A stretch of DNA of 64,000 bases. It comes from Natrinema amylolyticum. Lineage in GTDB: Archaea; Halobacteriota; Halobacteria; Halobacteriales; Natrialbaceae. The stretch covers positions 806,001-870,000 of the forward strand of contig NZ_JAIWPJ010000002.1 in NCBI RefSeq assembly GCF_020515625.1. Reading direction: 5' to 3'. Below are positions 1 to 64,000 of this stretch, piece by piece (the stretch's first letter is position 1; each line of letters opens with the position of its first letter). Both the position numbers and the translations under genes were made by a program. The notes below the pieces were generated by a model. That model saw only the letters and a program-made list of their open reading frames with translations, was not told where the DNA came from and did no database searches.

Positions 1-2
1 CC

Positions 3-746
3 GATAGTCAGGAGTTCGAGGAGGAGTACGCCGATCTGGGCGCGACGACGCAGAACGCGATGGACATCGCGGAAACGAGCATGGACATCGTCCGGCAGTT
101 CGTGCCGGACGAGACGCTGGCCGACCGCGTTCGGCAGAAGTCGGTCCACTCGATGGGCGACATCGAATTCCAGCACCTGATCGAGTTCACCGGCGGGGAC
201 GAGATCGGTGATGACGAGGACGCGCCGGTCCGCGCCGGCGCTCGAGCAGTGCTCGACGAGGCCACCATCGTGACCGATATCACGATGTCGAAAGCCGGGA
301 TCACCGGCCGCGGCCACAACTGCGAGAAGCGGAAGGCGATCGGCAACGGCGCGGAGCTGGCGAAAGAGACCGGGATGACCCGCACCGCGGCCTCGGTGCT
401 CGAACTCGACAAGCAGGGCGTCTACGACGGCGCGATCGCGACGATCGGCAACGCGCCGACGGCCGCCTTCGCGCTGGCGGACTGCATCGAGGACGGTACC
501 CGACCGGCGGCCATCGTCGCGACTCCCGTTGGTTTCGTCAAGGCCGAGGAGAGCCGCCAGCGCATCCGCGAGGTCAGCGAGGAGTACGACGTCCCGGCGA
601 TCACCAACGTCGGCCGCCGCGGCGGGAGCGGACTGGCGGCCGCGCTGACGAACGAACTGATCCACGTCGCGAAGGACGTCCGAACCGACGAGATCGACCT
701 CGAGCTCGACGCCGAGACGCGGGCCGCGGACGGCCGGAACCGATGA
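3..746 (+). CDS. cbiC: Cobalt-precorrin-8 methylmutase CbiC (5' end cut off by window)
   Basis: The frame is open from the first bases of the window, so the N-terminus lies outside. The enzyme moves the C11 methyl group to C12 and yields (cobalt-)cobyrinate. Recognisable family blocks are MSKAGITGRGH, TIGNAPTAAFAL, TPVGFVKAEESR and NVGRRGGSGLAAA, which cover the flavodoxin-like core to the usual C-terminus. The TGA overlaps the ATG of cbiE (ATGA at 743-746), so the two are probably translated as a pair in a cobalamin operon that begins left of the window. Family assignment is secure; only the N-terminal catalytic-His region cannot be inspected. Confidence 0.93.
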   Translation, partial: DSQEFEEEYADLGATTQNAMDIAETSMDIVRQFVPDETLADRVRQKSVHSMGDIEFQHLIEFTGGDEIGDDEDAPVRAGARAVLDEATIVTDITMSKAGITGRGHNCEKRKAIGNGAELAKETGMTRTAASVLELDKQGVYDGAIATIGNAPTAAFALADCIEDGTRPAAIVATPVGFVKAEESRQRIREVSEEYDVPAITNVGRRGGSGLAAALTNELIHVAKDVRTDEIDLELDAETRAADGRNR

Positions 747-1546
747 GCGGCGAGTACGACCTCGACGCGGGACCGGATCCGGCGACGTTCGCCGCGGGAG
801 CGGCGGAACCCGATCTCGACGAGAGGGCAGACGACCCTGTCTACGCCGTCGGCGTCGGCCCTGGCAACCAAGAGTATCTCACGCCCCGCGGCGAGCGCGC
901 GATCCGCGAGGCCGACGTCGTTGTCGGTTTCACGACGGTCGTCGAGTTCGTCGAAGACCTGACCGACGCCGACCTGCTGACCTGCGGCTACAAGGACGAG
1001 GCCGAGGCTCTCGAGGCGTTCGGCGAGCGCGTCGCCGCCGGTGAGTCGGGGACTGCGGTCGCAATGGGCGACCCGAACCACTCGGGCTACCAGTTCGTCG
1101 GGAAGGTCCAGGATACCGTCGAGCGTTCGGACCCCGATGTCCCGGTCCGCGTGATCCCTGGCATCTCCTCGATCCAGATGGCCGCCAGCCGCGCCCGGAC
1201 GCCGATGGAGGACACCGAGTTCGTCACGCTCCACAAGAGCGGCGACCTCGAGTCGGACATGGACCGCCTCGCGGCCGCGGTCGACGACCGACACCTGCTC
1301 GTGCTCCCGCGGCCGTACGACCGGATGCCCGGCGATATCGCCGACTTCCTGCTCGAGGCGGGGGCTGATCCCGATCTCGAGGCGCTGGTGCTCGAGAAGC
1401 TGACCCACGACGACGAGCAGATCCACCGGTTCACGCTCGAGGAACTGGCGGAACACGCTGGCGGGAGCGGAAAGAACGACACGCCGTTCTCCGATCTGGT
1501 CGTGCTCGCGGTTCGACGGCTGGTCGCGCCGACGTCCTCGACGTAG
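743..1546 (+). CDS. cbiE: Cobalt-precorrin-7 (C5)-methyltransferase CbiE
   Basis: This SAM-dependent corrin-ring methyltransferase acts at C5 late in ring synthesis, working with the CbiT methyltransferase encoded 5 kb away. The tetrapyrrole methylase fold is marked by GVGPGNQEYLT near residue 37, a MGDPNHSG block near 109 and VIPGISSIQ near 135. The roughly 30-residue acidic N-terminal extension before the first strand is typical of haloarchaeal members. Its ATG overlaps the cbiC stop. CbiE and CbiT are separate proteins here, not fused as in CobL. It is the last gene of this upstream segment; a convergent membrane-protein gene follows. Confidence 0.92.
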   Translation: MSGEYDLDAGPDPATFAAGAAEPDLDERADDPVYAVGVGPGNQEYLTPRGERAIREADVVVGFTTVVEFVEDLTDADLLTCGYKDEAEALEAFGERVAAGESGTAVAMGDPNHSGYQFVGKVQDTVERSDPDVPVRVIPGISSIQMAASRARTPMEDTEFVTLHKSGDLESDMDRLAAAVDDRHLLVLPRPYDRMPGDIADFLLEAGADPDLEALVLEKLTHDDEQIHRFTLEELAEHAGGSGKNDTPFSDLVVLAVRRLVAPTSST

Positions 1547-1647
1547 CATCATCGGTTCCGTTTCCGGTTCCGGAATTCGTCGCGGTCTCCGGCGACTGTC
1601 GTCCATTGACTGCCGTCCGACCGGATCGGTCACGCGGTGGAGCGCTG

Positions 1648-2316
1648 TTATTCCGGGGCCGCCCAACCGAACTCGAGCCATGCGATGCCGAGACCGAACA
1701 GTAACATGCCAATCGCGTCCGTGGGAGTGCTTCCGTGGGCGACGATACTGATCGGCGAACCGAAAAGGAGGACGAGCGGGATCGCGGGTGCTCCCGATCG
1801 ACGCAGGAGGACGGCGATCGCGAGAACTGCGACGAGGTTGCCGACGGTTCCAAGGAGTGCCAGGATGCCGGCGACGCCATCGATCGGATTCATGAAAATC
1901 ACCTCGACGACCGTTGCAACGCCCTCTTGTTGGTCGGTAGAGAGACCACGTGACTCGCGGAGCAGGACGGCCGTCGCGATGCCGGCGATCGCTTCGAACG
2001 CGAGATAACAGACGAGATAGATCCCGATCCCGATTCGCCCGATCGTCGCGATCAGTCCCTGATAGCCGATCAGTAGCACGTACAGGGCGACGCCGAGCAA
2101 ACCGAACAGTGGAAGCAACAGGGCGTGAACGATGAACCACGTGTCCGCGATCGGTGCGAGGGTGATAAACGGGTCGTCACCGGCTGCCGGATGGAACCAC
2201 AGCACGATTGCGAGGAGAATCGGTGTTCCCAGGAGTACGAGCCATCGGCTTACGAGCCGTAGAAACGGTTCCCGTGTGTCAGATCTTGTCGACCACACTG
2301 GTTTTTTGATTGTCAT
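1648..2316 (-). CDS. Six-helix integral membrane protein, unknown function
   Basis: The 222-residue product has about six hydrophobic segments, for example around residues 21-43, 60-87, 95-121, 145-172 and 176-214, separated by short polar loops. There is no signal peptide, lipobox or catalytic motif. It may be a haloarchaeal DUF4386-like membrane protein, but this was not verified. It is convergent with cbiE. A TTTTAT box on the minus strand (2348-2353) lies 32-37 bases before the ATG, which supports this start. Larger open frames overlapping it on the same strand are arginine-rich and lack protein character. Function cannot be assigned from sequence. Confidence 0.7.
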   Translation of the reverse strand: MTIKKPVWSTRSDTREPFLRLVSRWLVLLGTPILLAIVLWFHPAAGDDPFITLAPIADTWFIVHALLLPLFGLLGVALYVLLIGYQGLIATIGRIGIGIYLVCYLAFEAIAGIATAVLLRESRGLSTDQQEGVATVVEVIFMNPIDGVAGILALLGTVGNLVAVLAIAVLLRRSGAPAIPLVLLFGSPISIVAHGSTPTDAIGMLLFGLGIAWLEFGWAAPE

Positions 2317-2347
2317 TTAGGTAGACGATACTATTCGACAGTCGCTC

Positions 2348-2353
2348 ATAAAA
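2348..2353 (-). promoter_or_regulatory. TATA box of the membrane-protein gene
   Basis: TTTTAT on the minus strand lies 32-37 bases upstream of the ATG at 2316, the spacing of a leaderless or near-leaderless haloarchaeal promoter. Confidence 0.45.
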
Positions 2354-2450
2354 CCGGAGGATGCGCTACGGACGGTCTCGTCGGGCCGTCGAACGCGATC
2401 CGGCCTGCTCTCCGTCACGGAAGATTGCCTACCGAAAAATCGTCCGATTG

Positions 2451-2618
2451 CTACTCGTCGCCCTCGTATTCGCGAAGTACTGACGACACGGTGTTCGACA
2501 CTTCCTCGAGCGCGACGGAGTGGGTCTTCCTGAGGTCATCGTCGTCCTGTGCCTCGCCCAAGTGTCTGAGCGCCTCGCGGAGGTGTCGTTCGGTGTCGGT
2601 TCCTGTTTCTTCGTTCAT
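2451..2618 (-). CDS. Small acidic helical protein, 55 residues
   Basis: This short gene reads from ATG at 2618 to TAG at 2451. The product starts MNEETGTDTERHL and ends REYEGDE. It is rich in Glu and Asp with a heptad-like Leu/Val pattern (HLREALRHLGEA, ALEEVSNTVSSVL), so it is predicted to be two helices. The acidic composition and the codon usage match genuine haloarchaeal genes. A TTAACC box on the minus strand around 2652-2657 lies about 34 bases upstream of the start. No family is recognised and no function is proposed. It is followed on the same strand by the membrane-protein gene at 1648-2316. Confidence 0.6.
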   Translation of the reverse strand: MNEETGTDTERHLREALRHLGEAQDDDDLRKTHSVALEEVSNTVSSVLREYEGDE

Positions 2619-2678
2619 AGTTCGAGCGGCGAATCGTAACCGATTCGAGCGGTTAAGTTCGTCGGTGGTTCAAATCTC

Positions 2679-3239
2679 TCACTCGAGCGCGTCCCGAACC
2701 GCTGCCCGCCGTTCGGCGAACGTCGCGTCGTCCAGTACGGGAGCGGTCGATGCGAGGTCGATGTCGACGTCATCTTCGAGTTCGATCCAGGCGCGACAGC
2801 CTCGATAGCTGCCGCGCTCCTCGATGAGCCGCGGCGACTCGAGCGCCGACACGCGGAGCAACAGCACCCACAGGTCGTCCTCGGGATCGTACTTGTCGCG
2901 CAGGCCGTCGGGCGTGTAGACGTAGTGGCGCGCGAGGGCCTCGAGATCGTCGCTCGAGACGGCGTACTCCGCGCGGACGTCGGCGACGGCTCGGATCGGC
3001 ACGCCCGCGTCGGGTTTGGCGCTCGCCCGGTGGTAGTAGTCCTCGTATCCGGACTGATAGCGATCCGGCTCCTGATGCGTGTAGGCCGGATAGAGGACGA
3101 ACTGATCGTCGATCGTTCCCGGATCGAGGGTCGGATGGCGAACGAGCACCGTCTGCGCGCCATCGAGCAGGGCGTTGACGACGCCGGCGCGTTCTTTCAG
3201 CGCGGGGATCGGTACTGTTGCGGATTCGGGGCTGCTCAT
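2679..3239 (-). CDS. DUF1802 family protein
   Basis: The 186-residue product begins MSSPESATVPIPALKER. It matches the DUF1802 pattern: ALLDGAQTVLVRHP, then FVLYPAYTHQ, then a long acidic second half with DDLWVLLLRVSALE and GCRAWIELEDD. The family is widespread in archaea, cyanobacteria and some bacteria and has no established biochemical role. An in-frame ATG twelve bases earlier (3251, MARDM) is an alternative start; the MSSPES start was preferred because family similarity begins close to it. It is divergent from cbiA, and nothing in the protein suggests a role in cobalamin synthesis. Confidence 0.75.
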   Translation of the reverse strand: MSSPESATVPIPALKERAGVVNALLDGAQTVLVRHPTLDPGTIDDQFVLYPAYTHQEPDRYQSGYEDYYHRASAKPDAGVPIRAVADVRAEYAVSSDDLEALARHYVYTPDGLRDKYDPEDDLWVLLLRVSALESPRLIEERGSYRGCRAWIELEDDVDIDLASTAPVLDDATFAERRAAVRDALE

Positions 3240-3382
3240 ATCCCGGGCCAATGCAGGGCAGTTTCAACTGTATTTCGACTGTCCGGTCACCGGCCTCGAC
3301 TCGAGGCGATTCGGTGACGACCGTCGCGAGCGCAATCGCGGCCACCGACGGATTCAAGTCCAGTTGTACTAACCCAACGACA

Positions 3383-3463
3383 ATGAACGTCGTGCGTACC
3401 GCGGATATCGCGGCCGAACGGATCGTCGAGACGGCCGATTGCGTCTCGGAGGGGCAGCGATGA
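3383..3463 (+). CDS. Possible 26-codon leader ORF coupled to cbiA
   Basis: ATGAACGTCGTG at 3383 opens a 26-codon frame (starts MNVVRTADIAAER, contains one Cys). Its TGA overlaps the cbiA ATG in an ATGA arrangement (3460-3463), as between genuine genes of this cluster. It could be a leader peptide, a device for reinitiating translation at cbiA, or the stub of an eroded gene. No homologous family is recognised. The frame length alone is not significant; only the exact stop-start overlap argues for it. Confidence 0.35.
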   Translation: MNVVRTADIAAERIVETADCVSEGQR

Positions 3464-4821
3464 AGGGATTCGTCCTCGGCGGCGTCAGCTCCGGCGTCGG
3501 AAAGACGGTCGCGACGCTGTCGATCGTACAGGCGCTCGAGGACGCCGGCCACGAGGTCCAGCCCGCCAAGGCGGGGCCGGACTTCATCGATCCGAGCCAC
3601 CACGAGGCGGTCGCCGGTCGCCCGTCCCGAACCCTCGATCTGTGGCTCTGCGGCGAGGACGGCCTCCGGCGGAATTACCGCCGCGGCGAGGGCGATATCG
3701 ACGGGTCACACTCGTCTGCCCGGGGGACGACGTCCCCCGATGTCTGCGTCGTCGAGGGCGTGATGGGCCTCTATGACGGCGACGGATCGAGCACGGCCAT
3801 GGTGGCCGAAGCGCTGGACCTCCCCGTCGTTCTCGTCGTCGACGCGAAGGCCGGGATGGAGAGCGTCGCAGCGACCGCGCTCGGCTTCCGCGAGTACGCC
3901 GCCACCATCGGCCGCGATATCGAGGTCGCCGGCGTCATCGCCCAGCGCGCTCACGGGGGTCGCCACGAGCAGGGGATCCGCGACGCCCTGCCCGACGACC
4001 TCGAGTACTTCGGTCGGATTCCGCCGAACGACGACCTCGAGATTCCGGATCGGCACCTCGGACTCGAGATGGGTGAGGAGGCCGCCCTGCCGCGGGACGC
4101 GCTGCGGGAGGCCGCTGAGTCGCTCAACGCCAAACGACTGGCCGACGTCGCGAGCGAACCGCCCGCACCCGAGACGTCGTCACCGGTCGACGGTGCCGCC
4201 GAGCCGGTCGACGCTACCGTCGCCGTCGCCAGCGACGCGGCGTTTTGCTTCCGGTATCCGGCGACTATCGAGCGGTTCCGCGAGCGGGCCGAACTGGTCA
4301 CGTTCTCGCCGATCGCCGGCGATCCCGTCCCGGACTGCGACGGGGTTTACTTGCCCGGCGGCTACCCCGAACTCCACGCCGACGCACTCGAGTCGGCCGG
4401 GACCCTCTCGGAACTCGGCGACCGCGCCGCCGACGGCCTGCCGGTGCTCGGCGAGTGTGGCGGCCTGATGGCCATGAGTCAGTCGCTGACGACGGCCGAG
4501 GGCGACCGTAGCGAGATGGCCGGCATCCTCCCCGCCGACGTGACCATGCACGACCGGTATCAGGCGCTGGATCACGTCGAACTCGAGGCCATGGAGGGAA
4601 CGCTCACCGCCGACGCCGGCGAGACGATTCGGGGCCACGAGTTCCACTACTCGAGCGCCGCGGTCGACGGCGACGCCCGGTTCGCCTTCGAGACGGTCCG
4701 CGGCGACGGCATCGACGGCGACCGCGACGGCCTGACCGAGTACGAATCGCTCGGGACGTACGTCCACGTCCATCCCGAGAGCGGGGCATTCGATCGGTTC
4801 CTCGAGGAGATCTGCCGTTAA
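3460..4821 (+). CDS. cbiA: Cobyrinate a,c-diamide synthase CbiA
   Basis: CbiA amidates the a and c carboxylates of cobyrinate with glutamine and ATP. The N-terminal dethiobiotin-synthetase-like domain starts MKGFVLGGVSSGVGKT (P-loop GVSSGVGKT) and carries AGPDFIDPSHH and VVEGVMGLYDG. The C-terminal class I glutamine amidotransferase-like domain has YLPGGYPEL, the nucleophile block GECGGLMAM, and YVHVHPESG. The start at 3460 was chosen because the P-loop begins within a few residues; an in-frame ATG seven codons upstream adds an unconserved MRLGGAA. An unusual Ser/Gly-rich loop before VVEGVMG is encoded by a perfect hairpin at 3721-3739. Confidence 0.93.
   Translation: MKGFVLGGVSSGVGKTVATLSIVQALEDAGHEVQPAKAGPDFIDPSHHEAVAGRPSRTLDLWLCGEDGLRRNYRRGEGDIDGSHSSARGTTSPDVCVVEGVMGLYDGDGSSTAMVAEALDLPVVLVVDAKAGMESVAATALGFREYAATIGRDIEVAGVIAQRAHGGRHEQGIRDALPDDLEYFGRIPPNDDLEIPDRHLGLEMGEEAALPRDALREAAESLNAKRLADVASEPPAPETSSPVDGAAEPVDATVAVASDAAFCFRYPATIERFRERAELVTFSPIAGDPVPDCDGVYLPGGYPELHADALESAGTLSELGDRAADGLPVLGECGGLMAMSQSLTTAEGDRSEMAGILPADVTMHDRYQALDHVELEAMEGTLTADAGETIRGHEFHYSSAAVDGDARFAFETVRGDGIDGDRDGLTEYESLGTYVHVHPESGAFDRFLEEICR
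3721..3739. repeat. Perfect 8-bp hairpin with 3-base loop inside cbiA
   Basis: CGGGGGAC, GAC, GTCCCCCG. It encodes part of a non-conserved loop just before the conserved EGVMGLYDG block. It has the same geometry (8-9 bp arms, 3-base spacer) as the hairpins in cbiT and in the beta-propeller gene. Confidence 0.6.
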
Positions 4822-5093
4822 CCGCGCGGTCGTCTCCGATCGCTACAGTTCGTCGTCGGACCGGTGCGGCGATCCCGCTGCTCGTTTCCAGTCCGGTTCG
4901 ACGGACGTTCGTCCGAGCGGGCGGCGTTACCGGTAGCACGGCGAGTTCGACGTCTCGGTCGGGACGGCGTGCCACGGTCGCATCGAGAGACCTCGTTCCT
5001 CCCTCCCAGTCGGAGACGAATTACGGAGTGGTATTCACGCCTGCTGATAGACAGTCAAGCAGTTAACACGAATGGGGGTGTAGTGCCGGCCGG
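4822..5093. other. Intergenic region cbiA-phaB, no gene seen
   Basis: This 272-base gap has no credible reading frame on either strand: the short frames present are arginine-rich and lack a start near a promoter. The only signal recognised is a TTAAC box at 5063-5067, 27-31 bases before the next gene. Confidence 0.6.
5063..5067 (+). promoter_or_regulatory. TATA-like box of the reductase gene
   Basis: TTAAC lies 27-31 bases upstream of the ATG at 5094, consistent with a leaderless haloarchaeal promoter. Confidence 0.4.
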
Positions 5094-5876
5094 ATGTCCG
5101 AAACCGTCTCCCGACTCGAGCCCCCGTCGCGTCGCCCACTGACCGATCGAACCTGCCTCGTAACGGGATCCTCTCGCGGAATCGGTCGCGAGATCGCGTT
5201 CGAACTCGCTCGTTGCGGTGCCGACGTGGCGGTGAACTACCGATCGTCCGAGGAATTGGCACGCGAGGTGACCGAGACGATCGAAGAGAACGGCGAGACG
5301 GCCGTCCCCGTGCAGGCGGACGTCTCGGAGCCGGCACAGGTCGAGCGGATGGCCGCGGAGATCCGCGAGGAATTCGGCGAAATCGACGTCCTCGTCAATA
5401 ACGCGGGGATCACGATCGACCGGACGTTCGAGGACATGACCTACGAGGACTGGCAGACCGTCATCGACGTCAACCTGAACGGGACGTTCAACTGTACGAA
5501 GGCGTTCTACGACGACATCAAGGCCTCCGATCACGGCCGACTGATCAACATCTCGAGCGTCGTCGGCCAACAGGGCAACTACGGGCAGGCCAACTACGCG
5601 ACCTCGAAGGGCGGTCTGTTCGCCTTCACGCGGACGCTGGCGCTGGAACTGGCCAGTCACGGCTCGACGGCCAACTGCGTCGCGCCCGGCTTCACGGAGA
5701 CGGACATGCTCGAGAAGGTCCCCGAACGCGTCCAGGACAAGATCCGCGAGGACATCCCGCTGGATCGGTTCGCCGAACCCGCGGACATCGTCGGCATGGT
5801 CCGATTCCTCGCCGGCGATCAGGCAGAGTACATGACCGGGCAGGTACTCGGGATCAACGGCGGGATGGAGTGGTAG
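5094..5876 (+). CDS. NAD(P)H-dependent 3-oxoacyl-ACP / acetoacetyl-CoA reductase (FabG/PhaB type)
   Basis: This is a short-chain dehydrogenase of 260 residues with the cofactor motif TGSSRGIG (about residues 24-31), NNAG, the catalytic Ser in NISSVVG and the catalytic YATSK block. It ends with the usual LGINGGMEW. Haloarchaea use such enzymes as PhaB, reducing acetoacetyl-CoA to 3-hydroxybutyryl-CoA for polyhydroxyalkanoate, and the N-terminal MSETVSRLEPPSRRPLTDR extension resembles haloarchaeal PhaB as recalled. No phaC or phaE lies in the window, so a role in another beta-keto reduction is possible. It sits between two cobalamin segments and is probably transcribed separately. Confidence 0.85.
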   Translation: MSETVSRLEPPSRRPLTDRTCLVTGSSRGIGREIAFELARCGADVAVNYRSSEELAREVTETIEENGETAVPVQADVSEPAQVERMAAEIREEFGEIDVLVNNAGITIDRTFEDMTYEDWQTVIDVNLNGTFNCTKAFYDDIKASDHGRLINISSVVGQQGNYGQANYATSKGGLFAFTRTLALELASHGSTANCVAPGFTETDMLEKVPERVQDKIREDIPLDRFAEPADIVGMVRFLAGDQAEYMTGQVLGINGGMEW

Positions 5877-5961
5877 GGTCGCAGTGAGCGCGTCGGGTCG
5901 AATCGATCCGACGGTCGCTCGAGCGCCCATTTCGGTTCGACCTGACAGTCCGATCGAATTC

Positions 5962-6034
5962 GACAACTCTCGTTGTCCTACTCCAACTCCATCTGGGCAA
6001 TCGCAGTTGTTCTACCCCAAACAAAATTGTTTTA
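5962..6034 (+). promoter_or_regulatory. Promoter and putative operator of the cbiT operon
   Basis: Before cbiT there are two inverted repeats: GACAAC-tctc-GTTGTC (5962-5977) and AAACAA-aa-TTGTTT (6019-6032). There is also a direct repeat, GTTGTCCTACTCC (5972-5984) and GTTGTTCTACCCC (6006-6018), about 34 bases apart. The AT-rich AATTGTTTTA (6026-6035) sits where a leaderless promoter's TATA box would be for ATG 6057. The arrangement suggests a repressor that responds to cobalamin or cobalt, but the factor is unknown. Confidence 0.5.
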
Positions 6035-6056
6035 GGGACGGACTCTGTTCCAACGG

Positions 6057-6755
6057 ATGATGCCACCCATCGCGCTTCCACACGATGCGAAGGCCGGACC
6101 GACGAAGTCGGAGGTCCGGGCCGTCGTCGGTTCGAAGCTCGCGCTCGAGCCGGACGATCACTTCGCGGAGGTCGGCTCCTGTACGGGAGCCGTCACGATC
6201 GAAGCCGCACAGCGAGCCGGGCGGGTGACCGCTCTTGAGCGGAAACCCGAGCGACTCGAGACGACGGAGCGGAACCTCGCGGCCAACGAAGAGTCGGTAC
6301 GCGCCGACGTCGAACTGCGGAACGCGGAAGCGCCCGAGGGACTGCCGGACGACGCCGACGCCCTCTTTCTGGGCGGGAGTCGGAACTTCGAAGCCGTCCT
6401 CGATCACGCCGTCGAGACCGAGATTGACCGCGTCGTGATGAACGTCTCGCGGCTCGAGGTCGCTGGGAAGGCGACGGAAGCCTTCCGCGAGCGCGACCTG
6501 CTCGAGGAGGTCGTTCAGTTTCAAGTGAGCCACGGCTACGAACTCGCCGGGGCGACGAGTTTCAATTCGGATAACCCGGTGTACATGCTGGTCGGGAGCG
6601 CGACCCCCGACGAGGAGACTGACGAAGACGACGGCGAGAGAGTCGCCGCCGACGGGGGTGAGCGATCCACCGGATCGCGATCCTCGTCGGAGCAACGCTC
6701 CGACGTAGGTCGAATCGCCCGCGGCGATTCGAAAAGCGGAGGGAACGGCCAATGA
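6057..6755 (+). CDS. cbiT: Cobalt-precorrin-6B C15-methyltransferase (decarboxylating) CbiT
   Basis: CbiT methylates C15 and decarboxylates the C12 acetate of the precorrin. It has a class I SAM fold: HFAEVGSCTGAVTIEAA (motif I, residues 38-44 EVGSCTG), ALERKPERLETTERN and ADALFLGGSRN. The PTKSEVRA segment near the N-terminus is characteristic of the family. The core ends near residue 182; a further 50 polar residues (Ser/Arg/Gly-rich) are encoded by three successive perfect hairpins (6662-6731). A second ATG at 6060 is equally possible. It heads the operon cbiT-L-F-G-H-H2, and its stop overlaps the cbiL start. Confidence 0.92.
   Translation: MMPPIALPHDAKAGPTKSEVRAVVGSKLALEPDDHFAEVGSCTGAVTIEAAQRAGRVTALERKPERLETTERNLAANEESVRADVELRNAEAPEGLPDDADALFLGGSRNFEAVLDHAVETEIDRVVMNVSRLEVAGKATEAFRERDLLEEVVQFQVSHGYELAGATSFNSDNPVYMLVGSATPDEETDEDDGERVAADGGERSTGSRSSSEQRSDVGRIARGDSKSGGNGQ
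6662..6731. repeat. Three consecutive perfect hairpins with 3-base loops at the end of cbiT
   Basis: 6662-6678: GCGATCC-acc-GGATCGC. 6685-6705: CGTCGGAGC-aac-GCTCCGACG. 6711-6731: CGAATCGCC-cgc-GGCGATTCG. The arms are 7, 9 and 9 bp without mismatch, and every spacer is 3 bases. They lie inside the reading frame and encode the dispensable C-terminal extension of CbiT. Confidence 0.75.
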
Positions 6756-7576
6756 CGCTGTACGGCGTCGGGCTCGGTCCCGGCGAGGCCGACCTCGTCA
6801 CGGTCCGCGGGAAAGAAGTTCTCGAGAACGCTGACGTGGTCTACTCCCCGGGCCGCCTGTCGCGGACGGTCGCACTGAAGCACGTCGACGAGTCGAAGAT
6901 CGGGGATCTGGACTTCCCGATGACGAAAGACGAGGAGAAGCTGCGAACGGCCTGGAAGGAGGCCGCGGCGGAGATCGCGCCCAACGCCCGCGACGGCAAC
7001 GTCGCCTTCGTCACGCTGGGCGATCCGAACGTCTACTCGACGTTCGGCCACCTGCGTCGGACGATTGACGCCTTTCATCCGGACGTCGAGTTGGAGATCG
7101 TCCCCGGCGTGAGCGCGGTGACGGCCTTCGCGACCGCGATGGGGGTCGAGATCGAGGCCGGCGCGGGGCTCTCTCTGCGCGAGGCTGCGTCCGGCCACAG
7201 CCCGACGGGCCCGGACCGGATGATCCTCTTCAAGGTCACCGACGCGCCGGCGACCCACGAGGGGCTCGTCGAGGCCGGCTACGACGTGACCTACGGCCGG
7301 CGGCTGTTCATGGAACAGGGCGAGACCCTCGTTACCGACGATCCCGCGGAGATCGACGAGCGCGACTACTACACGCTCGCCTACGCCGAGAAGGAAGACC
7401 TCGAGGTCGAGCAGGCGACGGCCGCGTTCCAGACCGACGACTCCGAGGCCTCGGGCGAGGACGACTCGACGGCGAGCGGTGAGCCGGTGACCGACGGAGG
7501 AAAACGAGCCGACCTCGAGCGCGCCGAGGGCTGCGAGGGCGGCGACTGTGGCGGACACCGCGGAGGAAACCGATGA
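6752..7576 (+). CDS. cbiL: Cobalt-factor II C20-methyltransferase CbiL
   Basis: CbiL adds the C20 methyl group to cobalt-sirohydrochlorin (cobalt-factor II). It is a tetrapyrrole methylase with GVGLGPGEADLVTVRG (residues 5-20), VTLGDPNVYSTF and VPGVSAVTAFATAM. It starts directly at the fold with MTLYGVG; the ATG overlaps the cbiT stop (ATGA). The last 45 residues are not part of the fold: an acidic linker and then CEGGDCGGHRGGNR, a short Cys/His-rich end that could bind metal. The stop again overlaps the next gene, cbiF. Confidence 0.93.
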   Translation: MTLYGVGLGPGEADLVTVRGKEVLENADVVYSPGRLSRTVALKHVDESKIGDLDFPMTKDEEKLRTAWKEAAAEIAPNARDGNVAFVTLGDPNVYSTFGHLRRTIDAFHPDVELEIVPGVSAVTAFATAMGVEIEAGAGLSLREAASGHSPTGPDRMILFKVTDAPATHEGLVEAGYDVTYGRRLFMEQGETLVTDDPAEIDERDYYTLAYAEKEDLEVEQATAAFQTDDSEASGEDDSTASGEPVTDGGKRADLERAEGCEGGDCGGHRGGNR

Positions 7577-8472
7577 CTGAGGACGATACACCGAACGACC
7601 CGCAGGACGCGATCGACTCGCAAGGCGAAGCCCGCCGCGAGGAACTGGACGACCGGATCTTCGAGCACAGCGCCGGCGACGAACAGGAGGGGATTCCCTT
7701 CGTCGGTGCCGGCCCCGGCAACCCGCGCTTGCTGACCGTCGCGGGTAAGGAACTGCTCGAGGAGGCAGACCTCGTCGTTCACGCGGGCTCGCTGGTCAAC
7801 AGCGAACTCCTCGACGAGTACTGTGGTCACGCCGAACTCGTGAACTCAGTCGGGAAGGACCTCGAGGAACTGATCCCACTGATGCGGGACGCCTACGAAG
7901 AGGGACGGAACGTCGTCCGTCTCCACAGCGGCGATCCCGCGATTTACGGGGCCGCGCTCGAGCAGATGGACGCCCTGGAACACGAGGGCGTGCCGACTCA
8001 CTTCGTGCCCGGCGTCACGTCGGCGTTCGCGGCCAGCGCGACGCTGCGGACGCAACTGACGCTCAATGAAGTGTCGAACCACGTCGCGTTCACCCGGCCG
8101 CAGGGCAAGACCCTGATGCCGGAGGAAGACCACATCTCCGACTTCGTGGAGATGGGCGACGTGACGACCTGCATCTACCTCGGCACCCACGCGGTTCGGG
8201 ATACGATGGACCGCCTGCTCGAGGACGATCACGACCCCGAGACGCCGGTCGCGGTGATCTACCACGCCTCGTGGCCGGACGAGGACGTGATCATCGGCGA
8301 TATCGGGACGATCGCGGACAAGGTCGAGGAGGCGGGGTATCGGGCTTCGGCGCTGGTCGTCATCGGCGACGCCGTGACCGGCGCGGGCTACGAACGATCC
8401 TTCCTCTACGGTGATTGGGCCAATCGCGGTTCTTCGGAAAATTCGGCTGAAACGGAGGCGAGTGATGACTGA
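7573..8472 (+). CDS. cbiF: Cobalt-precorrin-4 C11-methyltransferase CbiF
   Basis: CbiF methylates C11 of cobalt-precorrin-4. Family blocks are FVGAGPGNPRLLT (around residue 42), VVHAGSLVN, LHSGDPAIYGA and VPGVTSAFAASAT. The TRPQGKTLMP block and the C-terminal GDAVTGAGYERSFLYG are also typical of CbiF/CobM. An acidic extension of about 35 residues precedes the fold. The ATG overlaps the cbiL stop. Downstream the chain of overlapping genes is broken by 222 non-coding bases with a large inverted repeat. Confidence 0.93.
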   Translation: MTEDDTPNDPQDAIDSQGEARREELDDRIFEHSAGDEQEGIPFVGAGPGNPRLLTVAGKELLEEADLVVHAGSLVNSELLDEYCGHAELVNSVGKDLEELIPLMRDAYEEGRNVVRLHSGDPAIYGAALEQMDALEHEGVPTHFVPGVTSAFAASATLRTQLTLNEVSNHVAFTRPQGKTLMPEEDHISDFVEMGDVTTCIYLGTHAVRDTMDRLLEDDHDPETPVAVIYHASWPDEDVIIGDIGTIADKVEEAGYRASALVVIGDAVTGAGYERSFLYGDWANRGSSENSAETEASDD

Positions 8473-8503
8473 GATGATTCGGACTCGAGACCGCAACCAC
8501 GGT

Positions 8504-8618
8504 GAAAGCCCCCAGTTCCCTCGACTCGGGGGCCTCGCTGCGCGTCTCGGTCGGTCGCAGGGCTCCCTCCCTGCGGTGCTTGCTTCGTCCGCCTTCGCCG
8601 AGGGAACTGGCCCCTTTC
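8504..8618. repeat. Large imperfect inverted repeat between cbiF and cbiG
   Basis: GAAAGCCCCCAGTTCCCTCG (8504-8523) faces CGAGGGAACTGGCCCCTTTC (8599-8618). Twelve base pairs are perfect at the inner end and five at the outer end, with a mismatched middle. A smaller GCAGGG...CCCTGC stem (8557-8574) lies in the loop. This looks like one of the dispersed palindromic extragenic elements of haloarchaeal genomes. The short open frames across it have no protein character. Confidence 0.6.
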
Positions 8619-8640
8619 AGTCCCACCAGAGCGGTGGACT
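8619..8640. repeat. Second hairpin in the cbiF-cbiG gap
   Basis: AGTCCCACC (8619-8627) and GGTGGACT (8633-8640) pair with one bulged base. It directly abuts the larger inverted repeat, so both probably belong to one element. Confidence 0.45.
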
Positions 8641-8694
8641 GGACGGGTCGATTGGACGTGGAACGGACAATTTCGATACGACGGAGGTTACACA

Positions 8695-9693
8695 ATGAGT
8701 TCAGGAACTGAGAACGCGGAGACGACGGACGATTCGGGATCGGACTCCGGCGGCGGACACTGTTCGACGGCGGATTCGGACGGCGAAGTCGCCGAGGAAA
8801 TCGCGATCATCTCCTTCGGCCGGAAGATGGACACCGCCGAGGAGATCAAATCGGAGATCGGCGATCGCTACGAGGCGATCGACATCATCGAGTACCACGG
8901 CGACGTCTTCGAGGAGCACTGGGGCGAGTACGACTGCTTCATCGGCCTGATGGCCTCCGGGATCGCGATGCGGAAGACGGCCCACCTGCTCGACGACAAG
9001 TGGGAGGATCCCGCGATCTGCGTCGTCGACGAGGAACTGACGTGGGCCATCCCGATCACGGGCGGCCACCACGGCGCGAATCAGGTCGCACAGGACCTCG
9101 CGACGATGGGCGCGATCCCGGCGATGACCACCGCCTCGGAGGCGGCCGGCAAACAGGGCGTCGAGTCCCGCGCGAAGGCGATGGACACCCACGTCGTCAA
9201 CGGTGACTCGACGGTCAAGACCAATCTCGCCGTTCTCGACGAGAACCTCGGTCCCGTCGAGCGACTCGAGGGCCCGAAGGCCGTCCTCGTCGGTGACGAC
9301 GTGACGGTGCTCAAGCGCAACAAGGACGACGGCTGCGTCCTCGGCACCGGCAGCGTTTCGGGGGCGAGCAAGGAGTCGTTCCTCGCCGCGTGGGAGGAAG
9401 CCCTCGAGCGGACCGACTACGACGTCGACGACGTCGAGTTCGTCGGGACCGCGACGCGGAAGGAAGACGAGGAAGGGCTGCTCGAGGCCGCACAGGAACT
9501 CGATCTCGGCGTGGTCGCCTTCGACAAGGAGACCCTGCTCGAGCACGAGGGGCCGACGCCCTCGAAGTCGAAAGAGCTGATCGGCTGGCCCGGCGTCTCC
9601 GAGGCCTCCGCGATCGCGGGCGGGGCCGAACAGGAACTCGTTCTCGAGAAGATCAGTTACGAGAACGAGGTCACGGTGGCGATCGGCGAATGA
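8695..9693 (+). CDS. cbiG: Cobalt-precorrin-5A hydrolase CbiG
   Basis: CbiG opens the delta-lactone of cobalt-precorrin-5A and releases acetaldehyde, the ring-contraction step of the anaerobic route. The central block GLMASGIAMRKTAHLL, VVDEELTWAIPITGGHHGAN and the C-terminal domain GTGSVSGASKESF support the call. About 35 N-terminal residues form an acidic extension with a GGGHC cluster. No zinc or heme motif is seen. Its TGA overlaps the ATG of cbiH. CbiG marks the pathway as anaerobic (early cobalt insertion), in agreement with CbiX and CbiL in the same cluster. Confidence 0.92.
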   Translation: MSSGTENAETTDDSGSDSGGGHCSTADSDGEVAEEIAIISFGRKMDTAEEIKSEIGDRYEAIDIIEYHGDVFEEHWGEYDCFIGLMASGIAMRKTAHLLDDKWEDPAICVVDEELTWAIPITGGHHGANQVAQDLATMGAIPAMTTASEAAGKQGVESRAKAMDTHVVNGDSTVKTNLAVLDENLGPVERLEGPKAVLVGDDVTVLKRNKDDGCVLGTGSVSGASKESFLAAWEEALERTDYDVDDVEFVGTATRKEDEEGLLEAAQELDLGVVAFDKETLLEHEGPTPSKSKELIGWPGVSEASAIAGGAEQELVLEKISYENEVTVAIGE

Positions 9694-10571
9694 GCGGGAC
9701 CGAGAGCGAATCGGCCGATGGCACGGCCGGCGGCACACCCGACGACCACGGCACGCTCTACGTCGTCGGCATCGGCCCCGGACTGCCGGATCACATGACC
9801 AAGCGGGCCAAGGAGGTCATCGAGTCCGCGGACGTCGTCATCGCCTCGAGCCTCTATCAGGAGTTCCTGCGCGACGACGGCACCCTGCTACCGGAGGAGG
9901 AGACGGACGATGACGGAATCGCGGTCCGCGACGATGGCTTCGAGCAGGAGATCATCCGCTCGACGATGGGTCGGCAGATCGAACTCGCTCGCGCGGCGTT
10001 CGACCACGTCCGCGAGGGGAAGGACGTCGCCCACGTCTCGGGCGGCGATCCGTCGGTCTACGGCAAGTCCGACCTCATCTTCAAGATGGCCGACGAGGAC
10101 GATGCCACCGACATCCCGATCGAGATCGTCCCCGGAATCACCGCGGCACTGGGCGGGTCGGCGAACGTCGGCGCGCCGCTGTGCAACGACTTCTGTACGG
10201 TCTCGCTGTCGGACAAGTGGCGCGGCTGGGACGAAATCGAGGAGAAACTGCGCGCAGCGGCGATCTCGGACTTCGTGATCGTCCTCTACAACTGCTGGCG
10301 AAACTACGAGCAGGCCGTCGAGATCGTCCGCGAGGAGCGGACCGACGACGCCGCCGTGGCCATCGTCAACGACGCCGGCCGGGCGGACGCCGGCCGCAAC
10401 GGCGAGAGCCAGTTCATCACTACCCTCGGCGAGGCCGCCGACCACGACGACAAGGTGTCCGGAATGGGCACCTCGCTGATCATCGGCAACCACGAGACCG
10501 AGACCTGGCGCAACGACGACCGAACGTACCTCGTCACCCCGCGCGGCGGGCGTGACGTCGACGACTTCTGA
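9690..10571 (+). CDS. cbiH: Cobalt-factor III C17-methyltransferase CbiH (ring contraction)
   Basis: CbiH methylates C17 and drives the contraction from porphyrin-like to corrin ring. The 293-residue product starts MSGTESES and overlaps the cbiG stop. Fold motifs are VVGIGPGLPDHMT (from residue 25), SGGDPSVYGK, VPGITAALGGSANVG and the CbiH-typical PLCNDFCTVSLSDKW and LYNCWR. A longer in-frame frame upstream lies antisense to nothing real and inside cbiG, so it is not the start. A 15-bp direct duplication near 10372-10400 encodes DAGRADAGR. A paralogue follows immediately, so the two may divide the work or form a complex. Confidence 0.9.
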   Translation: MSGTESESADGTAGGTPDDHGTLYVVGIGPGLPDHMTKRAKEVIESADVVIASSLYQEFLRDDGTLLPEEETDDDGIAVRDDGFEQEIIRSTMGRQIELARAAFDHVREGKDVAHVSGGDPSVYGKSDLIFKMADEDDATDIPIEIVPGITAALGGSANVGAPLCNDFCTVSLSDKWRGWDEIEEKLRAAAISDFVIVLYNCWRNYEQAVEIVREERTDDAAVAIVNDAGRADAGRNGESQFITTLGEAADHDDKVSGMGTSLIIGNHETETWRNDDRTYLVTPRGGRDVDDF

Positions 10572-10587
10572 ACCCGATACCACACAC

Positions 10588-11631
10588 ATGAGTACGGATA
10601 CTAACGCGGACGCCGACGACGAACCGACTTCCAAATGCGGAGCCTCGAGCAGCGAGAACGCCAGCAGCGAGGCGAGCACCGATAGCTCAAGCTCGAGCGG
10701 CTGCGGAGCCTCGAGCAGTACCGACGACTCGAGCACCTCCAAATGCGGTGCATCAAGTTCCAGTTCCTCCTCGTCCTCGAGCTGCGGTGCCTCGAGTTCC
10801 GACGACGAGAGTTCGAACGAGAAGGAGGTCGGCTCCACGGTCGAGGACTTCGACGCCGAACCGGGCCAGCTGAGCGCCGTCGGTCTCGGTCCCGGCCACC
10901 CGGAAGGGATGACCGATCGCGCGAAGACCACGCTGCTCGAGGCCGACCACATCGTCGGCTACACGACCTACATCGATCTCATTCCGGACGAGATCACCGA
11001 GGAGGCCGACGAGCTGTACGACACGCCGATGTGCGGCGAAGTCTCCCGGACCGAGGAGGCCATCGACCGCGCGCTGGCGGGCCACGACGTCGCCATCGTC
11101 GGCAGCGGCGACCCCAACGTCTACGCGCTCGGCGGGCTCGCACTCGAGATCCTCGAGTCCAAGGGCGCGACGGCGTCGATGGTCGACTTCGAGGCCGTGC
11201 CGGGCGTCCCGGCGGCCCAGTCCTGTGCGGCCCGGCTGGGCGCGCCGCTGGTGAACGACACCGTCTCGATCTCGCTGTCGGACCACCTCGTGCCGATGCC
11301 CGAGATCGAGTCCCGACTCCACTCCGCGGCCAAGGAGTCCTTCACGATCACGATCTACAACCCCTGGAGCCGCAAGCGCCGGGAGAACTTCGAGAAGGCC
11401 TGCGAGATCCTCCTCGCACACCGCGACGAGGACACGCCGGTCGGCATCGTCCACGGTGCCGGCCGCGACGACGAGCAGGTGATGATCACCGAACTCGGCG
11501 AACTCGAGGCGTTAGGCGAAGACGAGATCATCGACATGACGACGACGATCGTCGTCGGCAACGAGGACACCTACGTCTGGGACGACCGGATGGTCACCCC
11601 GCGCGGCTACGAGACGAAGTACGACTACTGA
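10588..11631 (+). CDS. CbiH paralogue with Cys/Ser-repeat N-terminal extension
   Basis: Residues about 90-347 form a second C17-methyltransferase-like domain: GLGPGHPEGMTDRAK, GSGDPNVYALG, VPGVPAAQSCAARLG, LVNDTVSISLSDHL and IYNPWSRKRRENF. The pair cbiH/cbiH2 is known from haloarchaeal cobalamin clusters as recalled. The first 75 residues are exceptional: four CGASSS motifs with Cys at 17, 39, 53 and 66, embedded in Ser/Asp-rich sequence including ten serines in a row. The motifs are related at DNA level too (TGCGGAGCCTCGAGC, TGCGGTGCCTCGAG). A metal-binding or cobalt-delivery role is an inference. Sixteen bases separate it from cbiH. Confidence 0.87.
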   Translation: MSTDTNADADDEPTSKCGASSSENASSEASTDSSSSSGCGASSSTDDSSTSKCGASSSSSSSSSSCGASSSDDESSNEKEVGSTVEDFDAEPGQLSAVGLGPGHPEGMTDRAKTTLLEADHIVGYTTYIDLIPDEITEEADELYDTPMCGEVSRTEEAIDRALAGHDVAIVGSGDPNVYALGGLALEILESKGATASMVDFEAVPGVPAAQSCAARLGAPLVNDTVSISLSDHLVPMPEIESRLHSAAKESFTITIYNPWSRKRRENFEKACEILLAHRDEDTPVGIVHGAGRDDEQVMITELGELEALGEDEIIDMTTTIVVGNEDTYVWDDRMVTPRGYETKYDY

Positions 11632-11668
11632 GCAGCACGACCGAACTCCGACCAGACGAAATTCACCA

Positions 11669-11935
11669 ATGTCACGATACGAAGTCACCATCGAGAAAGA
11701 CGCCTGCGACGGCATCTTCGCCTGCCTGACGCGCGATCCGCGCTTCGTCGAGGGCGAGGACGGCCTCGCGACCATCGACCCCGGCGCGGACCCGGTCTAC
11801 GACTGCGAGGGCGAGGTCACCGATACCGAGGACCGCGTCGTCGCGACGTTCGACGACGACCGCATCGACGAAGCACAGCAGGCCGCCGCGGCCTGCCCGA
11901 CGGACGCGATCATCGTCGAGGAGGTGGGCGAATGA
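11669..11935 (+). CDS. Small ferredoxin-like protein of the cobalamin operon
   Basis: The 88-residue acidic protein has C13-x5-C19 near the N-terminus (DACDGIFAC) and AAACPTDAI near the C-terminus, with one more Cys between them. This is the layout of single-cluster [3Fe-4S]/[4Fe-4S] ferredoxins with an inserted acidic loop. It could supply electrons to a reductive step of corrin synthesis, such as precorrin-6A reduction or cobalt reduction. The stop overlaps the start of the next gene. The iron-sulfur assignment is likely; the redox partner is inference. Confidence 0.75.
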   Translation: MSRYEVTIEKDACDGIFACLTRDPRFVEGEDGLATIDPGADPVYDCEGEVTDTEDRVVATFDDDRIDEAQQAAAACPTDAIIVEEVGE

Positions 11936-12675
11936 GCGAGACGGAGCCGACGGCCGACGGCCGAGACGCGGACGACGACCGCCTCGAGATCGCCGTCCCG
12001 TCGGACCCGCTCGCGGGCCACCCCGCGACCGCGTACTTCTGGGGCCACCTCGCCGGCAGCGGCGACGTCTCGGATAGCGGTATCGAGGTCGTGACCAACG
12101 ACGAGGAATCCGCACAGGTGCTCGCCGCGATCGCTGGCGGCGACCTCGAGCACGATACGACGACGCGCGACTACGCCCACGACACCTCGATCACGCGGAC
12201 CGAAGACGAGTACACGCTCTCGATCGGCGGCGACGAGGGAGCCGGCAGCGACGGTGCGGGGCTGCTGGGTCGTAGCGGCGCGCTCGGTCTCCCCGTCGAC
12301 GGCCGCGGGAACTACCGCTTCGGCGCGTTCTCGAACTACGACCGGGAACTGCTCCGGGGCCTCCTCGAGGGCTGTGGTACGATCTGCTTCAAGTCCTCGA
12401 GCGGCACCGTCGGCATCTCGTTCGTCCACGACGACGGGGCGCTGCTCGAGTTCGCGCAGGAACTGATCGCCGAGTGTCCGGTCGACGCACCTTACGGCGA
12501 CCTCTCGGAGACGTCGTCGGGCGGCTACTGGTTCGGCGTCGACGACGACGCCGCGCCCGAGTTCGGCACGTGGCTCTACGAGAACTGCGAGGAGACCGGC
12601 CTGTTCGCGCCGAGTCGCCGCCGCAAACTCGAGCAGAGCCTCGAGCAGGCGTCGGCCTACGACGGCGACGACTAG
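11932..12675 (+). CDS. Cobalamin-operon protein with two LAGLIDADG-like halves
   Basis: The 247-residue protein is found within the overlapping cobalamin genes (ATGA with the ferredoxin). Two segments resemble the LAGLIDADG homing-endonuclease core helix: YFWGHLAGSGDVS near residue 35, and ELLRGLLEGCGTICF near residue 140 followed by VGISFVHDDGALLEFAQELI, which matches the strand-helix order of that fold. The second copy has Cys-Gly where a catalytic acidic residue is expected, so nuclease activity is unlikely. The spacing fits a pseudo-dimeric, domesticated fold. Its job in the pathway is unknown; it may bind tetrapyrrole or cobalt, or act as a regulator. Confidence 0.6.
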   Translation: MSETEPTADGRDADDDRLEIAVPSDPLAGHPATAYFWGHLAGSGDVSDSGIEVVTNDEESAQVLAAIAGGDLEHDTTTRDYAHDTSITRTEDEYTLSIGGDEGAGSDGAGLLGRSGALGLPVDGRGNYRFGAFSNYDRELLRGLLEGCGTICFKSSSGTVGISFVHDDGALLEFAQELIAECPVDAPYGDLSETSSGGYWFGVDDDAAPEFGTWLYENCEETGLFAPSRRRKLEQSLEQASAYDGDD

Positions 12676-12726
12676 CGACGGCCGTTCGGACTGCAAACCG
12701 CATTCGCACTTTCCACATCGAAATCG

Positions 12727-13959
12727 ATGAGTACACCCGACCAGACCACGCCCGGATCCACAGCCGGGTTCGACGACGAGGCCGTCCTCCTGATCGGCCA
12801 CGGCTCCAGACGCGAGAAGTCCAACGAACAGGTCCGCGAACTGGCCGCCGCCCTCGAGTCCCGACTCGGGATCCCGGTCGACGCCGCATTCCTCGAGCTC
12901 GCGGAGCCGGCGATCGACGAGGCATTCGCTCAGCTCGCACCCGTCGCGTCGCAGGTGACGGTCGTCCACTGCGCGCTCTTCGCCGCGAGCCACGTCAAGA
13001 ACGACGTGCCGCTGGCGATCGAGCAGGCCCGCGCCGAACACGACCTCGAGATCAACAACGGGGCGCACCTGGGGGTCCACCCTGCGATCTTGGACCTGCT
13101 TGACGACCGCGCCGCGACCGTCGAACGCGAACTCGGCGTCGACCGCGAGGACGACGACGTCGCGGTCGTTGTCTGCGGCCGCGGCTCGAGCGACCCGGAC
13201 GCCAACGGCGACGTCCACAAGCTGGCCCGACTGCTGTACGAGGGCCGCGAGTTCGACCGCGTCGATGCCAGCTTCATCGGCGTCACGGAGCCGACGCTCG
13301 AGGAGAGTCTGCACGGACTCTCGAAGCACCGCCCCGACGCGGTCGTCGTCCTGCCGTACATGCTCGGCGACGGCGTCCTCACCCAGCGGGTCCGCGACTG
13401 GACGGCCGAATTCGACGAGGACTACCCCTACGTCGAGGCCCTGGCCGGCGACCCGCTCGGGACCGACTCCAGACTGCTCGACGTCTTCGCCGACCGCTGG
13501 CAGGAGGCGCGTACCGACAGCGTCTCCATGTCCTGTGACACGTGCAAGTACAAGGTCGACCTCGAGGGCTACGAGGAGGACGTCGGCGGCGCGCGGGCCA
13601 TGCTCCGCGCGCTGGCCCATCAGGAGGCCCACGCCGACCGCGACGACATCGACGAGGAGCCCGACAGCCACGACGCGCCCGAGAAGCACGTCGCTGTCTG
13701 TACCAACCAGACGTGTGCCAAGATGGGGTCGCCGGCGGTCCTCGAGCGCCTCCGTCAGGAGGTGCGGGACTCGGAGCACTGCGACGCCCGCATCACGCGG
13801 TCGTCCTGTCTGGGACGCTGCGGCGACGGGCCGATGATCGCCGTCTACCCCGACGGGATCTGGTACGGCGGCGTCGAGGACGACGACGCCGAGCGGATCG
13901 TCGGCGACCACCTCGATCGGGACCGCATCGTGAGCGACCTCGTCGACCAGACGCTGTAA
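12727..13959 (+). CDS. cbiX: Sirohydrochlorin cobaltochelatase CbiX with C-terminal [2Fe-2S] thioredoxin-like domain
   Basis: CbiX inserts Co2+ into sirohydrochlorin, the entry step of anaerobic cobalamin synthesis. The first chelatase domain has LLIGHGSRREKSNEQ (His25) and the metal-site stretch VVHCALFAASHVKND (His81, His89). The second, degenerate domain has VVCGRGSSDPDANGD, where the usual HGS is RGS, and VLPYMLGDGVLTQR. After MSCDTCKYKVDLEGY comes a thioredoxin-like [2Fe-2S] domain with VCTNQTC (C-x4-C) and CLGRCGDGP (C-x3-C). At 410 residues it is the long, fused form. The cluster may sense redox or iron state. Confidence 0.92.
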   Translation: MSTPDQTTPGSTAGFDDEAVLLIGHGSRREKSNEQVRELAAALESRLGIPVDAAFLELAEPAIDEAFAQLAPVASQVTVVHCALFAASHVKNDVPLAIEQARAEHDLEINNGAHLGVHPAILDLLDDRAATVERELGVDREDDDVAVVVCGRGSSDPDANGDVHKLARLLYEGREFDRVDASFIGVTEPTLEESLHGLSKHRPDAVVVLPYMLGDGVLTQRVRDWTAEFDEDYPYVEALAGDPLGTDSRLLDVFADRWQEARTDSVSMSCDTCKYKVDLEGYEEDVGGARAMLRALAHQEAHADRDDIDEEPDSHDAPEKHVAVCTNQTCAKMGSPAVLERLRQEVRDSEHCDARITRSSCLGRCGDGPMIAVYPDGIWYGGVEDDDAERIVGDHLDRDRIVSDLVDQTL

Positions 13960-14004
13960 CGCCGATTCGAAACACACGAATCCGATACGTCATTACGTAC
14001 ACTC

Positions 14005-14376
14005 ATGAGCTGCTACGAAATCGAAGCGCTACGACTCGGACTGATGAACGTCCTCGGCGTCGGGGACGACAGCACCCGCGATCACGCGGAGAAAGAACTC
14101 GAGGGCCACTTGGAAGGCCCGATTCAGGGACTCGCGGAGGCCGACAGCCTCGCGGAGATCGAGCGCCACCTCGACGCGGCGCTGGTCGATCTCGAGGAGG
14201 AAGTCGCCTCGATGGACAACGACGACCCCGAGTACGACTATACCCGAGGGCGGCTGCTCGCGGTTCGCGACGCCGAGCGGGCGGTCCAGCGACTGAGCGT
14301 GCAGGGCGAGAGCATCGTCGACGGGCTCGGCGACGCTCACGATACGCTCCACGAGACCTTCCCGGTCGAGGAGTGA
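14005..14376 (+). CDS. DUF3209 family protein
   Basis: The 123-residue helical acidic protein starts MSCYEIEALRLGLMNVLG, a block I associate with DUF3209, which occurs almost only next to haloarchaeal cobalamin genes. The rest is helix-forming (ALVDLEEEVASMDND, YTRGRLLAVRDAERAVQRLSV) with a C-terminal DGLGDAHDTLHETFPVEE. A single Cys sits at residue 3. It lies between cbiX and the beta-propeller gene; only three bases separate it from the latter. It may be an accessory factor for cobalt chelation. No experimental function is known to me. Confidence 0.8.
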   Translation: MSCYEIEALRLGLMNVLGVGDDSTRDHAEKELEGHLEGPIQGLAEADSLAEIERHLDAALVDLEEEVASMDNDDPEYDYTRGRLLAVRDAERAVQRLSVQGESIVDGLGDAHDTLHETFPVEE

Positions 14377-14379
14377 TCG

Positions 14380-15705
14380 ATGGCCGAACCTGTCGATACC
14401 GAACGCGAGGGCGCCCTCGAGTTCCGCTCGGTCCCGCTCGGCGAGATCGAGACGGCGCGGAGTCGACACATGTGGACCCGATCCGCCGTCCACGTCGCCG
14501 AGTCCGGGTCCCTCGTCGTTACGGGGACCTGGGACGGCACCGTCACCGCCCGGGACGCCGACTCGCTCGAGACGCGGTGGACGGCCGACCATCCGGACCA
14601 CGCGGTCGGGATCGAATCGCTCGAGGGGAGTGAAACGATCGTCGTCGCCGGACGCGGCGAAACGGGGACGATTGCGGCCTACGACGCCGAGACGGGTGAC
14701 CGGCGCTGGCGCTACGACACCGTCGAGGACGTCGGCGAGGCGGTCAAGGACACCGTCTTCTACCTGCCCTATGTCGTCGCGCTCGAGACGGGAGTCGACG
14801 CCGACGGCAACGAGCGGCTCTACGCCGCTGCCCGGCGCTACGAACGCGACGGCGAGACCCGACAGTGGCACAGCACGGTCTACGCCTTCGATCCCGACGG
14901 GACAGTGCGTTGGAGCTACGAGACCGACGCTTCGCCCATCGCGCTCGATCTCGACGCCGACGGCGAGCGCCTCGCGGTCGGCTACAACCGTTGTATGGGC
15001 GACCACGACACCGGTCTGGTCGTCCTCGAGGCGGGGAGCGCGACGACTGAGTCGTCGCGAAACGGAGGCGGTGAAACCGCCGAAGGCGGCGACCTCGCGT
15101 GGACCTGGGATCCCGGCACCGAGGGCGACCGCCGCGTCGGCGACGTGTCGTTCGACGGGGACTCGATCGCCGTCTCGAGTCACGGCGACAAACGCGGCTA
15201 CCTGCTGGGGCCCGGCGGTGCCGAGCGCTGGCGCGTCGATCTCGCCGTCGAGACAAAGATCGACGGCGAGACACTGTACGCCTACCCGAACCACGTCACT
15301 GCCGACGACGGCCGGGTGGCGTTCGTAACTGGCAACACCTACGCGGTGGAGAGCCGCGAGACTGAGAGTCGGCACCCGAACGAACATCGGGTCGCTACGT
15401 TCGACGCCGACGGGGCCCTCGTCTGGGACGACGAGGTCCGCGGCTTCGTCCACGGGCTGGCCGCCGACGGCGACCGGCTGGTCGCTCCCTGTGCGCAGAA
15501 CTTCCGGGTCCGCGATCCCGACACCCACGCCGTCCGCTGGTTCGACCGTGAGTCCGGCGCGGGCGGGTGCGAGCGACTCGACGGAATCGCGACGGCGGCC
15601 GCCGTCGATGGCGGAACGGTCGCAGCCATCGAGGAGCCCGTCGCGTACCACGACGAGGGGACGACCCGCGGCGAGTACGCGCTTCGCGTCGGCTCGCTCG
15701 AATAA
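14380..15705 (+). CDS. Cytosolic PQQ-type beta-propeller protein of the cobalamin cluster
   Basis: The 441-residue product has repeated blade motifs: GTWDGTVTARDADSLETRW, AAYDAETGDRRWRY, VYAFDPDGTVRWSY and VATFDADGALVWDD. These resemble BamB/PQQ enzyme repeats, about seven to eight blades. There is no signal peptide or lipobox, so unlike BamB it should be cytoplasmic. Three bases after DUF3209 suggest co-transcription. Residues SATTESSRNGGGETAEGGD sit between blades and are encoded by two hairpins (15039-15081). Its role is unknown; scaffolding of corrin enzymes or binding of a small molecule are possible. Confidence 0.75.
   Translation: MAEPVDTEREGALEFRSVPLGEIETARSRHMWTRSAVHVAESGSLVVTGTWDGTVTARDADSLETRWTADHPDHAVGIESLEGSETIVVAGRGETGTIAAYDAETGDRRWRYDTVEDVGEAVKDTVFYLPYVVALETGVDADGNERLYAAARRYERDGETRQWHSTVYAFDPDGTVRWSYETDASPIALDLDADGERLAVGYNRCMGDHDTGLVVLEAGSATTESSRNGGGETAEGGDLAWTWDPGTEGDRRVGDVSFDGDSIAVSSHGDKRGYLLGPGGAERWRVDLAVETKIDGETLYAYPNHVTADDGRVAFVTGNTYAVESRETESRHPNEHRVATFDADGALVWDDEVRGFVHGLAADGDRLVAPCAQNFRVRDPDTHAVRWFDRESGAGGCERLDGIATAAAVDGGTVAAIEEPVAYHDEGTTRGEYALRVGSLE
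15039..15081. repeat. Two perfect hairpins with 3-base loops inside the beta-propeller gene
   Basis: 15039-15059: CGCGACGAC-tga-GTCGTCGCG (9-bp arms). 15067-15081: GGCGGT-gaa-ACCGCC (6-bp arms). They encode a Ser/Thr/Gly-rich insert between propeller blades and share the geometry of the cbiT and cbiA hairpins. The tga loop is out of frame, so the gene stays open. Confidence 0.65.
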
Positions 15706-15821
15706 GCGGTTCGTTCGGTTCGGTCCGTTTTCCGCAGTGCGCTTTCTGTCACAACCTGTCGGCCAGTCGCATACGCAAGGCCAACCACCACAACGCTCAC
15801 TCTCGTCCGTGTTCTCGTATA

Positions 15822-17354
15822 ATGACCGAGTACGTAGAACATGACGGCACCGCGGAGCGTTCGGATTCCGAGAGGGTTGAGCGCTCCGCGGGCCGTCCCG
15901 ATGCAGTCGAACGTCCGGCGGGACCGCCACGCCGGGTGATGACCGACGGCGGGCAAGCGGAGATGGAAGAATCGGGAGACGACGAAAATGAGTCCGAGGG
16001 TGACGAAGACGCTGCAGGAGCGGATGAGGACGAATCGGCGGACGAAGCGGAAGGCGAAGCCGAGGAAGCGGCCGAAGACGAATCGGAATCCGAAGAGGCG
16101 GACGAGGCTGAAGCTGCGGAAGCAGACGCCGAAGGGGAGGCTGAAGAAGTCGACGAAGAGGAAGCCGAAGAAGAGGAGGCTGAAGAAGCCGACGAAGAGG
16201 AAGCCGAAGAAGAGGAGGCTGAAGAAGCCGACGAAGAGGAAGCCGAAGAAGAGGAGGCTGAAGAAGCCGACGAAGAGGAAGCCGAAGAAGAGGAGGCTGA
16301 GGAAGCCGACGAAGAGGAAGCCGAAGAAGAGGAGGCTGAGGAAGCCGACGAAGAGGAAGCCGAAGAAGAGGAGGCTGAGGAAGCCGACGAAGAAGGCGAA
16401 GCCGAGGAAGCGGTTGAGGAAGAGAGCGAAGACGAGGAAGCTGCGGAAGGCGACGAAGACGAGGCGGAAGCCGAAGACGAGGAGGAACGAGAGGATACCG
16501 GCGACCTCGTCGAAGACGACCGCGAGGAGGGTCACGCCGAGGACGCCGAGGAGGTCTACGAGGGCGACGACGCTTCCGGCGTCCTCCACCTCGATCTCGA
16601 CGGGCTCTTCTTGGACGTGCTCGGTCTCGAGGTCAACCTGAACCCGGTCCAGCTCGACGTGTCGGCGCGGCCGGGCGGGAACAACCTGCTCGGGAACCTG
16701 CTGTCGGCGGTGACGGGACTGCTGGACGGTCCCGGTGCCATGCTTGACAAAGTAAAGTCGCTCCTGAGCAAGCCGGTGGAGCTGCTGAAGCAGGTTCCGG
16801 GGAAGGCGAAAGAGGCCCTCAGTGGGCTCCTCGAGAAGCCAAAGGAGTTCCTCAGCGGGTTGCTTAGCAAGCCGAAGGAACTGCTCAGTAAACTCTTCGG
16901 CATCGGTGGCGAGGGAGCGGACGAGGAAACCGAGGGTGAGGAAGGCGAATCGGGCGGGGTGCTCTCGTCGGCCGCCGGCTGGCTGAAGGGGATCCTCACC
17001 AAGCCCGTGGAGTGGCTCCGCGGGCTCTTCGGTGGGGGTGCCGGCGAAGACGAGGCAGTCGAGGGTGAGGAGGCAGCAGACGAGACAGAGTCTGCAGAGC
17101 CAGCGGACGAGGAACCCGCGGAAGAAGGCGAAGAAGAGGCGGAAGAGGAATCGCCGGGCCCCCTCGCCAGAGCGGCCGGCTGGGTGAAGGAGAAGCTGTC
17201 CGGACTCGTCCCGAGCCTCCCGGTCGAGGAAATCGTGGCGACCATCGTCTCGCAGGTGATCGAACAACTGGTCGAACAACTCGAGCCCGATAGCGACGAG
17301 GAAGCGTCCGGCGGACAGCCGGAAGCGGCGTCACAGACGGAGGCCTCATCATGA
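15822..17354 (+). CDS. Highly acidic repeat protein with amphipathic C-terminal half, unknown function
   Basis: The 510-residue protein has three parts. Residues about 50-245 are almost entirely Glu/Asp/Ala, including six copies of a 13-residue unit (DEEEAEEEEAEEA) at 111-188. Then comes a conserved-looking block, LHLDLDGLFLDVLGLEVNL followed by QLDVSARPGGNNLLGNLLSAV, similar to blocks in some actinobacterial and haloarchaeal proteins. The end is a series of amphipathic helices with PKEFLSGLLSKPKELL-type repeats. There is no signal peptide. The start is uncertain: the first 39 residues are Arg-rich and contain a 10-bp inverted repeat, and ATG at 15939 or 15963 is plausible. Its stop overlaps the next gene. 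Confidence 0.75.
   Translation: MTEYVEHDGTAERSDSERVERSAGRPDAVERPAGPPRRVMTDGGQAEMEESGDDENESEGDEDAAGADEDESADEAEGEAEEAAEDESESEEADEAEAAEADAEGEAEEVDEEEAEEEEAEEADEEEAEEEEAEEADEEEAEEEEAEEADEEEAEEEEAEEADEEEAEEEEAEEADEEEAEEEEAEEADEEGEAEEAVEEESEDEEAAEGDEDEAEAEDEEEREDTGDLVEDDREEGHAEDAEEVYEGDDASGVLHLDLDGLFLDVLGLEVNLNPVQLDVSARPGGNNLLGNLLSAVTGLLDGPGAMLDKVKSLLSKPVELLKQVPGKAKEALSGLLEKPKEFLSGLLSKPKELLSKLFGIGGEGADEETEGEEGESGGVLSSAAGWLKGILTKPVEWLRGLFGGGAGEDEAVEGEEAADETESAEPADEEPAEEGEEEAEEESPGPLARAAGWVKEKLSGLVPSLPVEEIVATIVSQVIEQLVEQLEPDSDEEASGGQPEAASQTEASS
15850..15891. repeat. 10-bp inverted repeat near the start of the acidic repeat gene
   Basis: CCGCGGAGCG (15850-15859) and CGCTCCGCGG (15882-15891) are perfect arms 22 bases apart. 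If translation starts at 15939 or 15963, this is an upstream operator or mobile palindrome; if at 15822, it is within the coding sequence. Confidence 0.5.
16152..16385. repeat. Six tandem 39-bp repeats in coding sequence
   Basis: Six near-identical 39-bp copies start at 16152, 16191, 16230, 16269, 16308 and 16347, each beginning GACGAAGAGGAAGCC. Copies 1-3 end GAAGAAGCC and copies 4-6 end GAGGAAGCC. A seventh, diverged start is seen at 16386. The unit is 13 codons, so copy-number change keeps the frame. Confidence 0.9.
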
Positions 17355-17914
17355 GCGACGAATCCGAATCACTGACACAGCGGATTGACACGGAGAAGAT
17401 CACCGAGAACATCGACGTCGATCAACTGGTCGAGGGAACCCAGTGGGAAGACGAGATCGACGAGGACATGCCGCTCGGCGCGGCGCTGGGCGGCCAGGTC
17501 GGCGCGCTCGTCGGTCGCAAGGTCGGCGAGTCGCTGGGTCGGACGATCGGGAACATGGTCGTCGAAGAACTGCTCAGCAGCGACGAGGCCGAGTCGGCGG
17601 ACGAAGAAGAGAGCGAGGCGGACGAGGATGAGGACGAAGAAACGGCAGACGAAGACGAGGGCGAAGAAACGGCGGACGAGGAAAGCGAGGAGTCCGAAGA
17701 TGAAGAGTCGGCCGACGAGGAAAGCGCGGAATCCGAAGACGAGGAAAGCGAGGGTGACGACGCCGAGGCGGAGAGCGAGGACGAGAGTGACGAAGAGAGC
17801 GACGCTGAATCGGGCGACGAGGACGCGTCGGCCGACCAGGGTGACGAGGACGCTTCCGACGAGGACGCGGAGGGCGACGAAGAGGAGATGGAAGCCGAAG
17901 CCGAGGAGGAGTAA
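17351..17914 (+). CDS. Glycine-zipper protein with long acidic tail (paralogue A)
   Basis: The 187-residue protein starts MSDESESLTQRIDTEKITENIDVD. Residues about 40-70 form a glycine zipper: PLGAALGGQVGALVGRKVG and then ESLGRTIGNMVVEELL, with Gly every four residues. Such segments mediate helix packing or membrane insertion. The remaining 115 residues are a disordered Glu/Asp/Ser tail with loose SEDEESADEES repeats. Its ATG overlaps the stop of the preceding acidic repeat gene (ATGA), so the two are co-translated. The next gene encodes a recognisable paralogue. Function unknown. Confidence 0.75.
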   Translation: MSDESESLTQRIDTEKITENIDVDQLVEGTQWEDEIDEDMPLGAALGGQVGALVGRKVGESLGRTIGNMVVEELLSSDEAESADEEESEADEDEDEETADEDEGEETADEESEESEDEESADEESAESEDEESEGDDAEAESEDESDEESDAESGDEDASADQGDEDASDEDAEGDEEEMEAEAEEE

Positions 17915-17970
17915 GATCGTGATTCGGATACACCATACCACCGAACCGAGTCGCAGGCGAGGTGATCGCC

Positions 17971-18825
17971 GTGAGTGACGAGTCGGGACTGAAGAGCATG
18001 GTCGCGGAAGAGGTCAGTAACCAGGTCGACGTGGCCGATATGCTCGGCGACGGCAACATCGAGGACAGCATCGACGGCGGCGAACTCGGGGCCGCCGTCG
18101 GTCGCCAATTCGGTGAGCAGTTCGGCCGCCGACTCGGCACCGAGATCGGCCGCGAGATTCACGAGACGATCGACGAGGGCGTCGAGGAGGGGAAGGAACT
18201 CGGCGAACTGGGTTCGGAACTCCCGACGGCGATTCGCGACGCGTTCCGCGAATCGATCTCGGAGATGGAGGGCCGCGAGTCCCTCGAGTCGATGGCCAAA
18301 GGCGTTACCGACGGGAGCAGCGTCGAAGGTCTCCTGGACGGGATCGGCAGCGACGAGAGCGAGGAAACGGACGAAGACGAAGAAACAGCGGAGGAGGAGC
18401 CGACGGAAGACGAGGAGAGCGCGGAACCCGAAGACGAGGAAACCGAGGCCGAAGCCGAAGAAGAGGAGTCCGAAGGAGACGAAGCCGACGAGTCGGGCGC
18501 CAGAGAATCGGTCAAGGAGGCCGCCGGCAAGGCCAAGGAATCGGTCGAGGGAGCCGCCGGCAAAGCCAAAGAGACGGTGAGCGGAACCGACGAGGACGAG
18601 GACGAAACGTCCGTAGAGGACCTCGAGGACCTCCGGAGGGACACGCTCGAGGACTTCCTCGGGGTGATGTCCTACAGCGACCTGCAGTCGGTCGCGAAGG
18701 ACGTCGGCGTGAAAGCGAACCTCAGTCGCGAGGAAATGACCGACGAGATCATCAAGACGGTGACGGACGACGAGTCGGACGCCGACTCGGACGAGGAGTC
18801 GGAAACGGAGGCGGAAGCCGAGTGA
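17971..18825 (+). CDS. Glycine-zipper protein with acidic linker and SAP-like C-terminus (paralogue B)
   Basis: The GTG start at 17971 gives MSDESGLKSMVAEEV, parallel to paralogue A; a GTG nine bases earlier is possible. It has 284 residues. The zipper GGELGAAVGRQFGEQFGRRLG runs to GTEIGREI near residues 35-65. Next come a helical segment, an acidic linker, and two copies of an AGKAKESV-like motif reminiscent of LEA-type amphipathic repeats. The final domain (LEDFLGVMSYSDLQSVAKD, then LSREEMTDEIIKTV) looks like a helix-extension-helix/SAP-type fold, often nucleic-acid binding. Function unknown. Confidence 0.75.
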   Translation: MSDESGLKSMVAEEVSNQVDVADMLGDGNIEDSIDGGELGAAVGRQFGEQFGRRLGTEIGREIHETIDEGVEEGKELGELGSELPTAIRDAFRESISEMEGRESLESMAKGVTDGSSVEGLLDGIGSDESEETDEDEETAEEEPTEDEESAEPEDEETEAEAEEEESEGDEADESGARESVKEAAGKAKESVEGAAGKAKETVSGTDEDEDETSVEDLEDLRRDTLEDFLGVMSYSDLQSVAKDVGVKANLSREEMTDEIIKTVTDDESDADSDEESETEAEAE

Positions 18826-18904
18826 CCGACTGACGTCCACCGTTCTCGGTCGACCGAGCGCCGAACGACGCGACCAGCGGCGCGGTGATATCTGAGAGCT
18901 ACCC

Positions 18905-19795
18905 ATGAGCGACTCACAACTACGCGACCGAGTGCACGAGATACTGAACGAGGCTGACGCCTCGAGCGGGTCGATCGTCGGCGGGACCGACGCCGAGGAG
19001 GCGGACGGCTCCGCCGAGACGGACCTGCTCGAGACCGCCACCGAGGCGAGCGACCTCCTCGAGTCGGCCGATCCCGAGGAACTGCTCGCGGCGGTGGGGC
19101 TGGACACCCTCGAAGACGGGACCGAACCGGACTCGATTCCGGAGGCCATCGCCCGAGGCGAGCAAGAGAACCTCGAGGACCTCCAGCGGTTGCTTCACCT
19201 CTCGAAACTCGCCGACAGAGCGGACGACGGCAGTCTCGAGGGAGCCGTCGGTGACCTCCGAGCGGCGATGGGCGACGGGACCGAGTCCACCCCCGAAGGC
19301 GCGGAGAGCGAGTCAGTCGAGGCCGACGGCAGCGACTCGGCGGCGGCCGAGGGCGAATCGGACGCGACCGCGGGCGACGAAGACGACTCGAGCGCCGAAA
19401 GCGACGTCGGTGACCGCCTCCGCTCGGCGATGAGCGACTCGTTCGCGGACTTCGGCGACGAGGTCTCTCAGCTCAAAGAGCGACTCGAGTCAGCGAGCGC
19501 CGGAACCGCCGACGATGCGGGAGACGGCGCGGAGGGCGTCGACGAGACGGCCGCCGACGCCGAGTCCGCCGATGCGGCCGCGGATGAGGTCGAAGAGGCG
19601 GACGAGGATGAAGAGGCGGACACAGACGAGGACGACGAGGAGGGACTCCTCGGATCGGGGCTCGGCGGCGATCGGGAGCGCGGAACGGCCTCGGGAGGCC
19701 CCAGCCGCCATTCGACGATGGCACCGCCGCCGTCACAGCGGGCGGACATGCGGAAGGGGACGCGGCACTCGACGATGCCGGACAAGCACGGGTAG
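18905..19795 (+). CDS. Acidic protein with repeated RHSTM tail, unknown function
   Basis: The 296-residue protein follows the two glycine-zipper genes by 79 bases. The N-terminus is helical (MSDSQLRDRVHEILNEAD, LLETATEASDLLESADPEELL, NLEDLQRLLHLSKLADRAD). The middle and C-terminal thirds are disordered and rich in Glu, Asp, Ala and Ser. The end is unexpectedly basic and repeated: SRHSTMAPPPSQRADM, then GTRHSTMPDKHG, that is, two RHSTM motifs. This could be a short linear motif for binding a partner or membrane. There is no signal peptide or membrane segment. It probably belongs to the same operon and system as the three acidic genes before it. Confidence 0.7.
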   Translation: MSDSQLRDRVHEILNEADASSGSIVGGTDAEEADGSAETDLLETATEASDLLESADPEELLAAVGLDTLEDGTEPDSIPEAIARGEQENLEDLQRLLHLSKLADRADDGSLEGAVGDLRAAMGDGTESTPEGAESESVEADGSDSAAAEGESDATAGDEDDSSAESDVGDRLRSAMSDSFADFGDEVSQLKERLESASAGTADDAGDGAEGVDETAADAESADAAADEVEEADEDEEADTDEDDEEGLLGSGLGGDRERGTASGGPSRHSTMAPPPSQRADMRKGTRHSTMPDKHG

Positions 19796-19920
19796 CGCGC
19801 CCTTTGGTTCCGGTCGAGTCGAGTCGAACGGTCGGCCGGACAGTCGAACGCATGTATCGGAACCGCGAACAGGCTAGTTCCCGCTGAAGCCTTATTCTGT
19901 TCCTCGTCGATCGACCGTAT

Positions 19921-20385
19921 ATGACGAGACACGTGAGCGAGGAACAGGTCCGACACTGGCTCGACGACACGGCGATTCGGAACGTGACGCCCCATACCGA
20001 CGAGGAGACGGCGTTCAATTTCCAGGTCGAACTCTCGCAGTTGCCGGTCCACGTCATCAAGGAAGACGAGTTCGGTCCGGTCCGAATCGTCGGCCGCAGC
20101 GGGTTCGACACCGAGCGGGCGAAGAACCTGCTTCGGGACGATCAGCGACGCGGCGAGTTGCTCGAGTACGTCGGGCCGATGCTGGCGGCGACGCCGGGAT
20201 TTTACACGTTTCTCGACGAAGAGGGCGTCTCCTGCCAATTGCGCGAGGCCGAGACGGTACAGGTAGAGTATCGGATCTACCCCGACGAAGCCTCCCAGCA
20301 GGCGCTGATGGACGGCATCATGGCAATCGCGACGAGTATGCGGTACGTCCGGAACGCCGTGGTAGCGGTCGCGGAGTCCGGATGA
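19921..20385 (+). CDS. DUF2299-like archaeal protein
   Basis: The 154-residue soluble protein starts MTRHVSEEQVRHWLDDTAIRN and has an alpha/beta pattern: FNFQVELSQLPVHVIK, FGPVRIVGRSGF, AATPGFYTFLDEEG and VEYRIYPDEASQQALMDGI. This resembles the archaeal DUF2299 family (a YbjN/secretion-chaperone-like fold), though the match is from memory and unverified. A TTATT box at 19892-19896, 25-29 bases before the ATG, supports an independent leaderless transcript. It is less acidic than its left neighbours. Function unknown. Confidence 0.65.
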   Translation: MTRHVSEEQVRHWLDDTAIRNVTPHTDEETAFNFQVELSQLPVHVIKEDEFGPVRIVGRSGFDTERAKNLLRDDQRRGELLEYVGPMLAATPGFYTFLDEEGVSCQLREAETVQVEYRIYPDEASQQALMDGIMAIATSMRYVRNAVVAVAESG

Positions 20386-20504
20386 CGGGACCGATGACTC
20401 CGCGTAGCGGCTCCCGACGGCGTAACCGAATACAGTTACATATCGGCTCCCACTGAACGCTCGAGCGGAATCCGTAACCGACGATGGGCACGGCGAGCGG
20501 TACG

Positions 20505-20510
20505 TTTATA
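20505..20510 (+). promoter_or_regulatory. TATA box of the tungstate transporter operon
   Basis: TTTATA lies 28-33 bases before the tupA ATG (20538). An inverted GTAAC...GTTAC pair (20422-20426 and 20435-20439) and a further GTAACCG (20473-20479) lie upstream and could bind a regulator such as the ModE-like protein encoded at the end of the operon. Confidence 0.55.
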
Positions 20511-20537
20511 CTCTCGTCTCCCATCGTTGTTCCCAAC

Positions 20538-21467
20538 ATGGAATATCGACGGAGAGCGCTACTCGGGGCGGGTGCGGCGGGGATCGCCGCGGCCGTCGGG
20601 GGCTGTCTCGGGTCGAACGGCGACGGCGACGGAAACGGGGGATCGATCGCCGGTGAGGAACTCGCGCTTTCGACGACGACCAGCACGTACGATACGGGGC
20701 TTCTGGACGAGGTCAACGCCGCGTTTCAGGAGCGGTTCGGAACGCCCGTCGCGGCCAACGCACAGGGAACGGGACAGGCGATCAGGTCCGCACGCGACGG
20801 GAACGCCGACGTGATCCTGGTCCACGCCCGATCGCAGGAAGACGAGTTCATGCGGGACGGCTACGGCGTCAACCGGCGGGGCCTGATGTTCAACGACTTC
20901 GTGGTCGTCGGCCCGAGCGACGACCCGGCGGGCGTGAGCGATACCGAGCGGGCGACGGCCGCCTTCGAGGCCATTGCGGGCGCGCGAGCGACGTTCGTCT
21001 CCCGCGGCGATAATTCCGGAACCCACTCCAAGGAGCGAGCGATCTGGTCGGCGGCCGGCCTCGAGCCCGGCGGCGACTGGTATCAGGAGACCGGCAGCGG
21101 AATGGGTGACACGCTGACGATCGCGAACGAGTCGAGCGCCTACACGCTGGCCGACCGCGGAACCTTCCTCTCGAGGCGGGACTCCGTCGACCTCGAGATC
21201 CTGCTGCAGGGGCCGATCGAGGGCGGGCCGGAACTGCTCGCGAACCCCTACGGGATCATGGCGGTCAACCCCGAGCGCCACTCGAACGTCAACTATCAGC
21301 TCGCGATGGCCTATATCGGCTTCCTCACGAGCCCTGAGGGGCAGACAGTCATTGGAGACTACACCGACGACGGCCAGCAGTTGTTCTATCCCGAGGCATT
21401 GTCGGCGGACCCGAACTTCCAGCAGTACGTGCCGGAGGGCTGGCGACCGGAGTCGGGCAGCGAGTGA
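20538..21467 (+). CDS. tupA: Tungstate/molybdate-type ABC transporter, substrate-binding lipoprotein TupA
   Basis: The 309-residue protein starts [12 protein letters not shown], a twin-arginine signal, followed by the lipobox VGGC (Cys23), so it is exported folded and lipid-anchored. The mature part opens [18 protein letters not shown], the oxyanion-binding TTTST block of TupA proteins. It continues with [28 protein letters not shown] and [12 protein letters not shown], all typical of the tungstate-binding family. A longer in-frame extension upstream would bury the signal peptide and is rejected. The TTTATA box is 28 bases from this start. TupB and TupC follow. Confidence 0.9.
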
Positions 21468-21509
21468 TCGCCGCGCTCACAACCCCCGCATACGACTGAT
21501 CCATAACTG

Positions 21510-22181
21510 ATGCCATTCGAACCGATCGCCGAACCGAACTACCTCCGGAGCATCGTCCGGCTATCGCTGACGGTGAGCCTGACGGCCGTGGTCCTGAGTA
21601 CGCTGCTGAGCCTGCCGATCGCGTTCGCCGTCGGCTTCGCGGAGTTCCGCGGCAAGCGACTCGTCACGGCCGTCATCAACACGGGGATGGGGTTTCCGAG
21701 CGTCGTCGTCGGCCTGCTCGTTCTCATGGTGATCTCGAACAGCGGGCCACTCGGCTCGCTCGATCTCGTCTACACGCCCGAGGCGATGATCATCTCGCAG
21801 TGCGTCCTCGCCGCGCCGGTGATCACTGGCGTCGCCCTCTCGGCGATCGAGAGCGTCGACGAGAGCGTTCGGGACGCGGCCTACGGGATCGGCGGGACTC
21901 GCGCGGACGTCGCCCTGATCACGCTCAAGGAGGCTCGGTACGGGGTCCTTACGGGAATCCTCGCCGGGTTCGGTCGCGCGATCAGCGAGGTCGGCTCCGT
22001 CCTCATCGTCGGCGGCAACATCGCCTACGCCGACGGCACCTCGAAGACGCGAACGATCACGACCGCGATCACCTTCGAGACGCGGCGGGGCGAGTTCGAG
22101 ACGGCGCTGATCCTCGGTGCCGTGTTGCTCGTCCTCGTCTTGCTCGTCAACGGGGTCGTCCTGCGACTCGGAGGGCGATGA
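21510..22181 (+). CDS. tupB: Tungstate-type ABC transporter, permease TupB
   Basis: The 223-residue membrane protein has about five to six helices, such as [20 protein letters not shown] and [20 protein letters not shown] cytoplasmic EAA-like loop, [20 protein letters not shown], is followed by [19 protein letters not shown], where the ATPase docks. The length fits TupB. It lies 42 bases after tupA and 64 bases before tupC. It forms the channel for tungstate (or molybdate) uptake; haloarchaea need tungsten or molybdenum for their oxidoreductases. Confidence 0.9.
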
Positions 22182-22245
22182 CGATGCGAGCGATCCCCGT
22201 CGTCGCGGTCACGAGCAGTCCGATCACGATCGCAATGAGACAGCC

Positions 22246-23049
22246 ATGAACTTCGAACTCGAGCGCGCGTCCTACGGCGTCGATGGCACGGACATTCTGA
22301 CCGATATCTCGCTGGCCGTCGAGTCCGGCGAGGTCGTGACGATCATCGGTCCCTCGGGGGCCGGCAAGTCGACGCTATTGCGGCTGGCCGCCTTGTTCGA
22401 GCAGCCGACTGACGGTTCAGTCCGCTGTGACGGGACGGATCCGTGGTCGCTGTCTCGAGCCGAGCGCCTCGCGCTCCGGCGGCGGATCGGCGTCGTCTTC
22501 CAGCGGGCGAGCCTGTTCGAGACCTCGGTGGCGCGCAACGTCGACGCCGGCAGGCGGATTCGTCGGCCGTGGTCGGGACGTGTCCGGGCGTTCGCCGAGC
22601 GGCTCGCGGCCCGCTGGATTCGCGGGTCGCCGACGGTCGACGATCGGACGCTCGAGGCGCTCGACCTCGTCGGGCTTCGCGAGGCGTGGGATCGAGACGC
22701 GGGATCGCTGTCAGGCGGGGAGGCCCAGCGAGTGTCGTTCGCCCGCGCGCTCGCGCCGCAGCCCGAGCTGCTCGTCCTCGACGAGCCGACCTCCGACCTC
22801 GACCCGCGGAACACGGCCATCCTCGAGCGGGCGATCGAGCGGGCGCGCGACCGCGATCACGGCGTCTTGCTCGCGACCCACGACATGCACCAGGCCGAGC
22901 GGATCTCGGATCGCGTCGCCTTCCTGCTCGAGGGCGAACTGGTCGAGATCGGCCCGCCGGAACGGGTGTTCGAGAACCCGCGGGACGACCGGACCGCGCG
23001 GTTCGTTCGCGGCGACCTGCTGTACGATGAAAACGAACTTCTCGCCTGA
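22246..23049 (+). CDS. tupC: Tungstate-type ABC transporter, ATPase TupC
   Basis: The 267-residue ATPase has Walker A GPSGAGKST, the Q-loop VFQRAS, the signature LSGGEAQR, Walker B LLVLDEPTSDLD and the switch His in LATHD. Start MNFELERASYGV is at the natural beginning of the ABC fold; the longer frame upstream contains no family sequence. An insertion around residues 100-125 (RIRRPWSGRVRAF) lies between the Q-loop and the signature. It energises TupB. Confidence 0.9.
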   Translation: MNFELERASYGVDGTDILTDISLAVESGEVVTIIGPSGAGKSTLLRLAALFEQPTDGSVRCDGTDPWSLSRAERLALRRRIGVVFQRASLFETSVARNVDAGRRIRRPWSGRVRAFAERLAARWIRGSPTVDDRTLEALDLVGLREAWDRDAGSLSGGEAQRVSFARALAPQPELLVLDEPTSDLDPRNTAILERAIERARDRDHGVLLATHDMHQAERISDRVAFLLEGELVEIGPPERVFENPRDDRTARFVRGDLLYDENELLA

Positions 23050-23109
23050 CCGCGAACGGGGATTCGAGCGGACCCCATCGCACCCGTCGGGACACCGCAT
23101 GATCCACCG

Positions 23110-23841
23110 ATGACAATGGAAAAGGAGTTCGACCCCTACCTGCGGATCGACGACGTGAGCGTCGACCGCAGCGACGTCGCGATGTTGCGCGCGATCGACG
23201 ACTGCGGCTCGCTGTCGGGCGCGGCGGCGGCCCTCGAGCGCTCGTACCCGCGCCTCCAGCAGCGCGTGGTCGAACTCGAGGCGGCCGTCGGCCCGTTAGT
23301 CGAGCGGACCCGCGGCGGGGCCGACGGCGGCGGCAGTTCCCTGACGGAGACCGCGCGGGACCTGCTGGCGCGGTTCGATCGGCTGGTCGCGGCCTACGAG
23401 GGCGTCGCCCGCGTCGACGAGACGGTGCTGACGGGGACTGTCGTCGACCGCGACGGCGAGCTCGCGACCGTCGAGACCGGTGCCGGCGACATCCTGGCGG
23501 TCGTCCCGCCCGACGCCGCGACCGCGTCCGTGACGATTCGGTCGGACGCGGTCAGTCTGCACGCGCCGGCAGACGTGCCGCGAGCCGAGGGGACGAGCGT
23601 TCGGAACCGGTTTCCGGGGACCGTCTCGTGGCTCGAGGCCGGCGATGCGGTCGCGAGAGTGGGGGTCGAACTCGAGGACGGGGACGGCGGAGACGGCAGT
23701 GACGACGGCACCGAACTCGTGGCGCTGGTCACTCGGCGGAGCGTCGAGGCGCTGGGGCTCGAGCCGGGTCGGTCGATCGTCGCCTCGGTGAAGGCGACGG
23801 CGGCGCGCGGCGTCGCGAGGGACGAACGGAACGAGCGCTGA
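23110..23841 (+). CDS. ModE-like transcription regulator with TOBE domain
   Basis: The 243-residue protein has an N-terminal LysR/ModE-type winged helix: DVAMLRAIDDCGSLSGAAAAL, then RSYPRLQQRVVELEAAVG and SLTETARDLLARFD. The C-terminal half contains a TOBE/Mop-like oxyanion domain, VRNRFPGTVSWLEAGDAVARVGVEL and LVALVTRRSVEALGLEPG. The stretch around residues 105-165 looks like another small beta domain. This is the architecture of ModE, which represses molybdate or tungstate uptake when the oxyanion is bound. Its position at the end of tupABC supports autoregulation of that operon. MEKEF at 23116 is an alternative start. Confidence 0.85.
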   Translation: MTMEKEFDPYLRIDDVSVDRSDVAMLRAIDDCGSLSGAAAALERSYPRLQQRVVELEAAVGPLVERTRGGADGGGSSLTETARDLLARFDRLVAAYEGVARVDETVLTGTVVDRDGELATVETGAGDILAVVPPDAATASVTIRSDAVSLHAPADVPRAEGTSVRNRFPGTVSWLEAGDAVARVGVELEDGDGGDGSDDGTELVALVTRRSVEALGLEPGRSIVASVKATAARGVARDERNER

Positions 23842-23851
23842 ACATCGTTTC

Positions 23852-23873
23852 ATGGCGCAGTTCACTGCGCCAT
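23852..23873. terminator. Perfect palindrome downstream of the ModE-like gene
   Basis: ATGGCGCAGT-tc-ACTGCGCCAT has 10-bp arms and a 2-base loop, starting 11 bases after the stop codon. No T-run follows, so it may be a processing or termination hairpin, or a protein-binding site. Confidence 0.45.
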
Positions 23874-23954
23874 AGCGCACGCCACCGCAGCCGGGTCCGG
23901 TTCCGCCCCGCTACGAGCCCCAACCCTTTCTCGAGGGGGCTCGTATCGGTGCGC

Positions 23955-24377
23955 ATGTACGACTCGATTCTGGTCGCGACCGACGGCAGCGAGGCCGCGG
24001 CGACGGCGGTCGATCACGCGGTTGCGCTCGCAGAGCGGTTCGACGCGCCGCTGTACGGCATCGCCGTCGTCGACGAGCGAACCGAGTACGATACCGGCAT
24101 CGTCGATCCGGACGAGGCCAGACGGCACCTCGAGGAGCGCGCGGCGGGCCGGCTCGAGGACCTCGAGGCGACGGCGGCGGCGGCCGACGTGACCGTCGAG
24201 ACGGCGGTTCGGTCGGGCGTCCCCCACGAGGAGATCCTCGAGTACGCGGCCGAGCGGGACGCGGGCGCGATCGTGCTCGGCTCTCGCGGCCGCTCGTCGT
24301 TCAAGGGAGCGTTGCTCGGCAGTACGGTCGACAGAGTCGTCAGGACGGTGGATCGGCCGGTGCTGATTGTCGGCTAG
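23955..24377 (+). CDS. Universal stress protein (UspA family)
   Basis: The 140-residue protein starts MYDSILVATDGSEAA and ends RPVLIVG, a complete single Usp domain. The ATP-binding motif GSRGRSSFKGALLGS is present, so nucleotide binding is expected. A GTG two codons earlier is an unlikely start. Another, more divergent Usp gene follows. Such small proteins are numerous in haloarchaea and are often linked to transporters and stress. Confidence 0.88.
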   Translation: MYDSILVATDGSEAAATAVDHAVALAERFDAPLYGIAVVDERTEYDTGIVDPDEARRHLEERAAGRLEDLEATAAAADVTVETAVRSGVPHEEILEYAAERDAGAIVLGSRGRSSFKGALLGSTVDRVVRTVDRPVLIVG

Positions 24378-24398
24378 CCGGGCGTTTGAGGCCGAACA

Positions 24399-24402
24399 TT
24401 TA
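24399..24402 (+). promoter_or_regulatory. TATA-like box of the second Usp gene
   Basis: TTTA within ACATTTACC lies 27-30 bases before the ATG at 24429, consistent with a leaderless promoter. Confidence 0.4.
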
Positions 24403-24428
24403 CCTCGCCTGTCGTGTGACGTAGTCGT

Positions 24429-24929
24429 ATGTCATTACTCGTTCCCTTCGATGGGTCGGAGTTGGCGACGCAAGCGCTCGAGCGGGCGTCGACGTTCGGG
24501 GACTTGCTCGACGAGGAAGTCGTCGTGCTGACGGTGATTCCGGACGACGCCGACTACGCGCGGGATCGAGGCTGGATCACGCAGGGCGAGCCGTTCAACA
24601 CGGAGGCGATTGCCGCGGGGATGCAGACCCGCGCCGACGAGGTCGCGCCGGAGGCGACGTTCCGGACCGAGCGAGTCAGTTCCGACGAACCGACCGCGAC
24701 GTCGACGACGAACGTCGTCCGCGAGATACGGCGCGTCGCCGCCGATATCGAGGCGTCGGTCGTGTTCATCGGCTCGGAGAACGCGGGTTCGGTCATCGCG
24801 CCCCAGTCGAGCGTCGGCAGTCCGGTCGCGAGCGATCACCGCTACGACGTCTACGTCGTTCGCGCGCCCGCTCACGAGGTCGACCCCGAGGACATCTCCG
24901 ATATCGATTCGACGCAGGACGGTCTCTGA
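24429..24929 (+). CDS. Divergent universal stress protein family member
   Basis: The 166-residue protein begins MSLLVPFDGSELATQALERA, the Usp N-terminal strand and helix. It lacks the canonical G-x-x-G-x9-GS ATP motif: the equivalent region reads FIGSENAGSVIAPQSSVGSPV. It is therefore probably a non-ATP-binding Usp type. The C-terminal tail (HEVDPEDISDIDSTQDGL) is acidic. It lies just upstream of an acetyl-CoA synthetase gene that has its own promoter. Confidence 0.78.
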   Translation: MSLLVPFDGSELATQALERASTFGDLLDEEVVVLTVIPDDADYARDRGWITQGEPFNTEAIAAGMQTRADEVAPEATFRTERVSSDEPTATSTTNVVREIRRVAADIEASVVFIGSENAGSVIAPQSSVGSPVASDHRYDVYVVRAPAHEVDPEDISDIDSTQDGL

Positions 24930-25000
24930 GCGACTTGCGGAACCCGTGCTCGGGGCGACCGGCTCTCGAACTGCCCACTGGACGGCGATTCGGAGGAACG

Positions 25001-25006
25001 TTTATT
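25001..25006 (+). promoter_or_regulatory. TATA box of the first acetyl-CoA synthetase gene
   Basis: TTTATT in GAACGTTTATTTCTC lies 30-35 bases before the ATG at 25036. Confidence 0.5.
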
Positions 25007-25035
25007 TCTCTGACCACCCACGATTCGGACGAGAT

Positions 25036-27036
<2,001 letters not shown>

Positions 27037-27168
27037 CGTTTCGCCCATCCTACGATCGCGAAACTACCTCTCCGCCGCTGACCGCCGCTTTACTCGAATA
27101 TCTACCGTAAACGCCGTCGAAAGCCGATACAGTTATGTTCGCGTCGCCAGAATGAGCGAATCAGACCG

Positions 27169-29385
27169 ATGAGCCTCGAGGGGACTGTGGGGGCAGTGCT
27201 CACACGGCGGGAGTACGAGTCATTGCTCGATTCGGCCGAAACGTATCGCGAGGCGCTGGTGATTCGACTCTGCGGGGACGTCGGGCTTCGGCCGGCGGAA
27301 CTGACGCGGCTCGCGATCGACGACATCGAGCAGGTGCGGATCGATCCGCCGCGGTACCTGATTCGGGTCCCGACCGACGACGACCGGGGCACTCGAACCG
27401 CGTATCTGCCGACCCGCGTCGAACGGGAGCTCCGGCGATACGCCCGCAGCAACGATCTCTCGACCGCCGATCGAATCTTCACCGTCACGCCGCGCCGACT
27501 CCAGATGCTGGTCTCGGACGTCGCCGATCGGGCGAGCGATCTGTTCGACGACCACGCACTCGCCGACGTTTCGACGAGCGATCTCCGGCAGTACTTCGCC
27601 CACACCGCCCTGGTCGATCACGACGTCAACCCTCGCGTCGTCAAGACGGCGGGCGGCTGGCGCAGCTTCGAAGCCCTCGAGTCCTACCTGCCCGAGCCCA
27701 CCGACACCGAGATCGTCGACGCTTTCGATGCCGTCGAGGGGCCGTCCGGCCCTCGCTCCGGTGACCCCCAGTCCGGGCCCGCGGTGAGCGACGACAGCGT
27801 CGTCCGGCTCTTGTTGGCCGCCAGCGACCGGTACGCGCTCGTCCGACTCGACGCGGACGGCTACGTCGAGCGCTGGAACCGCAGCGCGGCCGCGATGTTC
27901 GGCTACCGGGCCGGCGAAATCGTCGGCACCCACGTCTCCGCGTTCTACACCGACGACGCCGTCGAGGAGGGCGCTCCCGAACGGACGCTCTCGACGGCAC
28001 TCGACGAGTCCGGCTGCGAGACCGAGGGCTGGCGCGTCCACGAGGACGGGTCGCGGTTTCGCGCGACGGAGGTCGTCTCGCCGCTCCGGGACGACCAGGG
28101 CCGCCACCGCGGCTTCGCCGTCTTCGTCCGCGACGGAACGGCCGCACACGAGGAGCTCGAGGCCGTCCGCCAGCGCCGCGACGAGCTCGACCGGTTGTAC
28201 GCCGTCGCCCGACGACACCGGGACGTGACCACGGCGCTGCTCGAGTCGACGGACCACGAGGAAGTCGAGACGCGGACGTGCGCTGCGCTCACCGACGGGC
28301 AGGCCTACGACTTCGCCTGGATCGACCGGGCGACTATTTCCGAGCGCCGTCAGGAGTGGCGCGCCTCCAGCGGGATCGCTCCCGACGCTATCGAGCGGAT
28401 CGTCCCCGACGAGTGGCGAGCGGACGATCCGGCGGCTCCCCTCGAGCGCTCGGAATCGGCGGTCGACGCCTACTCCGGGGACGGGGCGGTGCTGGTCGCG
28501 GACGACGTCACGGCGACGATCGAGGGCGAGGATTCGTTCGACGGGGCCGTCGCGAGAGTTCAACTCGCCTACGGCGATACCGTCTATGGGACGCTGTCGG
28601 TCGCGACCGAGCGCACGAGCGCGTTCGAGGACGACGAGCGGGCGTGGCTCGCGACGATCGGACGGCAGGTCGGCTACGCGATCGCCGCCATTCGCCGGCG
28701 GAATCTCCTGCTATCCGATCGGGTAATCGAACTCGAGGTCACCTGTCGGGACGATCGCTCCTTTTTCGTCGACGTCTCGCGCCGGCTCGGCTGCCGGTTG
28801 GAACTCGATTCGCTGGTCCCGATCGACGAGTCGACCCACCTCTACTACGTTCGACTCGAGGGGGCGTCGCCGGCCGACGTCTTCGACCTGGCCGACACCG
28901 CCACCGGGATCGAGGACTGCCGGCTGGTCGAAACCGACGAGGACGGCTGGCGCGTCGAGTTCGTCGTCGACGGCTCCTGCCCGATCGTCACGCTGACCGA
29001 GTACGGTGTGACCGTTCACGAGGCGGTCTTCGAGGGCGGGTCGGCGACGATCACTGGCGACTGCGCGGCCGATGCCGACCTCCGGACGATCCTCGACGGC
29101 CTCCGGTCTGCGTTCCCTGACTCCGAACTGGTCGGGAAACGCGAGGCCGAGCGGACCGTCCAGACCGCCCGCGAGTTCCGCGAGGGGCTCGAGGACCGCC
29201 TGACCGACCGCCAGGAGGCTGCCCTTCGAGCGGCCTACTTCGGCGGCTACTACGACTGGCCCCGGGAGAGCACCGCCGAGGAGGTCGCCGACGCGATGGG
29301 CGTCTCCTCGCCGACGCTGCACAACCACCTCCGGAAGGGCCAACACGAACTGCTCCGAACGTTCCTCGACGATCCGGACGAATAG
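27169..29385 (+). CDS. Bat-family regulator: tyrosine-recombinase-like, PAS, GAF and HTH_10 domains
   Basis: The 738-residue protein is built in order of: a phage-integrase-like domain (1-185; GLRPAELTRLAI with Arg41, SDLRQYFAHTALVDHDVN, GGWRSFEALESYL with Tyr173), a PAS domain (about 205-315; LVRLDADGYVERWNRSAAA), a GAF domain (about 345-510), a Bat-associated beta domain, and a C-terminal HTH_10 (LTDRQEAALRAAYFGGYYDWP, MGVSSPTLHNHLRKGQ). It belongs to the bacterio-opsin-activator type regulators. Lying between two acetyl-CoA synthetase genes, it probably controls acetate use. A six-codon frame ends in its start codon. Confidence 0.88.
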   Translation: MSLEGTVGAVLTRREYESLLDSAETYREALVIRLCGDVGLRPAELTRLAIDDIEQVRIDPPRYLIRVPTDDDRGTRTAYLPTRVERELRRYARSNDLSTADRIFTVTPRRLQMLVSDVADRASDLFDDHALADVSTSDLRQYFAHTALVDHDVNPRVVKTAGGWRSFEALESYLPEPTDTEIVDAFDAVEGPSGPRSGDPQSGPAVSDDSVVRLLLAASDRYALVRLDADGYVERWNRSAAAMFGYRAGEIVGTHVSAFYTDDAVEEGAPERTLSTALDESGCETEGWRVHEDGSRFRATEVVSPLRDDQGRHRGFAVFVRDGTAAHEELEAVRQRRDELDRLYAVARRHRDVTTALLESTDHEEVETRTCAALTDGQAYDFAWIDRATISERRQEWRASSGIAPDAIERIVPDEWRADDPAAPLERSESAVDAYSGDGAVLVADDVTATIEGEDSFDGAVARVQLAYGDTVYGTLSVATERTSAFEDDERAWLATIGRQVGYAIAAIRRRNLLLSDRVIELEVTCRDDRSFFVDVSRRLGCRLELDSLVPIDESTHLYYVRLEGASPADVFDLADTATGIEDCRLVETDEDGWRVEFVVDGSCPIVTLTEYGVTVHEAVFEGGSATITGDCAADADLRTILDGLRSAFPDSELVGKREAERTVQTAREFREGLEDRLTDRQEAALRAAYFGGYYDWPRESTAEEVADAMGVSSPTLHNHLRKGQHELLRTFLDDPDE

Positions 29386-29578
29386 CGGACGACGGTACAG
29401 CGGACGATCACCGGGGCGACCCGGACGGACCGGTACTAAGTCTCTAGAGGGTCCGCTCGAGCCGGCCGCCTCGCTCGCCGCATCGGTCTGCGAGCTGTCA
29501 CGATTCGTCGACTCGTGACTCGGCGCGCCCCGATGAACGAAGGGAACGACCGCCCGACGACCCCCTGTCACCTCCTAA

Positions 29579-29589
29579 TATAGTCTATA
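29579..29589 (+). promoter_or_regulatory. Palindromic AT-rich site, possible operator
   Basis: TATAG-T-CTATA is a perfect 11-base palindrome 90 bases before the acs start and 55 bases before its TATA-like box. It is a candidate upstream activating site for the adjacent Bat regulator. Confidence 0.4.
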
Positions 29590-29643
29590 TATGCTAGGTT
29601 ACCCCGGGAGTGTCGGGTCGATTTTGCACAACTAGAGGCCGTC

Positions 29644-29651
29644 TTTACTAA
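29644..29651 (+). promoter_or_regulatory. TATA-like box of the second acetyl-CoA synthetase gene
   Basis: TTTACTAA lies 28-35 bases before the ATG at 29679. Confidence 0.45.
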
Positions 29652-29678
29652 GTGGGTACGTGATTGAGTGGTTGTACC

Positions 29679-31658
<1,980 letters not shown>

Positions 31659-31668
31659 TCGATTCCCA

Positions 31669-31687
31669 TTCGATTTTTGAAATCGAA
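31669..31687. repeat. Perfect hairpin between acs and the symporter genes
   Basis: TTCGATTT-ttg-AAATCGAA has 8-bp arms and a 3-base loop, 10 bases after the acs stop. Its T-rich left arm could terminate acs or partially reduce read-through into the symporter genes. Confidence 0.45.
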
Positions 31688-31716
31688 AACAACACAATCA
31701 CGAGATTCGAACACAT

Positions 31717-32163
31717 ATGCCAGATAATAACACTCATGACTCGACTGACAGACGAGCCGAAACGGACGGCGGCGTGGCCGGACAGCCCGGTCAGGCTCAC
31801 CGAAATACCGACTATCTCAGCGCGGAGGTGAACCTGCTGAACCCGAGTACGCAGTTCATGCGCGATCACCTCCGTATCGTCTGGACCGGGTTCGCGATCT
31901 GGTTCGTCATCGTCTTCGGACCCGTGACGCTGACCCGGCTCGCTCCGGACGTGATGACGACGCAGCTGCCCGTCATCGGGTTCCCGCTGCACTACTTCCT
32001 GGTCGCCACCGTTGCGCCGACCAGCGCGCTGATCCTCTCGTTCTGGTACTCCCGCAAGCGCGACGCGCTCGACCAGAAGTACGGCATCGAGCATCAGACC
32101 GTCGAGGAGACCGGTCGCGGCGGCGGAGACGCTGCGGCGACTGACGGGGGTGTGGACGAATGA
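31717..32163 (+). CDS. DUF4212 sodium/substrate symporter small subunit
   Basis: The 148-residue protein has two membrane helices (IVWTGFAIWFVIVFGPVTLT and the stretch beginning FPLHYFLVATVAPTSALIL) flanked by polar ends. This is the layout of DUF4212, the small partner of VC_2705-type sodium/solute symporters. The N-terminal LNPSTQFMRDHLRIV is characteristic as recalled. The stop overlaps the start of the large subunit (ATGA), so the two are made together. Confidence 0.87.
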   Translation: MPDNNTHDSTDRRAETDGGVAGQPGQAHRNTDYLSAEVNLLNPSTQFMRDHLRIVWTGFAIWFVIVFGPVTLTRLAPDVMTTQLPVIGFPLHYFLVATVAPTSALILSFWYSRKRDALDQKYGIEHQTVEETGRGGGDAAATDGGVDE

Positions 32164-33845
32164 CGGGCACTGCGAACGTCGTTCTGCAGAGCGGACTCCT
32201 TCCGGAGGGCTTGAACGTCTCGTTCAAGCTCGTCCCGGCCATCCTAGTCCTCTCGATGCTGTTCCTGTTCCTCGCGATCGGCTTCGTCTTCCGCGTCGCC
32301 GACACCGAGAACATGTGGGTCGCGGGACGATCCATCGGGAACGTCGAGAACGGGATGGCGATCGGTGCCAACTGGATGTCCGCCGCGTCCTACCTCGGAA
32401 TGGCGGCTCTGATCGCGTTGTCGGGCTTCTACGGCCTGGCGTTCGTCGTCGGCTGGACGACGGGCTACTTCATCCTGCTGATCTTCATGGCCGCACAGCT
32501 GCGACGGTTCGGGAAGTACACCGCACCGGACTTCGTCGGCGATCGCTTCAACTCCGATGCTGCACGCGCGATCGCGGCGATCACGACGTTCCTCATCGGG
32601 TTCGTCTACGCCATCGGCCAGGCTCGCGGGATGGGGCTGGTCGGCCTCTACATCTTCGGTGACATCGGCCTCCCGGGACTGTCCGGCTACCAGTCGATGG
32701 TCGTCTTCATGATGGCCATTACGGTCGGCTACCTGACCCTCTCGGGCATGCTGGGCGCGACCAAGAACATGGCCGTCCAGTATACCATCCTCATCATCGC
32801 GTTCATCGCCGGCCTCTACGTCGTCGGCTTCACCCAGGGGTACTCGACGGTGCTGCCCCAGATCGAGTACGGGATGCTGATCAGCGAACTCGGTGCCGAG
32901 TTCAGCGAACCCTTCTCGAGCGGGAGCTACTACCTGTGGATCGCGACGTGTTTCTCATTGATCGTCGGGACCTGTGGACTACCGCACGTGCTAGTGCGGT
33001 TCTATACGGTCGAGAGCGAGCGAACCGCTCGCTGGTCGACCGTGTGGGGCCTGTTCTTCATCTGCCTGCTGTACTGGAGCGCGCCCGCGTTCGCGGCCTT
33101 CGGGACCGACCTCTACGGCGAGAACGTCGGCGCGGTGTACGGTGATCCCGGCATGAGTAGTGCTGCGGGTGACGTCATCGTCGTGCTGGCCGCACAGCTG
33201 GCGGAGCTGCCTCAGTGGTTCGTCGGCCTTATCGCAGCGGGCGGCATCGCCGCGGCGATCGCGACGGTCGCCGGACTGTTCATCGCCGGCTCCTCGGCCA
33301 TCAGCCACGACATCTACACGAACATCATCAACCCCGACGCCACGCAGCGCCAGCAGATTCTCGTCGGTCGCCTGAGCATCGTCGCGCTGGGCGTGCTGAC
33401 GACGCTGGCTGCACTCGATCCCGCGGCACCCATCGCCGCGCTGGTGTCATACGCGTTCTCGCTCGCCGGCTCGGTGCTGTTCCCGATGTTCTTCCTCGGT
33501 ATGTGGTGGGAGAACACCAACCGACAGGGAGCGCTCGCCGGCATGCTCACCGGACTGAGCATCTGGAGCATCTCGATGATCAACGAAGTCGTGCCGACGT
33601 ACATCGGCAGCGTCGAGGGCGCGTTCGTCCCGGCGCTCGCGCAGTGGATGCCCGCGATCGGCTCGGCGCTGATCGCAGTCCCGATCGTGTTCGCCGTCAC
33701 CATCGTCGTCTCGATGGTGACCGACGAGCCACCGATGGAGACCAAGCGGGTCGTCCGACAGTGTCACAGCCCCGAACCGATGAGCCAGCAACAGACCGCG
33801 GAAGACGTCGTTACCGACGGGGGCGAGACCCCCGCGGATGACTGA
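32160..33845 (+). CDS. Sodium/solute symporter (SSS family, VC_2705 type), probable acetate or organic-acid uptake
   Basis: The 561-residue membrane protein has about 13 helices. SSS family features are MWVAGRSIGNVENGMAIGANW, MSAASYLGMAALIALSG, YTAPDFVGDRFNS and PHVLVRFYTV. It follows the DUF4212 small subunit, its usual partner, and lies downstream of acetyl-CoA synthetase. A sodium-coupled acetate, propionate or pyruvate transporter related to ActP is the best guess; the substrate is inferred from the neighbours. The tail (METKRVVRQCHSPEPM) is cytoplasmic. Confidence 0.88.
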   Translation: MTGTANVVLQSGLLPEGLNVSFKLVPAILVLSMLFLFLAIGFVFRVADTENMWVAGRSIGNVENGMAIGANWMSAASYLGMAALIALSGFYGLAFVVGWTTGYFILLIFMAAQLRRFGKYTAPDFVGDRFNSDAARAIAAITTFLIGFVYAIGQARGMGLVGLYIFGDIGLPGLSGYQSMVVFMMAITVGYLTLSGMLGATKNMAVQYTILIIAFIAGLYVVGFTQGYSTVLPQIEYGMLISELGAEFSEPFSSGSYYLWIATCFSLIVGTCGLPHVLVRFYTVESERTARWSTVWGLFFICLLYWSAPAFAAFGTDLYGENVGAVYGDPGMSSAAGDVIVVLAAQLAELPQWFVGLIAAGGIAAAIATVAGLFIAGSSAISHDIYTNIINPDATQRQQILVGRLSIVALGVLTTLAALDPAAPIAALVSYAFSLAGSVLFPMFFLGMWWENTNRQGALAGMLTGLSIWSISMINEVVPTYIGSVEGAFVPALAQWMPAIGSALIAVPIVFAVTIVVSMVTDEPPMETKRVVRQCHSPEPMSQQQTAEDVVTDGGETPADD

Positions 33846-33847
33846 TA

Positions 33848-34309
33848 ATGTACGAAAAAATCCTCGTTCCGACGGACGGTAGCGAGACATCAGAGGCGGC
33901 CGTCGAGCACGCGGTCGATCTCGCCGAGAAGTACGAAGCCGGACTCCACGCACTGTACGTGATCGACACCGACTCGATGAGTCTGAGCCTCGGAGCCGAA
34001 CAGCTCGATCGAATCGAGCAAGGCCAGTACGGCGAGATGGAAGAGGTGCGAGAGCGCGCCGAGCGAGCGACCGGCTACGTGGTCGATCGCGCCCAGGAGC
34101 GCGGGCTCGAGACCGTCGAGCACGTCTCGGCGGGGAAACCCCACTCGATGATCGCGGACTACGTCGAGACCAACGGAATCGATCTCGTCGTCATGGGATC
34201 GCACGGCCGATCGGGCGTCCGACGGGCGCTGCTCGGCAGCGTCACCGAGCGGACGCTCCGGTCGACGCACGTACCGGTCCTCGTTGTCGACGTCGACGGA
34301 CAGAAGTAG
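33848..34309 (+). CDS. Universal stress protein (UspA family) of the symporter operon
   Basis: The 153-residue single Usp domain starts MYEKILVPTDGSETSEAAVEH. It has VIDTDSMSLSLGAEQLD, the ATP motif GSHGRSGVRRALLGSVTE, and ends VPVLVVDVDGQK. It begins two bases after the symporter stop, so the genes are one transcript. Usp proteins paired with acetate symporters may modulate transport by nucleotide state, an inference only. A six-T run 22 bases downstream likely ends the operon. Confidence 0.9.
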   Translation: MYEKILVPTDGSETSEAAVEHAVDLAEKYEAGLHALYVIDTDSMSLSLGAEQLDRIEQGQYGEMEEVRERAERATGYVVDRAQERGLETVEHVSAGKPHSMIADYVETNGIDLVVMGSHGRSGVRRALLGSVTERTLRSTHVPVLVVDVDGQK

Positions 34310-34330
34310 CGACCGACGGACTGCGGCTCG

Positions 34331-34336
34331 TTTTTT
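34331..34336 (+). terminator. Oligo-T terminator after the symporter-Usp operon
   Basis: CTCGTTTTTTGTG contains six T residues 22 bases after the usp stop codon. A T-rich tract is the usual signal for intrinsic archaeal termination. Confidence 0.5.
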
Positions 34337-34430
34337 GTGAGGCTCCGTCGATCAGCGGCGGCGTCGACGGGAGCACGTTCGGCAGAAATCGATCCCTCGA
34401 CGAGGCGGTTCTCGACGCAGGGCCGTCCCC

Positions 34431-34655
34431 CTATTGCTGTTGCTGGCTAGTCGCGAGATCGAAGTTCCAGAGGAACCCGAAGTACGCGACGATCCCGGCG
34501 AGCATACACCCGTAGTACGCCCACGCCGGCCCGCCACCGGCGACGTAGAAGAGGATTTCGACGAGCGTCACCCATACGACTGCAAACGCCAAGTCGGTCA
34601 GTATCCCCCACCGTTCCTCGCGGGCGGTCGCGATCCACTCGCGAACGTCCGTCAT
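34431..34655 (-). CDS. Small two-helix membrane protein
   Basis: The 74-residue protein starts MTDVREWIATAREERWG and has two hydrophobic helices (ILTDLAFAVVWVTLVEILFYV and AYYGCMLAGIVAYFGFLWN), ending in QQQQ. The family is common in haloarchaea as small unnamed DUF proteins. No functional motif is present. It lies 84 bases downstream of a cupin gene on the same strand and is convergent with the Usp gene. Confidence 0.7.
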   Translation of the reverse strand: MTDVREWIATAREERWGILTDLAFAVVWVTLVEILFYVAGGGPAWAYYGCMLAGIVAYFGFLWNFDLATSQQQQ

Positions 34656-34739
34656 CGGACAATCACCGCGCTCTCGGATCGGTTCATCACGCGAGTGTTT
34701 CGCAGGGGTCGGAAAAAGCCTATCGGCGACCGGGCCGAC

Positions 34740-35105
34740 CTACTCGCCGTAGAACTCGTCGACTTCGCGTTCGGGAAACACCGGCGTCGCCGCGGAGACG
34801 TACTCGAGAGTCGTGTCGCCGGTGTTCTCGAGGCCGTGTTCGGTGTTCGCCGGGATGTGAACGAGATCGCCGGCCTCGACCGCGCGCTCGTCCTCGCCGA
34901 CGGACATCACGCCCTCGCCGGCGACGACGACGTAGACCTGTTCGGGGTCGTGTTCGTGGCGGACCTGTCGCGCACCCGGTTCGACGTCGACCCAGGTGAT
35001 CGTGAGGTCGGTCTCTGAGACGTCTCGCTGCGAGTGGAGGATATGGGAAACGAGGCCGTCGCCTCGAGTGAGCGCCGGTGCGTCACCTTTGTTCATCAAA
35101 CGCAT
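34740..35105 (-). CDS. Single-domain cupin
   Basis: The 121-residue protein has both cupin motifs: RHEHDPEQVYVVVAGEGVMSVG (motif 1, with the metal-binding HxH and Glu) and GDLVHIPANTEHGLENTG (motif 2, with a His). A divalent-metal site is therefore likely. The substrate is unknown. The start MRLMNKGDA is supported by the AATAATTA box 26-33 bases upstream on the minus strand. A second cupin gene of different sequence lies just upstream on the same strand, with its own start. Confidence 0.83.
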   Translation of the reverse strand: MRLMNKGDAPALTRGDGLVSHILHSQRDVSETDLTITWVDVEPGARQVRHEHDPEQVYVVVAGEGVMSVGEDERAVEAGDLVHIPANTEHGLENTGDTTLEYVSAATPVFPEREVDEFYGE

Positions 35106-35130
35106 AGCATTAGTACATATTTCGAATACA

Positions 35131-35138
35131 TAATTATT
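35131..35138 (-). promoter_or_regulatory. TATA box of the first cupin gene
   Basis: On the minus strand AATAATTA sits 26-33 bases before the ATG at 35105, the leaderless spacing. Confidence 0.5.
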
Positions 35139-35152
35139 CCCCTGTCAACCGG

Positions 35153-35629
35153 TCACTTATTCCAGTAATCCGTCTCGTCGTCGATCCGATAGTAGCCCTC
35201 GAGCGACCGCTCGTCGCGGCCGCCTGGCGGCGAGCCGACGAAGACGCCGAACTTGTTCATCTCGGGGTAGACCGTCACGTCTGGCTCGTTCATCGTCGAC
35301 ATCGCCAGGTATCGGAGCGGCTCGTCGCCGTCGTTGACGACCCTGTGGCCGCCGCGCTCGTCCGCCGGGAGCGTGACGTAGTCGCCAGCTGTCAGCGGCT
35401 CGAGGCCGTCCTCGGTTTTCAGTTGGCCGTCGCCCGCCAGCACGTAGATCGCCTCCTCGTTGGCCGTGTGGTAGTGGTAGGGCCACGATCGCATTCCGGG
35501 CGGGAGCTCGTAGAGGCTACAGCCGAGATCATCGGCATCGACGGCGGTCGAGAACTCCTTCCGGCGGAACGCGGTCTCCTTGCGGTCGTACTCTTTCCAC
35601 TCGATGTCGGCCTTGTTGGTCTTGTTCAT
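35153..35629 (-). CDS. Cupin domain protein
   Basis: The 158-residue protein starts MNKTNKADIEWKEYDRKE. Cupin motif 1 reads PYHYHTANEEAIYVLAGDGQL and motif 2 reads GDYVTLPADERGGHRVVN. The sequence after YLAMSTMNEPDVTVYPE resembles the DUF861/auxin-binding-like cupins found in many archaea. Metal-binding histidines are retained. It might be a small-molecule isomerase or a storage or sensory protein; no substrate can be assigned. Confidence 0.82.
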   Translation of the reverse strand: MNKTNKADIEWKEYDRKETAFRRKEFSTAVDADDLGCSLYELPPGMRSWPYHYHTANEEAIYVLAGDGQLKTEDGLEPLTAGDYVTLPADERGGHRVVNDGDEPLRYLAMSTMNEPDVTVYPEMNKFGVFVGSPPGGRDERSLEGYYRIDDETDYWNK

Positions 35630-35753
35630 ACTGTGAGCGCACGTCGCCTCAAGTAGTGAAGATTTCGTGACTGATTCCGTCTCGAGCCTTCGGGAGACGT
35701 GTGAATGGAATAGCAGATTCGGATGAAATGAATGAGAACCGGTGTCCTGCTAC

Positions 35754-35776
35754 CGTGGCGACAGGGAATCGCCACG
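35754..35776. repeat. Perfect 8-bp inverted repeat in intergenic region
   Basis: CGTGGCGA-cagggaa-TCGCCACG (7-base loop), about 125 bases upstream of the second cupin gene's start. Confidence 0.5.
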
Positions 35777-35839
35777 CCCTCCCCAGCCGATTCGCTCGGT
35801 CACTTCGTTCCCTCACTCATCCCTCGCGCAGTTTCGTCC

Positions 35840-35872
35840 GCTGGCCTCACTGTCGCTCGGCCAGCCGACAGT
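35840..35872. repeat. Interleaved inverted repeats
   Basis: GCTGGCC (35840-35846) pairs with GGCCAGC (35859-35865), while ACTGTCG (35849-35855) pairs with CGACAGT (35866-35872). The two stems are mutually exclusive or pseudoknot-like. Confidence 0.45.
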
Positions 35873-36012
35873 ACGCGCCACTGCATGCCGACTGACCGGT
35901 CTCGATCGAGACGCGAATCGTCTGAACTGGATATAGCACGGCATCGAGTTCGACTGACCAGTGGCAGGCCGAAAGCGAAACCCCCTAATCTCGTCCGAGA
36001 GTGGATACGGGC

Positions 36013-36579
36013 ATGCACGACGACAGCGAGGTCGCCGTCCTTCGGCTCGGCCATCGCCCCGGCCGGGACGACCGGATGACGACCCACGTCGGACTGACCG
36101 CGCGGGCGCTGGGGGCCGACCGCGTGCTCTTTCCCGACAACGCCGGCCAGTCGCTCGAGACCGTCGCGGACATCACCGACCGCTTCGGCGGCCCCTTCGA
36201 GGCTGAACTCACCGAGGGACCACAGGGGGTCATCCGCAACTGGGAGGGACGGGTCGTCCACCTCACGATGTACGGCGAGCGCATCCAGGACGTCGAGGAC
36301 GACATCCGAGCGGCCCACGCCGACGAGGGCGACCCGCTCTTGCTCGTCGTCGGCTCCGAGAAGGTCCCTTTCGACGTCTACGAGGAAGCTGACTGGAACG
36401 TCGGCGTCACCAACCAGCCCCATTCCGAAGTGGCTGGGCTGGCGGTCTTCCTCGACCACCTCTTCGAGGGGCGGGAACTCGAGCGGGAGTGGGAGGACGC
36501 CGACCGGCAGGTCATTCCGAAAGAGACGGGCAAGCGCGTCGAACCGTCGGATTCGGCCGCCGACTCGGAGCGGGAGTAA
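36013..36579 (+). CDS. trm56: tRNA (cytidine(56)-2'-O)-methyltransferase Trm56
   Basis: This archaeal SPOUT-class enzyme methylates C56 in the T-loop of tRNA. The 188-residue product starts MHDDSEVAVLRLGHRPGRDDR, typical of Trm56, with THVGLTARALGADRVLF, VGSEKVPFDVYEEADWNVGV and NQPHSEVAGLAVFLDHL in the SAM-binding knot. A GTG four codons upstream (36001) is possible but less likely. Trm56 is one of the most conserved archaeal-specific enzymes, so the assignment is firm. Confidence 0.92.
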   Translation: MHDDSEVAVLRLGHRPGRDDRMTTHVGLTARALGADRVLFPDNAGQSLETVADITDRFGGPFEAELTEGPQGVIRNWEGRVVHLTMYGERIQDVEDDIRAAHADEGDPLLLVVGSEKVPFDVYEEADWNVGVTNQPHSEVAGLAVFLDHLFEGRELEREWEDADRQVIPKETGKRVEPSDSAADSERE

Positions 36580-36786
36580 CGCCGGTCGCGCGACGACGCC
36601 TTGGATACCGAAATTTTCGCTCGACAATTCATCGATATCTGAAGGGAAAACGCATTGAAATATCCCGCCGTATTCTCTCCTGATGTATAAACCGAGTGCC
36701 ACGATCGAGACATCAGCCGTCGAGAGCCGAATCGAACGGCCAGCGCGCCGTCGTAACCGCCGACGCCATCGAATCGGACGGGGATC

Positions 36787-37617
36787 ATGGTTGACGTAAC
36801 GATCCTCGTCGATAACACGGTCGCGACGCCGATTCCGAAGGGGCTGCGCGGCGAGTGGGGGTTCGCGGCGGCCGTCGACGACGTCCTGTTCGACACCGGC
36901 CAGTCCTCGAGCGTCGTACACAACGCGCGGCTCCTGGACGTCCCCGCATCGTTCGAAACCATCGTCTTGAGCCACACCCACTTCGACCACACCGGCGGCC
37001 TGGATCAGTTCCTCGATCCGCTGGACAAGCCGACGGTCTACTGCCATCCCGACCTGTGGGAATCCCGTTACTCGACCGGCCCGCCCGACGGGGGCGAGTT
37101 CCCCGATCCGATCCACCTCGGGATTCCCTTTTCCCGGACCGAAGTCGAGAGCGGAGCCGCGTTCGTCGAACACCGGGAGCCGGTCGAGGTCGCCGAGGGG
37201 ATCTTCGCGCTGGGCGAGATTCCCCGCGAACACCGGACGACGACGAACGGCAAACGCCGGGTCGACGGAGAACTCGTCGACGATACGGTCGACGACGACC
37301 AAGCGATCGCGGTCCGAACGACCAACGGCACGGCGCTCGTCCTCGGGTGTTGTCACGCCGGCCTGCGCAACTCCATCGAATACGCCGAGGCGGTGACCGG
37401 TGAGGCGGTCCGCTACGTCATCGGCGGAACGCATCTGGTCGGCGTTGACGCCGATACGGTCCACGAACTCGCCGACTGGCTCGAGGGGAAACTCGAACTA
37501 TTCGCCGGGACCCACTGTACCGGATTTCAGGCGCAACGGATCCTCGCGGACCGGCTCCCCGAGGCGTTCCGGTCGGTCGGCGTCGGGAGTACGATCGAAC
37601 TGCCGCCGACGGTATGA
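36787..37617 (+). CDS. Metallo-beta-lactamase-fold hydrolase (COG1237, dihydropterin-RFAP-synthase-like)
   Basis: The 276-residue protein has the metal motif LSHTHFDHTGGL, LFDTGQSS upstream of it, and LGCCHAGLRNS downstream. These features place it near the MBL family once named for 7,8-dihydropterin-6-methyl-4-(beta-D-ribofuranosyl)aminobenzene-5'-phosphate synthase of methanogens. The actual substrate in haloarchaea is unknown. A TATAAA at 36686-36691 is about 100 bases upstream, so this gene may have an untranslated leader, unlike most in the window. Confidence 0.83.
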   Translation: MVDVTILVDNTVATPIPKGLRGEWGFAAAVDDVLFDTGQSSSVVHNARLLDVPASFETIVLSHTHFDHTGGLDQFLDPLDKPTVYCHPDLWESRYSTGPPDGGEFPDPIHLGIPFSRTEVESGAAFVEHREPVEVAEGIFALGEIPREHRTTTNGKRRVDGELVDDTVDDDQAIAVRTTNGTALVLGCCHAGLRNSIEYAEAVTGEAVRYVIGGTHLVGVDADTVHELADWLEGKLELFAGTHCTGFQAQRILADRLPEAFRSVGVGSTIELPPTV

Positions 37618-37649
37618 GACACCGCGGTCCCGGATGTCCGCCCGGTTCG

Positions 37650-38318
37650 CTATCCGTTCGGGCGGAGCAGCCGAAACGGCCGCAGGAGTCGGCCTCCGAT
37701 CGAACCGACGAGACTCCGGACGGCCGCGGCGGGTCCCATTGCGTCTTCGTCGAGGACGTATCCGTTTCCGATCCGTTCGATCGGGCTCGACTCGTCGTGT
37801 ACCTCGAGAAGGCACTCGAAATCGTCGTCCGTGAGGCCAGTTCGGTCACAGAGCTCCCGTTTCGTGAGCGGCCGGTCGGCCTCGCGGAGTTCTTCGACGA
37901 GCCACCGGTTGTGGTGGCTGACGAGGAGTGCTTCGTCTCTCGTCAGATCGTCGCCTGCGGTGGTGTTACCTGCCGTCTCCGCTGCCGGTCCGTTCCGCCA
38001 CGCGTCGATGCCGTCGAGGCAGATCCAGCAGCCGATCGCGAACAGCGAGCCGCCGAACCAGTAGCTGCTCGCTCGTAGCTGCACGACGCCGCCGGCGACG
38101 GCGAACAGCCCAAAGCAGAGCCAGGCGAGGGCCGGATCGATATCGGCCCTATCGAGGGCGGCCTCACCGAGCGGTGCAGCGACGACGACACCGAGGACCA
38201 TCGTGATCTCGTTCACGTCGACGCCGAGAACAGAGAGAACACCGATCAGGACGACTATCGCGACGATATCGGAACGATCGATTCGGTCGCGAAGTTGAGT
38301 GACGGACTCGAGAATCAT
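37650..38318 (-). CDS. Membrane protein with C-terminal winged-helix-like domain
   Basis: The 222-residue product starts MILESVTQLRDRIDRSD, chosen because a TTTAGG box lies about 30 bases upstream. Four hydrophobic helices occupy residues about 18-110. The cytoplasmic half (DEALLVSHHNRWLVEELREA, PLTKRELCDRTGLTDDDFECLL) looks like a winged-helix DNA-binding or protein-binding domain. Membrane-anchored HTH proteins of this kind occur in haloarchaea. No function can be given. A longer frame adds 20 residues before the start. Confidence 0.7.
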   Translation of the reverse strand: MILESVTQLRDRIDRSDIVAIVVLIGVLSVLGVDVNEITMVLGVVVAAPLGEAALDRADIDPALAWLCFGLFAVAGGVVQLRASSYWFGGSLFAIGCWICLDGIDAWRNGPAAETAGNTTAGDDLTRDEALLVSHHNRWLVEELREADRPLTKRELCDRTGLTDDDFECLLEVHDESSPIERIGNGYVLDEDAMGPAAAVRSLVGSIGGRLLRPFRLLRPNG

Positions 38319-38394
38319 TTGTTGTCCATACGACAGTATGGATCCTAAACGTACCGCTCCAGCGGTCGGTTCGAGCACGTGTTGAGAGACAAGA

Positions 38395-38400
38395 TTTTAA
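38395..38400 (+). promoter_or_regulatory. TATA box of the acyl-CoA ligase gene
   Basis: TTTTAA in AAGATTTTAAACGCG lies 25-30 bases before the ATG at 38425. Confidence 0.55.
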
Positions 38401-38424
38401 ACGCGTCTCTTGGTATCATAACTC

Positions 38425-39999
38425 ATGGATATCGACGCAGTCGACGAATCCGCGCGAACGGGGAACGTCGCGAAGCTATTCGATCAGACGGCGGCCCATC
38501 ACGGGGACGCACAGGCGATGGAACACCACGGGCGGCGCTGGACCCACGCGGAGGTCCGCGACTGGACCGCCGAACTCGCCGGCGGCCTCCACGATATCGG
38601 CCTCGAGCCCGGCGATCGGATGCTACTCTTCTTGCCGAACTGCCCGCAGTACCTCGTCGCCTCGATCGGCGCGTTCAAGGCTGGCGTCGAGATCTCGCCG
38701 GTCAATCCGCAGTACAAGCGCCGCGAGGTCGCCTATCAGCTCGAGGACACGGATGCGAGTGCGATCGTCACGCATCCGGCGCTGCGGGAGACCGTCGATC
38801 AGGCGACCGAAGACGCCGGGATGGAGCCGGAGATCGTCACGATCCAGAGCGAGGACTGGCCCCGGGATCCCGACGACCACGCCTTCGAGGAACTGCGTGG
38901 CGAGCCGACGCTGGTCGACCGCGCGGACGACGACGTCGCCCTGCTGCCCTACACCTCCGGTACGACCGGCGATCCGAAGGGCGTCCAGCTCACCCACGAA
39001 AACACTCGGGCACAACTCATGTGGCCGCTGACGGCCTCCAACGTCGACGTCGAACCCGAAGACGTCCGGAGCCTCACGTGGCTCCCGCTCTACCACATCA
39101 CCGGCTTCACTCACACTGCCCTCCAGCCGCTGGTCGGCGGCGGCCGACTCTACTTCCGCAGCGCGCTCGAGTGGGACGCCCGGGAGTGCATGCAGCTCAT
39201 CGAGGACGAGGGGATCACCCACTTCGTCGGCGTAACGACGATGTACGCCGACATGGTCGACGCTGACGACTTCGGCGAGTACGATCTCACCAGCCTCGAG
39301 TCGGCCTCCGAGGGCGGCGCGAAGCTCTCGACGGCGGTTCAAGAGCGGTTTGAGGAGACCGCCGGCGTCGACATCTCGGAGGGCTACGGCCTCACCGAGA
39401 CCCACGGCGCGACCCACACGCAGAGCGGCTCGACCTTCGGCCTGAAACACGGAACGATCGGCCAGCCGCTCCGGATGACCGACTGCAAGATCGTCGACGA
39501 GTCGGGCGACGAGGTCCCACCGGGCGAGGAAGGGGAACTCGTCGTCCGCGGCCCGCAGGTGATGAAAGGGTATCTCAACCTCCCCGACGCGACCGCGGCG
39601 GCCTTCACCGAGAACGGCTACTTTCGGACCGGCGATATCGCCCGCCGAGACGGGAACAACTACTACGAGATCGTCGACCGGAAGAAACACATGATCAACA
39701 CCGCCGGCTACAACGTCTATCCCAGCGAACTCGAGAACCTGCTCTTGGAGCACGAGGCCGTCGCGGACGTCGCCGTCGTCGGGATTCCGGACGAACGACG
39801 CAACGAGGTGCCGAAGGCGTTCGTCGTTCCCGCGTCGGGCGTCGAGCCCGGCAGCGACGTGACCGCCGAGGAGATCAGAGAGTTCTGTCTCGAGGAGGTG
39901 GCCAGCTACAAACACCCCCGCGAGATCGAGTTCATCGAGGAACTGCCCCGGACGACCAGCGGGAAGATCCAGAAGTACAAGCTCGAGGACGAGGAGTAG
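38425..39999 (+). CDS. AMP-dependent acyl-CoA synthetase (ligase)
   Basis: The 524-residue adenylate-forming enzyme has LLPYTSGTTGDPKGVQLTHEN (A3), EGYGLTETHGATH (A5), YFRTGDIARRDGNNYYEIVDRKK (A7/A8) and the C-terminal catalytic Lys in RTTSGKIQKYKL. It activates a fatty, aromatic or other carboxylic acid as acyl-AMP and then acyl-CoA. It is more like medium/long-chain and 4-coumarate-type ligases than acetyl-CoA synthetase. Its neighbours give no hint of the substrate. Confidence 0.9.
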   Translation: MDIDAVDESARTGNVAKLFDQTAAHHGDAQAMEHHGRRWTHAEVRDWTAELAGGLHDIGLEPGDRMLLFLPNCPQYLVASIGAFKAGVEISPVNPQYKRREVAYQLEDTDASAIVTHPALRETVDQATEDAGMEPEIVTIQSEDWPRDPDDHAFEELRGEPTLVDRADDDVALLPYTSGTTGDPKGVQLTHENTRAQLMWPLTASNVDVEPEDVRSLTWLPLYHITGFTHTALQPLVGGGRLYFRSALEWDARECMQLIEDEGITHFVGVTTMYADMVDADDFGEYDLTSLESASEGGAKLSTAVQERFEETAGVDISEGYGLTETHGATHTQSGSTFGLKHGTIGQPLRMTDCKIVDESGDEVPPGEEGELVVRGPQVMKGYLNLPDATAAAFTENGYFRTGDIARRDGNNYYEIVDRKKHMINTAGYNVYPSELENLLLEHEAVADVAVVGIPDERRNEVPKAFVVPASGVEPGSDVTAEEIREFCLEEVASYKHPREIEFIEELPRTTSGKIQKYKLEDEE

Positions 40000-40181
40000 A
40001 CCGGCAACCCCGCCAGTGTGTTCGGTCGACGACCAAGACGGGCGGAGAGACGACCGCTGACCGACAACCGAAATACACCCTCATAATCGGTGATCGGCCG
40101 GACGTGTGCAGTCGTGACCACGGACCGGTCGGAGCCGCCGAATCGCCCCCTATCGAGTAGAAAGTGAACGTGATATCCAGA

Positions 40182-40189
40182 ACTATTTT
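40182..40189 (+). promoter_or_regulatory. TATA-like box of the zinc-ribbon membrane gene
   Basis: ACTATTTT lies 26-33 bases before the ATG at 40215. Confidence 0.45.
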
Positions 40190-40214
40190 GTTCCCGAGTT
40201 GATGATTAGGGGTC

Positions 40215-40490
40215 ATGTACGAGGTATCACGAGAGGTATTCTACGTGATCGTCGGCATTCCGTTACTCGCGGTCCTCGGATACGTGATGGTCGTCCTGTT
40301 GGCGTTCAACTTGTTCGGATTTTTGACGCTCGGGATTTTCCTCCTCCTCGTCGCGCTCGCAGTCGATTCGTTGAAAACGGACGGCGAGCCGCCGGCTCGG
40401 ATCAACTGTTCGGAGTGTGGCGCACCGAACGAACCCGACCGGGATCAGTGTAAACACTGTGATGTGCCCCTCGAGCCCGCTGCCGACTGA
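40215..40490 (+). CDS. Small membrane protein with C-terminal zinc ribbon
   Basis: The 91-residue protein starts MYEVSREVFYVIVGIP, has two hydrophobic helices (residues about 9-32 and 35-52) and ends in a zinc ribbon, NCSECGAPNEPDRDQCKHCDVPL, with two CxxC pairs. This DUF7577-like arrangement is common in haloarchaea. The ribbon would face the cytoplasm. Its role is unknown. Confidence 0.78.
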   Translation: MYEVSREVFYVIVGIPLLAVLGYVMVVLLAFNLFGFLTLGIFLLLVALAVDSLKTDGEPPARINCSECGAPNEPDRDQCKHCDVPLEPAAD

Positions 40491-40528
40491 CCGCTACCCC
40501 CGGTCATAGTGGCGGCCCGCGAGCGCTC

Positions 40529-41524
40529 TCACTCTGTCTCGTAGTATCGGACGCCGTCGTCGACCTCGTAGGATGCGCTGCACTGCTTCTCGAGCGTCCC
40601 CAGTGCCCCAAGCGTGTCGAGCACCGGTGCGTGGTACCGGATGTCCCCGACGCGCTCCTCGGCGATCGCCACCGGCGTCGCCGGTTCGATCGCCTCGAGC
40701 GCCGTCACCGTCTCCTCGAGCAACGCGTCCAACCGTTCCCGCGTCATGTCGACGACTCGCCGGGGGTTCTCGAAGACGGGCCCGTGGCCAGGGAAGGCGT
40801 GCGTCGCGGCCGTCTCGCTCAGTCGCTCCATCGCCTCGTAATAGCGCTCGACCCCCTCGTAGGCACCGCGGTCGAACCCGACGTGAAAGGCCCCGGCGCG
40901 AAACGATTCGATGAGCGCGTCGCCCGCGAAGAGGACCGTTGTTCCCTCGATCGTCGTCTCGTAGCACAGGTGATCGATCTCGTGGCCCGGCGTCTCGAAG
41001 ACCCCGAACTCGCGGTCGCCGACGGTGACCGGCCCCGTCGGATCGACCGCTCGAGCGGTCTCGGGGTCGACTAACCGTCGGTCCCGGCGTCGGGATTCGA
41101 GTTCCTCCGCGACGATTTCGTCGCGGTCGTCGCCCCGGTAGCCCGCCGATTTCGCCGTCTCGCGGAGTCCGGCTCGGACTGCCTCAAGGTCGCGCTCGAG
41201 TCGGTCGAGTCCCGCCCGTGGTGCGTGGACTGTCGCGCCGGCCTCCCGCAGCGCGGGAAGCTGGCCGATGTGATCGCTGTGGATGTGGGTCACCAGGACG
41301 TGCTCGATATCGGTCGGTTCGTAGTCGAACTCGGCGAGTCCCTCGCGGAGTTCCGACTCGCCCGCCTTCTCGGGCGCGCCCGCGTCGATCAGAATCGGTT
41401 CGGGCCCTTCGAGCAGATAGGCGGCGACGTGTTTGGGCGGCCAGGGGACGTCGAACTCGAGGCGATGGATCCGCGAGAGAGCGCGGTCGGCCCGGACGGT
41501 ACCGCAAGACGTGTCGGGAGTCAT
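40529..41524 (-). CDS. Metallo-beta-lactamase-fold hydrolase
   Basis: The 331-residue product starts MTPDTSCGTVRADRAL, chosen for the box at 41551-41556. The metal-binding motif VLVTHIHSDHIGQLP, GHEIDHLCYETT and FAGDALIESF, and then FPGHGPVFENP, form the MBL hydrolase core. The C-terminal helical part (VDMTRERLDALLEETVTAL) matches the LACTB2-like/glyoxalase-type subgroup. Substrate unknown: thioester hydrolase or RNase-like activities are both known for relatives. Two upstream in-frame ATGs (41542, 41575) add unconserved residues. Confidence 0.83.
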   Translation of the reverse strand: MTPDTSCGTVRADRALSRIHRLEFDVPWPPKHVAAYLLEGPEPILIDAGAPEKAGESELREGLAEFDYEPTDIEHVLVTHIHSDHIGQLPALREAGATVHAPRAGLDRLERDLEAVRAGLRETAKSAGYRGDDRDEIVAEELESRRRDRRLVDPETARAVDPTGPVTVGDREFGVFETPGHEIDHLCYETTIEGTTVLFAGDALIESFRAGAFHVGFDRGAYEGVERYYEAMERLSETAATHAFPGHGPVFENPRRVVDMTRERLDALLEETVTALEAIEPATPVAIAEERVGDIRYHAPVLDTLGALGTLEKQCSASYEVDDGVRYYETE

Positions 41525-41550
41525 CGTCTCGAGAAGTGCCATCCAGCGAC

Positions 41551-41556
41551 ATAAAC
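41551..41556 (-). promoter_or_regulatory. TATA box of the MBL hydrolase gene
   Basis: On the minus strand GTTTAT lies 27-32 bases before the ATG at 41524, and this selects that start. Confidence 0.45.
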
Positions 41557-41750
41557 GTCGCGCCCGCAGCATCACGAACTCGTTGCGTCCGTTTCCGAAT
41601 TCGTCGCCGGTCGTTCCGGAGACCGCGCTCGACGGGCGGTACGAACGGACGTGGTCGATCGGCCGACGCGAGACGACGATTTCGTCGCGTCGCTCGGTCC
41701 ACCCGCGTCGAAACTGGCCACGCGTTACCGCGTGCGGGGCACTTGATAAG

Positions 41751-41759
41751 ACTTAATGG
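41751..41759 (+). promoter_or_regulatory. TATA-like box of tfe
   Basis: ACTTAATGG lies 24-32 bases before the tfe ATG at 41783. Confidence 0.45.
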
Positions 41760-41782
41760 CCTCATGCCGTTACACGTAGGTA

Positions 41783-42307
41783 ATGGCTTTTGAGGACCTG
41801 CTCGAGGACCCGGTGATCCAGAAATATTTGCACGAGCTGGTCGGTCCCAAGGGGATGCCCGTCGCGGCGGCACCCCCGGACGGCGAGGTGACCGACGAGG
41901 AGCTCGCGGAGGAACTGGACCTCGAGTTGAACGACGTCCGGCGCGCGCTGTTCATTCTCTACGAGAACGATCTCGCCACGTATCGGCGACTGCGCGACGA
42001 GGACTCGGGGTGGCTGACCTACCTCTGGACGTTCGAGTACGATAACATTCCGGAGAACCTCGAGGAAGAGATGTATCGGCTCCACGAGGCCTTAGACGAG
42101 CGCCGGGAGTACGAGCGCAACCACGAGTTCTACCTCTGTGAGATCTGCTCCATTCGATTCGAGTTCGGCGAGGCGATGGACTTCAACTTCGAGTGCCCCG
42201 AGTGTGGCTCGCCGCTCGAATCGATGGACAACAACCGACTGGTCGACGCGATGGACGACCGCCTCGATTCCCTCGAGGACGAACTCAACATCGACGCGGA
42301 CGCCTAA
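41783..42307 (+). CDS. tfe: Transcription initiation factor E (TFE, alpha subunit)
   Basis: TFE helps TBP and TFB open the promoter for RNA polymerase. The 174-residue protein has an N-terminal winged helix (EVTDEELAEELDLELNDVRRAL, FILYENDLATYRRLRD), a coiled-coil-like middle (EEEMYRLHEALDERREYE) and a C-terminal zinc ribbon with CEICSIRFEF and FECPECGSPLE (two CxxC pairs). The start at 41783 is at the usual MAFEDLLEDPV. It lies next to a DUF2110 gene, the common archaeal neighbour, with no gap. Confidence 0.95.
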   Translation: MAFEDLLEDPVIQKYLHELVGPKGMPVAAAPPDGEVTDEELAEELDLELNDVRRALFILYENDLATYRRLRDEDSGWLTYLWTFEYDNIPENLEEEMYRLHEALDERREYERNHEFYLCEICSIRFEFGEAMDFNFECPECGSPLESMDNNRLVDAMDDRLDSLEDELNIDADA

Positions 42308-42991
42308 ATGGTCGTACTCGCAACCAAACTCTACGTCGAAGGCGACGCTCGCGAACGATCGCTGGATTCCCTGCGCTCGCTGGTGAACAACGAGATCGGC
42401 GAACTCGATGTCGAGTTCGAAATCGGCATCCGCCACGACGATTTCCCCTCCGTAACGATCGAGGGCGACGACGCCACCGTCGCGCGGAACGTCCTCCGCG
42501 AGGAGTTCGGCGAGATCGTCCCCGATCTCCAGGCCGGCGAGACGTATATCGGGACGCTCGAGTCCTGGGACGACGACGGGTTCGTCCTCGACGCCGGACA
42601 GGGCGAAGGCGTGCGGATTCCGACCGACGAACTCGGGCTCGGCCCGGGATCGGCGACGCAGATCCGCGAACGGTACGGACTGGTCCAGCATCTCCCCCTC
42701 CAGTTCGTGTACGGCGGAACGGACGGCGATCCGTCTCGTCTCGCTGATGCCGAACAGGACCGCCTCTACGAGTGGACCCGCGGCGACGGCCGGCTCAACG
42801 TCAACAGCGCGACGCGGGCGGAAGTTCGAGCCACGCTCAACCGCGCGGGCCACGCACAGGACTACGTCACCGTCGAGCGACTCGGCCTGCTCGAGCAGAG
42901 CGTCATCTGCACGGAGAATACCGATCCGCCGGGGCTGCTCGCCAGCGTCGGCGAGTACCTCCCGGCCGAACTCCGCTGCGTCGTCCCCTAG
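42308..42991 (+). CDS. DUF2110 family protein
   Basis: The 227-residue protein starts directly after the tfe stop codon. Recognisable parts are MVVLATKLYVEGDARERSLDS, VEFEIGIRHDDFPSVTIEG, YIGTLESWDDDGFVLDAGQG (an S1/OB-like segment) and DGRLNVNSATRAEVRATLNRAG. It belongs to the archaeal DUF2110 family, which sits beside tfe in many archaea and may act in transcription or RNA metabolism. This is inference from gene order. Confidence 0.83.
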   Translation: MVVLATKLYVEGDARERSLDSLRSLVNNEIGELDVEFEIGIRHDDFPSVTIEGDDATVARNVLREEFGEIVPDLQAGETYIGTLESWDDDGFVLDAGQGEGVRIPTDELGLGPGSATQIRERYGLVQHLPLQFVYGGTDGDPSRLADAEQDRLYEWTRGDGRLNVNSATRAEVRATLNRAGHAQDYVTVERLGLLEQSVICTENTDPPGLLASVGEYLPAELRCVVP

Positions 42992-42992
42992 C

Positions 42993-43763
42993 ATGAATCG
43001 ACGGCTCGTTCTCGCGGCGATTGCGGTCGCACTGCTCGCGACGCTAGCGGGCTGTTCGGCGCTGACGGGCGGTATTTCGGACGAACAGCTCGATCAGGAA
43101 GGGAACTACAGCGATCTGCGTGACAGCGAGGCCGACGTCGCCATCGATCTCGAAGACGGCAGCCTGATCGACGACGGCGAGTTCCGAGCGGTCTACGATC
43201 TCAACGGGACTGAGGAACTGTCGCTGTACCGATCGACGCTCTATCGCGACGAACCCTTAGAGATCAACAGCGTCCGCTACTGGTACCCCAACGGCACCGA
43301 GCTCACGGGCTCGGAGCTCGAGGTCGAGCAGGGACAGTCGGAGACGTCTGTGCAGGTGCCCGACGAGAACGGCACGCTCGCGTTCTCCGGTGACGCCGGC
43401 CGGAAGACGTTCCAGCTGCCGGCCTACGTCGATGGGTCCTACGAAGTGACGGTCCCCGAGGGCCATCGGACGTCGAACTTCCTGTTCGGAGACGTCTCGC
43501 CGAACGGGTACGACCGCGAGGTCGTCGACGACCGGGAGCGACTCTACTGGGACGACCTCGACAGCACGATCTCGCTCCGATACTACCTCACGCGGGATAT
43601 TCCGCTGTTCCTGGGTCTCGTCGGGGCGGCCGTCCTGCTCGGTGGAATCGGGATCGGATACTACTACCGACAGGTCAAACGACTTCGGAAGGAACGCGAG
43701 GAGTTCGGCCTCGATATCGATACCGACGACGATTCGGACGGCGGACCGCCCGGACTCTTATAA
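42993..43763 (+). CDS. Membrane-anchored lipoprotein (DUF5803-like)
   Basis: The 256-residue protein starts MNRRLVLAAIAVALLATLAGCS: a signal peptide with a lipobox LAGC (Cys21). The extracellular part is a beta-rich domain (FRAVYDLNGTEELSLYRSTLY, VDGSYEVTVPEGHRTSNFLF). A C-terminal transmembrane helix (IPLFLGLVGAAVLLGGIGIG) and a short basic-acidic tail follow. The combination of lipid anchor and membrane helix matches DUF5803. It begins one base after the DUF2110 stop, so it is in the tfe operon. Confidence 0.78.
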   Translation: MNRRLVLAAIAVALLATLAGCSALTGGISDEQLDQEGNYSDLRDSEADVAIDLEDGSLIDDGEFRAVYDLNGTEELSLYRSTLYRDEPLEINSVRYWYPNGTELTGSELEVEQGQSETSVQVPDENGTLAFSGDAGRKTFQLPAYVDGSYEVTVPEGHRTSNFLFGDVSPNGYDREVVDDRERLYWDDLDSTISLRYYLTRDIPLFLGLVGAAVLLGGIGIGYYYRQVKRLRKEREEFGLDIDTDDDSDGGPPGLL

Positions 43764-43814
43764 GACAGCGGCCGATCGCTCTCGATTTCGGCCACCGGCT
43801 CCGCGAGGCGGCCG

Positions 43815-44270
43815 TTATCCGTGAATCGCCCGTTCGTCGAGCCAGACGACGTCGCTATCCTCGATTTCGAGTCGTCCCCTGATGTGAGTCGTGTTCGTTC
43901 GCGGCGCCTCGAGCGAGGCCGTTCTGACGGTTCTGGTCACGTCGACGTCGTCGACGAGCCAGCCGTAGTACCGATCATCGCCGTCGGTGGCCGAAAAGAC
44001 GAGCAGTCTCGGATCGTCGACGCGAGCCGCCGTCTCGAACGAGGATCCGAACACTCGCGGCAGATCGACGACCCTGATCCGTTCGCCGGCGGCGCTGAGC
44101 GTCCCCGCGTCCCACGGATCGTCGGCATCCACGAGGGGTTCGTCGTCCGTGACGCCGAGAACGGAGGCGACCGACGCGGCCCTGACGCAGTACCGTTTTT
44201 CTTCCAGGTCGAACGTGAGTACTGTGATGGGGTCGTCGGATCCGGGGTCCCCGTTCGAAGCCGATGTCAT
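43815..44270 (-). CDS. CheW-like chemotaxis coupling protein
   Basis: The 151-residue protein starts MTSASNGDPGSDDPITVLTFD. A CheW fold is suggested by VLTFDLEEKRYCVRAASVASVLG, IRVVDLPRVFG, LLVFSATDGDDRYYGWLVDDV and EIEDSDVVWLDER. It is divergent from the second, larger CheW and convergent with the DUF5803 gene. Compared with a canonical CheW it lacks the conserved loop segment and may couple a dedicated receptor or act as an adaptor. It is clearly part of the adjacent che block. Confidence 0.8.
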   Translation of the reverse strand: MTSASNGDPGSDDPITVLTFDLEEKRYCVRAASVASVLGVTDDEPLVDADDPWDAGTLSAAGERIRVVDLPRVFGSSFETAARVDDPRLLVFSATDGDDRYYGWLVDDVDVTRTVRTASLEAPRTNTTHIRGRLEIEDSDVVWLDERAIHG

Positions 44271-44470
44271 TCCATCTGACGGACGGTTGTTCGGAAAATA
44301 AACCTTCTGATACAGTAAATATTATCGCAGTGTCGAATACGGGAGCGGACGGCTCGACGATCACTCGGACGGGAATCGCGATCGGTCGCCGCTTGTGACG
44401 AGGCGCGCACGATCGCACCCGTCCCGAACGGTAGTCATCAGCTATCGGAACAATCACGGTGGAGTCAACG

Positions 44471-44476
44471 TTTTAT
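44471..44476 (+). promoter_or_regulatory. TATA box of the cheW gene
   Basis: TTTTAT in CAACGTTTTATTGG lies 29-34 bases before the ATG at 44505. Confidence 0.55.
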
Positions 44477-44504
44477 TGGTGGAACCTGATACACGAACAG
44501 GACC

Positions 44505-45296
44505 ATGGCCCCGGACCTCTCGGAAACGCTTCTCGGAATCGATAGCGACGACGCCGATCGAACCGGCGATTCGGACACCGGAGACGGGGAGGAGGAAGTC
44601 CTCCTCCAGTTCCTCTTCGTCGGCCTCGGCGAACACCGACTCGCGCTTCCGGTCGACGCAGTCAGAACGATCACCGAACCACCGGCGGAACTCACTCGAG
44701 TCCCACGCTCGCCCCCGGCTATCGAGGGACTGATGGACCTCCGAGGGGAGATCACTGCGGTCATCGACCCTCGCGTTCACTTCCCCGTCTCCGAATCGCG
44801 AACGGGACGCGAGCGCTTGCTCGTTCTCGACCGTGCGAGCGACCAACAGTCGGTCGCGATCCGGGTCGACGACGTCATCGGCGTCGAGACGATCCCCGAG
44901 AGCGACGTCTTCGACGAGGATACCGTCGAGGCCAGCGAACTCTCCGGCGACGTCCTCGAGCATCCCCTGATCGCCGCGCTCGTCACGCAGGAGCGGGACC
45001 CGCACGCCGACGTCGGAAGCATGGTGACCGACGACGCTGCCGGTGTGACGGCGAGCCCCGAAACCGGCGGTCCATTGGGGACTGGCGGGTCGGCGGCACT
45101 GTCGTCGACGGGCGGGACGAGCGGTGGAATCGGCGAGTCGGTGGGGGAAGCCTTCGAGGTCGAACCGACCGAGGAGGCGACCGCCGAACCGGACGAGGAA
45201 GGGGACGAGGCCGATTCGACGCGGGAAGTCGTCGTCGAGGCGACCGCGCTGATCGACGTCGACAAACTGTTGGTAGCGTCCGGACAGCCGCAATAA
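44505..45296 (+). CDS. cheW: Chemotaxis coupling protein CheW with long acidic tail
   Basis: The 263-residue protein has the CheW core at about residues 27-165: VLLQFLFVGLGEHRLALPVDAV, PRSPPAIEGLMDLRGEITAVID and RLLVLDRASDQQSVAIRVDDV. CheW links receptors to the CheA kinase. The remaining 100 residues are an acidic, Ser/Gly-rich tail that ends EVVVEATALIDVDKLLVASG, a helix that matches the CheW C-terminal conserved end, so the tail is an insertion inside the fold. A TATA box 29 bases upstream marks the start of the che operon. Confidence 0.87.
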   Translation: MAPDLSETLLGIDSDDADRTGDSDTGDGEEEVLLQFLFVGLGEHRLALPVDAVRTITEPPAELTRVPRSPPAIEGLMDLRGEITAVIDPRVHFPVSESRTGRERLLVLDRASDQQSVAIRVDDVIGVETIPESDVFDEDTVEASELSGDVLEHPLIAALVTQERDPHADVGSMVTDDAAGVTASPETGGPLGTGGSAALSSTGGTSGGIGESVGEAFEVEPTEEATAEPDEEGDEADSTREVVVEATALIDVDKLLVASGQPQ

Positions 45297-45430
45297 TTGC
45301 CGCAAACGACCGTTCGGGATTCCCACCGTGAATGGGCTCTCCGGGGCGTAATCGGCGCTTATCACGACTGATAATCGAGAGACAGCATTTATGGTAGTTG
45401 TATCTCTACGGGAATTTGGTGTACTACTGA

Positions 45431-45793
45431 ATGTCGACAGGGGTGCTCATCGTGGACGACTCTCATTTTATGCGGAATCTATTGCGACAGATCTTGGAAC
45501 AAGATTACCGCATCCTCGGAGAGGCGTCCAACGGCGCTGAGGCCGTCAAACTGTACAAAGAACACGACCCCGACATCGTCATGATGGATATCGTGATGCC
45601 CAAATGCAACGGCATCAAGGCGACTGCGGCGATCAAGAAAATCGACCCGGACGCCCGCGTCATCATGTGTACGAGCGTCGGACAGCGTGAGAAAATGAAA
45701 CTCGCCGTGAAAGCTGGCGCGGACGGCTACGTCACGAAACCGTTCGAAGAACCCAGCGTCAGAAAGGCCCTTTCAGACGTCGTCGCTGCATGA
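45431..45793 (+). CDS. cheY: Chemotaxis response regulator CheY
   Basis: The 120-residue single receiver domain has the acidic pair Asp9-Asp10, phosphoacceptor Asp53 (IVMMDIVMP), Thr in IMCTSVGQ and Lys in YVTKPFEEP. CheY-P controls archaellum switching through haloarchaeal adaptor proteins (CheF). A TTTATGG box at 45388-45394 lies about 37 bases upstream, so the mRNA has a short leader. The stop overlaps the start of cheB (ATGA). Confidence 0.93.
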   Translation: MSTGVLIVDDSHFMRNLLRQILEQDYRILGEASNGAEAVKLYKEHDPDIVMMDIVMPKCNGIKATAAIKKIDPDARVIMCTSVGQREKMKLAVKAGADGYVTKPFEEPSVRKALSDVVAA

Positions 45794-47007
45794 CGCGAGT
45801 ACTCGTTGTCGACGACTCGAAGTTTATGCGGACAGTCATCGGCAACGCGCTCGAGTCGGCCGGCTACGATATCGAAACGGCCGCGAACGGCACCGAGGCC
45901 GTCGAGACGGTCGCCGAGTTCGATCCGGACGTCGTGACGATGGACGTCGAAATGCCCGAGATGGGCGGTATCGACGCCGTCGAGCGGATCATGACGACGA
46001 ATCCGACTCCCATTCTCATGCTCAGCGTTCACACCGAACGCGGCACGGAGGCGACGCTCGACGCCTTGGAACGGGGAGCCGCGGACTTCCTACACAAGCC
46101 CGACGGCTCCGATTCGCGAAACATCGCCCATCTCACTGACGAAGTCGTCGAAGCGGTCGACGACCTCGCCGAGGCCGACATCTCGTCAGTGGCGCTCGCG
46201 CGGGCCTCCGCGACGGCCTACGCGACCCGCGAGAGACGTACCGACAGTGCGGGACGGGGAACCACCACCGGCAACGCCGTCGCCGGTGGCGGCACCGAGA
46301 GCCGTCTGAATCCCGATCGGGGGACGACTGGGCCGGACACAGCCCCCGAAATCGGCTCCACCGGTGACGTCGACGAGGACGCGGCCCCGATCGCCGTCGA
46401 CGGCGACCGGGCCGACGCGCCGACGATCGTCCTCGGCGCGTCGACCGGCGGACCGAAGATCGTCGAACGGCTGTTCGAACGACTCCCAGGCGACCTCGAG
46501 GCGAAAGTGCTTGTCGTCCAGCACATGCCGCCCGGGTTCACCGAGCGGTTCGCCGATCGACTCGATGCACGAAGCGCGTACGACATCAGCGAGGCGACAG
46601 ATGGGGACCGGATCCGGCCCGGTGAGGCCGCGGTCGCACCGGGTAACCAGCATCTCGAGGTAGCGAGCAACGTCAACAACGCGCTCCGTCTGCGACTCGA
46701 CGACGGCGAACGGGTCCACGGCGTGCGACCAGCAATCGACGTGACGATGGAGAGCGCCGCCGAACGGGTCTCCGACGCGCTCTGTGGTGTCGTCCTGACC
46801 GGAATGGGTCGTGACGGTGCGGCCGGAATCGAGGCGATCAAGGCCGCGGGCGGTCGGACCATCGCACAGGACGAGGCGACGAGTCCGGTCTTTGGCATCC
46901 CCTGTCAGGCAATCGAGACGGGCCGTGTCGATACGATCGCGCCCGCCGAGGGCATCGCCGATGCGATCGTCGACGCCTTTACCACGGACGGTGAGAACGA
47001 TGAGTGA
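45790..47007 (+). CDS. cheB: Chemotaxis methylesterase CheB
   Basis: The 405-residue protein has an N-terminal receiver domain (Asp8-Asp9, Asp52 phosphoacceptor in VTMDVEMPEMGG, LSVHTERG, FLHKPDG) and a C-terminal methylesterase. The catalytic triad is visible as Ser in GASTGGPK, His in VVQHMPPGFTE and Asp in GMGRDGAAG. A 60-residue Thr/Gly/Ser-rich linker joins the two. It demethylates or deamidates receptor glutamates for adaptation. Its stop overlaps cheA by eight bases. Confidence 0.93.
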   Translation: MTRVLVVDDSKFMRTVIGNALESAGYDIETAANGTEAVETVAEFDPDVVTMDVEMPEMGGIDAVERIMTTNPTPILMLSVHTERGTEATLDALERGAADFLHKPDGSDSRNIAHLTDEVVEAVDDLAEADISSVALARASATAYATRERRTDSAGRGTTTGNAVAGGGTESRLNPDRGTTGPDTAPEIGSTGDVDEDAAPIAVDGDRADAPTIVLGASTGGPKIVERLFERLPGDLEAKVLVVQHMPPGFTERFADRLDARSAYDISEATDGDRIRPGEAAVAPGNQHLEVASNVNNALRLRLDDGERVHGVRPAIDVTMESAAERVSDALCGVVLTGMGRDGAAGIEAIKAAGGRTIAQDEATSPVFGIPCQAIETGRVDTIAPAEGIADAIVDAFTTDGENDE

Positions 47008-50000
47008 TTATCTGACAGACTTCGTTCAGGAGAGCGAAGAACGAATTACGGAACTGAACAACGCCTTGCTCACCCTCGAGCGCGAGCCCGACGACGAGGA
47101 GGCGATGGAGAACATCTTCCGGATCGCACACACCCTCAAGGGGAACTGCGGGGCGATGGGCTTGGAGTCGGCGAGCGATCTCGCCCACGCGCTCGAGGAC
47201 CTGCTCGACGCCGTCCGTCGCGACGACCTCGAGGTGACCGCGTCACTGATGGACGTCGTCTTCGACGCCGTCGACGAACTCGAGACGATGATCGACGAGG
47301 TCGCCGAGACCGGCGAGATCCGGACCGATCCGTCGGCGACGATCGAAGCGCTTCGGAGTCATCTGACCGATGCGGACGGCGCGGCGGGTATCGAACCACC
47401 CACAGCCGCGAAGATCGACGACGTCTGCTCCCGATTCGAGCCGCCGGCCGACGAGGGCCACGACGTCTATCTCGCCCGCCTCGCGATCGCAGCGGAAGAC
47501 GGCGTTAACAACGGGGAACTGGTCGTCGACGCACTGATCGACGCGTTCGATCTGATCGGAACCGATCCACCCCGCGAAACGATCGGGACCGGGGACTACG
47601 GCGGGAGCTTCGACGCAATCTTCGGGACCGCGGTCGGCGAGGCCGCTATCGCCTCCGGGCTCGAACCGGTCGAGGAGGTCGACGAGTTCGAAATCGTCGA
47701 CGTCTCCGATCGATTCGAGGGGACGAACGCGGCCGCGGGCGCGTCGGAGCAGGCGTCCGACGCCGAACCGGGCGACGATATCTCGTCCGACGAAGCCCAA
47801 GACCTCGAGGTCGACGACCTCCTCGACGAGTTCAACGAGTTCGACAACTTGGACGAGATGGTCGACGACGTCGAGGACGAGGAACTCGACGCGTTCGAGG
47901 ACATGGGCGAAGCGGGGTCGTTCGACGACCTGCTCGACGAAGAGGACGTCGCCGAACTCGACGCCGAGCCTGGCGAACCGCCGGCCGATGCCATCGATGC
48001 GGACGACGGCCCGACCGCCGAGACCGCGGAGACGGCGGAGCCGGCGGCCGACGACGCGACCGGAGCTGACGCCGCGTCGGGGTCAGAATCCGACGACGAC
48101 GAAGTCGATGATGCCGGCGCGGTCTTCAACGAACTCAAAGACGAGGTCGAGATGGTCGGCTTCGACGAGTTACAGGACGAACTCGAGGAACTCGAGTTCG
48201 ACGAGTTCGACGACGAAGAGGAAGTCGATATGGACGAACTCCTCGGCGACGACGCCGATGACGATTCGTTCCTCGACGACGAGGAACCGTCGGCGGACGC
48301 GGTCGACGACCTTCTGGTCGATTCGGAGCCGAACGATACGTCGGTTGCGGACGACACGGTCGACGACATTCTGGTCGATTCGGAGCCGGATGACGGTCCA
48401 AGTCCGGACGATGGTTCGAGTCCCGACGACGCGGTCGACGATATCCTGGTCGATTCGGAGTCGGATGACGCTTCGAGTCCGGACGACACCGCCGAGGACC
48501 GATCCGTCGTCGCGGACGAGTCGAGCGCTGCCGTCGGCGGTGACGACGCGTTCTCGTCGACCGAAGACGATCTCGATGATACCGTCGACGACCTCGAGTT
48601 CGGTGACGACGATATCGCGGCAGCGACGGATGTCGACGAGTCGGCCCCGGACGACGAGCCCGTCGAAACGCCAGCCGCGACCGAATCGACGGACGACTCC
48701 ATATCGGCCGAGTCGGAACTCGACGCACCGAGCGACGGGGCGGCCGACGCGGTCGACGCGACCGGCCTCGAGGACGAGACGGTCGGCGAAGACGCGGCCG
48801 CCGAGTCGGTGGTAGCCGATGCGGAGAGTGCTGAAGTGGTCGCTGGCGAAGCGGATGCTGATGAGACGGCCACTGACGACGATGTCGCTGCGGAGGCGGC
48901 CGTTGACGAAGAGATTATCGAGGAGACGGTCGATGATGAGGACCCGATCGACGAGACGACCACCGAGACGGACGTTCCCGACGAGACGGACGCTATCGAC
49001 GAGCGTTCCGACTCGGGGGTCGCCGTCGAAGATGTCGCTGCTGAAGACGTCGCTGCCGAGGACGTAGTCGCCGAAGGTAGTGCTGACGACATCGCCGGAG
49101 ACGTCGCTGCCGAGGACGGAGATGACACAGTTGTCGCGGAGGGCCCGGCCGACGCGGTCCCCGCCGACGAACCGGAGCCAGTCGATAGCGCTTCGACCGC
49201 CGATGACGGCGACGCGGTCGCGGCCGACACTGCTGATACGGAGTCGTTCGCCGACGCGGACGAGGCCGATCCGTTCGATGATGCAACTGCGCTCGCGGCC
49301 GACGAGACCACCGAGTCCCTCGACGCGACCGATCTCGAGACCGACGATGCGACGGCCGAGGAGGCTGACGAGACTACTGTTGCTGAAGAGACGGACGACG
49401 CTGCGGAGGGTGCGGCAGACGACAGGGCACCGGCCGACTCGTTCGGCGACACCGCCGGGGACGGCTTCGAACCGACGGCGGCCTTCGACGACGACTTCGA
49501 GACGGCCGACGACGAGTCGGATCCTTTCGATGACGACAGCTTCGCGACGGACGCCGACGATTCGTTCGCGGACTTCTCGGCCGACGCCGCCGAGACCGCG
49601 GAGACGACGGAGTCGGACGACGACTTCGAGGGCGAGTTCGACGAGCAACTGGACGACCAGTCCGACGACGAGGCGGTCGCCGGATCCACCGGCTTCGATA
49701 CCGGTGACGCCGGCTTCGAGTCGTCGGCGTCGGACGCCGACACCGATTCGGACTCGAGTCTCCCGGGCGCTGCGTCGTTCGGCGACGATGGGAGCGATTC
49801 GGACACTGATGACGACGTCGTGCGGATCGTCGACGAACCCAAGATGGAGATTCCGGATATCTCGCTCCCGGAGACGGGTGACCGACCGGACGCCGACGAC
49901 GAAACCGACGAGATCCAGTCCGTTCGCGTCGACGTCGAGCAGGTCGACTCCCTGCTCACGCTCGTCGAAGGGCTGGTGACGAGTCGCGTCCGCCTCCGCC

Positions 50001-51046
50001 ACGCGGCCGATACGGACGACGGCGGCACGGCCCTCGACAAGGAACTCGACGCGCTGTCGGATCTGACGACTGACCTGCAGGAGACGGTGATGGATATCCG
50101 ACTGGTGCCGCTCCAGACGGTGACGAACCGCCTGCCGCGGGTCGTCCGCGACATCGCCCGCGATCAGAACAAGGAGGTCGCTTTCGAGATGAGCGGCGAG
50201 AACGTCGAACTGGATCGAAGTATCCTCGATCGAATCGGCGATCCGCTCATTCATCTGGTTCGCAACGCCGTCGACCACGGGATCGAACTGCCGGAACGGC
50301 GCGAAGAGGTCGGTAAATCGCGCGAAGGGGCCGTCGAGGTCCACGCCGACCGCTCGCGCGACCGCGTGACGATCACGGTCGAAGACGACGGAAGCGGACT
50401 CGATCCCGATCGACTTCGCGACGAGGCCGTCGAAGCCGGCGTTCTCGACGCGGACGAGGCCGCCGACCTCTCCGACGAGGAGGCCTACGACCTCATCTTC
50501 CATCCCGGCCTCTCGACGGCCGAGGAGGTGACGGACGTGAGTGGCCGCGGCGTCGGCATGGACGTCGTCAAACGGACGATCGAGGATTTAGAGGGAACGG
50601 TCTCGATCGACAGCGACGAGGGCGAAGGGACGACCGTCACGATGACGCTCCCGGTAACGGTCGCGATCGACGAAATCCTGTTCGTCGAGAGCGGCGGCGA
50701 GGAGTTCGGTATCCCGACCAAGGCCGTTCGGGACATCGAACCCGCGGCCGCGGTCGAGACGACCGCCGGTGAATCCGTACTCCGCGACGACGACGGCGAC
50801 TATCCAGTTATCCGACTGACCGACGTCCTCGAGACGCCGGTCCCCGGTGCGAACGGCGACGGGATGGTCGTCCGCATTCGCGACGAGGTTCGCGAGGTAG
50901 CGCTGCACTGCGATCACGTGCAGGGCCAACAGGAAGTCGTCGTCAAGCCCTTTGAGGGCGTTATGAGCGGTATCCCGGGGCTCAGCGGTGCAACGGTGCG
51001 GGGGCGAGGGGAAGTAGTCAACATTCTGGATGTGACGACACTATGA
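47000..51046 (+). CDS. cheA: Chemotaxis histidine kinase CheA, 1348 residues with giant acidic linker
   Basis: CheA autophosphorylates and passes phosphate to CheY and CheB. MSDYLTDFVQESEERI opens the P1 domain with phosphorylation site His44 (RIAHTLKGNCG). A second helical region follows at about 130-230. From about 250 to 970 the protein is an acidic, low-complexity stretch with local repeats (VDDILVDSE three times, VAAED several times). P3 begins at about 972, the ATPase domain has HLVRNAVDHGIE (~1085), DDGSGL (~1130) and GRGVGMD (~1181), and the CheW-like P5 ends ILDVTTL. A normal CheA has 650-850 residues. Confidence 0.92.
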   Translation: MSDYLTDFVQESEERITELNNALLTLEREPDDEEAMENIFRIAHTLKGNCGAMGLESASDLAHALEDLLDAVRRDDLEVTASLMDVVFDAVDELETMIDEVAETGEIRTDPSATIEALRSHLTDADGAAGIEPPTAAKIDDVCSRFEPPADEGHDVYLARLAIAAEDGVNNGELVVDALIDAFDLIGTDPPRETIGTGDYGGSFDAIFGTAVGEAAIASGLEPVEEVDEFEIVDVSDRFEGTNAAAGASEQASDAEPGDDISSDEAQDLEVDDLLDEFNEFDNLDEMVDDVEDEELDAFEDMGEAGSFDDLLDEEDVAELDAEPGEPPADAIDADDGPTAETAETAEPAADDATGADAASGSESDDDEVDDAGAVFNELKDEVEMVGFDELQDELEELEFDEFDDEEEVDMDELLGDDADDDSFLDDEEPSADAVDDLLVDSEPNDTSVADDTVDDILVDSEPDDGPSPDDGSSPDDAVDDILVDSESDDASSPDDTAEDRSVVADESSAAVGGDDAFSSTEDDLDDTVDDLEFGDDDIAAATDVDESAPDDEPVETPAATESTDDSISAESELDAPSDGAADAVDATGLEDETVGEDAAAESVVADAESAEVVAGEADADETATDDDVAAEAAVDEEIIEETVDDEDPIDETTTETDVPDETDAIDERSDSGVAVEDVAAEDVAAEDVVAEGSADDIAGDVAAEDGDDTVVAEGPADAVPADEPEPVDSASTADDGDAVAADTADTESFADADEADPFDDATALAADETTESLDATDLETDDATAEEADETTVAEETDDAAEGAADDRAPADSFGDTAGDGFEPTAAFDDDFETADDESDPFDDDSFATDADDSFADFSADAAETAETTESDDDFEGEFDEQLDDQSDDEAVAGSTGFDTGDAGFESSASDADTDSDSSLPGAASFGDDGSDSDTDDDVVRIVDEPKMEIPDISLPETGDRPDADDETDEIQSVRVDVEQVDSLLTLVEGLVTSRVRLRHAADTDDGGTALDKELDALSDLTTDLQETVMDIRLVPLQTVTNRLPRVVRDIARDQNKEVAFEMSGENVELDRSILDRIGDPLIHLVRNAVDHGIELPERREEVGKSREGAVEVHADRSRDRVTITVEDDGSGLDPDRLRDEAVEAGVLDADEAADLSDEEAYDLIFHPGLSTAEEVTDVSGRGVGMDVVKRTIEDLEGTVSIDSDEGEGTTVTMTLPVTVAIDEILFVESGGEEFGIPTKAVRDIEPAAAVETTAGESVLRDDDGDYPVIRLTDVLETPVPGANGDGMVVRIRDEVREVALHCDHVQGQQEVVVKPFEGVMSGIPGLSGATVRGRGEVVNILDVTTL
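48289..49140. repeat. Low-complexity repeats in the cheA linker
   Basis: The linker contains three VDD(I/L)LVDSE units between about 48300 and 48460, and a run of VAAED-like pentapeptides (VAAEDVAAEDVVAEG) between about 49023 and 49080. The coding DNA is GAC/GTC-rich, and the repeats are diverged at DNA level. Confidence 0.6.
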
Positions 51047-51080
51047 ACGAACGCGAACACCCACACCTACGGAGGAATCC

Positions 51081-51686
51081 ATGACGATGATGGTCGATAT
51101 ACGAAAGCTGAGCTTCATAAACGAGATGGCGAAGGTCGGGACGAACGGCGTCGCCGACAACATGAGTAAACTGACCGGCGAGGACGCCCAGATGGAGGTG
51201 ACGAAGACCAACTTCATCGACGTCGACGACATCGAGTCACAACTCGACGGCGGGAAGCGGGTCGGCGTCCGCGTCCGACTACTGGATCCCCCGCATGGGC
51301 ACATCCTCATCCTCTTTCCCGAGGCGAGCGCGAAGAAGATCACGGCGATCATGCTCCGCGACGTCGTCGACGATATGGGCGACGTCTCCGGAAAGATGGC
51401 CCGCAGCGCCGTCGAGGAGATGGGCAACATGATGGCCAGTGGCTTCATCGACGGCTGGGCGGACGTGCTCGGGCGTGCGATCGACATCGCTGCGCCACAA
51501 CTCGTCTACGCGCCGACGGGGGATATCGTCACCCGGACGGCCAGTCTCGGTGGTGACGATCTGGCCCTGTTCTTCGACTCCGATCTGTCGGTTCCCAGCT
51601 ACCAGATCGAAGCAGAGATTTACGCGTTCCCCGACCTCGAAGAGTTCGTGGAAATGGTCAACGGCATCGAAGTCCAATCCGCATGA
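51081..51686 (+). CDS. cheC: CheY-P phosphatase-type protein CheC (single domain)
   Basis: The 201-residue protein contains a CheC helix pair with SAVEEMGNMMASGFIDG (the E-x-x-N phosphatase motif). The block just before it (NGVADNMSKLTGEDAQMEVTK) is also CheC-like; the motif there is less complete. CheC dephosphorylates CheY-P and interacts with CheD. The start MTMMVDIRKL is used; MMVDI is an alternative. It overlaps the next CheC gene by four bases. Confidence 0.88.
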   Translation: MTMMVDIRKLSFINEMAKVGTNGVADNMSKLTGEDAQMEVTKTNFIDVDDIESQLDGGKRVGVRVRLLDPPHGHILILFPEASAKKITAIMLRDVVDDMGDVSGKMARSAVEEMGNMMASGFIDGWADVLGRAIDIAAPQLVYAPTGDIVTRTASLGGDDLALFFDSDLSVPSYQIEAEIYAFPDLEEFVEMVNGIEVQSA

Positions 51687-52951
51687 AACTCGACGTCAAC
51701 GCACTCGGCACGTTCTACCGGATGGCTCGAGAGGGAGCCGGACTGGCGGCGGGTCGACTCACACACATGCTGGGCGTCGAGACGAAGGTCGGCGTGACGA
51801 AGCTCAACTTCATGCGCGGCCAGGAAATTCGGCGCGACTTCGAGGACTCGACCGAGAAGGTCGGCGTTCGCGTCAAGCTGACCGGCGGGATCGAGGGATA
51901 CTCGGTCGTCGTCTTCGAGCGCGAGAACGCGCTCCGAATCGTCGAAACCCTGCTCGCCGAGGCCGGCCCCGACGCGGACGTCGATGCCGACGTCGGCGAG
52001 CTCGACGGCTTCGACGAGATGACCGAGAGCGCGGCCACCGAGGTCGGCCACATCATGAACAGCGGCTTCATCGACGGCTGGGCCGACGTCTTGGAGACCG
52101 TCATCGACGTCTCGACACCGGAGTTCGTCGAGGGCCAGACCGCCGAGCCCTTTTTCGGCGATATCGACGAGGCTCCGGCCGACGACGACCTCGCCTTGCT
52201 CTTCCAGAGCCAGATCGAGACCGTCGGCACCGAGGTCGGTTTCAGTCACTACCTCTTCCCGAAACGCGAGTCGATGTCGAAGCTCTTGGAGCGACTGCGC
52301 ACCAGCGAGGGTATCGAGTACGACAAGCTCGACGGCTTCGACCGGATGGCCGAGCGCGGTGCCGAAGAGATCGCCAAGACGGCGACCACGCTGACCGGCA
52401 TCGACACGAGCGTCGACATCCGCCGGCTGAACTTCGTCTCGCTCGAGGCGATCCCGGAACAGGTGGCCGAGGAGAAACTCGTCGGGGTCGCCTTCGAGTT
52501 CGACGGCATGCCGAGTGGCTATCTGCTCTTCCTGTTCGACGAGGAGTCGGCCCACGAGATCGTCGACGCGATGGTTCCCATGGAGGTCGACGAGGACGGG
52601 TTCGGCGAGATGGGAACCAGCGCGATCAAAGAACTCGGGAATATCATGGCCAGCGGGTTTCTCGACGGCTGGGCGAACGTCCTCGATACGACGATCGACC
52701 ACTCGACGCCGGAGTTCATCCACGACATCGGCGCTGCGGCCGTCGACCCGGTCATCATCCAACTCGGCGAGAATCAGGACTTCGCGTTCGTCTTCGACAC
52801 GGTCGTCATGGCCGACGGCCGGGAGTTCGACTGCGAAGTGTACGCGATCCCCGACGAGTCGGATCTCGAGCGGGCGCTGAACAACTTAGACGTCGATCGG
52901 ATCGAAGACGCCAAGACGACGGCGGAGTTCCAGGAAGTCGATAACGCATGA
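51683..52951 (+). CDS. cheC: Double-domain CheC phosphatase-like protein
   Basis: The 422-residue protein consists of two fused CheC modules. Module 1 (1-200) has SAATEVGHIMNSGFIDGWADV and module 2 (about 215-420) has SAIKELGNIMASGFLDGWANV; in each the E-x-x-N motif is intact. Both modules open with a LTRMLGVETKV/TATTLTGIDTSV-like helix. Together with the single CheC this gives three CheC domains in a row. The stop overlaps cheD. Confidence 0.87.
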   Translation: MKLDVNALGTFYRMAREGAGLAAGRLTHMLGVETKVGVTKLNFMRGQEIRRDFEDSTEKVGVRVKLTGGIEGYSVVVFERENALRIVETLLAEAGPDADVDADVGELDGFDEMTESAATEVGHIMNSGFIDGWADVLETVIDVSTPEFVEGQTAEPFFGDIDEAPADDDLALLFQSQIETVGTEVGFSHYLFPKRESMSKLLERLRTSEGIEYDKLDGFDRMAERGAEEIAKTATTLTGIDTSVDIRRLNFVSLEAIPEQVAEEKLVGVAFEFDGMPSGYLLFLFDEESAHEIVDAMVPMEVDEDGFGEMGTSAIKELGNIMASGFLDGWANVLDTTIDHSTPEFIHDIGAAAVDPVIIQLGENQDFAFVFDTVVMADGREFDCEVYAIPDESDLERALNNLDVDRIEDAKTTAEFQEVDNA

Positions 52952-53463
52952 AAACATACGGTACCGAACCGGGCGCACCGACGCCGGTCCAGGTCGGCAT
53001 CTCCGAACTCGTCGTCAGCGACGGCGACGATACGCTCAAATCCTACGGGCTGGGGTCGTGTCTGGCCATCGCACTGTACGATCCGAACTCCCAGATCGGC
53101 GGGCTGGCACACGTCATGTTGCCCGACGGCGACGCCGCGGACAACAGCGACCGCAAACCCGGCAAGTACGCCGATACGGCGATCCGGGCGCTCCTCCGTC
53201 GTATGGTCGAGCAGGGGGCCAACTACACCGCCGTCGAAGCGAAAATCGCCGGCGGCAGCGACATGTTCGAGTTCGAGAGTTTCGGCGACGGCGTCGGACA
53301 GCGAAATATCGCCGCCGCGAAGACGGAACTCGAGAAACTCGGCGTTCCCCTCGAGGCCGAAGACGTCGGCGGCGAGTACGGGCGGACCGTCGAGTTCACC
53401 CCGGGAACGGGCACGCTCGTCGTGAAGACGTCCGACGGCGATAACGGAGTGACGGAGTTGTGA
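52948..53463 (+). CDS. cheD: Chemoreceptor glutamine deamidase CheD
   Basis: The 171-residue enzyme deamidates receptor glutamines and binds CheC. Catalytic Cys38 lies in YGLGSCLAIALY and His55 in GLAHVMLPDG. ANYTAVEAKIAGGSDMF and GQRNIAAAKTELEKLG complete the family. Its TGA overlaps the GTG of cheR. Tight overlaps on both sides indicate translational coupling. Confidence 0.93.
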   Translation: MKTYGTEPGAPTPVQVGISELVVSDGDDTLKSYGLGSCLAIALYDPNSQIGGLAHVMLPDGDAADNSDRKPGKYADTAIRALLRRMVEQGANYTAVEAKIAGGSDMFEFESFGDGVGQRNIAAAKTELEKLGVPLEAEDVGGEYGRTVEFTPGTGTLVVKTSDGDNGVTEL

Positions 53464-54365
53464 TCGGCGACGGGGCTGGCGACGCCGGTACTGATCCCGA
53501 CGATGACCGGGACGACGAGGTGTTCGCCGATCTCCTCGCGTTCGTCGAAGACGAACTGTCGTTTGCAACGAGTCACTACAACGACAGCTACCTCGACCGA
53601 CGCATCTCCTCGCGGATGCGGCGCACGAGAAACGAGACCTACGAGACCTACTTCGAGCAACTACGGCGCGATTCCGACGAGCAGGAAGCGCTGCTCGAGG
53701 CGATGAGCATCAACGTCACGGGTTTCTTTCGGAATCCCGATGTCTGGTCGGGGATTCGGACCGTCCTCCGGACGCTGTCCGCGAAAGACACGACCGTTCG
53801 CGTCTGGAGTGCCGCGTGTGCCGACGGTCGAGAGCCGTACTCGCTCGCGATGCTCGCACACGACGATCCACGGATCGACGAGTCCAACGTCTATATCCTC
53901 GGGACCGACATCAGCGCCCCGGCGCTCGAGACGGCCCGGGAAGGCGTCTACGAGGAGTCTCGAACCGTCGACCTCGACGATCAGCTCTCCTTTCTCGACG
54001 ACTATCGACGGTACGTCGACGTCGACGACCGAACCTACCGCATCAACGATGCGGTCAAGCGAAACGTTCGCTTCCAGCGCCACGATCTGATCAACGACGA
54101 TCCGAAGTCGGGATTCGATCTCGTTACCTGCCGAAATCTCTTCATATACATCGACAATGCCTATAAACGGCCAATGCTCGAGACGATCGCCCGGTCGCTT
54201 CGGACGGACGGCTACCTCGTCATCGGTAAGGCCGAGACGATTCCGCCGACGCTCAAGTCGGCCTTCGCCGTCCGCGAGGCTCGCTTGCGGATCTATCAGC
54301 GAGAAGTGCGCGGCACGAACGGCGGGACGATCGACCGCCGCGCCAACTCGAACTCCGAATCGTAG
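53460..54365 (+). CDS. cheR: Chemoreceptor methyltransferase CheR
   Basis: The 301-residue SAM-dependent enzyme methylates receptor glutamates. The GTG start at 53460 is in the overlap with the cheD stop. The N-terminal helical domain contains YNDSYLDRRISSRMRRT, the SAM motif is VWSAACADGREPYSLAML, and the family block DLVTCRNLFIYIDN is intact. It is the last che gene here; no receptor or archaellum gene is in the window. Confidence 0.92.
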   Translation: MIGDGAGDAGTDPDDDRDDEVFADLLAFVEDELSFATSHYNDSYLDRRISSRMRRTRNETYETYFEQLRRDSDEQEALLEAMSINVTGFFRNPDVWSGIRTVLRTLSAKDTTVRVWSAACADGREPYSLAMLAHDDPRIDESNVYILGTDISAPALETAREGVYEESRTVDLDDQLSFLDDYRRYVDVDDRTYRINDAVKRNVRFQRHDLINDDPKSGFDLVTCRNLFIYIDNAYKRPMLETIARSLRTDGYLVIGKAETIPPTLKSAFAVREARLRIYQREVRGTNGGTIDRRANSNSES

Positions 54366-54486
54366 GTCGGACGGGGCGTAGTCGACGACGATAGCCGAGA
54401 CCCACCGATCGAGCGCTGTTCGATGCGGTTCACGGCTCGGAAAGCAACCAGTTGTTACATGATGGTTCGCCGAATACTCCCGACGA

Positions 54487-55779
54487 ATGCCTCCGCTCGA
54501 CCTCCGATCGTTCGTCGCCCGCATTGGGGCGCTGATCGACTCCTCGCCGCCGACCTCCCGTCAGGAAACCCGTACGTGGCTCGTCGAACCCTTCCTCGAG
54601 ATGCTCGGCTGGAACTGCCGTACCGACTCGTACGTGACGGATCGGATCGTCGACGGTACCCGGGTCGAGTACGTGCCGACGATCGATTCGGTGCCGGCGC
54701 TGTTCGTCGCCGTCGAGAGCTACGACGCGTCACTCGAGGAGTCACGCGCCAACGCGCTTCGGGGAGCGATGGCCTGGACGGGCGTCGACCGCGCAATCTA
54801 CACGAACGGCCGCGAATACCTCCTGCTCGCGGGCACGTCGGACGTCGACTATCACGCGCTCAGGCTCTCCGAACTCGTAGATTCCGAGTCGGCACTGGAA
54901 AACTACGCTGAGCGGACCCTCGCCCGCCGCCTCGAGCACCACTCTCGGGACCACGTCGCCCGGCGACTCGCCCTCGAGCGGCCGCAGCTCGTCGACTCGA
55001 TCGCCGACCGACTGACGACGGCCGCCGTTCAGGGCGACGCCTACGCCGACGAGTTCGAATCCGCGGCCGATCGATTCCTCGACCGGCTCGTCGTCGCGTT
55101 CGCCGAGGGCAGGCCGGACCCGGCGGATGCCGGAACGGACGTCTCGATTCGATTCAGTGAATCGACGGTCACCGGTGACGCGGAGACTGATGTCGACCGC
55201 GAGCTCGGCTCCCGATCCGGGTCGATGCCCGGATCAGGCGGGACCGATGCCACCGACCCGGAACCGAACGCGACTCGGGTTGGAAGCGAGAGTGCACCGG
55301 ACTCGAACTCGGACGCTGCCGGCGAAACCGGAACAGACGATGCGGCGGCGACCGAATCGGACGGCCGACCGGAGTCCGCCCCTGACGACGGATCGGACCG
55401 ACCGACCGCTGACGCCGATCCCGGCTCCGAAGGGGGTTCCGACGGCGGCGAATACGTCGTCCGATTCTTTAACGAGCGCGGTTCGATCGGCGCGATCGGC
55501 CACTCGACGGCGGCGGGCGCGCTCGTCGAGACCGCCGAGTACCTGTTCGACCGAGGCCTCTCCGGCGTCGAAGTCCCTTGGAGTCCCGACGACGCCGACG
55601 GCACGGTGCTGAACGCCGCCCCCACCCACGCCGACGGCTCGCCGATGGCCGAATCGACACAGCTCTCGAACGGTCTCTATCTCGCGACGGAAGGTGAGCT
55701 CGACGAGCAGGCGACTCGAGTCGAAGCGCTCGCCGCTCGAGCGGGATTGCGAGCGATGCTGGTAGGTGACTGGGAATAG
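54487..55779 (+). CDS. Haloarchaeal protein with degenerate HsdR-N-like domain
   Basis: Residues 1-115 resemble the N-terminal nuclease domain of type I restriction subunits: ETRTWLVEPFLEMLGWN, RVEYVPTIDSVPALFVAVES, then GAMAWTGVDRAIYTNGREYLLL. Where an active enzyme has D-x(n)-ExK, this one reads VEYVPT and VAVES, so catalysis is unlikely. Residues 115-205 are helical, 205-315 a disordered acidic linker, and 315-430 a second small alpha/beta domain (YVVRFFNERGSIGAIGHSTA, VEALAARAGLRAMLVGDWE). Function unknown. It lies between the che and pilus-like operons without being clearly part of either. Confidence 0.6.
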   Translation: MPPLDLRSFVARIGALIDSSPPTSRQETRTWLVEPFLEMLGWNCRTDSYVTDRIVDGTRVEYVPTIDSVPALFVAVESYDASLEESRANALRGAMAWTGVDRAIYTNGREYLLLAGTSDVDYHALRLSELVDSESALENYAERTLARRLEHHSRDHVARRLALERPQLVDSIADRLTTAAVQGDAYADEFESAADRFLDRLVVAFAEGRPDPADAGTDVSIRFSESTVTGDAETDVDRELGSRSGSMPGSGGTDATDPEPNATRVGSESAPDSNSDAAGETGTDDAAATESDGRPESAPDDGSDRPTADADPGSEGGSDGGEYVVRFFNERGSIGAIGHSTAAGALVETAEYLFDRGLSGVEVPWSPDDADGTVLNAAPTHADGSPMAESTQLSNGLYLATEGELDEQATRVEALAARAGLRAMLVGDWE

Positions 55780-55827
55780 CGTTCCGACGACGACCGCTGA
55801 CAGTCTCTCGGGGAAATCGTAGCTATG

Positions 55828-56598
55828 TCAGTACTCGATATCGGCTTCGACGACCGTTATGACAACACGTAATTGATTACCCGCGTCGGACGTACAAGTC
55901 GCGTCCGGATAGGACTCCGTCTCCCACCCGGATCGATCGAGTGTCGTGTTCCATGCGTTGTCGTAGTCCGTGTCCGCGGTTATAGTGACTTCATTTACAT
56001 CGCTCTCGATCTGTGTTTCGCGGTTCAATTCGTTCATCGTCACTTCGAGCGTCCCGCTACTCTGTATCGACCTGCTGTCCGTCTCGATCGAGGTGAGCGT
56101 AATCATGGCCGTTTCGTTTGTTGGGTCACACGTCAGTTGCGGGCGTTTGAGAACGACGCTGCCGCCGTTTTCGGCCGAGCGGACGATGCCTCCGCCCTCG
56201 TACGCGATGGTATCGGAGCCGGTCGTGTACGTGAGTTCGCCGAGAGTCGTGGGACTGGCATCGGCGCTATTGGAATCGATCTCGATCGTGAGTTCCGTCC
56301 CGTCGGAACCGGTCGAGAACGTTCCCTCCTGAAGCGACAGCTCACCGCGTCGCTTATCGATTCCGTCATGCCGCATAATGTCGTTGAAGTTCTCGGTGAG
56401 TGCCTCCATCGCTCGTTCGGAGTTCCGTAGCTGCTCGTTGTCACTGTAATCGGCCATCGCCTGAAAGCCGGTCATGGACAGCAGCATGACTGAACCGATT
56501 ATCGTCGCGAACACGAGAGTGAACGCGAGGACATCCGACACCGCACGATCGTTTCTGCCACGTCCAGCGCTCGTCTCTGACGTTCGATTTCTCCTCAT
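55828..56598 (-). CDS. Pilin-like protein (DUF7289 type)
   Basis: The 256-residue protein carries a type IV pilin-like N-terminus: RNDRAVSDVLAFTLVFA, then TIIGSVMLLSMTGFQ, a processing site followed by a hydrophobic helix at about residues 20-45. The extracellular part is beta-rich (LTIEIDSNSADASPTTLGELT, VVLKRPQLTCDPTNET). Two Cys residues at CTSDAGNQ and LTCD may form a disulfide. It is the last gene of the minus-strand operon. The DUF name is recalled, not checked. Confidence 0.8.
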   Translation of the reverse strand: MRRNRTSETSAGRGRNDRAVSDVLAFTLVFATIIGSVMLLSMTGFQAMADYSDNEQLRNSERAMEALTENFNDIMRHDGIDKRRGELSLQEGTFSTGSDGTELTIEIDSNSADASPTTLGELTYTTGSDTIAYEGGGIVRSAENGGSVVLKRPQLTCDPTNETAMITLTSIETDSRSIQSSGTLEVTMNELNRETQIESDVNEVTITADTDYDNAWNTTLDRSGWETESYPDATCTSDAGNQLRVVITVVEADIEY

Positions 56599-57110
56599 TA
56601 GTTACCTCCGTGGATCGATATTTCACCGGTAGTCGGATCGCCGTTCGCAGGGCGATGGCGAATTTCGATCGTGCCACCTGCTACCGCATTCGAGTCATCG
56701 CTGATCTCCGCGTCGATTTTGACGGGCACGTAGACGACCGGATCGGTGTCGGTCGCCGTCAACTTTAGACAATCGGTCGACCCATCGAGAAATACGTTGT
56801 CCTGACAATCGCTCGCAGGGAGCAATTCGACCCTGTACGACGATCCTGCAACCGTTCGCGGATGATCGGCAGTGGCGGTCACTTTATCGTTGGTCCCAGC
56901 CGCGGCTCGGTCGGTGTTCGAAATTTCGTCGCTCAGGCGCTCGCCAACCGTCTCGAGCGACGTTCGCGCACTGTTTTCCTTCTCGTTCTCGAGGAGCGTG
57001 CCGCCGGCCATCAATAGCATCGCGATGAGCACCGTCGTGATAGCGATGGTCAATGCGTGTGTGACCGTGATCGAAACGCCGCGGTCGGCCCGATGGAACC
57101 GGTCACGCAT
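56598..57110 (-). CDS. Pilin-like protein (DUF7266 type)
   Basis: The 170-residue protein has RADRGVSITVTHALTIAITTV (residues about 8-28) with a hydrophobic segment to about 40, followed by ENSARTSLETVGERLSDEISN, a helix typical of archaeal pilin-like proteins, and a beta-rich domain. A single Cys pair occurs in SDCQDNVFLDGSTDC. Its stop and the ATG of the next gene overlap by one base. Export via a pilin-type signal peptide is likely. Confidence 0.78.
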   Translation of the reverse strand: MRDRFHRADRGVSITVTHALTIAITTVLIAMLLMAGGTLLENEKENSARTSLETVGERLSDEISNTDRAAAGTNDKVTATADHPRTVAGSSYRVELLPASDCQDNVFLDGSTDCLKLTATDTDPVVYVPVKIDAEISDDSNAVAGGTIEIRHRPANGDPTTGEISIHGGN

Positions 57111-57271
57111 CGACCGTCACCTCCGGTCGATGCGGATCAATACGCCGGGATCGACCGACTGACGGCATTTCCTGGCACGTGGTTCCGTTCGGGTTCCTTT
57201 CGGTGGATCGAATTGATCCGGATTCGCTTCCGGTGTCTCGAACGAACGGACGGGTGTGTGCGGACATGGTG

Positions 57272-58681
57272 TTATCTGTGATTATCAATATCGGATACCC
57301 CATCGTTGATCGTTCCGTGGACGGTTCCGTCGCTGACGGTAACGGTCCCTTCGGCGACTACATCGCCGTAGACGACGCTGTCACCGTCTATATCGACGTT
57401 CCCTTCAGAGAACACATCTCCGCGGACGACGCTGTTCGTTCCCATAGTAATATCGCCTTGGATGATGATTACTCCATCCACCATCGCCCCGTTATCCATC
57501 GTGATGTCGTTCGTGTTCTGAATGTCGCCCTGAATTTTCCCGTCGTCGATATCGATGTTCTCAGTTTGCGTCACTTGACCGTAGAGCGCACTGCCACCGG
57601 TAACGTCGAGATCGCCGTCGATTTGCTGATCTCCAACCAGAATCCCGTCCTGAACGTCGATGGTAAAGCCGCTCCCGCTGGTTTTACTCATCTCACATTC
57701 GATTATGGCCCCGCCGGTAACCGCCGGTGATCCGCTATCGATATCGAGGTCCGTGCAGGTGCCGTCCGGGAGGACTCCGAGTGGATTCGGCATTCCGTCG
57801 TCATAGACCGGCACTCGCTGGGTCCGCGTGTAGGACACCTCGTTCGAGGTATACGTGACGTTGACGGCGACGTCCCACGCACCGTGGGTGTCAGTTCCGG
57901 TGCCGTCTATTGAGCCGCTCCCTCTGGCGACGAGTTCGTACGAACCGCTTACAGTACCCCCAGCCTCCGTGACCGTGAGTCCCTCGTATGACTCATCCGG
58001 ATCGATCAGCGAGAGCCCACAGTCTCGGTTCGTGCCATTGATCTCCCCGTTAACGAGATCCACACGAGCGGGCGTTTCGAACCGGCAACCAGTTGGCGTG
58101 GTATATTCACCAGAGCCATCGTAAACCAGTGCCGTGACGTCGGTGTCTGCAGATGCAGTCACGTCTCCGTCACTGCCCTCGTCGATCTCGAGAACGAGGT
58201 GACCGATCCGCCGGCTATCGTTCGTCGCCGACTCGTTGTCCTCGAGATCGATCGGTGAGGCGCCAGTCAACTCCGAGAAGCTGCCGGTCGAGATCCGCGC
58301 GTCTCGCACGACGGCGACCCGTTCGACCGTCGTGATCGATGGCTGACTGTTCGCCGTCCTATTGTGATACGTCTCCGAATATCCGGGATCGTCGACGGTC
58401 CCCTCGACTACGTCCTCGAACGTGCTGTTATACTGACTGGCAGAATTCTCATCCCAGTTGACGTTTCCGCGATGGGTGACGCCCTGAATCCCGCGCTCGA
58501 GTTCCTCGTTCGTAACTTTGGCATCGGATCCGCTCTGTCCCGTCGGGCCGGAAGAGAGCGTTTCGGTCGCGAGCACGCCGTTGTAGACGACGACGGCCCC
58601 CAGAATGATGAACGCGAGAGTAATCGCGCCGACGAGGAGCAACTGACCGCGATCGCGGTTGCGATCGGAGACGGTCACCAT
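57272..58681 (-). CDS. Pilin-like protein with C-terminal bactofilin-like beta-helix (DUF7261-like N-terminus)
   Basis: The 469-residue protein has DRGQLLLVGAITLAFIILG near the N-terminus, then VLATETLSSGP and ELERGIQGVTHRGN. The middle is beta-rich. The last ~150 residues consist of short hydrophobic rungs (IDVQDGILVGDQQIDGDLDV, IQGDIQNTNDITMDNG, VVRGDVFSEGNVDIDGD, VVYGDVVAEGTVTVSDG), the pattern of polymer-forming bactofilin-type right-handed beta-helices. MVTVSDRNRDRG may start later at VSDRNRDRG, but ATG is preferred. Topology suggests the beta-helix is outside the cell. A 161-base gap separates it from the DUF7266 gene. Confidence 0.75.
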   Translation of the reverse strand: MVTVSDRNRDRGQLLLVGAITLAFIILGAVVVYNGVLATETLSSGPTGQSGSDAKVTNEELERGIQGVTHRGNVNWDENSASQYNSTFEDVVEGTVDDPGYSETYHNRTANSQPSITTVERVAVVRDARISTGSFSELTGASPIDLEDNESATNDSRRIGHLVLEIDEGSDGDVTASADTDVTALVYDGSGEYTTPTGCRFETPARVDLVNGEINGTNRDCGLSLIDPDESYEGLTVTEAGGTVSGSYELVARGSGSIDGTGTDTHGAWDVAVNVTYTSNEVSYTRTQRVPVYDDGMPNPLGVLPDGTCTDLDIDSGSPAVTGGAIIECEMSKTSGSGFTIDVQDGILVGDQQIDGDLDVTGGSALYGQVTQTENIDIDDGKIQGDIQNTNDITMDNGAMVDGVIIIQGDITMGTNSVVRGDVFSEGNVDIDGDSVVYGDVVAEGTVTVSDGTVHGTINDGVSDIDNHR

Positions 58682-59307
58682 ACGATCACCCGAACTTCGA
58701 CGACGTTGTAGACGCGATTCGCCTCGTTGTTATCCAGCCCCTGAACCGTCGGTTCGTCGGACCCGCTCTCGTTGAGATCGCTCAGCGTTCGCTCTCGGTC
58801 CGGAACCACGTACTGGTCGTCGTACAGCGTCACGGTATAACTGGCCGTGACGCTTGACGGCGGCGGTGCGGACTGGAAGACGACCGTTTTCTTGTCTCCG
58901 TCTTTCGGATGGAGTTCGACGTTGTATCCCCCGCCACGATCGTTGAATCGCTCGTTCAATACGGTCCCGAGCGTCGATTTATTGGCGAATGTTTCGGGGC
59001 TATATGTCCGATACTCGTCGTCGTTCGGTTCCAGTTGTCCGTCAGCCCCTTCGAATCCGCCGTCACCGTCCCAGCGTCGGATCGTCTCCGAGAGGTTTTC
59101 CTCCTCGGCTGCGACGACCAGTGCGTCCAGCGCTTCCTGTTGCATCTGTGCCTGATCCGACCGATCGACACCACCGGTCGACGGCATGATCACGACCGAC
59201 TGCAGTGCGAATAGGGTCGCCATCAACACAACCATCGCGCCGATGAACCCCTCGAGCGTATAGGCCTGTCCGCGATCGTCGCTGGACGGGATGTCGGTTC
59301 CGACCAT
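58675..59307 (-). CDS. Pilin-like protein (DUF7288 type)
   Basis: The 210-residue protein starts MVGTDIPSSDDRGQAYTLEGF and continues with IGAMVVLMATLFALQSVVI. The DRGQ motif before the hydrophobic helix is shared with two other proteins of this operon and is the likely prepilin-peptidase site region. The mature domain contains GGGYNVELHPKDGDKKTVVFQ and ends VVEVRVIVW. The next gene's ATG overlaps it. Confidence 0.78.
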   Translation of the reverse strand: MVGTDIPSSDDRGQAYTLEGFIGAMVVLMATLFALQSVVIMPSTGGVDRSDQAQMQQEALDALVVAAEEENLSETIRRWDGDGGFEGADGQLEPNDDEYRTYSPETFANKSTLGTVLNERFNDRGGGYNVELHPKDGDKKTVVFQSAPPPSSVTASYTVTLYDDQYVVPDRERTLSDLNESGSDEPTVQGLDNNEANRVYNVVEVRVIVW

Positions 59308-59311
59308 GATA

Positions 59312-59842
59312 TCACCAGACCCTCACGACGAGACGACAGGCGGGGTCACACTCGTCGACATCGCCTTCGAGCGTAACGATCCGTGCCGAACTGGCCGCCG
59401 ATTGGTTGGTGTATAATTCTCCGGCGGTCCACGTCCCAGCGCTCTTGATAGTCGTACTATTATTCACGTATTTGATGGTTATATTCAGGCTGTCGTACGT
59501 GATGTCCTCATCACTGTTCGCCCGAAGTCCGACCTGGTGGGTCAGGTTCTCTTCCCCGGCGTAGTCAGTGAAGTTGATCTCGTTGCCCGATCCCGTTCGG
59601 AGGTCGTCGACGATCCGGTCCGCAATCCGATCTGCCTGTGCCGTCTTCGCACCGCCCGACGATTCGTACGGCGTCACGAGCGACGGGAGAAACGAGAAGA
59701 CGAAGGCGATCGCCAGCAGGAAGACGCCGATTCCGACGGCGAAATCCTGTGTGGTCTGGCCCCGATCCGCGAGTGAGATGGAAATCGTTCGGGGTCGTCG
59801 AGTTCGGTCCCGCGTTCGGTCGGCTGTTCGTTTTCGGCTCAT
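59312..59842 (-). CDS. Pilin-like protein (DUF7287 type)
   Basis: The 176-residue protein has a long basic N-terminus (SRKRTADRTRDRTRRPRT), then SLADRGQTTQDFAVGIGVFLL and AIAFVFSFLPSLV. The mature part contains TAQADRIADRIVDDLRTGSG and two C-terminal Cys residues (ECDPACRLVVRVW). The basic leader and DRGQ fit a type IV pilin-like prepilin. It lies one base after the TadC-like gene. Confidence 0.78.
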   Translation of the reverse strand: MSRKRTADRTRDRTRRPRTISISLADRGQTTQDFAVGIGVFLLAIAFVFSFLPSLVTPYESSGGAKTAQADRIADRIVDDLRTGSGNEINFTDYAGEENLTHQVGLRANSDEDITYDSLNITIKYVNNSTTIKSAGTWTAGELYTNQSAASSARIVTLEGDVDECDPACRLVVRVW

Positions 59843-59843
59843 C

Positions 59844-61904
59844 TCAGGCCACCAGTGTCCAGCCGATGAGTGCGATTGCTGACAGTCCGACCGCGTATTT
59901 CAACCCGCTCAATATGCTGGCATCCCGCATATATCCACAGATAAATCCGGAGATAAGCGCCTGAAGGGTCACCGCGTGGAAGAACAACACCGACAGCATG
60001 TCGACGTTGATGTTTTCGCTCAGGTTGGCCTCACTCATTGCGCCGCCGCCACCGCCGGATCCACCACCGCCACTACTGCTCTCGAGACCGGCCATCGTGT
60101 CGATAAACTGTGTCTTGAGAATCGCGATCACCGCAAGCACCGTCATGAACGTCATGATGATGATCACGATTTGCATGCGAGTCCGGGACTTGCGTTCCCG
60201 CTGGATGTCGTCGTGGTTCTCGCTCGCAGTCGCGGCCGTCCGGAGGACGTCCGAAATTTCGTTCGACGCCTCCTGGGCTTCAGTGATCAGGCGCATCGTT
60301 CTGGCGAGTCGCGGAATGTGGTACTTGTTGTTGAACTCGATGAGCGCCTCTTTCATGCTCGTTCCGTAGTTGACCTTCGTATGCACGATCTCGAACTCGC
60401 TTGCGAGTTTACCGTTCGTCGTGTCGGAGACGGCCTTGAAGGACTCGAGGAGTGTCAGTCCGGTATCGTTCGAACTCGAGAGTTTGCGGAGGTCTTCGGA
60501 GAGTTTGTTGACGACGGCGGTTCTGTGGCGAGCGTTCCACTCGCGGAAGATAGCTAACGGAAGCGCGACGATGTACAACGGCACGTAGAGGTAGATGACC
60601 GTTCCCCAGATCGGTTTCTCGAGGAGTTCCTCCCACGACATCGGCGTCGCCCCGTTTACCATGGCCGTGACGACGATGACGAGTGCCGTCGGCACGGTCA
60701 ATGCGAGAGTGATCAGCGGATTGTCCCTGAAGAAGAGATGCGGCTTCCGCAGGACTTCGATCGTCTCGTAGGTCCCCTCGCGGTTCTTGATTCGATCGAA
60801 GACGCGGTGATCGCCCGTGAACTGTTCGATGAGTCCGAGGCCCAGTAGGCCGTCGTCCTGACCGGTTTCGGTCCGCTGGCCGGTATCCTCCATCGAGAGG
60901 AAGCCGTCACCGGGTTCGTCGTGTTTGACCGTCGAGACGAGGACGATGAAGGCGACGCCGATCATCGGAATCAACCCGTAGACGGTCATGTAGAGCATCT
61001 GGTTGGAGACGCCTGCACCCGGGATCATTTGCATAATAACCATGATGATGATCAGGAGGAGCGGAAACAGCGACAGCGTCATGTACATCTCCCCGAACAG
61101 CTCGAGCGTTTCGAGGGTGAGTTCCTGTTCCTGCTTTGCCGTGCGCAGGTGCTTTTCCTTCTTGTCTTCGAGGAAGCTCTCCATGTCACCACCGCTGTTG
61201 ACGATCGAGAGCATGTCGGTCAGGAACTGTGAGAGGTCGTCGCTCGGGGTCTCCAGTGCCTGTTTCCGGATGGCCGTCCGGTAGTCGATGTCGAAGTATT
61301 CGGTCTCCTTGACGATGCTCTGGAACTCCTTTGCGACCTCGCCGTAGGTGTCGTCGGCCTGGGCCATCGCCTCGATGATCTCGAGTTGGTTCAGGCCACC
61401 GACCGACAGGGCGTACATGAACGAGACCGAGTCGGTCAGGAGCATGTTGATCTCGCGCTTGCGGGAGGACGCACGCGAGTAGGGGATCGCGACCATCGAT
61501 CCGAAGCCGATCCCGAACCCGATCGTGCCGAGTATGAGGCCAGTGAAGAAGACGATAGCCGGGACGCGAAGTAGCTCGATGATCTCGAGGAGGAGCCCGT
61601 TACCGACCGGAATGCCGATGAGTGTCTCGTTCGAGAGAAGGCCGATGGCGAAGATCCCGTAGCCGAGCAGCAGCCCGATCAGCCAGAGGGTGAGACCGCT
61701 GATGAACCCGATTCCGAGCGCTCGCGAGAGATAGAGTTCGACCGTGTCCGTCATCCGGGCCTGCGCGAGTTTCGTCTCGACATCCGCGACGAACTCGCTG
61801 TCGTCCCCGAATAACCGGTCGTAGAGGGGATAGAACCGATCACCGAGTGCGTCGGAACTGCCCGACATACCCGATCCGCCACTGTCCGTCGTTTGGAGGC
61901 TCAT
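59844..61904 (-). CDS. Type II secretion F-family membrane protein (TadC/PilC-like)
   Basis: The 686-residue membrane protein holds two T2SSF domains: SRASSRKREINMLLTDSVSFM and YALSVGGLNQLEIIEAMAQ in the first, and VVNKLSEDLRKLSSSNDTGLT and RLARTMRLITEAQEASNEI in the second. About nine hydrophobic helices surround them. A flexible SSGGGGSGGGGG stretch sits near the C-terminus. It is the platform on which the ATPase assembles pili. Its ATG overlaps the ATPase stop (61901-61904). Confidence 0.9.
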   Translation of the reverse strand: MSLQTTDSGGSGMSGSSDALGDRFYPLYDRLFGDDSEFVADVETKLAQARMTDTVELYLSRALGIGFISGLTLWLIGLLLGYGIFAIGLLSNETLIGIPVGNGLLLEIIELLRVPAIVFFTGLILGTIGFGIGFGSMVAIPYSRASSRKREINMLLTDSVSFMYALSVGGLNQLEIIEAMAQADDTYGEVAKEFQSIVKETEYFDIDYRTAIRKQALETPSDDLSQFLTDMLSIVNSGGDMESFLEDKKEKHLRTAKQEQELTLETLELFGEMYMTLSLFPLLLIIIMVIMQMIPGAGVSNQMLYMTVYGLIPMIGVAFIVLVSTVKHDEPGDGFLSMEDTGQRTETGQDDGLLGLGLIEQFTGDHRVFDRIKNREGTYETIEVLRKPHLFFRDNPLITLALTVPTALVIVVTAMVNGATPMSWEELLEKPIWGTVIYLYVPLYIVALPLAIFREWNARHRTAVVNKLSEDLRKLSSSNDTGLTLLESFKAVSDTTNGKLASEFEIVHTKVNYGTSMKEALIEFNNKYHIPRLARTMRLITEAQEASNEISDVLRTAATASENHDDIQRERKSRTRMQIVIIIMTFMTVLAVIAILKTQFIDTMAGLESSSGGGGSGGGGGAMSEANLSENINVDMLSVLFFHAVTLQALISGFICGYMRDASILSGLKYAVGLSAIALIGWTLVA

Positions 61905-64000
61905 GAGTCGCTCTCCTCGTTACTTCCGTCAGCGTCGAAGATGCCGCCGTTGCCGTCAGTCGATTTTTCGTCATCGTCGTCCTTGAAAATCGACTCGTCG
62001 TTCGAATCGGCATCGTCGTTCGAGTCGGCGTCGTCGAACAGTGACCCGTCATCGTCGACCGTCTCCCCGTCATCGTCGGTGAAGATCGACTCCGACTCGC
62101 CACCGAATATCGAGTCGTCCGTCGCGGACTCGTCCGGCTCCGCGTTCGGTTCGGCGGTCGTCGGTTCGCTCCCATCGATCGGCCCGTCATCGGAGGTGAC
62201 ATCGGCCGACGAGTCCCCACCTCCGTCGTCGATATCGATAGTCGGCGGCTCACCGTCGGTGGCTTCCGTCGTTGACTGGTCGTCGCTCCCCGTACCGGTG
62301 TCATCGCCACCCTCGTCGCGATTGGTCTCGTCCGACTTCGTTGCTCCGCTGTCGATGTCGATCGTCGGTGGCTCCGGTTCGTCGCTTGAGGCCGAGTCCA
62401 TCCCGGCAGCGAGTTGCTCACTGAGATCGTCTGCCGGCGTACCGTCGCTCGAGTCCGGATCGAAGATCGAATCGAGATCGTCTTCCGGGAACATCGAGTC
62501 GAATCCGGAGGTGTCCGGTCGACCGTGTGTCGGCGACTCGTGGTCGCCAGTCGTCTGTCCCGACTCGGGATCGTCGATCGTCTCGCCCATATCGTCGAAC
62601 AGTCCGCCCAGATCGCTATCATCGGGATCGTCGGAGGGGAACACCGTCGAATCGTTCGCTGTCGATCCCGCGGCGTCACTCGCCTCGGTACCGCCCGATT
62701 CGGTCGTGCTGTCGGCTGGGCCGCGCTCGTCCGCGTCCGACTCGGCCGGTCGCCCAGCGTCCCCGCCGCCAGCGGTCGACGTTTCGGCTTGGGTAGTTGG
62801 GGTCTCTTCCGGTGTGTCACTCGCTGCAGGAGAATCGATGGCACTGCCGGAATCGCCGGATATCGCGGTTTCATCGGCCGTTCCCGATACCGGGCCGGAA
62901 TCGGCATCGGTAGCCGTTTCGTCGGTGGCCGCGCCATCGGAGACGGTGTTCCCGGTGACCGCGGGCGCTCCGGTGTCGCTATCTGCATCGGCCCCGTCCC
63001 CGTCGCTCAGCCACGCCGGCTCGTCGCCGCCGTCCTCGCCTTCGATGGCGAATTCGGTCGAACTGTCGCCCAGTTCCCACTCCTCTTCGTCGACAGTCCC
63101 GTCGACGTCGCCGCCGAACTCGAACTCGTCGCTGTCGGCGCGGTCGACCTCGATCGTGCTCTCTGCTTCGATGTCGCCCAGCGAATTCGCGAGTCCGCTG
63201 GGGACTTCCCCGCGGAACTCCTCGAATAGTGACTCCTCGGCCCGTTCCAAGATGTCCATCGAGAGGTTGTACGTCTCGCTGGTCGCCTCGGGCCGCGGAA
63301 CGAGCTCCTCCTTTTCGGGATCAACGTCGATCAGGACGCTCTCCATCTCGCGGAGGTCCTCGAGGCTGTCCTCGAGTTGCCCGTTCGCGATGAGCGTGAG
63401 GATGGTCTCGGGATCGTTGATGAACGCCTGCACGGTCGCCGCGACCTGTGCGTACGTGTTCAGTTCGTTCTTGATGAGGTACGCGAGGATGACCTCGCGC
63501 TTGAACAGTTCCTCCTCGAGTTTCTCCTTGCTCCACCCGCGATCGAACTGGATCTCCTGTAAAGTGTTCGAGTCCCCCATCTTGAGGTACTCGTCGGTCT
63601 CCGCCTGCCACTGGTAGACGTCTTGAACGTTGATCTCGTCGTGTTCGGCCTCGTAGTGGTTGATCTCGGTCAGCGACTTGTTCCGGCGGACCTTCCGGCC
63701 TTGGACGCGGGTCTGCGTCTGAATCGAGACGAGGTCCAGCGCGGTGAACATCGTCTTCGAGACGTTGATCGGATCAGTCGTGAACCGCTTGAGCACCTCG
63801 TCGACGGAGTCGGCGTGGAAGGTGGTGTAAGTGGTGTGACCCGTCGACATGACCTGGAAGAGCGTCCGCCCCTCCTCGCCACGGATCTCACCCATGACGA
63901 TGTAGTCGGGCCGCTGGCGCAGTGCGGCCTCGAGCAGGTCGAACTCGTCGACGTCGCCCTGTTCGTCGTCGGAGAACGAGGGACGAGTGACGCTGGCGAT
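61901..64000 (-). CDS. Type II/IV secretion system ATPase (PilB/VirB11-like), C-terminal 700 residues, 5' end outside
   Basis: The right edge cuts this gene: translation from the last base reads IASVTRPSFSDDEQGDVDEFD, then LLEAALRQRPDYIVMGEIRGEE with the Walker B region, VMSTGHTTYTTFHADSVDEV, DLVSIQTQTRVQGRKVRRNKS and the C-terminal ATPase domain. It drives assembly of the pilus-like structure with the TadC-like partner. About 420 residues after the ATPase core are an acidic, disordered tail with two TIDID motifs and repeated SIF/GLF-type motifs. No complete N-terminus is visible, so Walker A is outside. Confidence 0.9.
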   Translation of the reverse strand: MASVTRPSFSDDEQGDVDEFDLLEAALRQRPDYIVMGEIRGEEGRTLFQVMSTGHTTYTTFHADSVDEVLKRFTTDPINVSKTMFTALDLVSIQTQTRVQGRKVRRNKSLTEINHYEAEHDEINVQDVYQWQAETDEYLKMGDSNTLQEIQFDRGWSKEKLEEELFKREVILAYLIKNELNTYAQVAATVQAFINDPETILTLIANGQLEDSLEDLREMESVLIDVDPEKEELVPRPEATSETYNLSMDILERAEESLFEEFRGEVPSGLANSLGDIEAESTIEVDRADSDEFEFGGDVDGTVDEEEWELGDSSTEFAIEGEDGGDEPAWLSDGDGADADSDTGAPAVTGNTVSDGAATDETATDADSGPVSGTADETAISGDSGSAIDSPAASDTPEETPTTQAETSTAGGGDAGRPAESDADERGPADSTTESGGTEASDAAGSTANDSTVFPSDDPDDSDLGGLFDDMGETIDDPESGQTTGDHESPTHGRPDTSGFDSMFPEDDLDSIFDPDSSDGTPADDLSEQLAAGMDSASSDEPEPPTIDIDSGATKSDETNRDEGGDDTGTGSDDQSTTEATDGEPPTIDIDDGGGDSSADVTSDDGPIDGSEPTTAEPNAEPDESATDDSIFGGESESIFTDDDGETVDDDGSLFDDADSNDDADSNDESIFKDDDDEKSTDGNGGIFDADGSNEESDS

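Follow-up and report, generated by a model that had tools for sequence, protein, structure and literature searches.

Four consecutive genes of the haloarchaeon Natrinema amylolyticum encode strongly acidic proteins, and the question that they raise is to which cellular system such a cluster could belong. They lie on the plus strand at positions 15822-19795 of the window, the 64,000-nucleotide stretch of DNA analysed here, and were originally singled out as the window's best candidate for an undescribed system because nothing nearby explains them. The surrounding sequence indeed gives no clue to their function; the comparison across genomes does, and it points to gas vesicles, the structures that let cells float.

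Organization of the locus

The four adjacent genes, called P1 to P4, and the block that precedes them are the following:

15765..15800, plus strand: promoter-like conserved block 5' of P1 (AGTCGCATACGCAAGGCCAACCACCACAACGCTCAC), near-invariant in an alignment of 17 genomes from the window's genus
15822..17354, plus strand: P1, 510 aa from 15822 or 471 aa from 15939
17351..17914, plus strand: P2, 187 aa; N-terminal domain with a glycine zipper, then an acidic tail
17971..18825, plus strand: P3, 284 aa; glycine-zipper helical hairpin, acidic disordered linker and SAP-like C-terminal domain
18905..19795, plus strand: P4, 296 aa; acidic, predicted GvpI paralogue with a tandem ST(M/V)P tail

P1 and P2 overlap in the ATGA at 17351-17354, and short gaps separate P2 from P3 (47-56 nt) and P3 from P4 (79 nt). 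Each protein has a predicted pI of ~4.05, and the Asp+Glu fractions of P1, P2, P3 and P4 (0.40, 0.48, 0.35 and 0.29) are well above the window median of 0.19, so that the four are unusually acidic even for a haloarchaeal host. The gene caller preferred a P1 start at 15939; the start is probably at 15822, since the in-frame ATG found there and 39 alignable codons ending in ..PPRRVMTDGGQAE are kept in most genomes of the genus. For P3, the GTG at 17971 is a more likely start than 17962 because most homologues begin there. The block at 15765..15800 is a putative promoter of the P1 operon, and the sequence immediately upstream of it is not conserved in the same 17 genomes.

The operon is flanked on its 5' side by genes for CbiX, DUF3209 and a PQQ-repeat protein, which include the cobalamin genes of the original prediction, and on its 3' side by the DUF2299-like gene that had also been pointed out, whose likeness to this family is weak and below cut-off (E 0.0035). 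The latter gene was weighed as a possible fifth member and left out: it is absent from many otherwise intact loci and therefore stands outside the unit.

Conservation of the four genes

Conservation was assessed in a sample of 391 haloarchaeal genomes, all from one class. The cores of P3 and P4 occur in 117 and 115 of these genomes, respectively, and nearly always 0.3-1.2 kb apart. Reading the neighbourhoods from ~100 genomes and 70 named records yielded 94 loci at which P1, P2, P3 and P4 follow one another in this order on a single strand, a number to be taken as loci and not as independent species, since some named records may duplicate species of the numbered genomes. Carriers with a species name include Natrinema versiforme, Natrialba asiatica, Natronorubrum bangense and Halohasta litorea. 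Most loci share the 4-nt P1/P2 overlap, and the spacing is operon-like. By gene order and spacing, P1-P2-P3-P4 is thus a predicted operon, and the proposal of a cluster is borne out by this recurrence. The flanks of the operon differ from genus to genus, which makes the unit independent of the cobalamin genes. Two variants were encountered: one genome retains gvp and P2-P4 and has lost the P1 core (G192), and at another locus a single protein corresponds to P1 fused to a P2-like zipper (L080).

None of the four proteins gave a match above cut-off in Pfam or NCBIfam, so that they do not dissolve into curated stand-alone families. Searches of the open literature turned up no account of the module, in agreement with its nomination as an undescribed system; a description in a subscription journal is possible.

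Association with gas-vesicle genes

Genomes were called gvp-positive from a match to PF00741 (162 of 391) and P1-positive from a profile of the P1 core. P1 was detected in 130 genomes, every one of them gvp-positive (130/130), and in none of the 229 gvp-negative genomes, these statistics not being corrected for phylogeny. Within the family of the window, 88 genomes carry both, none P1 only, three gvp only and ten neither; outside it the corresponding counts are 42, 0, 29 and 219, with an indexing offset of one genome between two tallies. Weak P3 matches in two gvp-negative genomes (G113, G198), which have no P1, were taken as chance.

The association extends to gene position. The P1 module adjoins the gvp cluster or sits inside it at 29 loci belonging to at least six families. 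At seven of these (L121, L122, L124, L125, L139, L179 and L180) it is located inside the gvpF-M operon and co-directional with it, P1 and a P2/P3-type gene being inserted between gvpF-G(-H) and gvpI-J-K-L(-M). Halocatena pleomorpha carries P1 and a P3-type gene within its gvp operon. P1 is found near gvpA/gvpO in many lineages and is unlinked in the family of the window: in the window genome the gvp cluster is on a different contig from P1-P4, and the distance from gvp to the operon is ~0.8 Mb in G302 and ~1.1 Mb in G143.

The genus of the window contains three gvp-negative genomes (G028, G092 and G307), none of which has an intact module. In a genus tree built from 11 flanking proteins, some inner nodes of which are weakly supported, they are placed on three different branches, and each has intact genomes as its relatives; the pairing of G307 with G143 and the group formed by G092, G034 and G004 received full support. 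The traces left behind differ in each case. The module is cleanly excised with intact flanks in G307, a truncated P1 and P3 fragments persist as a pseudogene remnant in G092, and the module is gone along with part of the neighbouring genes in G028. As read from these genomes, gvp and P1-P4, although at unlinked loci, have been lost together three times in the genus. The module is also absent from G046, a gvp-negative genome of another genus.

One could argue that such an association is ecological or phylogenetic and that the module is unrelated to gas vesicles, as one family holds most of the carriers and linkage of the module to gvp is the exception. This explanation is hardly tenable in view of the in-operon positions, the GvpI paralogue described below, the three independent co-losses in one genus and the count of P1-positive, gvp-negative genomes, which is zero out of 391. 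From genome comparison, it is close to certain that P1-P4 belong to the gas-vesicle system.

P4 and the GvpI protein

The RHSTM tail of P4, noticed from the outset, is real and conserved in homologues:

19706..19792, plus strand: RHSTM..RHSTMPDK tail of P4, equivalent to the tail of GvpI, which reads HSTMPSQKSN..RNSHSTVP in the classical basic form

In profile comparison, P4 aligns with the extended GvpI of gas-vesicle clusters, tandem ST(M/V)P tail included (hhalign 99.2%, E 2e-19). Acidity alone is not the cause of this match, since the equally acidic P1 and P2, used as controls, fail to match extended GvpI (hhalign 0.1% and 5%). The link to classical basic GvpI runs through the tail, by which extended GvpI matches it (97.8%), and a direct comparison of P4 with classical GvpI gives a weaker match confined to the tail (56%, E 1e-4). 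P4 is, by these profile comparisons, a GvpI paralogue. It is matched by extended GvpI across its length with the ST(M/V)P pair, and the tail is present in classical basic GvpI as well. In contrast to GvpI, P4 is acidic and lacks the terminal RIYGRRF motif: of the GvpI tail pattern NP-A-STMP..STVP..YGRRF it has the ST(M/V)P pair and no terminal YGRRF. Its gene is part of the P1-P4 operon and not placed between gvpH and gvpJ; a separate extended GvpI fills that gvp position and coexists with P4 in the same genome. Where it was recognised in two GvpC clusters, GvpI measures 113 and 140 aa, and it is mostly 250-390 aa long in P1-type clusters and in clusters with neither P1 nor GvpC.

A paralogue of GvpI, together with the seven loci where P1 and a P2/P3-type gene adjoin gvpH and gvpI inside the gvpF-M operon, could suggest that P1-P4 are chaperones acting with GvpF-M in early assembly or nucleation. 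Elsewhere, however, the module adjoins gvpO/gvpA or forms a distant operon of its own with a conserved upstream block, and we consider this role very unlikely.

Glycine-zipper proteins P2 and P3

A glycine zipper and a SAP-like end had been pointed out; the zippers of P2 and P3 and the SAP-like end of P3 are likewise conserved in homologues:

17474..17560, plus strand: glycine zipper of P2 (LGAALGGQVGALVGRKVGESLGRTIGNMV); G51, G55, G59 and G63 invariant in 37 sequences
18076..18186, plus strand: glycine-zipper helix of P3, aa 36-72; G48, G52 and G56 invariant; pLDDT ~90
18613..18783, plus strand: SAP/Rho_N-like three-helix domain of P3, aa 215-271; pLDDT 93-95 over most of its length

P2 and the N-terminus of P3 are paralogous (hhalign 97.8%, E 1e-12, 69 columns). 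P2 shares the GxxxGxxxG pattern with the glycine-zipper families PF13488, PF05433 and PF13441, its matches to all three remaining below cut-off (E 0.05-0.1), and neither a signal peptide nor a membrane helix pair was seen in this comparison. Structure prediction, suggested in the original prediction as a check, was informative for P3, where AlphaFold2 modelled with confidence both a helical hairpin and a three-helix C-terminus, joined by an acidic linker without order; it was poor for P1 (pLDDT 60). A Foldseek search with P3 returned several SAP-domain structures among its matches, none of them significant and none with an E below 1, and in Pfam SAP_new25 was weakly matched by two and Rho_N by one of 37 P3 members. 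A common SAP-like end in P3 and a divergent GvpC is unsupported (2.2%).

P1 and the absence of GvpC

P1 is composed of an acidic N-terminal region, an invariant core of ~50 residues, amphipathic helices and a C-terminal helix:

16578..16733, plus strand: invariant core of P1 (GVLHLDLDGLFLDVLGLEVNLNPVQLDVSARPGGNNLLGNLLSAVTGLLDGP); 16 invariant columns across six haloarchaeal families
16734..17024, plus strand: amphipathic helix region of P1 (KPVELLKQ.., EKPKEFLSGLL, SKPKELLSKLF, KPVEWLRGLFG), from hydrophobic moment and AlphaFold2 helices

The helical hydrophobic moment reaches 0.35-0.45 along most of the latter region, where the low-confidence AlphaFold2 model also places helices; this model was too poor for a fold search and was set aside. 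P1 has no Pfam match, the GvpC repeats of PF05465 included, and homology to GvpC, the protein that classically strengthens the shell, is rejected (hhalign 0.1%). Both proteins are nevertheless hydrophilic and acidic, with helical, partly amphipathic stretches, and both are present with gvpA; P1 adjoins gvpA/gvpO in many lineages and fills the gap of gvpC-less clusters. Unlike GvpC, P1 has an invariant core and no repeats of 32-40 residues, and the two were never found together in one genome. With this architecture P1 could be an analogue of GvpC that binds the surface as a coat.

The exclusion was measured with PF05465 (Halo_GVPC) on 80 gvp-positive genomes; PF01304, the cyanobacterial-type GvpC repeat, found nothing above cut-off and is the wrong model for haloarchaea. 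A true multi-repeat GvpC is present in 14 of the 80 genomes, none of which carries P1, against 49 P1 carriers among the other 66 (Fisher p 2e-7, not tree-corrected). The exclusion is partly phylogenetic, and two genera (g29 and g41) contain both P1-type and GvpC-type genomes. Seventeen of the 80 genomes are negative for both P1 and PF05465. One of them, G238, carries a divergent GvpC-like gene, and some of the 17 may possess a divergent GvpC; in eight others that were read, GvpI is extended and the gvpC position is empty.

The gvp cluster of the window genome (L087) consists of 11 genes, A, N, O, F, G, H, I, J, K, L and M, with none of gvpC, gvpD and gvpE. Its gene content is that of the Natrialba/Natrinema-type vac cluster in the available text of PMC3403918 and PMC4390858, where GvpC-less clusters of these genera were noted earlier as puzzling and where an unlinked P1-P4 operon goes unmentioned. 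Natrialba, Natrinema and Halopiger have gvp clusters that lack both gvpC and gvpDE, and several species of this type are recorded as Vac- (PMC4390858), so that gas vesicles have perhaps not been seen in any carrier.

The shared lack of gvpDE in the window's cluster and similar ones (PMC4390858) leaves room for P1-P4 as regulators that control gvp expression in the place of GvpD/GvpE, the SAP-like domain of P3 binding DNA: SAP folds often bind nucleic acid, and SAP structures are among the Foldseek matches of P3. Yet GvpC clusters apparently devoid of gvpDE, clearly so at L155 and probably at L102, also lack P1, and further clusters with GvpC and no gvpDE are published (PMC4390858), so that P1 tracks GvpC and not gvpDE. 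Moreover, P1, P2 and P4 show no DNA-binding feature, the proteins are strongly acidic, and the upstream regions of P1 and gvpA/gvpF, compared by eye, have no promoter motif in common. A regulatory role is thus quite unlikely.

Proposed function

We propose that P1-P4 are probably an accessory gas-vesicle module in which the P1 coat replaces GvpC, P2 and P3 oligomerise to form a bridge and P4 serves as an additional GvpI. Carriers would build the usual GvpA shell without GvpC. The P1 core and amphipathic helices would bind the outer face of the GvpA ribs and strengthen or shape the shell, the long acidic tail of P1 extending into the salt-rich cytoplasm. P2 and P3 would pack via their glycine-zipper helices into oligomers cross-linking this coat, while the SAP-like end of P3 would contact other Gvp proteins. 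P4 would act alongside the extended GvpI in the control of vesicle length or assembly. As P1 is not homologous to GvpC, the replacement rests on exclusion, location and general architecture. Halobacterium GvpC binds GvpF, GvpH, GvpI and GvpL (PMC9372576), and a GvpI paralogue accompanying a GvpC analogue therefore makes sense.

The original prediction of a membrane-associated or condensate-like assembly survives in part. Some kind of assembly is plausible, since both the glycine-zipper helices and the disordered acidic tails are in keeping with a coat on the shell or a bridging layer; membrane association fails because gas vesicles, to which the module belongs, are protein shells and not membranes, and as stated the functional guess is unsupported. 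The same idea of an assembly, the multivalent combination of long acidic disordered regions with oligomerising helices, and the reported control of vesicle clustering by GvpU in Bacillus would suit a condensate-like layer that clusters, tethers or positions finished vesicles with no strengthening of the shell. The mutual exclusion with GvpC points instead toward GvpC's own role, and we hold such a layer to be unlikely.

Significance for haloarchaeal gas vesicles

Gas vesicles are described as the product of gvp genes that form one closed, clustered set and among which gvpC supplies the coat. The P1 module is present in 130 of the 162 gvp-carrying haloarchaeal species of the sample, and real GvpC was detected only in P1-free genomes. 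We see an even chance that haloarchaea possess another means of reinforcing or shaping the shell, not homologous to the first and made of a P1 coat, glycine-zipper proteins and an extra GvpI instead of GvpC, usually encoded off the gvp cluster and found in about four-fifths of the gvp-carrying haloarchaeal species sampled. A review of 2022 describes gvp genes as always clustered (PMC9501494). The module bears on the puzzle of the Vac- clusters of Natrialba, Natrinema and Halopiger that are devoid of gvpC and gvpDE, and expression of such gvp clusters alone may have missed a needed part. P1-P4 would also offer new outer-shell proteins for the engineering of vesicles, in ultrasound imaging and antigen display, where GvpC is the main handle at present.

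Other gvp clusters and a putative divergent GvpC

Haloarchaeal gvp clusters of a third type (loci L141-L148) encode the extended, long form of GvpI and lack a GvpC gene; no P1 or P3 homologues were found in the genomes carrying these clusters. The adjacent gvpN gene, which encodes an AAA ATPase, is missing from the vicinity of many GvpC-less clusters (L072, L078, L098, L100, L106). In G238, a genome scored negative for both P1 and the haloarchaeal GvpC family PF05465, a GvpC-like protein is encoded at:

L102, 9684-10934: 416-aa protein, gene between gvpA and gvpN

Its helical repeats make it look like a divergent GvpC that the PF05465 search fails to detect, ending in a SAP-like region rather than the zinc-finger type usual in GvpC.

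The P1 core outside the module

The P1 core motif (LDLLGLxVxLxxIxLDxTAxxGxGNLLGNLLCAVAGLL) is also encountered at the end of secreted proteins:

L133, 8691-9476; L137, 8648-9226; L138, 7790-8401; L140, 8347-8967; L221, 8638-9225: secreted proteins ending in the motif

The haloarchaeal ones bear Tat-like signals; another of these proteins is from Salipaludibacillus (Bacillota). The core seems to be an uncharacterised exported domain taken over by P1.

A possible regulator site at gvpA, and neighbours and partners of the module

A possible regulator site, kept in related genomes, is repeated upstream of gvpA in the organism's own gvp cluster; none was seen upstream of P1:

L087, 7700-8083: CTTGCA(A/G)T(A/C)GCAG repeats, gvpA promoter region

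The DUF2299-like gene following P4 (window 19921-20385) was ruled out as a module member by its variable presence among related genomes. A cobalamin-pathway protein (window 10588-11631) carries an N-terminal CGASSS-rich (Cys/Ser) repeat.

A single protein joins P1 to a P2-like glycine zipper:

L080, 7133-8998: 621-aa P1-P2 fusion

At four loci (L127, L200, L214, L220), P1 and P2/P3-type genes adjoin a divergent lone gvpI copy, with neither gvpA nor gvpF nearby. This association supports the view that P4 and GvpI can stand in for each other as partners.
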